Of a stretch of DNA of 39,514 nt, positions 1-39,514 are shown piece after piece. The DNA comes from Mariprofundaceae bacterium (lineage in GTDB: Bacteria > Pseudomonadota > Zetaproteobacteria > Mariprofundales > Mariprofundaceae), in the NCBI GenBank assembly GCA_026994965.1, contig JALWPO010000329.1, forward strand, positions 1 through 39,514. Reading direction: 5' to 3'. Within the stretch, counting starts at the first letter, position 1, and every line of letters begins with the position of its first letter. A model generated the notes under the pieces. That model ran no database searches. It saw nothing but the letters and a program-made list of their open reading frames with translations, and was not told where the DNA came from. The position numbers and the translations under genes are program-made.

Positions 1-1703
1 TGATGCAACGCGGTCAAACAGGCGCTGTTTTTCAGGTTGAATCTCAAGGTATGCGTGAGCTTCTTACCCAATTAAAACCAGATTGTTTTGAAGATATTAT
101 TGCCTTGGTGGCACTCTATCGACCAGGTCCTATGGAATCAGGCATGGTGGGCACTTATGTGGAGTGCAAGCATGGTCGCCAAGAGATTGTCTATCCACTG
201 CCGCAATTGGAGCCTATTCTCAAAGAAACCAATGGCGTTATTTTATATCAAGAGCAAGTGATGCAAATCGCACAGGTGTTGGGCGGTTATACTTTAGGGC
301 AAGCGGATATGTTGCGTCGTGCTATGGGCAAGAAAAAACCAGAAGAAATGGCGATTCAGCGCAAGATTTTTATGGAAGGCGCTGAAAAAAAAGGTGTTCC
401 TGCTGATAAGGCCGAGCATGTGTTTGATTTGATGGAAAAATTTGCAGGCTATGGTTTTAATAAATCACATTCGGCTGCTTATGCTTTAATCTGTTACCAA
501 ACTGCATATCTTAAAACACATTTTCCACAGGCATTTATGGCAGCAACCCTATCTTGTGATATGGGCAATTCAGATAAAATTGCAGCTTTGATTGCAGATT
601 GTAAGTCCATGGGCTTGGATGTGTACCCACCAGATGTGAATGCTTCGGATTGGGAGTTTATGCCTGAAGGTGATGGTGTGCGCTATGGTTTGGGCGCGAT
701 TAAAGGCGTGGGAGAGGCTGCAATTCGTGCTTTGGTTCAAGCAAGGCTTGAGGGCGAAAAGTTCACATCGTTTGAACAAATGGTATTTCGCATGCCTTCA
801 AAATCATTGAACAAGAGGGTTTGCGAAGCTCTGATTAAAGCGGGTGCCATGCAAACCATGATTCCGCATATGCATGCTGGTTTGGAAGGTGTTGGCAAGG
901 CACTGGATGAGGCAACTCGGCGTAGGCAAGAGCGCTTGGATAGGCAATCGGGATTATTTGGTGTTGCAGAATCATCAGAAGACGGTCGCGATTTATTCCC
1001 GTGGCTTGAGCCTTGGGATGAACATGCTTGCTTGCAGGCCGAGCGTGAAGTATTGGGCTTTTACCTAACAGGGCATCCTTTGCAAAGTTATTTGAATCAA
1101 GTATCAGGTTTGGCAGATATACATTTGGGTCAAATGGGGCATTGCATTGAAGATGCAAAAGTTGTAATTCCTATTTCGATTACTGCAATTCGGGAATATA
1201 AAACAGGGCGGGGAATGATGGCATTCGTGCAAATTGAGGATTTACATGGTCGCGCTGAGATGGTTGTGTTTTCTAAATTGTATGAGCAATGCAGGGATGT
1301 TTTGCATGCTGATGAGCCTCTACTTTTGGCAGCGAAAGTCGATACATCCAAGGAAGAACCCACATTGATTGCTGAGGCAATCACGTCTTTGGAAGAGGTG
1401 CTGCCTGAGTTGGTACAGCGGATTACGTTGAATATTGATGCCGCGCAATGCACACCACAAACCCTAGATACATTAAAAGCATTGCCTATATCCAAAGAAG
1501 TTCATGTACAATGGCGGTTTCAAGTGCGCTTGGCTAATGGCAGTATTGCCCAACTTGAATCGAGCAAGCGTGCTCCGCAATGGACTTATGCGGTGAAACG
1601 ATGCTTGCATGAACAGTTTGGTGTGGATGCAGTGGCAGTAACATGTGCATCATGGAAGCCTGTGTTGGTAGAAAACAAAAGCTTTCGTAGAAAGTCGGCT
1701 TAA
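1..1703 (+). CDS. dnaE: DNA polymerase III subunit alpha, C-terminal part (5' truncated by window edge)
   Basis: ORF open at the left edge; LYRPGPMESGMV, GYGFNKSHSAAYALICYQTAYLKTHFP and C-terminal OB-fold (MMAFVQIEDLHGRAEMVVFSKLY) are typical of DnaE. Confidence 0.97.
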   Translation, partial: MQRGQTGAVFQVESQGMRELLTQLKPDCFEDIIALVALYRPGPMESGMVGTYVECKHGRQEIVYPLPQLEPILKETNGVILYQEQVMQIAQVLGGYTLGQADMLRRAMGKKKPEEMAIQRKIFMEGAEKKGVPADKAEHVFDLMEKFAGYGFNKSHSAAYALICYQTAYLKTHFPQAFMAATLSCDMGNSDKIAALIADCKSMGLDVYPPDVNASDWEFMPEGDGVRYGLGAIKGVGEAAIRALVQARLEGEKFTSFEQMVFRMPSKSLNKRVCEALIKAGAMQTMIPHMHAGLEGVGKALDEATRRRQERLDRQSGLFGVAESSEDGRDLFPWLEPWDEHACLQAEREVLGFYLTGHPLQSYLNQVSGLADIHLGQMGHCIEDAKVVIPISITAIREYKTGRGMMAFVQIEDLHGRAEMVVFSKLYEQCRDVLHADEPLLLAAKVDTSKEEPTLIAEAITSLEEVLPELVQRITLNIDAAQCTPQTLDTLKALPISKEVHVQWRFQVRLANGSIAQLESSKRAPQWTYAVKRCLHEQFGVDAVAVTCASWKPVLVENKSFRRKSA

Positions 1704-1718
1704 AAGAAGGAGAGAAAT

Positions 1719-2681
1719 ATGGCTCGCAGTTACCTTGAATTTGAGCGCCCCATCGCAGAGATGACAGCAAAGATTGATGAACTATCGCAAATGGATAGTC
1801 ATTCGGATGTGGATATTGCTGAAGAGGTGGTACGCTTGAACAAGAAGCGTGACCAATTGATTGAACAAATTTATAGCAAAGCAACACGTGGCCAAATTGC
1901 GCAATTGTCGCGCCACCCTGATAGACCAGACTTTTTGGATTATGTGCCACTTATTTTTGATGATTTTCAAGAATTACATGGTGATAGAGCTTTTGCCGAT
2001 GACGGTGCGATTGTGGGCGGGATTGCGCGTTTTGGTGCGCGGTCTGTGATGTTGGTTGGTCATCAAAAGGGGAAAGATACTAAAGAAAAACTTAAACGTA
2101 ATTTTGGTATGGCTAGACCAGAAGGCTATCGTAAGGCCTTGCGCTTATTCCATTTGGCTGAGCGTTTTGATATGCCCGTACTTACATTTATCAACACACC
2201 TGGAGCATGGCCTGGCATAGATGCTGAAGAGCGAGGGCAAAGTGAAGCCATTGCCCGCAATTTAATGGAATTAGCGGTGTTAAAAGTGCCTGTGATTTGT
2301 AGTATTATTGGCGAAGGTGGTTCAGGTGGGGCATTGGCGATTGGTGTTGGGGATCGGTTATATATGCAGCAATTTAGTACATATTCGGTGATTTCGCCTG
2401 AAGGCTGTGCGGCTATTTTATGGCGCGACCGCGCATTTGCAGATAAAGCGGCTGAAGCATTGAAACCAACAGTGGCTGATTTGCAAAGTTTGAATTTGAT
2501 TGATGGCATTATTCCAGAGCCCAAAGATGGGGCACATAGAGATTTGGAAGCAGCGGCAGGCATGCTCTCTGATGTGCTGGATAAAGCTTTGAATGAAGTA
2601 TTGAGTATCCCTTTACCTGAGTTGCTTGAACAGCGTGAAAAACGTTTAAGAAACTTGGGTGTTTTTACTGAGGAAACGTAA
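1719..2681 (+). CDS. accA: Acetyl-CoA carboxylase carboxyltransferase subunit alpha
   Basis: Full-length Acc[61 protein letters not shown] aggagag upstream of ATG. Confidence 0.97.
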
Positions 2682-2715
2682 ACATATTTCATGCCGTATA
2701 TAGAGCAGATGACAC

Positions 2716-2743
2716 TTGTTGTTTTGCAGTGTGTGCGTATGCT
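2716..2743 (+). promoter_or_regulatory. Putative promoter of tRNA-Ser (TTGTTG-N16-TATGCT, then TCGCCGC discriminator)
   Basis: Sigma70-like hexamers with 16-bp spacing upstream of tRNA-Ser. Confidence 0.5.
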
Positions 2744-2774
2744 TCGCCGCCCGCAGAGTGGTGACTCTGTGCTT

Positions 2775-2864
2775 GGAGAGATGTCTGAGCGGTCGAAGGA
2801 GCACGCCTGGAAAGCGTGTGTACGTGTAAGCGTACCGAGGGTTCGAATCCCTCTCTCTCCGCCA
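2775..2864 (+). tRNA. tRNA-Ser (anticodon GGA)
   Basis: GGAGAGA...TCTCTCC acceptor, CACGC-CTGGAAA-GCGTG anticodon arm, long variable arm, GGTTCGAATCC T-arm, encoded GCCA end. Confidence 0.97.
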
Positions 2865-2914
2865 TATTTGGTTTTAAGGTTAAGGTGATGCTTTTCTCCC
2901 TTAACATAACAGTT

Positions 2915-3025
2915 GCTGATCGGGTTGGGCTCCGCACGGTGGATGCTTGTGAACCCCGTCAGGTCCGGAAGGAAGCAGCGGCAGCAGGTTATTTGCGCGT
3001 TGCGGTTCTGTCTGGCTCGATCAGC
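2915..3025 (+). ncRNA. ffs: Bacterial small SRP RNA (4.5S)
   Basis: Conserved GTCAGGTCCGGAAGGAAGCAGC domain IV core; terminal GCTGATCG/CGATCAGC pairing; T-run downstream. Confidence 0.95.
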
Positions 3026-3069
3026 TCTTTTTCTTGGCGATATATGTTTGAAGCATCTTGCTGCTCTAT

Positions 3070-4179
3070 ATGTTATTAGATCGCTATATTTTACGCCTTT
3101 GGGCAGCGCCATTTGTTGGCATGTTGTTTATTGTTACAGGTGTGCTTTTATTGGGTCGAATACTTAAATTGCTGGCTTTATTTGCAGATAAGGGCGTGGA
3201 CTGGGGCATTATGGTTACCATGCTTATGGCGATATTACCTTATTTTCTAGTATTAACCGTGCCGATGGCATTTTTCTTTGCCATGCAATCCATGATTATC
3301 AAATTATACCAAAACAGTGAAATGGATGCACTTCGTGCAGCTGGATTATCATATATGCGTATATTTCGGGTGTTATTTATGATGGCTATTGTGCTCTGGT
3401 TAGCATTGACATACACAGCCATGGAATGGATGCCACAGGGGCAAAAAGCATTTCAATCGCTATTGATGGCAGTTCAAAAAGTAAAGCCAGCACCAGGGTT
3501 TGAGCCCTTACGTTTTAGTGAAGATTTGGATGATTTTACGGTGTACGTGGAAGGTAAAGATGAGCAAGGGGTGTTTCATGGCTTTATGCTAGAGGATGCG
3601 CGTTCACCCGTTTCTGTAGTTTATTTGGCAGAAACAGCAAAATTGGAGCGTGTAGGGAGTGAATTACGCTTCACCCTTTTTCATGGTACGCGCTTGGAAG
3701 GCGATGGAAGTAGCCTTCGCTCTTTAGCATTTGATAGGTATCAAATTGCGATGAATTTAGGTGAGTTAGGTTTATTAAAAGTGCCTGTTTGGGGTAATCG
3801 TGTGTTTGAGATGCAAGCGCAAGAGCTGTGGAAGTTGGTCAAAGAAACACATCGCCCTGATGCGGTGGCTGAGTGGCATAGACGCTTGATTACACCCATG
3901 TCGATATTGGTGCTTATATTATTTTGTTTGCCTTTATCACATATGTCAAAGCGCTCCAATAAGGCAGGCGTGTATATTTCTGGGGTTGGTCTTATTTTAT
4001 TGATATACAACCTTAATATTGTGTTGTATCAGCAGGTAGCAAACGGTTTACTACCTTGGTGGTCCATGTGGTTCGGGGAAGTGGTTTTATTACTTCTTGG
4101 TTCTTTTTTCTTTTGGAAAGTTAGTCAGGATAAAGTATTTAGATTCTCAAGCATGATTGATAAGCTCAAGTTGTCTTAG
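3070..4179 (+). CDS. LptF/LptG family (YjgP/YjgQ) LPS export permease
   Basis: N-terminal LDRYILRLWAAPFVGMLFIVTG, EMDALRAAGLSYMRIFRV, C-terminal TM segments; LptF-like. Confidence 0.88.
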   Translation: MLLDRYILRLWAAPFVGMLFIVTGVLLLGRILKLLALFADKGVDWGIMVTMLMAILPYFLVLTVPMAFFFAMQSMIIKLYQNSEMDALRAAGLSYMRIFRVLFMMAIVLWLALTYTAMEWMPQGQKAFQSLLMAVQKVKPAPGFEPLRFSEDLDDFTVYVEGKDEQGVFHGFMLEDARSPVSVVYLAETAKLERVGSELRFTLFHGTRLEGDGSSLRSLAFDRYQIAMNLGELGLLKVPVWGNRVFEMQAQELWKLVKETHRPDAVAEWHRRLITPMSILVLILFCLPLSHMSKRSNKAGVYISGVGLILLIYNLNIVLYQQVANGLLPWWSMWFGEVVLLLLGSFFFWKVSQDKVFRFSSMIDKLKLS

Positions 4180-4943
4180 AGGTTTGGTTTGTCATCGTAT
4201 TGCATCGTTTTTGCATAGCGATAAAAAGTGCCTTCAAAGTTTGAGAGAGCCAAAACAAAACCTGCCCAACCATCAAGAAAGCCAAGTTTAAGAAAATAGA
4301 TGCGTATAAATGCCCATATGCCATGTAATAAAGCGAGAAAAATGGAAGTTTTTTTGCCTTCACGTTGTAATTTCTTTGCCCCCAATGAGGAATAACGCTG
4401 CATTTTGTGCACGACTTGCTCAAGATTCATAAATGGAATTTGCCAAATATCTTCTTTGAGGTATGCAATTTTGCCATGAACGGTATGGGTCTCATGTACT
4501 TCTGATGCGGAGTCAAAGGTAAGTGCCCCTTTTTTAAATAACTGTGGTTGTCGATAATCAGGGTACCAACCACAATGCTTTATCCAGCGACCCATAAACC
4601 AATTTCTTCTGGGAATATAATAGGCATCAGCTTGTGGGTTTTGTACGGTAGCTTTGATTTCTTTTTCTGATTCAGATGTGCAACGCTCATCAGCATCCAA
4701 ACTCAATATCCAATCGTGTGTGCAGGCAGCAATGGCATCATTGCGAATTTGTCCGAAGGTTTTGAAAGGAATTTGTACGACGGTTGCACCCAGTTGTTCA
4801 GCGATTTCAATGGTGCCGTCAGTGCTATTCGAATCGGCCACAATAATTTCATCTGCCCATAACACGCTTTTGATAGCATCTTCAATTTTGTCAGCTTCAT
4901 TGAATGTCATGATATATGCAGATATTTTAGTGCTTGGGTTCAT
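4176..4943 (-). CDS. Family 2 glycosyltransferase, WaaE/KdtX-like LPS core glucosyltransferase
   Basis: KISAYIMTFNEADKIEDAIKSVLWADEIIVADSNSTDGT, LDADER. Confidence 0.88.
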   Translation of the reverse strand: MNPSTKISAYIMTFNEADKIEDAIKSVLWADEIIVADSNSTDGTIEIAEQLGATVVQIPFKTFGQIRNDAIAACTHDWILSLDADERCTSESEKEIKATVQNPQADAYYIPRRNWFMGRWIKHCGWYPDYRQPQLFKKGALTFDSASEVHETHTVHGKIAYLKEDIWQIPFMNLEQVVHKMQRYSSLGAKKLQREGKKTSIFLALLHGIWAFIRIYFLKLGFLDGWAGFVLALSNFEGTFYRYAKTMQYDDKPNL

Positions 4944-5046
4944 ATTTTATCCTATCCGTCGAAAGCTTATCTATAAGGCATATCATCATATTTATGTACC
5001 AAATGGCAATGAGTATCATAAGGTGGTGAATGAAGAAGTCGTGTTT

Positions 5047-6279
5047 TTATGTATTTTCTGTGCTCTTTTGGGCTGCTAAGGCAGCGAGTCCAATGGATAA
5101 AAATACCGCTGTATATACACTGGCATGATACTCTTCTATTGCTTGAGAGCTTAGCCCATGCACAGATAAAGCGATGCCTGATAAAGCAATAAGAAGGTGA
5201 TGGGGCTGTTGCCAATTAACTTTCCATCCCATGCGAATCCAAGACCCTAAAAAAAGAAGTAGAGTGATAAGTCCAAGAGGTCCCCAGCGTGTAAGTTCCA
5301 TAATGTAAATATTGTGAGGAACGGCAAATGAAGTGTCTCCGCCTAAATTTAAATTCGGATGCTGCATTATAATTTTATGAGAGATACTAGGAAAGCCGCC
5401 TGTACCAATACCTATCCATGGGGATTGCTTCCATGCTTGCCATGAAATATACCACATAGAAATTCGAATTTCGGCATGTTTTAGGTCACCTTGAGAAAAG
5501 GATTGTAAGCTATCGAATGTTGATTCCATTCTATTCTTTGCGGGACCACTTATGATTGTGATGATTGTAATGATGCTGATTAAAGTTATGCCAAGTAACC
5601 ATTTCATGTTTAAATGTCGAAGGCATAATTTCCAAGCCATGATTACTATGAGAGAAAGGGTGACAAGGTAGCCGCTGCGCCCTTGAACAATAAAAACCAT
5701 TGATATGGCTAGTAAAGCAAGCCCCCATAATAGATAGCGTTTTTTATTTTTTATGAACCAACCTGTATGTACAAGCCAAGCTGCCCAAATACCATATACA
5801 AGCCCAAAGCTGATATGACCAATAAGCCCAGCGGGGTCTTGTGCAGATGATCCGCCAGGGGCTTGAACTGGTAATGGCATGCCAATAAATTGAAGTACGC
5901 ACAGAATCAGGTGCAAAACAAGCCCCAGTGAAATACTAATAAGCATACGGTTTAACCACACCTTTTCTATGCATATGGAGATAAACAATGGGATTATAAG
6001 CCATGACCATTGTTTGCTTAAAACAATAAGCCCACGATGAATATCAGGGCTCCAAGTTAAGCCAATCATCATTAGCGCGATATATATCATCCAAATGATA
6101 GTGAGTGGCTTTGCGTGTTGCCAAAGAAGCGACGCTCCTTTTTGCCAGCAACCCGATATAAACCCTGATACTAAAGCCACACCAAAGAGTATATTGCTTG
6201 CAGCAATAGAAAAAGGAATGAGTACCATAGCAGTGCAAAGCAGGTAGGCAGTAAGCGTATGGAGGTCTAATTTTTTCAT
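5047..6279 (-). CDS. O-antigen ligase / Wzy-like polytopic membrane protein
   Basis: Multiple TM segments; GRSGYLVTLSL and PWIGIGTGGFPSIS...PHNIYIMELTRWGPLGL motifs typical of the O-antigen ligase superfamily; start chosen at MKKLDLHT, ATGA overlap with upstream gene. Confidence 0.85.
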   Translation of the reverse strand: MKKLDLHTLTAYLLCTAMVLIPFSIAASNILFGVALVSGFISGCWQKGASLLWQHAKPLTIIWMIYIALMMIGLTWSPDIHRGLIVLSKQWSWLIIPLFISICIEKVWLNRMLISISLGLVLHLILCVLQFIGMPLPVQAPGGSSAQDPAGLIGHISFGLVYGIWAAWLVHTGWFIKNKKRYLLWGLALLAISMVFIVQGRSGYLVTLSLIVIMAWKLCLRHLNMKWLLGITLISIITIITIISGPAKNRMESTFDSLQSFSQGDLKHAEIRISMWYISWQAWKQSPWIGIGTGGFPSISHKIIMQHPNLNLGGDTSFAVPHNIYIMELTRWGPLGLITLLLFLGSWIRMGWKVNWQQPHHLLIALSGIALSVHGLSSQAIEEYHASVYTAVFLSIGLAALAAQKSTENT

Positions 6280-7139
6280 TGCAGTTCGTTGTTTTTTTGA
6301 TTTGAAGGTGCTTGCTCGTTTTGATTGGGTAAACGATAAACCGCATATATACCTTTGCGCCAATGTTTAATCACATCTCTAAAGCGAGCAACAAGTATGG
6401 CGACTTTACCTCGCTTTTTTGTATTGCACGATGAATAGTAGTCAATTTCTTCTACGGTGAGATTAAAAAAGTCGGCAATATCCATCAGGTCTTCACGGCT
6501 ATATTCATGGTTATGCCTATCATAATAGGGAATACCTTCAATGGTTTCAGGCACTTGCTCTAAATAATGTTTTTTAAACTCCCAATGCACACTCTTGCCT
6601 CGAATAAGGCGGGATACATTACGGAAGCAGCTGATATTTGGAGCATCAATGATTAAAATGCCATTTGGGCGAAGGATTCGTATCAATTCCTGAAGTGGAT
6701 GCAATGGGCTAAATGTGAAATGTTCTATGGTTTGCGATAAAATAATGGCATCAAAACTATTGTCTGGAAATGGTGCTTCATGTGCTTCTAAATGCCATTG
6801 GAAATAGGGAATGGATTCTTTTTTGAAGATTTCTAGACCTTGATGTAAATCAGATGCAACAGCATTAAAGCCTGCATCTTTTAACGCTAAAGATAATACA
6901 CCATGCCCTGAACCAGCATCAAGAATCTTTGCTTGATGAGGAAGATATTTTTTGGATAATGAGACAAGCATAGCGAATCTGTATGCACTGCCATGGAAAT
7001 ATTCATCCAAAGCACGTAGAGAATCTTCATCTGCTTGTTCCCAAGAGTGAGAGCGTTGCGATGGTGAGTTTTCTAAGAAGTGTTTTTTGCAACGCTTCCA
7101 AACATGATGAACAAGTTTTTCTGATTCTCTAATAGTCAC
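6276..7139 (-). CDS. Class I SAM-dependent methyltransferase
   Basis: ILDAGSGHGVLSLALKDAGFNAVASDL, IILSQTIEHF, LIRILRPNGILIIDAPN. Confidence 0.85.
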   Translation of the reverse strand: MTIRESEKLVHHVWKRCKKHFLENSPSQRSHSWEQADEDSLRALDEYFHGSAYRFAMLVSLSKKYLPHQAKILDAGSGHGVLSLALKDAGFNAVASDLHQGLEIFKKESIPYFQWHLEAHEAPFPDNSFDAIILSQTIEHFTFSPLHPLQELIRILRPNGILIIDAPNISCFRNVSRLIRGKSVHWEFKKHYLEQVPETIEGIPYYDRHNHEYSREDLMDIADFFNLTVEEIDYYSSCNTKKRGKVAILVARFRDVIKHWRKGIYAVYRLPNQNEQAPSNQKNNELQ

Positions 7140-7219
7140 CCATATTCTCCTTAGCGCGAGGTCTGAAAGCTATGTAGTGGTATGTCATTGGTCTAGCTAT
7201 CTATCATATTTTAACATGC

Positions 7220-8281
7220 TTAACACGATATTTTTTCATATACTTTTTCATATGCCAAAGCTGTATCTTGCCAGCTATGTTTGTAATCAGCATGAAATTC
7301 TTCTTGCATAAGCCATAAATTAACTTGCTCTGCCCATGCTATTGCTGGGCTATGCAGTGCTAAAGTGCTACCCAGACTTTCAGTGACTTCGCTTGCAGCA
7401 CCACACACATCAGAGATAACCACGGGTACATCCGCACTTAGCGCCTCGGTAATCACCATACCGTATGGCTCATTGCTTGCAGGATGAAGCAATACGTCCA
7501 ATTGGGCGTAGAATTGTGACACATCAATGCTGCCTAACAGCTCAAATTGAAAAGAAACATGTTTAAATAAGTGGGCGATATCTTCTTGATTAGCACCAGC
7601 GACCAAAAAATGAAGGTTTGGACGTGTTTGGTGCAGTGATTCAACAATTTGAACCGCTTTCTCCAGCCCTTTGCGCTTCCATTCTTTGCCAATAAAACCA
7701 ATCACACCTGCATCTTGGGCAATGGTATGTTGTATACGTTTCTTCAGTGGGCTAACCCCTGGAATAATGGGCGCGGTCAGTTTGTGCTTAATACTTGGGT
7801 AATACATGGATAAGGCTTCAGCAATTTGCATTGAATTGGGGACAATTGCCTGCACTTGTGGAGCGCATAGCTCACGCTTCTCTAACCACAAGTTCATATA
7901 CATACGCAAAGAAAGCCTTTTCCACCATGGTAGATTGCGAACTATGGCGAATGGTGGACCATGAAAGGTGGTGATATGATGATTGGCAGTGCGTTCATGG
8001 CTATGAATAATCATTTCAGGCGTTTGCTGTTGTGTAAGCCATTGCTGAACATGCTTTGAAAAACGCATATGTGCTAACCAGCGTGGTTTGGGGTGAACCG
8101 CGCCTAATTCATGGATTTGTACATCTGCGAGTGGTTCCTCGCACAGGTTAACTTCGCATAGTATGTGCACTTGATGCCCCAGTTTTGCCAACTCATGGGA
8201 AAGCTCCCAAACATAGCGTTCCATGCCACCCACAGGACCAAAGCGACGGCAAACTTGAACGATATTTAGCGGTTTAGGCAT
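7220..8281 (-). CDS. Family 4 glycosyltransferase (LPS core/O-antigen)
   Basis: PKPLNIVQVCRRFGPVGGMERYVWELSHELAKLGH, LHPASNEPYGMVITEALSADVPVVISDVCGA. Confidence 0.9.
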   Translation of the reverse strand: MPKPLNIVQVCRRFGPVGGMERYVWELSHELAKLGHQVHILCEVNLCEEPLADVQIHELGAVHPKPRWLAHMRFSKHVQQWLTQQQTPEMIIHSHERTANHHITTFHGPPFAIVRNLPWWKRLSLRMYMNLWLEKRELCAPQVQAIVPNSMQIAEALSMYYPSIKHKLTAPIIPGVSPLKKRIQHTIAQDAGVIGFIGKEWKRKGLEKAVQIVESLHQTRPNLHFLVAGANQEDIAHLFKHVSFQFELLGSIDVSQFYAQLDVLLHPASNEPYGMVITEALSADVPVVISDVCGAASEVTESLGSTLALHSPAIAWAEQVNLWLMQEEFHADYKHSWQDTALAYEKVYEKISC

Positions 8282-9092
8282 GGTCTTTACTTGCCCCCAG
8301 TTGCTTGATGCCCTTGATAGCTTGGACTCTTTTTTTATCCAAACATGATGCAAGTAGGTCATTATTCTTTTCTAAATGTTGACGGGTATTTTCTTGATGC
8401 CAAAGATGTAATACAGGCGTGCCACGCAAGTTTCGGCGTTTGATGCCGCTATGAAACAAACGTGCAACCAAATCAGAATCTTCACGTCCCCAGCCTTCAA
8501 AGCTTTCATCAAAGCCATTGATATGGATAAGGTCAGATGTATGGCATGATAAATGGCAACCATGAATACCTGATAACCTTTGATTAGGAGGGGATAGGTG
8601 GGGAGGTATAATCAAAGGCATCATACGATTGATATTACCTTTCATATTGTGCTTAAACCAAGAAGAAACACGATTTTTAGGTATTTTCCCTGTGGCACAT
8701 AGTTGTTTTGTCCAGTTGGGGGATAATAAAATACGACTGCCACTAATCAGGGTGTTGGGTTGTGCAAATTTGCGGTGCGTGGCAATCATATGCGATAGAG
8801 GGATACAATCACCATCAGTGAGTATGGTATAAGGCTCACTAATATGTTGAAGGGCAATATTATGGATTCGTGCTTTTCGAAAACCTTGGTCTTCATGCCA
8901 TAGATATTCAATAGATACGGGCAATATTTTGCTGTATTGTTCTATGAGTTCACGTGTTTCTTCTGTGGAACCATCATCTGCAATATAAATTTTAAAGTGT
9001 TGATCACTTTGTTGGCGATAGCCATCCAGAACCAAGCGTAAAAATTTTGGATTATTATATGTAGAAATAACAATAGCAATATTTGATGTCAT
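8274..9092 (-). CDS. Family 2 glycosyltransferase
   Basis: IAIVISTYNNPKFLRLVLDGYRQQSDQHFKIYIADDGSTEET, LTDGDCIP, GWGREDSDLVARLF. Confidence 0.9.
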   Translation of the reverse strand: MTSNIAIVISTYNNPKFLRLVLDGYRQQSDQHFKIYIADDGSTEETRELIEQYSKILPVSIEYLWHEDQGFRKARIHNIALQHISEPYTILTDGDCIPLSHMIATHRKFAQPNTLISGSRILLSPNWTKQLCATGKIPKNRVSSWFKHNMKGNINRMMPLIIPPHLSPPNQRLSGIHGCHLSCHTSDLIHINGFDESFEGWGREDSDLVARLFHSGIKRRNLRGTPVLHLWHQENTRQHLEKNNDLLASCLDKKRVQAIKGIKQLGASKDHA

Positions 9093-9095
9093 ATC

Positions 9096-9956
9096 TCAAG
9101 TGTGTGGTTTTTGCATGGTCACCAGCATATCATGACCCTTATGAAACCAGCGAGCAGGTAGAGCCAAAAGCTCGCGTGCAATACGATTAAGGGTATATGC
9201 AAGGTTGCTGAGGTCTTTTTTCTCACCAAAATTAACCCGCTTGGTGGAGATGTTTTTTAATTCAAGTTGGCAATGCTGCGCAAGTTTACGCATGCTTTTA
9301 GGGGTAAAAAAACTGATATGACCGCCATGACCAGTAATATCAAAATATTCCCATCGCTTACCCAATTGTCGTACAGTCCACGAATCGGCATTGCCTGTAC
9401 CAATCAAGAAGATACCACCAGGTTTTAAGATACGCGCCACTTCTTTACTGATAGAAACAGGGTCAGTTAAGTGTTCAATGACTTCAAATAGAGTCACGAT
9501 ATCAAAATGATTATCAGGATATTTTGCATCCTGTAAAAAGCCTGTGAAGACCTGTACATTGGGGATAGTTGCTGCAGTTTTAGCTGCTTGCTTGGCAGGC
9601 TCAACACCATGGGTATCAAAGCCACATCTTTGCGCAACTTGTAAAAGCGCCCCACTGGAGCACCCAACATCAAGATAACGAGGTTTTTCGATGGGATAAG
9701 GCAGTTGTTGTTGCGCATGTCGAAGTATATTGGTCATTCGTGTGCTATAGCGTTTATCCAAACTTCCTTGGGGCACAGTGCCTACAGGGTTATCAAATTC
9801 TTGCATGGATTCATCATACCAAGCTTGTGTGCAACTGCTTAATAATTGTCCGCAAGATGGGCAGCGATAAAGCTTACCTTCAGGTAGTTCAATATCGGTT
9901 TGTTCTAAAGCTGTTGTGCATTGCAATGGGCAATGTTCAAATAAAGAAAGGTTCAT
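9096..9956 (-). CDS. Class I SAM-dependent methyltransferase with N-terminal Cys-rich (zinc-ribbon-like) segment
   Basis: YLDVGCSSGALLQVAQRCGFDTHGVEP, LFEVIEHLTDP, RILKPGGIFLIGT; N-terminal CPSCGQ. Confidence 0.85.
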   Translation of the reverse strand: MNLSLFEHCPLQCTTALEQTDIELPEGKLYRCPSCGQLLSSCTQAWYDESMQEFDNPVGTVPQGSLDKRYSTRMTNILRHAQQQLPYPIEKPRYLDVGCSSGALLQVAQRCGFDTHGVEPAKQAAKTAATIPNVQVFTGFLQDAKYPDNHFDIVTLFEVIEHLTDPVSISKEVARILKPGGIFLIGTGNADSWTVRQLGKRWEYFDITGHGGHISFFTPKSMRKLAQHCQLELKNISTKRVNFGEKKDLSNLAYTLNRIARELLALPARWFHKGHDMLVTMQKPHT

Positions 9957-9995
9957 CGTGGCAAGCCTAGTACCATAAGTAGAATAAGTTAACTT

Positions 9996-10556
9996 TTATG
10001 ATGCGGAATAAAGGATATAAACACCAATGAAAAGCAAAATACCAAGCAGCATGGCAAGCGCGTTTTTTTGCTCACGGTGTTTGGCAACCAAAGCCCAAGA
10101 GAATTGACCCTGTGCAGGGTAGTTTGTCCATTTTGGCCAAAACATGGGCACAACAGCCGCCCACTTATCAAATTCTTCACCAAAAATCGGTGCGATAAAT
10201 TCGGCTTCGCTGCGCATAGTGGCTCGATAAATAATGGTGAATGAGATGATACCAAACATCGCTGCCCAAGGGTTTGCTGCCATGATACAAAAACCAACAA
10301 AAATCATACCGTTGAAAAAATAGAGTGGGTTACGGGTAAAACGATAAGGGCCTGCCGTAGCAAGCTTGGCGTTTTTATCGATATAGCCTGATGACCAAGT
10401 GCGTCCCATCTCTCCTAAAATAATAATCAAAGCCCCTATGGTTAGGGAAAGTTTGGTTGGATTTGCCAGTAGTAGCAAAAGAATAAAGGCTGGTGCTGTG
10501 GCAGTTTTTCGATGGTCAAGACACCATGCTTCAAGTTTTGTATACGTTGTGCTCAC
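9996..10556 (-). CDS. Isoprenylcysteine carboxyl methyltransferase (ICMT)/PEMT-like membrane methyltransferase
   Basis: GPYRFTRNPLYFFNGMIFVGF signature followed by RSEAEFIAPIFGEEFDKW; several TM segments. Confidence 0.8.
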   Translation of the reverse strand: MSTTYTKLEAWCLDHRKTATAPAFILLLLLANPTKLSLTIGALIIILGEMGRTWSSGYIDKNAKLATAGPYRFTRNPLYFFNGMIFVGFCIMAANPWAAMFGIISFTIIYRATMRSEAEFIAPIFGEEFDKWAAVVPMFWPKWTNYPAQGQFSWALVAKHREQKNALAMLLGILLFIGVYILYSAS

Positions 10557-11287
10557 TTTGGCTCCTTGTAATCGACGAGAGTCGCAACGATATGTCCAAT
10601 TTTAATTTTTGCGACAAGTTTAATTGGAATATGGCGCTCATCATTGGTCATCCATATTTTCATCTTGCCTTTACTGGAGAATACGCCTGCTGTTTTTAAC
10701 TTGGGTTCGACAAGAATACAATCGACATATTCACCCCATGGTGTATGTAGTTTCTTGGTTTTCTTGTCCACATGAACAACCACTTCATAGGTTTTTCGGG
10801 AATCAAATACAGGGATACTTAGCGTTTGACCAGCTTCTAAAGGCTGATTACGCACAAGAAAAAAGGCATCCATTACATTGAGATGACCAGCTTTGACCTT
10901 ATATGTATCTGTTTTGTTATTTTGCGTATAAAATACTTGATCATGCTGCCAATCAAAGCGTGTTTTTTTAACCGCATGGTATTTTCGTTCATGTTGCTCC
11001 AAATCAAAGTTTGTGCTTTGCATATGATTGTCGATGCATATACCTTGGGATGTGATGGTATCTCGAACTTTCTTAAAGATATCAAGGATTTTATTGGTGC
11101 GAGCAAAGGTTTGAATGGTGTATTTATTTTGTTCTGGGGTGCTAACATGCATAGTCGCTCTGCCCGCATTGATAAATTCCCAACCCACACTGAAGGTTAA
11201 CGACTCTCCAGCATAAGGCATGCAATCTTGGGCATATATATTTGCTGGCATACATAATAATAAAACAAATAAATAGATATTTTTCAT
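10553..11287 (-). CDS. DUF3108-like exported protein
   Basis: Signal peptide MKNIYLFVLLLCMPANIYAQ; AGESLTFSVGWEFINAGRATMHV, LNVMDAFFLVR, MKIWMTNDERHIPIKLVAKIKIGHIVATL typical of DUF3108. Confidence 0.72.
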   Translation of the reverse strand: MKNIYLFVLLLCMPANIYAQDCMPYAGESLTFSVGWEFINAGRATMHVSTPEQNKYTIQTFARTNKILDIFKKVRDTITSQGICIDNHMQSTNFDLEQHERKYHAVKKTRFDWQHDQVFYTQNNKTDTYKVKAGHLNVMDAFFLVRNQPLEAGQTLSIPVFDSRKTYEVVVHVDKKTKKLHTPWGEYVDCILVEPKLKTAGVFSSKGKMKIWMTNDERHIPIKLVAKIKIGHIVATLVDYKEPK

Positions 11288-12324
11288 TGTTTTGTCTCCT
11301 GCCAAGCATGATAGATGGTTTGGGTATGAAATGATGGCATACAGATAAATTCATCACACTCCCGCTTGAAACATGGATGACATGACACATTTGGAATCAT
11401 ATGTTTGTGCTCATCTCCCAATGCACCCATACGCCAAGGCGCAGTCGCTCCCCATAGCGTTAGGGTTGCGCAACCTGATGCGGCAGCAAGATGAGTGACA
11501 CCTGTATCTTGCCCGATATAACATGATGCTTTTTGTAATAAACCTACAAGTGTAGGTAAGTTAAAACATTGATGGGCTAAGATGATATGAGGGTTATTTT
11601 GCGCTACAAATGCTGCACGTTTGTATTCTTCTGGTGTGCCCCACAACACCAATACTTTTTGTTCAGCACTTATGATGTTTGCGAACTCCCGCCATTGCAT
11701 ATCTGATAACCGCTTGGTGGCATAGCTACCACCAATATGAATGACGGAAAATGGTGGTTGTATATCAAGGGTGAGAAGGGCTTGATTGCCCTGTTCAATC
11801 ATTGGTTTTGTGACGATGATATTGGGAGCGATATATGGGTATGCAGTGTCATGATTTGGCTCAAATGCGTTAGCAATGATGCGACGATATAGCTGAACCA
11901 CATGGGTTTCATTGGGGTGAAATTTCACCGGGTTTACAAACCAACGATTTGGCCATTCGGGGCTTTGTGCATCATCAAAGCCAAACACCGTACATGCACG
12001 CTTGGCACTTGCCCAAGCCATAATGCCTGATTTGATAAGCCCTTGCAGATCAAAAACAAGGTCAAAGTTTTCATTGCGTAGTGTTTGAATCATGTGCCAA
12101 GCATGGCGGATACGTTTATCCCCCTTCAATGCAATTTTATGCACCTTGACCTGTGGTGGAAAAATATCTGTAACAAATGCGAAGCGCTGGTCAACCAGCC
12201 AATGCACCTCGGTTATTTCAGGGTGTGAAAGCAAATCATCTAAAGCGGGAAGCGCATGAATAATATCGCCAAAGGCGGATAGTTTTACAATAAGAGCTTT
12301 CAAACTTGCAACAACTCCAGACAT
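11284..12324 (-). CDS. waaC: LPS heptosyltransferase I
   Basis: ALIVKLSAFGDIIHALPALDDL, ASCYIGQDTGVTHLAAASGCATLTLWGAT; GT9 family. Confidence 0.87.
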   Translation of the reverse strand: MSGVVASLKALIVKLSAFGDIIHALPALDDLLSHPEITEVHWLVDQRFAFVTDIFPPQVKVHKIALKGDKRIRHAWHMIQTLRNENFDLVFDLQGLIKSGIMAWASAKRACTVFGFDDAQSPEWPNRWFVNPVKFHPNETHVVQLYRRIIANAFEPNHDTAYPYIAPNIIVTKPMIEQGNQALLTLDIQPPFSVIHIGGSYATKRLSDMQWREFANIISAEQKVLVLWGTPEEYKRAAFVAQNNPHIILAHQCFNLPTLVGLLQKASCYIGQDTGVTHLAAASGCATLTLWGATAPWRMGALGDEHKHMIPNVSCHPCFKRECDEFICMPSFHTQTIYHAWQETKQ

Positions 12325-13262
12325 GCATCACGTACCATTTCAGGTAAGATATTTCCCATGCATGGCTGTCCAGCGATATGGCATTCGCGTTTTAAGCAAG
12401 GGCTGCATGGTGCTGGCTTATACAATAAGGATATATGTTTGCCTGATGGTGCAGTACGGCTGGGATCCGTCGCACCAAAAATACCAACCGTGGGTTTGCC
12501 TAACCCAGCCGATACATGCATTAATCCAGAATCATTGCAGAGCGTTAATTTGCTGCTGGCAATCAATTGTAAGGCTTGTTGAAGCGTTGTTTCTCCAGAT
12601 GCATTCCATGATTTTCCTGTGACTTTTTGCAAACATTGATTGCCAATATCTCGCTCTTCTGGTGTGCCTAAAATAACAATCTGCCAACCAGCATCTGAGA
12701 GCCATTTCAGAATGTATGCATAGGCTTGGGTCGGATAACGTTTGGCACCACCAAATTGTGCGCCGGGTGCGATACAAATGGCATATTCAGGGTCAATATG
12801 TTTTTCTTTCAGCAAAGCATATCCTGCTTGAATATCATCTGAATGCGCGTGCAATTGCACTTGTCTTTCTTGCACAGGAATACCTGCTTGGCTCACCAAA
12901 TCGAGGAAATAATCGCGGTGATGCTCAACTTTCATGTCCAGTTGAGGTGTGTATGCATGGGTGAGCAATAGCGAACGCCCATCATGTTTAAACCCATGAC
13001 GTTCTTGGCTGTCTGAACGAAAGGCTTGCCATGCCGCATGTAGGCTGTTGCGAAACAAGAAGACTTGTTTGTGCTTGCTTGTGTTTGCTTCAAAACTTGC
13101 TTGCTCAAGGTTTAGAAAAGGTATCAAGTCTTTCAACCAAGGTTGACCAGAGAGCACAATGTGTTGCTCAGGAAAGTGTTGGGCTATGGCACGCATGGCA
13201 GGTTGCGCCATGATTACATCACCCAGCCAATTGGGCGCTAAAATACCAATAGAATCCGTCAT
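12300..13262 (-). CDS. waaF: LPS heptosyltransferase II
   Basis: IGILAPNWLGDVIMAQPAMRAI, CIAPGAQFGGAKRYP, LTLCNDSGLMHVSAGLGKPTVGIFGATDPSRTAP; GT9 family. Confidence 0.9.
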   Translation of the reverse strand: MTDSIGILAPNWLGDVIMAQPAMRAIAQHFPEQHIVLSGQPWLKDLIPFLNLEQASFEANTSKHKQVFLFRNSLHAAWQAFRSDSQERHGFKHDGRSLLLTHAYTPQLDMKVEHHRDYFLDLVSQAGIPVQERQVQLHAHSDDIQAGYALLKEKHIDPEYAICIAPGAQFGGAKRYPTQAYAYILKWLSDAGWQIVILGTPEERDIGNQCLQKVTGKSWNASGETTLQQALQLIASSKLTLCNDSGLMHVSAGLGKPTVGIFGATDPSRTAPSGKHISLLYKPAPCSPCLKRECHIAGQPCMGNILPEMVRDACLELLQV

Positions 13263-13969
13263 GTGTTGGTCAGTGGCGTGCAAACGTATAAGCGTTCTTT
13301 TTTTAAACTTAATGTGTGTGTAGCAGGTAACACATAGCTTTTTTCAATGTTGAAATGGCGTTGAAGTGAGTTTTCAATGCCGCGTTGTGTATAGCAATAT
13401 AAGCGATCTTTTAATGTCCATTGCGGGAAAATCTTAGCTGTAAAATAATGCAATTGAGCAAAGGGAACAGGCCATGTATTGGCACTCAAAACAAGTTTGC
13501 CGTTGGGTTTAAGTAAGCGTTCTATTTCATGCAATAGTAGTTCTGGATTTTGCACGTGACTGATGGTTTTAAGGCACAGTATAAAATCGTAAGATTGATC
13601 GGGCATATTGATTTGCTCTGCCATGCCTGTGATAAATGTACCTTTGGGTAAACTCCCTGGCCAAAGGCGACGGAAATCATCCAATAATGGGTCTAGGAAT
13701 GTTTTATGACCATGAGGTATAAACTGGGATACACATGCAGGGCCACAACCGATTTCAAGTATTTCTGCATCATCTTTTATATCTGATGTCTCTTGATTGA
13801 TGAATGTGCCGTAGCGTTGCAGCGCTTGATTTGCCAAATCGCTGATATCCATATGACGCTTTTTTTCGGTCGCAAAAAGATGAAGCTCGACTTTTTGCGC
13901 ACTACTCCAGCGCTGTTTGCTAAACGCCTTATGGTGTGCCATGTACAACCTGTGTGAGAGCTTCTTCAT
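13259..13969 (-). CDS. Class I SAM-dependent methyltransferase
   Basis: AEILEIGCGPACVSQFIPHGHKTFLDPL, FILCLKTISHV, RLLKPNGKLVLSAN; true start may be an internal Met. Confidence 0.78.
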   Translation of the reverse strand: MKKLSHRLYMAHHKAFSKQRWSSAQKVELHLFATEKKRHMDISDLANQALQRYGTFINQETSDIKDDAEILEIGCGPACVSQFIPHGHKTFLDPLLDDFRRLWPGSLPKGTFITGMAEQINMPDQSYDFILCLKTISHVQNPELLLHEIERLLKPNGKLVLSANTWPVPFAQLHYFTAKIFPQWTLKDRLYCYTQRGIENSLQRHFNIEKSYVLPATHTLSLKKERLYVCTPLTNT

Positions 13970-14840
13970 TTTCTAAAATTAACCACCTTCGATGCAACCA
14001 TAACCATAATTCAGGTCGTGCATGTATGATGGGGGCAAAACTATCAGCAATGGCTTGCATGATATGAAAATAATCTGTTTGTTTATGCGTTGAAGTATGA
14101 GGCAAAGGGATGCTCCAAAAGCGTAGCGTAAAATCAAAGGTTCTACCTTTGCGCTCTAATGCCACACCGACTACTGGTGTTTGTTGGCGGCGAATAAAGG
14201 CTGCAGGCATGGTGGTGGAGTTTGCCATATGCCCTAGAAATGGAATAGGTGTACCTTGGCTCATATGCTGATCAATCATCACGGCAACAGATGTACCTTG
14301 TTTCAGTGCTTTGGGTAGCCAGCGCAAGCCCGCATTGCGTGAAATCATATGAGCGCCGAAGCGCTCACGTCGTTTTTTAAGGTATGTTTCTAAAATATCA
14401 TTGTGCATGGGTCTGTAAATGATAGTGGAATCATAACCCAGCGTGGAAAACATCAATGCGCCAAATTCCCAATTGCTATGATGCGCAGCAGCAATAAACA
14501 CGCCTTCCTTTTTTTGCATAGCTTCGTGAAAAACAGCCTCATTTTCAATGTTTACACGCGATAATAAGAAATCTTTGGAGCGTAAAAATACGTGGGGAAG
14601 CTCAAAAACAGTACGCCCTAATTCAGCAAAAGACTCACGAGATTTGCTTGCTCGCCATGCTCTGGTTTGATGAGGATATATACGGGCTATATTATTGATA
14701 GCAATTCGGCGGTGGCGTTGAAGTATATAAAACAAGGTGCGACCAATGCCTGCACCTAATGCACCTGCCAAACGAACAGGCAAACAGCGAATCAACCAAA
14801 ATAAAGTTTTTACCCATATAGCAGTGATATATTGCATCAT
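13929..14840 (-). CDS. Lipid A biosynthesis acyltransferase, LpxL/HtrB family
   Basis: FIAAAHHSNWEFGAL (HX4E), YRPMHN, IDQHMSQGTPIPFLGHMANSTT. Confidence 0.88.
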   Translation of the reverse strand: MMQYITAIWVKTLFWLIRCLPVRLAGALGAGIGRTLFYILQRHRRIAINNIARIYPHQTRAWRASKSRESFAELGRTVFELPHVFLRSKDFLLSRVNIENEAVFHEAMQKKEGVFIAAAHHSNWEFGALMFSTLGYDSTIIYRPMHNDILETYLKKRRERFGAHMISRNAGLRWLPKALKQGTSVAVMIDQHMSQGTPIPFLGHMANSTTMPAAFIRRQQTPVVGVALERKGRTFDFTLRFWSIPLPHTSTHKQTDYFHIMQAIADSFAPIIHARPELWLWLHRRWLILENEEALTQVVHGTP

Positions 14841-14842
14841 AG

Positions 14843-15016
14843 TTATGTGTTGGTTAGCGATGTTGCCTCATCAATTAACATGACTGGAATATCATCCCGA
14901 ATAGGGTATTCCAACTGGCAGCTATTGCAGACCAACCCTGTTTTATCATCATTGTATTGCACACTCTTTTTGCATTTTGGGCAGGCTAAAATATCTAATA
15001 AGGCTTGATCAATCAT
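14843..15016 (-). CDS. Trm112 family / YcaR-like small protein
   Basis: MIDQALLDILACPKCKKSVQYNDDKTGLVCNSCQLEYPIRDDIPVMLIDEA. Confidence 0.88.
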   Translation of the reverse strand: MIDQALLDILACPKCKKSVQYNDDKTGLVCNSCQLEYPIRDDIPVMLIDEATSLTNT

Positions 15017-15050
15017 AAAAAAAGTCTCCAGCGGTACGAATGTGCCAAGC

Positions 15051-16058
15051 TTAACATTGCTGGTCGGGCTTACCAACAGGCAAAGCATTTAAAACCGTCT
15101 CAATGAGCCCATCCTCGGCTTTAAAGTCTTGTTCCAGCACCCATAATGGTTGATAAGATGGCCATAACTCTTTGATTTTTACCGCATCTTTTGCGGTGGT
15201 AACCATAGGTTGTTTGAGCTTAAGAAACATTTGAATGTCTTTTTTTGAAAAAATATAATGATCAGGAAAAGTATAGCTGTGGACAACTTCAATGCCTGAT
15301 TCTTCTAGGCTTTGGATAAAGCGTTCTGGCCTTGCAATAGCAGTAACTGCAATCATCTGTGTTGGGGGCGTATGGTTGGAGGTTGTCCAATTGCGTAGTG
15401 GCAAGGGCACTGGCATCCAATGCCATTCTTTCTGCTGGGTTATATTCACTGAGGCGAAGCTTCCTGTACGCACAACCATATCCGCGCGTTTCAATCCATC
15501 TTTACTTTCTCTTAGAGGGCCAGCAGGCAGCATATATCCATTGCCAATGCCTTCAGCAGGAATTAACACAATATCAAGGCAACGCTCAAGTTGTCGATAC
15601 TGGAATCCATCATCCAATACCATGATATTACCTAAATCTTTTGCCATGTGTGATGCAGCCACACGATCTTTGCCTGCAATCACAGGGCATAAATTGGCTT
15701 GAAATAAAAGCAAGGCTTCATCACCGACATCCTGGGATAAACTATCGGCATGAAGCAGTACGGGCGAAGGGCTTTTTCCGCCATCGCCACGGCATAGAAT
15801 CACAGGTTTCCAACCTTGTTCTTGAAGTGCGTTCACTAGCCAAAGTACGAACGGGGTTTTTCCGCTACCGCCGACTGTGATATTGCCGATAGAAATCAAA
15901 GGTAAGGGTGGATGCACTTTGTTCTGGAGGCGTTTGTTTTGCTCCCATCTGCTGATGCTTTTGTAAACAGGCTCAAATAAACGCAAAAGCAGAGGTGGTG
16001 TTTCTTTGCTCCACCAGATGCGTTCGATGGCATGATAAAATGAATGCATTAATCGCAT
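15051..16058 (-). CDS. lpxK: Tetraacyldisaccharide 4'-kinase
   Basis: Walker A SIGNITVGGSGKTPFVLWLV, NIMVLDDGFQYRQLERCLDIVLI, LPAGPLRES. Confidence 0.95.
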   Translation of the reverse strand: MRLMHSFYHAIERIWWSKETPPLLLRLFEPVYKSISRWEQNKRLQNKVHPPLPLISIGNITVGGSGKTPFVLWLVNALQEQGWKPVILCRGDGGKSPSPVLLHADSLSQDVGDEALLLFQANLCPVIAGKDRVAASHMAKDLGNIMVLDDGFQYRQLERCLDIVLIPAEGIGNGYMLPAGPLRESKDGLKRADMVVRTGSFASVNITQQKEWHWMPVPLPLRNWTTSNHTPPTQMIAVTAIARPERFIQSLEESGIEVVHSYTFPDHYIFSKKDIQMFLKLKQPMVTTAKDAVKIKELWPSYQPLWVLEQDFKAEDGLIETVLNALPVGKPDQQC

Positions 16059-17269
16059 GTTGATGGGGGGAGGTAAGGCTTAATATATTGTAGTACGTTG
16101 GTTAAAGCCTGAGACTTATCTTGCATATACAAAGCGGCATTTTTATGCAGCTCTTGTAAATCTTCAGGGTGCTGTAAGAAGCGCGTGATACATGTTTCAA
16201 GCTCATGGTCAGATTGAGCCACTACGGCAACATGATGTTTTTGCATGTGTTGCATAATTTCCTTGAAATTTTGTGTGTGTGCACCAGTGATGACACCACG
16301 CCCACAAATAGCTGCTTCAATAGGATTATGCCCGCCAATATTAACAAGACTACCACCAATAAAAGCAATATCGGCAATAGCATAGAGCGATTGCAATATG
16401 CCCATAGCATCAATCAAAATGACATCACTGTTGGGTATAATGTCCGTATTGCTCCAACGCGATAGGTGTAAGCCTTGTTTTTGAATTAACTCTGCTACCA
16501 AGTTAAAACGCTCGGGATGCCTAGGTACAATCAATGTGAGCAAGTCAGGTCGAACTTGATGCCATTTTGCCCGCATTTCTAAAAGGCGAGATTCCTCATC
16601 ATGATGCGTGCTTGCCAGCAGAAGAATGGGGCGAAGCAGACTAGGGTCAAGGCGTTTACGCAAGGATTCAGCATCCACTTTTGGTGGTGAAACAGCATAT
16701 TTTAAATTGCCAGCAACATGTATGCGTTCAGGGGCTATGCCCATCGCTTGCAGACGTTCTGCATCTTGCACGCTTTGAGGTAAAAAAAGTTGGATAGGTG
16801 ATAGCCATCGTTGCCATAATATTCGGCTGGCATGGTATTTAGGAAATGAGCGGTCAGAAATACGGGTATTGATACCCACGACAGCTACACCCTCTTGCTT
16901 GCATGCTTTTAACATACCTGGCCAAAATTCTGTTTCTGCAAGTAGCAACAAGGAAGGCTGCAACTTGTGAACAAAGCGACGCATTAATGTTGGTAAATCC
17001 CATGGTAGATAAGAAATAGAAGCAATATTTGATAAATGTTTTTGAGCATGTTGCATGCCTGTATGGGTAATCACAGTAATATGAAGCGGGTAACCTTGTT
17101 GATGCAAAGCAAAGGCAAGGGGAAGAATGGAAGCCACCTCGCCAAAGGAGCAAGCATGTATCCATATGCAATCAGGCTTGGGTTGAGGCAAATCAAGGAG
17201 AAGATGTTGTCTCCACTTTTGTGGCGTATCATTACATGTGGATAAACTTTGGTTATCGCTGTTGGGCAT
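16049..17269 (-). CDS. waaA: 3-deoxy-D-manno-octulosonic acid transferase
   Basis: IWIHACSFGEVASILPLAFAL, LLAETEFWPGML, STHHDEESRLL, FIGGSLVNIGGHNPIEAAICGRGVITG. Confidence 0.93.
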   Translation of the reverse strand: MPNSDNQSLSTCNDTPQKWRQHLLLDLPQPKPDCIWIHACSFGEVASILPLAFALHQQGYPLHITVITHTGMQHAQKHLSNIASISYLPWDLPTLMRRFVHKLQPSLLLLAETEFWPGMLKACKQEGVAVVGINTRISDRSFPKYHASRILWQRWLSPIQLFLPQSVQDAERLQAMGIAPERIHVAGNLKYAVSPPKVDAESLRKRLDPSLLRPILLLASTHHDEESRLLEMRAKWHQVRPDLLTLIVPRHPERFNLVAELIQKQGLHLSRWSNTDIIPNSDVILIDAMGILQSLYAIADIAFIGGSLVNIGGHNPIEAAICGRGVITGAHTQNFKEIMQHMQKHHVAVVAQSDHELETCITRFLQHPEDLQELHKNAALYMQDKSQALTNVLQYIKPYLPPSTCD

Positions 17270-17416
17270 GTTGCCAATTTCAACAAAATCTAAGCGTATC
17301 GTCTATGGTATTTATCAATAAGTATGTTATTAAGCGTTTATAGGCTTGCAAGTGAGTTGTATATACGTTTGTATTTGCTGCTTTTGCAAAGTATATGCAA
17401 AAACTAAAAAGGGGGG

Positions 17417-17893
17417 ATGATGATGGCTATCGATATCCATTGGTTGGAAGAGAAAGTTTTAATGCGGAAGCTGGATAACACTGAAGCGCAATTGCTAACA
17501 GACTTGGTGGATGTGTCTGAATATAAAGCTGGAGATACCATTGTGGAGCAAGGTAAGCCTGGCGGTGTATTGTATGTCTTGTACTCAGGCGTGGCTGATA
17601 TTACCTGTCATTCTCATGGTCATGATGTACGTGTGGCTACTGCGGATGAAACCTCTTTGTTTGGCGAGATGTCATTTTTGACAGGCGAAGATTCCAGTGC
17701 TTCTGTGGTTGCTCAAAAGGATTGTGTGGTTTATAGCCTAACACGCGCTGCATATTCTGAAATGATGCAGAAGAATCAGGATTTGGTTTTTGCGTTATTC
17801 ACGCATATTTTAGTGCATACTGCGACAGTGATTCGGCATATGAATGAAGAGCATTTGGCATTGCAACAATATATTATGGGTAGGCGTGTTTAA
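17417..17893 (+). CDS. Stand-alone cyclic nucleotide-binding (CRP-like cNMP) domain protein
   Basis: GDTIVEQGKPGGVLYVLYSGVADIT, SLFGEMSFLTGEDSSASVVAQKDCVVYSL; no HTH domain visible. Confidence 0.88.
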   Translation: MMMAIDIHWLEEKVLMRKLDNTEAQLLTDLVDVSEYKAGDTIVEQGKPGGVLYVLYSGVADITCHSHGHDVRVATADETSLFGEMSFLTGEDSSASVVAQKDCVVYSLTRAAYSEMMQKNQDLVFALFTHILVHTATVIRHMNEEHLALQQYIMGRRV

Positions 17894-17933
17894 ATGTTAT
17901 CTGTTATAAGTCAATGGGTATAAAGGAGCTTTT

Positions 17934-18941
17934 GTGGAAGCAGGATTGATGTTGCTTGTGGCATTGGTATTTATTTTTGTAGCAGCAGAATTATTTACCA
18001 ATGCGCTTGAATGCGTTGGTGAGCGTATGGGTGTTTCTGAAGGTGTCACGGGCTCCATTTTTGCAGCAGTGGGGACAGCACTGCCTGAGACCATTGTGCC
18101 TATTGTGGCGATTCTTGCAGGTGGTGCTTCGATACAGGTGAACCATGCTGTGGGCATGGGTGCAATTTTGGGTGCACCTTTTATGTTAGGGACTTTAAGT
18201 CTATGTTTGATTGGTGCATTCGTGGGCATAAAACGTGGTTGGAATACCACATTAAAACCTGAAAGTACAGGCTTTAGACGAGATGTGAAAGTGTTTCTTT
18301 TGGCTTATACATTGGTGATTGTTGCGGCAGTGTTACCTGTGTCATGGCACGATGCACGTTTACTGGTGGCATGCACACTGTTTGTGATTTATTTTATGTA
18401 TTTGCTTAGAACCATGCATGCCAGCAAAACATTGGTTGAAGAAGGGCATGGCACAGAAGCTGATTCAGATTTATATTTTAAACGCTTTGCAGGGGATACA
18501 ACGCCTGTTGCTGTGGCACAACTTGTTTTAGCTTTGGCTGTCCTTGTCTCTGGAGCTAAGTTATTTGTGCATGGGATTGAGACTACCAGTACATATTTGG
18601 GCGTTGGAGCACTGGTATTATCATTATTGATTGTACCCATTGCGACAGAATTACCAGAAAAAGTAAATTCTATTTTATGGATTAAAAAAGGTAGAGATAC
18701 TTTAGCATTTGGCAACATTACAGGTGCGATGGTATTTCAGGGCACGATGATTCCTGGTATTGGTATGTTGCTATTGCCATGGCATTTTCAAAGTGGTTAT
18801 GCCGCTTTGGCTGTGGTGTTGGCGATTGCAGGTAGTGCGTGGTTATGGTTCTTGGAAAGTTCGGGGCGTTTGAATGGAAAAATGTTGTTTTTCAATGGTA
18901 TCTTATATCTTGTTTTTATTGTGTATGCGGTCATTTTATAA
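17934..18941 (+). CDS. Sodium/calcium exchanger family protein (CaCA)
   Basis: Repeated membrane domains with GSIFAAVGTALPETIVPI and LIVPIATELPEKVNSI motifs; GTG start. Confidence 0.85.
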   Translation: MEAGLMLLVALVFIFVAAELFTNALECVGERMGVSEGVTGSIFAAVGTALPETIVPIVAILAGGASIQVNHAVGMGAILGAPFMLGTLSLCLIGAFVGIKRGWNTTLKPESTGFRRDVKVFLLAYTLVIVAAVLPVSWHDARLLVACTLFVIYFMYLLRTMHASKTLVEEGHGTEADSDLYFKRFAGDTTPVAVAQLVLALAVLVSGAKLFVHGIETTSTYLGVGALVLSLLIVPIATELPEKVNSILWIKKGRDTLAFGNITGAMVFQGTMIPGIGMLLLPWHFQSGYAALAVVLAIAGSAWLWFLESSGRLNGKMLFFNGILYLVFIVYAVIL

Positions 18942-19013
18942 AACTGGCAGTAAATTTGCTTCCTGAAGTAACTATTTGAAATAGGGTGAAAAATTAGGGC
19001 GTTAGGAGCAGGC

Positions 19014-20393
19014 ATGATTATAACTTTATTGGCGATTGTCGCCATTCTTTACTTAGCACTGTATCTTGAGGATAGTTTCAAAGTTCCCTCGCCCTTAGGT
19101 CTGATTATTTTATCTTTTGGTATCCATGCATTAATGGGCAATCACTTTGCATTGATTGGAAATACCAAAGATTTTGCATTATTGGTGCTTTTTTTATTAC
19201 CTATTTTACTGGTCTCCGACTCCTTAGAATTAAGTGTTGCAGATTTGAAAAAGCATGGGTTGAGCTTGTTCTATTTGGCGGTTGTTGCTGTTGCTTTGTC
19301 TGTGTTAACCGCACTTTTGATGGGGAGCACACTCTTTAGTGAATATCATTTATCCACTGCTGCAATTATTGTGCTCTTTGCGATGGTCTTAGCGACAGAT
19401 CCTGTATCGGTGGTGAGTATTTTTTCTAAATTTACATTGCCGCATCAATTGAAAATTTTATGTGAAGGTGAAAGTTTATTCAATGATGCCACAGCATTAA
19501 TTGTATTTGTTTTTATTGGTTTGTATGCGCTTAATGGTGGTGAGATTACCACAGCCTATGTCACAGAAGTCAGTGTGTTGGTGGTTTTAGGCTCGGCTGC
19601 TTTGGGAGTGGCGTTTGGCTATACAGGATTGCTGTTGATGAAAAGCACAACCAATCGAACAGCCGAAATGCTGATTTTGATTTTTGTGGGCTATGCAAGC
19701 TTTGAACTTGCTGAATATTTTTATCTTATATTACATGTGTTGGGTATGCATTCACATATGCATTTATCAGGCATTCTGACTTGTATCTTTGCCATTATAA
19801 CGGTGAATCATCATATGATGCAGGCTGCGGCAGATGGTGAAGTAGCATTAAACCAACAGGAAGAAGATTTAAAAGAGAAACGTGACGTTGCCAATTGGGT
19901 GGTTTCTGCGGCAATCAGTAAGATTAAAGCGACTGTAGAAGAGCGAGAACGCCACGAGCGAACCAAGGAAGATATTCAGCTTTTAGCCTTGGTTGCCAAT
20001 ACGATATTATTTGTAGCCATGGCGGAGCTGATTGATGCATCGCTGCTTTGGCAATATAAAACAGAAATCATCATTATGTTTGTTGCCACAACTGTGATTC
20101 GTGCTGTGATGATGGCAAAGTTTGCTTTGATTGCGACACGGACCCATAAGATGGCGAACATGAATTTTCGTTGGTGGGGGGTACTAACCTTTGCCGGCAT
20201 CAAAGGAGGTTTATCCGTGGTGATGCTGATGATGATTCCACCATCATTTGAGCATTTGGAGATGTTTAAGGCTGTGGTGATTGGTGTTATTTTGCTCTCA
20301 ACCTTTGTTTATTCAGGTATATTAATTGTGTTGATTAGCAAGTATCAAGCGATTTTCTCCAAGGAAAAAGCCGAAGAGCATATGCATGAATAA
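19014..20393 (+). CDS. Cation/proton antiporter (CPA1/NhaP-like)
   Basis: FAMVLATDPVSVVSIFSKFTLPHQLKILCEGESLFNDATALIVF; polytopic. Confidence 0.88.
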   Translation: MIITLLAIVAILYLALYLEDSFKVPSPLGLIILSFGIHALMGNHFALIGNTKDFALLVLFLLPILLVSDSLELSVADLKKHGLSLFYLAVVAVALSVLTALLMGSTLFSEYHLSTAAIIVLFAMVLATDPVSVVSIFSKFTLPHQLKILCEGESLFNDATALIVFVFIGLYALNGGEITTAYVTEVSVLVVLGSAALGVAFGYTGLLLMKSTTNRTAEMLILIFVGYASFELAEYFYLILHVLGMHSHMHLSGILTCIFAIITVNHHMMQAAADGEVALNQQEEDLKEKRDVANWVVSAAISKIKATVEERERHERTKEDIQLLALVANTILFVAMAELIDASLLWQYKTEIIIMFVATTVIRAVMMAKFALIATRTHKMANMNFRWWGVLTFAGIKGGLSVVMLMMIPPSFEHLEMFKAVVIGVILLSTFVYSGILIVLISKYQAIFSKEKAEEHMHE

Positions 20394-20396
20394 TCT

Positions 20397-22001
20397 TTAT
20401 GAAGTAGATGATAAAATCATCGCGGCTGCTTTTAAACCATCCACTGCAGCGGATGTAATCCCGCCAGCATAGCCAGCACCTTCACCAATAGGATAAAGAT
20501 GTTCTAAAGATACCGATTGCATATGTTCATTGCGTTCCATTCGAATGGGCGAGCTGGTTCTTGATTCTACAGCCAAGATATTCACATCATCACTGATATA
20601 CCCTGGCATTTTTTGATTAAAATTGATTAAGCCTTGTTGCAAGGGTTGGGCAACCCATTGGGGAAAGAGTTGGTGTAGATCGGCAGCTTCTACCGATGGC
20701 TTAAAGCGTGTTGTGGCAAGTTTGCCTGTCGCCTGTTGGACGACAAAATCTGAAATACGCATGGCTGGTGCTGCATAGGGTGTTTGTGTCATATCAAAAC
20801 AACGCTTTTCAAGTTCGCGCTGGAAACGAATGCCGCATAATGCATCCTCACCCAAACCATGGCGTGCAATATCTTGAGGTGTGACTTGAGTAACAATACC
20901 TGAATTGGCAAATGGGCTTCTGCGGTGTGCATTGCTCATGCCATTGATAGCCATCATACCTTGCTCTGTTGGCGAAGGCACAATCAACCCACCTGGGCAC
21001 ATACAAAAACTGTACACACCACGTTTGCCTAAATAAGGGTCTTTGACTTGATGGGATAAACGGTATTCTGCTGCGCTTAAAGCAGGGTGATGAGCTTGCT
21101 CTTTGAATTGGCATGTATTCACCCAATCTTGCGGGTGCTCTGCGCGTACGCCCACAGCAAAATCTTTGGCTTGGATGTGTATGCCTTGTTGGTGTATGCC
21201 TTCAATGGTATCCCGTGCTGAATGACCAATAGCAAGCATAACATGCTCTGCCATGATTTCTTCGCCATTTTTTAAACGCACACCTGTAGCTTTGTTATTG
21301 TGCTTTAAAATATCTTGAACGCATGCGCCAAAGCGATAATCTACACCCAAGGATAATAAATGGTGACGCATATTGCGCACAATACGCACCAATTTATCTG
21401 TACCTAAATGTGGATGTGCATCAATCAGAATATTTTTATCTGCACCAAAGCGAATAAATTCAGCCAAGACATGGCGAATAAAAGGGTGCTTGATTCGGGT
21501 GTAGAGTTTGCCATCGGTGTATGTGCCCGCGCCACCTTCACCAAAGCAGATATTGCTTTCAGTATTTAACTCACCGCGACTGCGTAAACGCCCAATATCG
21601 CGCATACGTTTTTCAACAGGCTGGCCACGTTCCAATAAGGTGACACGCTGTCCAGCTTCTGCCAATGCCAATGCCGCAAATAAACCCGCAGGCCCAGCGC
21701 CAACAATGATGATATGCTGTTTATTGTGTTTGTGTTTTAAGCTTTCAGGTTTGGGAACATCCAAAGAATATGATGGCAGAATTTGGGCTTGCGTTGGAAG
21801 TGTTGTAGCCTCATCCACTTTACACTCAACACTACAAATCCAATGAATATTATTGCGCCTGCGCGCATCAATAGCGCGCCGCACAATCGTGGCTTGGATG
21901 ATAGCAGAGGCAGGGATATTGCTCTGCTTGGCAATGGCTGCGATTAAAGTGGTGTGATGGCTATCTAAATCAAGCCTGATATTGTTCAGACGAATCAGCA
22001 C
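20397..22001 (-). CDS. NAD(P)/FAD-dependent oxidoreductase (COG2509-like)
   Basis: HIIIVGAGPAGLFAALALAEAGQRVTLLERGQPVEKRMRDI, NICFGEGGAGTYTDGKLYTR, YPIGEGAGYAGGITSAAVDGLKAA. Confidence 0.9.
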   Translation of the reverse strand: MLIRLNNIRLDLDSHHTTLIAAIAKQSNIPASAIIQATIVRRAIDARRRNNIHWICSVECKVDEATTLPTQAQILPSYSLDVPKPESLKHKHNKQHIIIVGAGPAGLFAALALAEAGQRVTLLERGQPVEKRMRDIGRLRSRGELNTESNICFGEGGAGTYTDGKLYTRIKHPFIRHVLAEFIRFGADKNILIDAHPHLGTDKLVRIVRNMRHHLLSLGVDYRFGACVQDILKHNNKATGVRLKNGEEIMAEHVMLAIGHSARDTIEGIHQQGIHIQAKDFAVGVRAEHPQDWVNTCQFKEQAHHPALSAAEYRLSHQVKDPYLGKRGVYSFCMCPGGLIVPSPTEQGMMAINGMSNAHRRSPFANSGIVTQVTPQDIARHGLGEDALCGIRFQRELEKRCFDMTQTPYAAPAMRISDFVVQQATGKLATTRFKPSVEAADLHQLFPQWVAQPLQQGLINFNQKMPGYISDDVNILAVESRTSSPIRMERNEHMQSVSLEHLYPIGEGAGYAGGITSAAVDGLKAAAMILSSTS

Positions 22002-22010
22002 GATTTTTAA

Positions 22011-22592
22011 TCAATCATCGGCTTTAAAATGGTTTTTAACATGATGGTGAGCATAGCGCCTGTACAGTATAAAAGCGATGATGGTTAGCGCGACAATCGT
22101 AATCACCAGACCCCATATGCCAAAGCGTTGTAAAATCTCTAAGCCAGCAAAACCTAAGAAATGACCAGCACTGTAAATCACAATAGCCCAGATGATGCAA
22201 TTGATGATTTGCAACATAAAGAATCGCCAAAACTCAATGGAGGAGCAGCCAAATAAAATCGCTGCAACCAAACGTGTGCCATATAAATATTGAAAGATAA
22301 AAATAGACCAATGGGCATATTTATCTAAAATCAGATTAGCTTTGGGGGCATGGCGGCGAAGGCTAGGGATGCTTTGAATCATGCGTTCACCACGCCAGCG
22401 ACCCAGTGCAAAAAAGAATAAATGTCCTGCAAATGCACCCAATGCTGCCACAACAATGACTTTCCATGTCTCTAGCATGCCCGCCGCTGCCAATGCTGCT
22501 GCCGCGATAAATACGCTTTCACCTTCAATAAAAGTCCAGATAAACACAGCCCAATAGCTATATTGCTCGACAAATTCTTTAGCCCATTCCAT
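22011..22592 (-). CDS. DedA family membrane protein
   Basis: WAVFIWTFIEGESVFIAAAALAAAGML, GAFAGHLFFFALGRWRGERMI, FIFQYLYGTRLVAAILFGCSSIEFWRF. Confidence 0.88.
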   Translation of the reverse strand: MEWAKEFVEQYSYWAVFIWTFIEGESVFIAAAALAAAGMLETWKVIVVAALGAFAGHLFFFALGRWRGERMIQSIPSLRRHAPKANLILDKYAHWSIFIFQYLYGTRLVAAILFGCSSIEFWRFFMLQIINCIIWAIVIYSAGHFLGFAGLEILQRFGIWGLVITIVALTIIAFILYRRYAHHHVKNHFKADD

Positions 22593-22661
22593 GCGGCGAC
22601 TATAGCGCTGAATATAAAAAATGGTATGGGATTGCTAGGGTGAAAGCGTTAGTCTTGCGCC

Positions 22662-23603
22662 ATGTCTGTTTATACTGAACTTACCCATGCGGATATGGCG
22701 CATATTCTTAAAGATTATCATTTGGGCGCGTTGCATGCCTTTGAGGGCATTGCTGCGGGCATTGAAAATAGCAATTTTTTTATTGATACCGAGCAAGGCC
22801 GTTTTGTATTGACCATATTTGAGCGTATGGATGCGATGGAGTTGCCTTATTTTATGCGTCTGATGCGGCATTTGGCGAAAGAGGGTTTATCTTGCCCTGA
22901 TGTGATGCAGCGCTCCGATGGTTCATTGTTGTTTGAAATTCATGCCGGCGATGAAAAAAAATCAGGCTGTATCGTGTCTTGTTTGCATGGTAAAACACTG
23001 GATGATTTGAATATGGCACAATTGCATGCATCGGGTAGAGCTTTGGCTCAGCTTCATCTTGCAGGGCAATCTTTTGCTGAGAAACGGGATAATCCAACTG
23101 GTATGCATTGGCTGGAAACGCATATTGAAAAAGTGAGTGATGGTGTGCGCCATCAATATGGTGAGGCAGCTTCAGATTTACTCAAAAGCGAGCTTTTATT
23201 TCAGCAATCCCAAGCTTTCGATAGACTGCCGCAGGGCGTGATTCATGGTGATTTATTTGTGGATAATATTCTTTTTGATGGTGAAGAAGTCTCGGGTATT
23301 ATTGATTTTTACTATGCACATACAGCGCCTTGGGCAATGGATATTGCGATTGCATTGAATGCACAAGCTGTAGCACTTGGTGATGAGGATAAGTTGCGTA
23401 TGCAATCCTTTTTGGAGGGTTATGAATCGCTCAGGGTATTGCGGGCGGATGAAAAAGAGATGTTGCCTGTATTGCTTCGTTTGGCGGCGTTGCGCTTTTG
23501 GGTGTCACGATTGTTTGATGCGCTGTTTCCAAGGGGTGGCGCGATGACGCAAACCAAAGACCCAGAAGAGTATCGAAAGAAACTGTTATTTCATCGTATG
23601 TAA
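22662..23603 (+). CDS. thrB: Homoserine kinase (APH/choline kinase-like ThrB)
   Basis: VYTELTHADMAHILKDYHLG, GIAAGIENSNFFIDTEQGRFVLTIFE, GVIHGDLFVDNILFDGEEVSGIIDFYYA. Confidence 0.92.
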   Translation: MSVYTELTHADMAHILKDYHLGALHAFEGIAAGIENSNFFIDTEQGRFVLTIFERMDAMELPYFMRLMRHLAKEGLSCPDVMQRSDGSLLFEIHAGDEKKSGCIVSCLHGKTLDDLNMAQLHASGRALAQLHLAGQSFAEKRDNPTGMHWLETHIEKVSDGVRHQYGEAASDLLKSELLFQQSQAFDRLPQGVIHGDLFVDNILFDGEEVSGIIDFYYAHTAPWAMDIAIALNAQAVALGDEDKLRMQSFLEGYESLRVLRADEKEMLPVLLRLAALRFWVSRLFDALFPRGGAMTQTKDPEEYRKKLLFHRM

Positions 23604-23655
23604 AATTCCAGATACCTCTGGAAGTATTGGGTACTAATCTTGTTGAAGGCTGCTG

Positions 23656-23841
23656 ATGACACCAGAGCATATTTTAAATGCAGTAGCTATGGCTTGTGCT
23701 TTTTTAGGCGCGTGGATTATTCAAGTTCAAATGCGAGCGCATCAATGTACCAAGCATCAAAGAAGTGCTGGTGTGTTGGCTTGGATTATGGCTATGCTTT
23801 TGTGGGTTGTAGTTATTGGTTTATTTTTTAAGCCGATTTAA
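23656..23841 (+). CDS. Small hypothetical membrane protein (61 aa, two hydrophobic segments)
   Basis: MTPEHILNAVAMACAFLGAWIIQVQMRAHQCTKHQRSAGVLAWIMAMLLWVVVIGLFFKPI; no clear RBS. Confidence 0.5.
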   Translation: MTPEHILNAVAMACAFLGAWIIQVQMRAHQCTKHQRSAGVLAWIMAMLLWVVVIGLFFKPI

Positions 23842-23963
23842 TTGCAGAGGAGCGGTGGTGATAGCAAAGCAATAATATCAAAACAAAAAAACAATTGTGT
23901 CCGAATTTGCTAAATAATTGCCATAAGCGCAATCCTGAAATAGCGTTTGTCTATGAGGCAACA

Positions 23964-24809
23964 ATGGCTATCCTAAATGAATTTGGCAGCAGTTGGACTG
24001 AAACCAAACTATCTATCCTAAAGAAATACATCTCTTTTTACACTACAGCTCTATCCAAACAGCCCTTCACGCTTGTATATATTGATGGTTTTGCAGGCAC
24101 AGGCGAATGCAGAATCAAATTAAGTGATGGTCGGAAGGTTACAATCCCAGGCTCTGCAAAAATTGCTTTACAGAATGAACCGCCTTTTAAATATTTAATT
24201 TTCATCGAAAAAGATGGTAAAAAAGTAGCGGCTTTGAAAGAACTATGTGAAAAAAAGAATGCAAGGTATGATACTTTCATATTCCATGCTGATGCAAATA
24301 AAGAGTTAGCTCGGGTTTGTGAATTTCTTGATAAGAAAAGTATGCGTGCTGTAGCTTTTATTGATCCATTTGGTATGGAAATACATTGGAAAACACTTGA
24401 GAATTTAGCTGCAACAAAATGTGTTGATATGATTTTTCTTTTTTCCTTAAGTGGACTTTACAGACAAGTCGAAAGAAAAATAAAAGAAGACTTTGATGAG
24501 CATAAAGCTACTTCCCTTGACCGTTTTTTAGGCACCCAAAATTGGCGTGATGAGTTCTACGAAGAAGAGAAACAAACGAATCTCTTTGGTGAGCCAGAAG
24601 GCTATAGAAGAAAGCTTGATTACATGGGAATGCTAGAATTTTCAAAAAAACGAATGGCTGAAATCTTTCCTTTTATTTCAGATCCTTTACTGCTGCCACA
24701 AAAAGGTGCACCACAATTTGCTCTCTTTTTAGCAGTCTCAAATGGGAACCCCAAAGCATTTGCCCTCGCCAAAAGAGTTTATGCAGATATTACGAACAAA
24801 TACGAATGA
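23964..24809 (+). CDS. tcmP: Three-Cys-motif partner protein (TcmP-like), predicted Rossmann methyltransferase fold
   Basis: FTLVYIDGFAGTGECRI, PGSAKIAL, RAVAFIDPFGMEIHWKTL, ending ALAKRVYADITNKYE; start set at MAILNEFGSSWTETKLSIL. Confidence 0.8.
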   Translation: MAILNEFGSSWTETKLSILKKYISFYTTALSKQPFTLVYIDGFAGTGECRIKLSDGRKVTIPGSAKIALQNEPPFKYLIFIEKDGKKVAALKELCEKKNARYDTFIFHADANKELARVCEFLDKKSMRAVAFIDPFGMEIHWKTLENLAATKCVDMIFLFSLSGLYRQVERKIKEDFDEHKATSLDRFLGTQNWRDEFYEEEKQTNLFGEPEGYRRKLDYMGMLEFSKKRMAEIFPFISDPLLLPQKGAPQFALFLAVSNGNPKAFALAKRVYADITNKYE

Positions 24810-25559
24810 CTATAAATACATCTCATTTCCTTGAGGGTACTGATTGTATATTCGCCCCTTAAGTGCCCGACCATTTCTATGTTTGTCTCTTTTTATTCCA
24901 TCAGAGCCCCATGTGCCCCATTGTTTAAAGAAGAATGATACGTTTGATTGCTCGCACTGCTTCTGAATTGACTCAACCCAAGTTTGTTCCATTGGTCTAG
25001 CTTTTGATCCTGATTCTCCACCAACAATTACCCAATGAATACCCTTAAGAGAGATGTTTCCAATGTCTTCCAGCAAAGGTTCAACAGAAAGGAACCGTAT
25101 GCTTGCATTAACCTGTCGAAGATAGTCAATCCGAGGGACTCCATATTCTTTGTCTTCAACAGACACCCCTAGCCAAACGTTTTCAGGTACAGGGTTCTTA
25201 GAAAAATACTCAGGCAGACGAGAGGCTCTTTTAGTAAGGATTTGATACGTATGATGAGGTGTTTCTCTAATAATATTAAGCACTTTATCAATATACTTAT
25301 CAGGGATGTCTTCGTGGAATAGGTCGCTCATGGAGTTAACAAAATAAACTGTAGGTGACTTTCGTCTTAAAGGTTGCTGCAAACGGTGTTCAATTAAACT
25401 TAACTCAAAACCATTGTCATAACCAGGTGTTCCCATTGCCTTGAGTCTTTTAGCCATAACTTCGGCATAACAATGCTTGCAGCCAGGTGAAATTTTTGTG
25501 CACCCTGTCGTTGGGTTCCAAGTTTGCTCTGTCCATTCAATTTTACTCTGGGTAGCCAT
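24810..25559 (-). CDS. Phage Gp37/Gp68-like DUF5131 family protein with three-Cys motif (radical-SAM/SPL-like)
   Basis: IEWTEQTWNPTTGCTKISPGCKHCYAEVMAKRL, ILTKRASRL, VWLGVSVEDKEYGVPRIDYLRQ, FLSVEPLLEDIG, VIVGGESGSKARPM. Confidence 0.9.
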   Translation of the reverse strand: MATQSKIEWTEQTWNPTTGCTKISPGCKHCYAEVMAKRLKAMGTPGYDNGFELSLIEHRLQQPLRRKSPTVYFVNSMSDLFHEDIPDKYIDKVLNIIRETPHHTYQILTKRASRLPEYFSKNPVPENVWLGVSVEDKEYGVPRIDYLRQVNASIRFLSVEPLLEDIGNISLKGIHWVIVGGESGSKARPMEQTWVESIQKQCEQSNVSFFFKQWGTWGSDGIKRDKHRNGRALKGRIYNQYPQGNEMYL

Positions 25560-25691
25560 AGGTTGGAACTATAGCGATGAACAGCGATTTTCTCTAGCTA
25601 TTTCAAATTTATTCAACATGCTCTTTTTGTAGAAAAAAGTTGTGTGTTTGTTTTTTGCTGGCAGTGATATGAAGCATGCTATTGATATGCG

Positions 25692-25720
25692 TTGATTTTG
25701 CAGGGCAGTAGCGGCATAGT
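25692..25720 (+). promoter_or_regulatory. Putative promoter of tRNA-Leu (TTGATT-N17-CATAGT, then TCGCGCCGC discriminator)
   Basis: Hexamers with 17-bp spacing upstream of tRNA-Leu. Confidence 0.5.
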
Positions 25721-25789
25721 TCGCGCCGCATTTAAGGTGGTGGCTGTACGCACCGCTGTTTTGCTTTTTGTTCTTTTCTATTTTCTCAT

Positions 25790-25873
<84 letters not shown>

Positions 25874-25937
25874 TTTTTAATCACATGATGTGATTTCAAC
25901 ATTGAGATAGACAACTTTCTATGATGGAGATTCATCA

Positions 25938-27269
25938 ATGATTCAAACCAATGTAAAACAATTAAGCGATAATGAGCATCAGGTTCATGTGACGCTACCA
26001 CAATCAGAATACGATAGAGTTTATGCAGAGCAGGCGCATAAGCTATCCACCCAGGTTAAACTGCCAGGGTTTCGTCCAGGCAAAACACCAGCACATGTGA
26101 TTCAAAAGCAATTTGGCGCAAAATTACATGAAGATACAGTGTCTGAATTATTACAAGCCCATTATGTGGGGGCGATTGAATCATCGGGTCTCACGCCTGC
26201 GGTGCAACCTGAATTGAATATGCCAGAAGTTCAACCCAATGGTGAGTTTACATTTACGCTTAATGTAACCACTTGGCCAAAAGTTAAAGTTGCAAAACTT
26301 TCCAAGCTAAAATTTGATGAAGTAAGCGTTAGTGTTGAAAAGTCAGATGTAGATGCTGTAATTGAGCGCTTGCAAAAATCACAAGTCAGTTATGAAATTG
26401 AAGATGGTCGCAAAGCTGAGAATGGTGATCAAGTGACCATTGATTTTGTTGGTTTTGTGGATGATGAAGCTTTTGAAGGTGGCGATGGCGAAAACCATGC
26501 TCTTGTTTTGGGCTCTGGGCAGTTTATTCCAGGCTTTGAAGAGCAATTGGTGGGTAAAAAAGCAGGTGAGCACGTGACTGTAGAAGTTACTTTTCCTGAA
26601 CAGTATCAAGCAGCACATTTGGCAGGAAAGGCGGCGCGTTTTGAAACAGATGTGAAGTCAGTAGCTAAAGCTGTGCCAGCTGAAAACGAAGATGATTTGG
26701 CAAAATTACTTGGTTTTGATGATGCAAAAGCCTTGCGTGATGATGCAGAGAAACGCTTGCAAGGTGAGGCTGAAGAAGCTTCAAAGCAGGCTACACGTGA
26801 TGCTGCATTGGATGCGCTATTAGAGGCTAATCCTATTGAAATGCCAGCAAGATTGGTTGAAGAAGAAATGAAAAATACCATGCAGCGTGTTGCGCAGAAT
26901 ATGAGGCAGCAAGGCATGGATGTGAACAATGAAATGTTTGCTGATGAAGCGTTTAAAAAAGAGGTGCGTGAACGCTCTGTACGCAGTTTGAAATTATCTA
27001 CGTTGATTCAAGCTGTACGAGATATGGCCAAGCTTGAGTTGGATGAAGCAGAAGTTGATGCTGAGTTGGTGCGTATGGCTGAGCAGTATCCTGAAGAGCA
27101 ACGTGAGCAATTTATAACATGGGTGAAATCTCAGAATGAGCAATTGGCAGGTGTTCGTGATCGTTTATTGGAACAAAAATGCATTGAACATATTGTCAGC
27201 GAGGCTAAAACCAAGGTGGTTTCCAAAGCATTATCGGCATGGCAGCAGGAGCAAGATGGTCAGGCGTAA
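25938..27269 (+). CDS. tig: Trigger factor
   Basis: LPGFRPGKTPAHVIQKQFG, NGDQVTIDFVGFVDDEAFEGGDGENHALVLGSGQFIPGFEEQLVGKKAGE. Confidence 0.97.
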   Translation: MIQTNVKQLSDNEHQVHVTLPQSEYDRVYAEQAHKLSTQVKLPGFRPGKTPAHVIQKQFGAKLHEDTVSELLQAHYVGAIESSGLTPAVQPELNMPEVQPNGEFTFTLNVTTWPKVKVAKLSKLKFDEVSVSVEKSDVDAVIERLQKSQVSYEIEDGRKAENGDQVTIDFVGFVDDEAFEGGDGENHALVLGSGQFIPGFEEQLVGKKAGEHVTVEVTFPEQYQAAHLAGKAARFETDVKSVAKAVPAENEDDLAKLLGFDDAKALRDDAEKRLQGEAEEASKQATRDAALDALLEANPIEMPARLVEEEMKNTMQRVAQNMRQQGMDVNNEMFADEAFKKEVRERSVRSLKLSTLIQAVRDMAKLELDEAEVDAELVRMAEQYPEEQREQFITWVKSQNEQLAGVRDRLLEQKCIEHIVSEAKTKVVSKALSAWQQEQDGQA

Positions 27270-27327
27270 TTTTTCTGTTTAGGGTTAGACCCATAACAGC
27301 TTGATGTTGTAAGAAAAAGGAGTGGCT

Positions 27328-27927
27328 ATGAATCTGGTTCCAATGGTAGTGGAGCGTACATCACGAGGTGAGCGTTCATACGATATTTTTTCTCGACTTT
27401 TAAAAGAACGCATTGTTTTTCTTAGTGGTCAGGTAGATGATCATATGGCAAACCTGATTACAGCACAGTTGTTATTTTTAGAAGCAGAAGGTCCTGATAA
27501 AGATGTTTATATGTACATCAATAGTCCTGGCGGCTTGGTGACAGCGGGTATGGCGATTTATGATACGATGCAATATATTCGCTGTGATGTATCCACGTTG
27601 TGTGTGGGTCAAGCTGCGAGCATGGGCGCACATTTATTGGCATCGGGCGCCAATGGCAAGCGTTTTGCTTTACCTAACGCACGGATTATGATTCATCAGC
27701 CATTGGGTGGCTTTCAAGGGCAGGCAACAGATATTGAAATTCATGCACGTGAGATTTTAAAGCTGAAAGATCATATGAATGCAATGATGGCAGAGCATAC
27801 AGGCCAGCCATTGGAGAAAGTCGCTGAGGATGTTGAGCGGGATTACTTTTTAAGTGCTCAAGAGGCTTGCGATTATGGCTTGGTGGATAAAGTGTTGGCA
27901 TCGCGTTCGGAAATGGCGAAAGACTAA
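27328..27927 (+). CDS. clpP: ATP-dependent Clp protease proteolytic subunit
   Basis: [68 protein letters not shown]. Confidence 0.98.
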
Positions 27928-27972
27928 TCAATCATACTTGGTATGAAATAAAAAAGTCGATGGAGCTTTGGC

Positions 27973-29232
27973 ATGAGTAAACAAAATGATGGTGATGCAA
28001 CGCTATTTTGTTCCTTTTGTGGCAAAAGTCAGCACGATGTAAAAAAACTTATTGCTGGTCCAACTGTATTTATTTGTGATGAGTGTATTGAACTTTGCAA
28101 TGAAATTATGGTGGAAGAGTTATCAGGAACAACTGAGAAAACAGCTTCGGATGCTGGATTATCAGGTCTACCCAAGCCTGCTGAAATTAAATCTTTTTTA
28201 GATGAATATGTGATTGGGCAAGAATCTGCCAAACGTATGCTTTCAGTTGCTGTTTATAATCATTATAAGCGCATTGACCATAATCAAGAAAGCGATGTTG
28301 AAATTGCCAAGAGCAATGTATTACTTTTAGGTCCCACAGGCTGCGGGAAAACGCTTTTAGCGCAAAGCTTAGCACGCATCTTTAATGTTCCCTTTGTGAT
28401 GGCCGATGCCACCACGCTTACCGAAGCGGGCTATGTTGGTGAAGATGTGGAAAATATTGTATTAAAATTATTGCAAGCTGCTGATCATGATGTGGAGCGG
28501 GCACAACGTGGTATTGTCTACATTGATGAAGTGGACAAACTTTCACGCAAGGCAGATTCACCTTCGATTACACGCGATGTTTCAGGTGAAGGTGTACAGC
28601 AAGCTTTGCTTAAATTGATTGAAGGAACTGTTGCTAATGTACCGCCACAAGGTGGTCGAAAAAATCCACAACAAGAGTTTATTCAGGTAGATACCACCAA
28701 TATCCTATTTATTATGGGTGGTGCATTTGCAGGGCTTGAGAAATTGATTGAATCAAGGGGCAAAAGCCGTTCGATTGGTTTTGGTGCAAATGTTGTGGCT
28801 GAAGATGAGCAAAAGATTGGTGAGTTGCTTAAACAAGTTGAACCCGAAGATTTGATTCAATATGGACTTATTCCTGAGTTGGTTGGGCGTCTACCTGTTA
28901 TCGCAACATTGACGGAGTTGGATAAAGCGGCTTTATTGAAAATTTTGGTGGAGCCTAAGAATGCTTTGGTTAAACAATATCAGGCATTATTAGCTTATGA
29001 TGGTGTGGATGTATCATTCACTGATAATGCGCTCTCTGCCATTGCCGATAAGGCTATTAAGCGCAAAACAGGTGCTCGTGGTCTGCGAGCCATTATGGAA
29101 GCTGTCATGCTTGATGTGATGTATGATATTCCAACCATGGGTAATGTGGAAAAATGCGTGATTAATAGTAAAGTTGTTGAAGGCAAAGCTAAGCCTGTGT
29201 TGGTTTTTCATGCAGATGATGCAGTAGCATAA
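27973..29232 (+). CDS. clpX: ATP-dependent Clp protease ATP-binding subunit
   Basis: N-terminal Cys4 zinc domain (CSFCGK...CDECIELC), Walker [22 protein letters not shown]. Confidence 0.98.
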
Positions 29233-29261
29233 TTGATGTATAAGCAATAAGGAGATGGATT

Positions 29262-31697
29262 TTGGCTGAATGGGAAAATAATGAAGAGAGTAAAGATGAA
29301 GTAGGTCAAGAAGGGCTTTTGCCTGTATTGCCACTACGCGATATTGTTGTTTTTCCTCATATGATTGTACCTTTGTTTGTAGGGCGTGAGAAAAGTGTCA
29401 AAGCTTTGGATGAAGTGATGCAATCGGGCAAGAGAATTATTCTATTGGCACAAAAAGATGCTGATAAAGATGACCCCACGCCAGAAGAGATGTATGAAGT
29501 TGGGACATTAGGCAATATTTTACAAATGCTTAAATTGCCAGATGGAACAATCAAGGTGTTGGTAGAAGGTGGCGCAAGGGTTCGTGTTGCACAAGTTCGT
29601 GATGAGCAAGGTTTGGTGCGAGCGCAATATCAAATTATGCCTGAAGCAGATGATGATTTAAGAGAGCGTGAGGCTGTTGCCAAAACGGTTGAGCAGCAAT
29701 TTGAGTCTTACGTAAAATTAAATAAGAAAACACCCCCAGAGGTATTGGTTTCTGTAGCGGCTGTAGAAGAAGTGGATAAATTGGCAGATACCATTGCTTC
29801 ACACTTAAGTTTGAAGCTTGAAGAGAAGCAAGCTCTGTTGGAAATGTCCAGTGTAATTGAGCGTTTGGAACGTTTGTATGCACATATGGAAGCGGAAATG
29901 GAAATCTTGCAAGTGGATAAACGTATTCGCTCACGTGTCAAACGCCAAATGGAAAAATCACAGCGTGAGTATTATTTATCTGAACAAATGAAAGCCATTC
30001 AGAAAGAATTGGGTGAAGGTGACGCGCAAGATGATATGGATATTTTGGCAGATAAAATTGCCAATGGCGGGTTAAGTAAAGAGGCAAAGGAAAAGGCAAG
30101 TACTGAATTAAAAAGACTTAAAATGATGCCGCCTATGAGCTCTGAAGCCACTGTGGTACGCAATTATCTGGATTGGATTTTAGATTTGCCGTGGAAAAAA
30201 CGCACACGTGTTCGTCGTGATTTGAGTGTGGCTGAAGCTGTGCTGAATGAAGATCACTTTGGTTTGGAAAAAGTTAAAGAACGTATTTTAGAGCATTTGG
30301 CTGTATTGCAGTTGGTGCGCAAAATGAAAGGGCCTATTTTGTGTTTGGTTGGCCCTCCAGGTGTAGGGAAAACTTCATTGGGCCGCTCTATTGCAAGAGC
30401 GACAAGTAGAAAGTTTGTACGCATGAGCTTGGGCGGCATGCGCGATGAAGCTGAGATTCGTGGGCATCGCCGTACTTATATTGGCTCTATGCCAGGTAAA
30501 GTTGTGCAATCGATGAAGAAAGCAGGTGTAAAAAATCCTTTGATTTTATTGGATGAAATTGACAAGTTGGGTGCTGATTTTAGAGGCGATCCCTCATCGG
30601 CACTGCTGGAGGTTTTAGATCCTGAGCAAAACAACACCTTTAATGATCATTACTTGGAAGTAGATTATGATTTATCTGAAGTGATGTTTATTACCACAGC
30701 CAACAGCTTGAATATTCCTGGCCCACTTTTGGATCGTATGGAAGTGATACGTTTGGCTGGTTACACCGAAGCTGAAAAGGTGGCGATTGCCAAGCGTTAT
30801 TTGCTCCCTAAGCAGCTTAAGAATCATGGGTTAAAAGTTGGTGATGGATTTAATATTGATGATTCGGCGATATTGGATGTGATTCGTTACTACACGCGTG
30901 AAGCAGGTGTGCGTGGGTTAGACCGTACATTGGCAAAATTATGCCGCAAAATGGCACGCAAATGGGTGCAGGATAAGCCTCAAAAGTCATTGCATGTCAG
31001 CTCAGATGATTTGGAAACATATTTGGGCGTTCGGCCATATCGCTTTGGTATTGCGGAAGAAGAAAATCAAGTTGGTGTTGTCACTGGGCTTGCTTGGACA
31101 GAGGTAGGTGGCGAGCTGTTACAAATTGAAACAGCTCTGATGCCTGGTAAAGGTAAACTTACAGTGACAGGGCAATTGGGTGATGTGATGCAGGAATCGA
31201 TTCAAGCTGCATTCACTTATGTGCGCTCACGTGCGGCGAGTTTGGGGTTAAAATCGGATTTTCATAGGAAGGTGGACATCCATGTTCACGTACCAGAAGG
31301 TGCTATTCCCAAAGATGGACCATCTGCTGGTTTGGCCATGGCAACCTCCATTACATCTGCATTAACAGGTATTGCTGTGAAAAAAGAAGTATGTATGACT
31401 GGCGAAATTACATTGCGTGGTAAGGCACTTCCTATTGGCGGACTTAAAGAAAAGTTATTAGCGGCTCATCGAGGTGGATTGACGGAAGTTATTATTCCAG
31501 AAGAGAATTCTAAGGACTTAAAGGACATTCCAGACAATATTTTAGAGGGCTTAAAGGTGCATACTGTTTCATATATGGATGAAGTTTTGAGTCATGCCTT
31601 GACGCATGTTCCTGCGGGTATAAGTATGCCTGCTGATTTTGTTCAAGATTCTTTGATTGATATTTATTTGGATAAAACATCCGCACCAACGCATTAA
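29262..31697 (+). CDS. lon: Endopeptidase La (Lon), TTG start
   Basis: [59 protein letters not shown] aaggag. Confidence 0.97.
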
Positions 31698-31722
31698 TAT
31701 TGTTTGGTGTAATAAAAACACA

Positions 31723-31753
31723 TTGACAGAGGATAGGGTGTTCGAACTATAGT
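31723..31753 (+). promoter_or_regulatory. Putative sigma70-type promoter of hupB (TTGACA ... ACTATAGT)
   Basis: Consensus -35 TTGACA; -10 ACTATA/TATAGT at 17-19 bp spacing, upstream of the HU RBS. Confidence 0.65.
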
Positions 31754-31787
31754 ACGCCTGTTACAATTACCATTGGGAGGAATAAAA

Positions 31788-32060
31788 ATGAATAAAGCAG
31801 ATTTAATTAACCACGTAGCAGCAAGTGCTGACCTTAGTAAGGCAGCAGCTGGAGCAGCAGTTGAAGCTGTATTGAGTGGTGTTACTGGCGCACTAAAAAG
31901 TGGCGACAGTGTAAGTCTAGTAGGTTTTGGTACATTCTCAGTTGCTGAGCGTGCTGCACGTACAGCGCGTAATCCACGCACTGGTGAAGCGATTCAGGTG
32001 GGTCCTTCAAAAGCGCCTAAATTCAAAGCAGGTAAAGCTTTAAAAGACGCTGTAAAATAA
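31788..32060 (+). CDS. hupB: HU family DNA-binding protein
   Basis: [59 protein letters not shown] gggagg. Confidence 0.95.
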
Positions 32061-32062
32061 AC

Positions 32063-32090
32063 TTGCAACCCGGCGAAGAGACGTTAATCT
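32063..32090 (+). promoter_or_regulatory. Putative promoter of tRNA-Val (TTGCAA-N16-TAATCT, then TCGCCGCGC discriminator)
   Basis: Hexamers with 16-bp spacing upstream of tRNA-Val. Confidence 0.45.
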
Positions 32091-32124
32091 TCGCCGCGCT
32101 GAAGAGGGGTTCGCCCCAATTCGG

Positions 32125-32200
32125 GGGCGCTTAGCTCAGTTGGTAGAGCACCGCCCTTACAAGGCGGTGGCCGCAGGTTCGAGTCCTGCAGCGCCCACCA
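32125..32200 (+). tRNA. tRNA-Val (anticodon UAC)
   Basis: GGGCGCT/AGCGCCC acceptor, CCGCC-CTTACAA-GGCGG anticodon arm, GGTTCGAGTCC T-arm, ACCA end. Confidence 0.97.
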
Positions 32201-32231
32201 TTCCTTAATTAATAATTAGGAAGTTTTTTTT
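32201..32231 (+). terminator. Candidate AT-rich intrinsic terminator between tRNA-Val and tRNA-Asp
   Basis: TTCCT(T)AATT-aat-AATTAGGAA stem with one bulge followed by GTTTTTTTT. Confidence 0.5.
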
Positions 32232-32277
32232 GAATCAATGCATTCTATTGGTTGAAGGAATGTTTTTTGTTCAAAAT

Positions 32278-32354
32278 GGAGCGGTAGTTCAGTTGGTTAG
32301 AATGCCGGCCTGTCACGCCGGAGGTCGCGAGTTCGAGTCTCGTTCGCTCCGCCA
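32278..32354 (+). tRNA. tRNA-Asp (anticodon GUC)
   Basis: GGAGCGG acceptor, CCGGC-CTGTCAC-GCCGG anticodon arm, GAGTTCGAGTCTC T-arm, GCCA end. Confidence 0.97.
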
Positions 32355-32360
32355 CATTAA

Positions 32361-32396
32361 AAGGCTGCATACTCTTTTGGGTATGCAGCCTTTTTT
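32361..32396 (+). terminator. Rho-independent terminator after tRNA-Asp
   Basis: GGCTGCATAC tcttttg GGTATGCAGCC followed by TTTTTT. Confidence 0.9.
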
Positions 32397-32462
32397 GTAC
32401 CTGTTTTTTGTATGTATTTTTGCTAGAGTGCGTTTTTTAAAAAAATGTGGAAGGGAGTTTAT

Positions 32463-33410
32463 ATGCCACTGACATTAAATAATATTGCGACGCAGGGTAA
32501 GCATGGTTCTGCGATGATGCCGATTATTCAAGGTGTTGGTCGTGCAGCGATTGAAATTTCGGCTGTTTTGCGTGGAGCTGTATTTCGTGGTGCATTGGGT
32601 CAAGCTGGTGGGGAGAATGTGCAAGGTGAGCAACAACAACTTTTGGATGTGCTTTCCGATGAGATATTCTTGGATGAAATGCGTTCGACAGGTTTTGTTT
32701 GTGCTGTAGGCTCAGAAGAGCAGGAAGAATTGCTGGTCATTGATGAGTATAGTCATGCAGATTATTTGGTTTTGGTTGATCCCTTGGATGGTTCTTCAAA
32801 TTTGGATGTTGATGGTCCAGTAGGTACAATTTTCTCTATTGTGAAACGTAAAACAGCTAATACCGAACGCCCTCATGTATCGGATACTTTGCAATCTGGT
32901 CGTGAAGTGATTGCGGCAGGCTACGTTTTGTATGGCCCTTCTACGATGCTAGTGTGTTCTGTTGGTGAAGGTGTGGATGGATATACCTTTAATCCTGCAA
33001 CAGCACGTTTTGAATTAAGCCATGGAGATATGCGTATTCCTGCATCGGGTGGCTATTATTCAGTGAATGAATCCAATGCTGATCAATGGTTGGATGGTAT
33101 GGGCGCCAAACTTGAACATCTAAAATCTGAGACAGGTTTGGGTATGCGCTATGTGGGGGCAATGGTTGCTGATATGCACAGAACGATTTTGAAAGGTGGT
33201 GTATTCTTATATCCTGCAGATAGCAAAAACAAAACAGGTAAATTGCGTTTATTGTACGAAGCTATTCCTATGGGTTTTATTATGGAACAGGCTGGTGGGA
33301 AGGCTATGAGTTCAGGTATTGAAGTTTTGGATATTCAGCCAGAAGCCCTGCATCAACGTGTACCTGTATATTTGGGAGCAGGTAAGATTGTAGATACTTT
33401 ATTAGGCTAA
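32463..33410 (+). CDS. fbp: Class I fructose-1,6-bisphosphatase
   Basis: YLVLVDPLDGSSNLDVDGPVGTIFSIVKR, AAGYVLYGPSTMLV, RYVGAMVADMHRTILKGGVFLYP. Confidence 0.95.
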   Translation: MPLTLNNIATQGKHGSAMMPIIQGVGRAAIEISAVLRGAVFRGALGQAGGENVQGEQQQLLDVLSDEIFLDEMRSTGFVCAVGSEEQEELLVIDEYSHADYLVLVDPLDGSSNLDVDGPVGTIFSIVKRKTANTERPHVSDTLQSGREVIAAGYVLYGPSTMLVCSVGEGVDGYTFNPATARFELSHGDMRIPASGGYYSVNESNADQWLDGMGAKLEHLKSETGLGMRYVGAMVADMHRTILKGGVFLYPADSKNKTGKLRLLYEAIPMGFIMEQAGGKAMSSGIEVLDIQPEALHQRVPVYLGAGKIVDTLLG

Positions 33411-33421
33411 GTGTTTTAGCA

Positions 33422-34075
33422 TTGTTGGATAAGGTTTTTTATTTAAGGGAAATTGGTGTAGTTACACCAGTTTCCCTTGTCCGTTCTAGGGCAGAGCACA
33501 TATCAGAAGCTCAGGCGTCTGCTTCACAAATAAATAATTTAAATGAAATGGCTGAGCAGGTGATGCAATGTCAGCAGTGTAACTTAGCATCTACGCGCCA
33601 ACACGTGCGATTCGGGTATGGCAATGAGCATGCTGAGTTGCTATTGGTCAGTAGTCCACCCAATGCGGAAGAAGATAAGCAAGATGAGTCTTATGTTGGG
33701 GAAACAGGGCAATTGTTTGATGCTATGTTGATGAGTATAGGGATGAATCGAGAATTGATTTACAATCTTCATATTGTGCAGTGCGCACCACCGCATCATA
33801 GAGACCCTAAGCCTGAGGAATTGCATGCTTGCCGTATATGGTTGGATAAACAAATTGATTGTGTAAAGCCAAAGGTGATGGTTGTGGTTGGTCGAATTGC
33901 AGCGCAAGCATTGTTAGAAAGTGATGATGGCTTGGATGCGCTTCGTCAGAAATGGCATCATTATCGTAGTATGCCCGTGCTTGTTTTACTGCACCCTGCC
34001 TATTTACTACGTTCACCCAAGCAAAAACAAAAAGCTTGGGATGATTTACTTTTATTGCAACAAAAACTGCATTAG
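33422..34075 (+). CDS. Uracil-DNA glycosylase superfamily protein (family 4-like, divergent)
   Basis: CQQCNLASTRQHVRFGYGNEHAELLLV, YVGETGQLFDAMLMSIGM, NLHIVQCAPPHHRDPKPEELHACRIWL, VLLHPAYLLRSP. Confidence 0.82.
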   Translation: MLDKVFYLREIGVVTPVSLVRSRAEHISEAQASASQINNLNEMAEQVMQCQQCNLASTRQHVRFGYGNEHAELLLVSSPPNAEEDKQDESYVGETGQLFDAMLMSIGMNRELIYNLHIVQCAPPHHRDPKPEELHACRIWLDKQIDCVKPKVMVVVGRIAAQALLESDDGLDALRQKWHHYRSMPVLVLLHPAYLLRSPKQKQKAWDDLLLLQQKLH

Positions 34076-34085
34076 TATCCGTTAC

Positions 34086-35345
34086 TCATGTGTTTCTAAT
34101 AATGCGAACGCGTTCAATGCGGTTTTTCTCAAGGCTTAATATTTCCAGTTGAAGATTACTTATGGGTAGACATAGCGTGCTTTCAGGCTGATCACCGAGT
34201 GTTTCGACAATAAGTCCACCGACTGTGGTTGCGCCATCTTCTGGTAATTCCGCGTCCAATAACTGATTGATATCATGGATATTAGCTGTAGCTGTGACCA
34301 CCCATGAACCATCGGGTTGTTCCCAAACTTCAGATGAAGATGGAATATCGGATTCATCTGTGATATCGCCAACGATTTCTTCAATAATATCTTCCAACGT
34401 AATTAAACCTTCAATATCACCAAATTCATCCACAACAACAGCCATGTGTTGATGTTTGCTTTGAAAGTCAAAGAGTTGATTCAATGCGTTTCGGTTATTG
34501 GGTACATAAAGGGGGTTTTGCCAAATCAGAGCATGTGCCAAAGGGAGATTAGAGTCGCTAAGCTTGATGAGTTCGCGCAGATGAATAATGCCAAGAAGGT
34601 TATCGCTATGAGATAAAAATACAGGGTAGCGAGAATGAGGCTGTTCCAAGGCAATTTTTTTACAATCACTCACGCTGTGGCTGGCGTCTAACATAACCAT
34701 ATCTTTTCGTGGAATCATCAGTTGTTTTACAGGAATTTCATGTAAACTCAAGCTGCTGGCGAGCATTTGTTCCCGCGCATGATCCAACATCCCAGACTCA
34801 GCGCTGATATCAACCATGGCGGCTAACTCTTGATGATTAAAGCCAACCTCTTGCTTTTGGGGAACGCGTAGTAACCGTTTGAGCACATTAACAATACCCA
34901 TAAGCGCTGATATGATGGGGCTAAATACACGAAGAATGAGATGTAAGGGTTTGGATACCTTGCATGCAATTGGCTCGGCATAAGCAACGGCAATAGTCTT
35001 GGGCAGTACTTCGGCAAAAATAACGACGATAATTGTCATGGCAATAGTGGCATAAACAATGCCCGCATCACCAAAAAGCATAATACATATAGCCGCTGTC
35101 AAACTGGATGCAGCAAAATTCACAAAGTTATTGCCCAGTAAGATAGCAGATAAAATACGTTCAGGTGTTTGAAGTAATGATTCTGCACATTGTGCACCAC
35201 GATTGCCTTTTTGACTTAGAATACGAAGGCGTACGCGGCGTGCTCGTGTAAGTGCTGTCTCAGAGCTGGAGAAAAAGGCCGAGAGTAGCAATAGAAGAAG
35301 CAAAATAATACTGGCTATAGGAAGCGATATGCCCAACTCAATCAT
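34086..35345 (-). CDS. CorC/HlyC-type transporter (DUF21/CNNM + CBS + CorC_HlyC domains)
   Basis: AFFSSSETALTRARRVRLR, IPRKDMVMLDAS, MAVVVDEFGDIEGLITLEDIIEEIVGDITDE. Confidence 0.92.
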   Translation of the reverse strand: MIELGISLPIASIILLLLLLLSAFFSSSETALTRARRVRLRILSQKGNRGAQCAESLLQTPERILSAILLGNNFVNFAASSLTAAICIMLFGDAGIVYATIAMTIIVVIFAEVLPKTIAVAYAEPIACKVSKPLHLILRVFSPIISALMGIVNVLKRLLRVPQKQEVGFNHQELAAMVDISAESGMLDHAREQMLASSLSLHEIPVKQLMIPRKDMVMLDASHSVSDCKKIALEQPHSRYPVFLSHSDNLLGIIHLRELIKLSDSNLPLAHALIWQNPLYVPNNRNALNQLFDFQSKHQHMAVVVDEFGDIEGLITLEDIIEEIVGDITDESDIPSSSEVWEQPDGSWVVTATANIHDINQLLDAELPEDGATTVGGLIVETLGDQPESTLCLPISNLQLEILSLEKNRIERVRIIRNT

Positions 35346-35357
35346 GTTGGTTGTATT

Positions 35358-36173
35358 TTAGTTTAGCCAAGAATGAATCAGTCGAACACCAAAATAAGCC
35401 AACAGCATCAAGCTGTATGCCGTTAAAATTAGTTGGCTGGTGCGTCTACCATGCCAAGTTGCCTTTTTTTGCTGAATAAGCAGCCAAAAAAGCATGGCAA
35501 AGGAAAAAAGGGCCAAAAGAACTTTATGATTGAATAGTGCAAAGTGTGAAAAATCAATCCATTGCCATGTTAACCCAGTAAGAATACTAAAAGCAAGCAA
35601 CCATACAGACCAGTTTAACAATGACACAATCAATCCTTCCAACTTTACCAGTGGTGGCATGGCATTGATCACAGGATGTGTTTGTTTGCGTTTAAGGGCT
35701 TGATCAAGCAACAGGTGCATCACAGCATGAAAAGCTGTCATGGTGAGTACTGCATATGCAATCATAGAAAGCAATAGGTGCCCACTTTGGAGAAATGAAG
35801 ATGTATGAACAAGCCCAGTTGTACTATCCTCAGGTAGTATAGGGATAAGAAATAATAAAACGGTAATCACAGGCAATAAGAATAAACCCAAGCCTTGAAT
35901 ACCATATTTAACCAAGCCAAATAAATACATAGCTTGTACAAAAAAGACTGCGGTCGCAGCAGCAGCTTCGAGTGTAAAGTATAATGTGTGACTGGAAACA
36001 GGATCTAGAAGAACAATGCCGATTAAAGTGCATAATGTTGCCAGACTTTGCAGTGTCATGAGCAAAGATTCATGGCGTGAGTGTTGTTCATGTTTTAATA
36101 TCTGACTCCACACCAAATAGGTACAGATAAGTGTAAATAGACCTGATACAGGGAATAGCAATGATATGTTCAT
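35358..36173 (-). CDS. Inner membrane cytochrome c assembly-like protein (YpjD/CcsA-like)
   Basis: Polytopic; LLSMIAYAVLTMTAFHAVMHLLLDQALKRK, ILTGLTWQWIDFSHFALFNHKVLLALFSFAMLFWLL. Confidence 0.82.
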   Translation of the reverse strand: MNISLLFPVSGLFTLICTYLVWSQILKHEQHSRHESLLMTLQSLATLCTLIGIVLLDPVSSHTLYFTLEAAAATAVFFVQAMYLFGLVKYGIQGLGLFLLPVITVLLFLIPILPEDSTTGLVHTSSFLQSGHLLLSMIAYAVLTMTAFHAVMHLLLDQALKRKQTHPVINAMPPLVKLEGLIVSLLNWSVWLLAFSILTGLTWQWIDFSHFALFNHKVLLALFSFAMLFWLLIQQKKATWHGRRTSQLILTAYSLMLLAYFGVRLIHSWLN

Positions 36174-36366
36174 GGACGGTGTTCTATCTAAAATTGCAGT
36201 GATAATCAATGGATGCGTCAAGCCAGTGGTGGTTTAAGTATATCTGCTATAGCTATATGTAATGATTTTTTGCAGGAAACAAGCGATGAAGGTATGCTGC
36301 GCAGCCTTTTAAGAGAAGAAGTTTGAAGTCAAAATGTAAGAAGTAATCATCTTGGAGGCTTTCGTA

Positions 36367-38163
36367 ATGATAGCACGCACATACTGTGGCGATTTCCGCA
36401 GCACTCACCTTAGGCAAGAAGTTCGATTAAATGGTTGGGTTGAAACCAATCGTGATCATGGTGGTGTGATTTTTTTAGATGTTCGAGATCGGACAGGTGT
36501 GGTACAGGTGGTTGCACATCCTGATACACCAGAAATGCATGCTTTAGCACATTCTATGCGTCAACAAAATGTGATTGAAGTGATTGGTGAAGTGATTCCT
36601 CGTGATGTTGATGCGGTGAATCCCAAGCTGCCAACAGGTGAAATTGAAGTGAAGATTTCGAAGTTGACCTTACTGAATCGAGCAAAAACACCTCCATTTG
36701 CGATTGAAGATGACTGCAATACTGGTGAACAACATAGACTTGAATATCGCTATTTGGATTTGCGTCGCCCTATGATGCAGCGTAATTTGGAACTTAGACA
36801 TAAAGTGACACATGCAGCAAGAAATTATCTTGATTCGCAGCGTTTCCTTGACGTTGAAACACCCATTCTAAACAAATCTACTCCAGAAGGTGCGCGTGAT
36901 TATTTGGTGCCATCGCGCATTTATCCTGGTTCGTTTTATGCTTTGCCGCAAAGCCCGCAATTGTTTAAGCAGTTGTTGATGGTGGCGGGTATGGATAGGT
37001 ATTATCAAATTGCACGCTGTTTCCGTGATGAAGATTTAAGGGCGGATAGGCAGCCTGAGTTTACGCAAGTAGATTTGGAAATGTCATTTGTTACGCAGGA
37101 TGATGTAATGGCTGTGGCAGAAGGCTTGATTTCATCCATGTTTGAAGCGGGTATGCATGAATCTTTAAATGTTCCTTTCCCTAGAATCACTTATGCAGAG
37201 GCAATGGATAAGTATGGTTTGGATAGACCTGATGTGCGTTTTGACTTGGAGCATATTGACGTGACTGATTTGATGAAAACTGTTGATTTCAAAGTGTTCA
37301 GTGGTCCAGCCAATAACGGTGGTTTGGTGAAAGTGATTCGTGTGCCGGGTGGCAATGCTTTGTTGAGTCGCAAACAGATTGATAACTATACCAAGTTTGT
37401 ATCTATCTATGGTGCTAAAGGGTTGGCATATATTAAGGTTAACGATAGAGATGATATTCCAGATGGCTTGCAATCACCCATTGTGAAGAATCTATCGGAA
37501 GAAGCACTTAAAGCCTTGTTGGAACGCACGGGTGCTGAAAATGGCGATTTATTGTTCTTTGGTGCAGATAACAAAGATATTGTGAATAATGCACTGGGTT
37601 ATTTGCGTGTGGAGCTGGGTAAAGATTTGGCATTGTATGATGAAAAAGAGAATAGTTTTGTCTGGGTGGTTGATTTCCCTATGTTTGAATGGGATGCAGA
37701 AAACAAACGTCCACAAGCCTTGCACCATCCCTTTACTGCACCCTATCCAGAAGATTTGGAGAAATTAGAAACCGCACCACTTGAGATGCGTTCGCAGGCC
37801 TATGATTTGGTTTGGAATGGCACAGAGATTGGTGGTGGCTCGATTCGTATTCATGATACAGATGTGCAATCGCGGGTGTTAAAAGCATTGAATATTTCTG
37901 ATGAAGAAGCGCAAGATAAGTTTGGTTTCTTGCTCAATGCGTTGGAATATGGCGCACCACCACATGGTGGTTTGGCATTTGGTTTGGATAGGGTGGTCGG
38001 TTTAATGGTGGGTGCTGAATCCATTCGTGATGTGATTGCTTTTCCAAAAACGCAACGTGCAGCAGATCCCATGGCTGATTCACCTTCTGAAGTGGATGAT
38101 ATGCAGTGGAAAGAGCTTGGTTTGCGTAAGCGCAAGTTATTGAGTGAAGTAACATCTGATTGA
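36367..38163 (+). CDS. aspS: Aspartate--tRNA ligase
   Basis: [81 protein letters not shown]. Confidence 0.97.
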
Positions 38164-38206
38164 CAGAAATCGTGATGAGGATAATGCTTAAGGCATGGTG
38201 ACTCGT

Positions 38207-38488
38207 ATGAAAATCATGATAAGTATGCTCATGCTTTTGTTGTTGGTTGCATGCGTGGTAAAGCCACCTGTGCAAGAGATGGCAGAAGCTCGTTCAGCAG
38301 TAAAAATGGCACAGGTGTTGGGCGGAAATAGTCCTGCCTCCAAACACTATTTGCAAAATGCTGAAAAGGCATTGAGGCGCGCCTCTAAAGCTATTGAAGA
38401 GAAAAAGTATGAACGCGCACGAAGTAAAGCATTAGAAGCAAAAAGACAGGCTCAACAAGCAGTTCACGTGACACAAAAAGAACAGTAA
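38207..38488 (+). CDS. Small lipoprotein, DUF4398-like
   Basis: Signal peptide with lipobox-like [23 protein letters not shown]...[32 protein letters not shown]. Confidence 0.65.
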
Positions 38489-38499
38489 GGGGTATTAAG

Positions 38500-39514
38500 A
38501 TGGCATTTGATAAAATCAAAGTTCCTAGCACAGGCGAGAAAATCACCATGGGTAAGGATGGAAAGCTGAATATTCCTAATCATCCTATTGTCACTTTTAT
38601 TGAAGGTGATGGTATTGGTCCTGATATTTGGGCTGCTGCGCAAAAGGTTTTGGATGCGGCTGTTGAAAAAGCTTATGCCGGTGAGCGAAAAATCGAGTGG
38701 ATGGAAGTTTTTGCTGGTGAAAAAGCATGGAATATGTATGGTAAAACGGATGATGCATGGTTGCCAAAAGAAACCTTGCATGCATTTCGAGAATATTTAT
38801 TTGGTATTAAAGGGCCGTTAACAACACCCATTGGTGGTGGTATCACATCGTTAAATGTGGCTTTGCGTCAGCAGTTGGATTTGTATACATGTTTGCGCCC
38901 TGTAAAATATTTTAAGGGTGTACCTTCACCCGTGAAAAAACCTGAAGATGTGGATATGGTAATTTTTCGTGAAAATTCCGAAGATATTTACGCAGGTATT
39001 GAGTGGGAAGCTGGCTCTAAAGAAGCGAAAAAGGTCATTAAATTTTTAGAAAAAGAAATGGGTGTGACCAAAATTCGTTTTCCAGCATCTTCAGGTATTG
39101 GGATCAAACCTGTCTCACGTGAGGGTACAGAGCGTTTGGTACGTGCTGCGATTCAATATGCAATTGATAATGAACAAAAATCGGTGACCCTAGTTCATAA
39201 GGGTAACATCATGAAGTATACGGAAGGCGGCTTCCGCAATTGGGGTTATGCGTTAGCAAAAGAAGAGTTTGGTGCGGTCGAAATCGATGGTGGTCCTTGG
39301 TGTAAACTTCCTAATGGTATTATCATTAAAGATTGTATTGCTGATATTGCCTTGCAACAAGTGCTTACGCGCGCCACTGATTTTGATGTGATTGCGACTT
39401 TGAATTTGAACGGTGACTATTTATCAGATGCTTTGGCAGCTCAGGTGGGTGGCATTGGTATCGCACCAGGTGCGAATATCAATTATACGACAGGTCACGC
39501 AATTTTTGAAGCCA
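38500..39514 (+). CDS. icd: NADP-dependent isocitrate dehydrogenase, 5' part (3' truncated by window edge)
   Basis: Manual translation: [44 protein letters not shown]..., [48 protein letters not shown]; absent from the ORF track because there is no stop in the window. Confidence 0.95.

Follow-up and report, generated by a model that had tools for sequence, protein, structure and literature searches.

A mobile TcmP-DUF5131 gene pair of the PDC-M41 type in a Mariprofundaceae bacterium, a candidate two-enzyme nucleic-acid-modifying defence module

Two enzyme genes that face each other and meet at their stop codons raise the question of what their products do together. Such a pair lies at positions 23964-25559 of a 39,514-nucleotide stretch of DNA from a Mariprofundaceae bacterium (the whole stretch analysed is called the window here). 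The locus is an intact, mobile and uncharacterised module of the PDC-M41 type, comprising the following features:

23964..24809, plus strand: TcmP, short subfamily (PDC-M41A), a predicted RlmJ-like SAM-dependent methyltransferase of 281 aa; motif I DGFAGTG (41-47), motif IV DPFG (134-137)
24810..25559, minus strand: DUF5131 / Gp37_Gp68 (PDC-M41B), spore-photoproduct-lyase-like, predicted radical SAM, 249 aa; C20-X6-C27-X2-C30, fourth cysteine C202
24807..24812, no strand: tail-to-tail junction of abutting stop codons (TGA on plus, TAG on minus), zero intergenic space
23604..25683, no strand: accessory stretch containing the pair and a 61-aa ORF, missing in congener G003 (~65 bp there)
25790..25873, plus strand: tRNA-Leu(tag) at the edge of the variable stretch

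Both ORFs are where the original prediction had placed them, on the strands it gave, and contain the motifs it quoted: YIDGFAGTGE and FIDPFGM in TcmP, and GCTKISPGCKHCYAE (CX6CX2C), SVEPLLEDI and VGGESGSKARPM in DUF5131. TcmP starts with ATG at 23964 and stops at 24807-24809, a TTG at 23895 opening a longer ORF, and DUF5131 reads from 25559 down to 24813, with its stop at 24810-24812. The genes are convergent and do not form an operon; promoter and terminator scans gave results no better than shuffles. The two proposed families hold up in an HMM search, TcmP scoring 190 bits against NCBIfam TIGR04474 'three-Cys-motif partner TcmP' (cut-off 53) and DUF5131 scoring 367 bits against Pfam PF07505, formerly Gp37_Gp68 (cut-off 28.9). 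The 'three-Cys' label needs narrowing, as the three-Cys protein is DUF5131 itself and TcmP is the partner of DUF5131. All key residues of both families are intact in the window copy.

The pair had been put forward as undescribed, which is correct for its function only. As an entity it is already listed as an anti-phage candidate, PADLOC-DB v2.0.0 of 2023 containing both genes as PDC-M41 and a long-TcmP sister system as PDC-M30. The window pair matches both PDC-M41 models strongly (PDC-M41A 227 bits, PDLC04635 E 9.2e-68; PDC-M41B 376 bits, PDLC04639 E 1.6e-113). The PDCs of this release are 'guilt by embedding' candidates, described as without experimental validation (PMC10855318, PMC12988326). 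In the papers searched on three-Cys-motif/TcmP, DUF5131, Gp37/Gp68, PDC-M41 and GMT-wHTH, no functional study or mechanism was found.

Rather than being present in all close relatives, the pair is absent from 10/10 congeners, neither family scoring over its cut-off in any of those examined, which speaks against a housekeeping gene pair. A single contig with flanks syntenic to congeners speaks against an assembly chimera, and the nature of the products, both large intact enzymes of catalytic families, against a toxin-antitoxin system. Both flanks occur without the pair in three congeners, with a homoserine-kinase-like gene on one side and tRNA-Leu/tig on the other. Between them lies only a short spacer in G003, and other small genes in G002 and G009. 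Because congeners have the flanks without the pair and with differing contents, the stretch is an intergenic site next to tRNA-Leu whose contents vary. The G+C content of the cassette is 0.385 vs 0.423 for the window, and no integrase gene was seen in the variable stretch. A 61-aa hydrophobic ORF at 23656-23841, inside the part missing from G003, has no Pfam match. The window copy belongs, in a tree of DUF5131 sequences, to a clade of 19 (support 0.89), 13 of which come from virus-classified contigs. The pair ranges over Proteobacteria, Chloroflexi, cyanobacteria, actinobacteria, Deinococcus, haloarchaea and phages, and is mobile, being carried by prophages and plasmids.

In the genome and viral sets surveyed, TcmP is tied to DUF5131. 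Among 200 relatives, DUF5131 is found in 18 genomes and is adjacent in 12/12 with a TcmP over cut-off (P 3e-15, for co-occurrence alone and with shared ancestry ignored). In 399 genomes of the phylum, 41 of which contain DUF5131, the short TcmP adjoins it in 8/8; in one case a long TcmP lies between the two. A TcmP profile built from 8 diverse members was too divergent for scanning the collection, and one from 3 closer members worked; in this genome scan DUF5131 lies within 2 kb of TcmP at 80/80 further loci. The same holds for 34/34 evaluable viral contigs, and the expected recurrence as neighbours, phages and plasmids included, is thereby confirmed at a level far beyond chance. Strong purifying selection acts on both genes (dN/dS 0.04-0.07 in three close pairs), and their distance matrices correlate with r 0.63, the maximum of 999 permutations being 0.19. 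The linkage of TcmP to DUF5131 is obligate, and the two almost certainly share a joint function.

The arrangement of the genes is unusual. Of the pairs at the 80 genome loci, 58 converge and abut, exactly or nearly; in 19 both genes run in the same direction with TcmP leading, and in 3 another gene intervenes. Among opposite-strand pairs of the genome and viral loci, 76/76 are convergent and 0 divergent. The coding 3′ ends of convergent relatives often overlap by ~40 nt; those of the window pair meet stop codon to stop codon. The pair of Gordonia phage BaxterFox is convergent too; there, DUF5131 next to TcmP is unannotated (KU963263 ~32200-32928, plus strand; L192 5969-6979, minus strand), and the record calls opposite-strand gp39-gp41. 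At some loci two TcmPs from different subfamilies share a single DUF5131, which suggests that TcmPs are exchangeable specificity modules around one radical-SAM protein.

TcmP has the hallmarks of a class I SAM-dependent methyltransferase: a Rossmann fold, an intact SAM motif I and an acidic residue after β2. Its AlphaFold model (pLDDT 94.0, pTM 0.91) first matches DUF519 and E. coli RlmJ with moderate Foldseek TM-scores, and the SAM-cyclising enzyme AzeJ appears behind RlmJ. Pfam RlmJ (PF04378) gave no match up to E = 1, a direct PDB sequence search with either protein of the pair returned nothing useful, and a PDB search with the TcmP profile placed RlmJ best but weak (E 0.13). The TcmP model picks up RlmJ genes in relatives, and hhalign pairs the TcmP and RlmJ profiles at probability 95.9 (E 5.3e-9), covering the Rossmann core, with motif I aligned and DPFG placed on the RlmJ DP-Y motif. 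In motif I, D41, F43, A44 and G45 are invariant and G47 is present in 61/62 sequences; the acidic E/D82 after β2 is found in 62/62, as are the D and P of motif IV, DP[FY]G. The RlmJ catalytic motif DPPY is not in TcmP, DPFG is also carried by an archaeal Trm1, and some haloarchaeal TcmPs have no recognisable DPxG motif. TcmP is homologous to RlmJ yet has a Trm1-like DPFG motif, a combination that is new. RlmJ is the m6A methyltransferase of 23S rRNA A2030 and Trm1 a tRNA N2-guanine methyltransferase. Since the targets of both are exocyclic purine amines in structured RNA, RNA is proposed by analogy as the substrate of TcmP, with a little less than even confidence.

DUF5131 has the fold expected of a radical-SAM enzyme, its predicted structure (AlphaFold pLDDT 91.5) being a partial TIM barrel. 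The top six Foldseek matches are all spore photoproduct lyase (SPL; prob 1.00, E 2.9e-4 to 1.9e-3, with moderate TM-scores of about 0.5), followed by mixed TIM barrels including lipoyl synthase and viperin. C27 and C30 are invariant, and C20 and C202 are present in 56/57 and 54/57 sequences, respectively; the spacing CX6CX2C is unusual compared with the canonical CX3CX2C. Against TIGR04471 (radical SAM mobile pair protein A) DUF5131 scores 92 bits, below the equivalog cut-off of 355, and it stays below the cut-off of every radical-SAM equivalog model; a PDB search with its profile found no supporting sequence match. Phages often carry DUF5131 as a solo gene, and the protein therefore probably has roles without TcmP. 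A short protein recurs near DUF5131, solo or with long TcmP, at four loci (L062, L066, L069, L071) and is possibly an alternative partner.

The place of DUF5131 can be taken by another protein. On Nostoc plasmid pC052_C, TcmP has as its neighbour a radical-SAM protein of the CX3CX2C type (PF04055 1.2e-9), and DUF5131 is not in the examined stretch of that plasmid. Relatives of this protein adjoin or lie near TcmP in 6/7 haloarchaeal plasmid stretches examined, and in Haladaptatus and Halocatena these pairs are likewise convergent. A canonical CX3CX2C radical-SAM protein can thus replace DUF5131 beside TcmP, a swap that is new. Aligned with the profile of the alternative partner (E 6.6e-4, at a probability of only 27%), DUF5131 has its three cysteines in register through a 3-residue insertion. 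The swap and the register support, short of proof, the assignment of DUF5131 as a radical-SAM enzyme. The methyltransferase and SPL-like radical-SAM-like protein of the original prediction are borne out as predicted classes by family and fold matches, and the two classes are very likely right.

On plasmids, the pair keeps company with defence genes. Copies lie beside BREX (Nostoc), HamAB Hachiman (Agrobacterium), AbiD (Leisingera), Hna or an Hna-like helicase (S. meliloti and R. rhizogenes), a Type IIG restriction-modification enzyme (Deinococcus) and N6-methylase/McrC genes (Nocardioides). The Acetobacter plasmid copy has no defence neighbours. In six matched control stretches taken from other parts of these plasmids, no such defence genes occur, apart from one ambiguous NACHT gene. 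SMa2243 of S. meliloti appears next to hna in a differential-expression table (PMC12445080). On one viral contig HmaC adjoins the pair. On Burkholderia glumae plasmid p79s2p (L249), TcmP, DUF5131 and a second TcmP lie beside imuA, a Y-family polymerase, an error-prone DNA polymerase and another radical-SAM gene. Around chromosomal copies, Pfam finds mostly ordinary genes, and the clustering with defence is therefore clear only on plasmids and some viral contigs; PADLOC families near vs far from chromosomal copies number 87 vs 15, many of them overlapping models of few proteins and not usable as a statistic. In several proviruses the pair sits behind a CI-like repressor, and behind the repressor in phage BaxterFox. 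The slot after a repressor is usually expressed in lysogens. A defence role of the pair is probable.

The best reading, which we favour by slightly better than even confidence, is a mobile two-enzyme nucleic-acid-modifying defence module of the PDC-M41 type that works in two steps. The three-Cys loop of DUF5131 is three residues longer than that of CX3CX2C; it would bind a [4Fe-4S] cluster and cleave SAM to give a 5′-deoxyadenosyl radical. TcmP and DUF5131 most likely work one after the other on a single nucleotide, probably in structured RNA and less likely in DNA: TcmP would pick the site and methylate an exocyclic purine amine, and the radical enzyme would perform a second reaction, of the C-H or C-C kind, at the methylated nucleotide, or the order may be reversed. 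The modified nucleotide would interfere with phages or other mobile elements that enter the cell, making the pair a putative defence or superinfection-immunity cargo of prophages and plasmids. Of the nucleic-acid modification or repair/anti-phage module that had been proposed for this locus, modification in the service of defence is thus supported as the most likely reading.

Two other readings are each improbable. In the first, the pair serves the repair of nucleic acids. DUF5131 would undo a photoproduct or other adduct in the manner of SPL, TcmP would be its targeting or chemical partner, and the carrier elements would survive damage or host nucleases with no blocking of phages. SPL as the best structural match, the frequency of solo DUF5131 in phages and the one Burkholderia plasmid copy among imuA and polymerase genes fit this reading, but a methyltransferase of rRNA type is not an obvious repair partner, the distribution is sporadic and the usual plasmid neighbours are defence systems instead of repair genes. 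In the second, the pair modifies the DNA or RNA of its own carrier, which thereby evades host nucleases. Occurrence on conjugative plasmids and in phage genomes would suit such self-modification or anti-restriction, as would two enzyme classes that both modify nucleic acids. However, many copies are chromosomal without an obvious element around them, the window copy included; several proviral copies directly follow the repressor, at a position that is active in lysogens rather than in lytic growth; and a consistent link to phage DNA-modification genes was not seen. Least likely of all is small-molecule chemistry, a modified nucleotide of the viperin kind or a SAM-derived metabolite that poisons replication or acts as a signal: viperin and AzeJ are among the fold matches, but they rank behind SPL and RlmJ, whose substrates are nucleic acids, DUF5131 does not have viperin's CX3CX2C spacing, and TcmP aligns with RlmJ across the Rossmann core.

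Beyond the two-step defence module itself, a wider and rather doubtful possibility is that TcmP and its radical-SAM partner form a new class of anti-phage immunity, based on two-step purine hypermodification in RNA (or DNA), in which one radical-SAM enzyme works with several interchangeable TcmP methyltransferases that do the targeting, in bacteria and archaea as well as in their viruses. If confirmed, radical-chemistry hypermodification of RNA or DNA would join the known immune mechanisms, next to viperins. The RlmJ/Trm1 and SPL placement and the partner swap turn a 'domain of unknown function' into testable enzymology.

Among known systems, the window pair is identical in composition to PDC-M41, and is an isolated chromosomal cassette not embedded in a larger defence system. 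Compared with RlmJ and Trm1, TcmP combines the core of the former with motif IV (DPFG) of the latter, and differs from RlmJ in lacking DPPY and the Pfam match and in being accessory instead of housekeeping. SPL and SPL-like radical-SAM proteins (NCBIfam rSAM_PA0069, rSAM_mob_pairA/B) include the best fold match of DUF5131, which differs in its CX6CX2C spacing, its shorter length and its sub-cut-off equivalog scores.

The sister system PDC-M30 combines a long TcmP with the same DUF5131 partner family, and the TcmPs of both systems are homologous. It was found in 32/100 P. aeruginosa strains, 68.8% of those being phage-resistant, as a correlation only (PMC10855318). One long-TcmP/DUF5131 pair (L064, G125) lies between apparent prophage prohead protease and major capsid genes, as seen by eye only, and at another locus (L134, 8029-9237) a third divergent TcmP-like protein of 403 aa, with a weak PDC-M30A match, is found between DUF5131 and the short TcmP. 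The TcmP of PDC-M30 is about 360-440 aa long, often with a DQYG motif, has a C-terminal GMT-wHTH domain in the two copies checked and is mostly co-directional with DUF5131 in the set surveyed. The two systems also meet directly, as some loci hold both TcmP types with one DUF5131.
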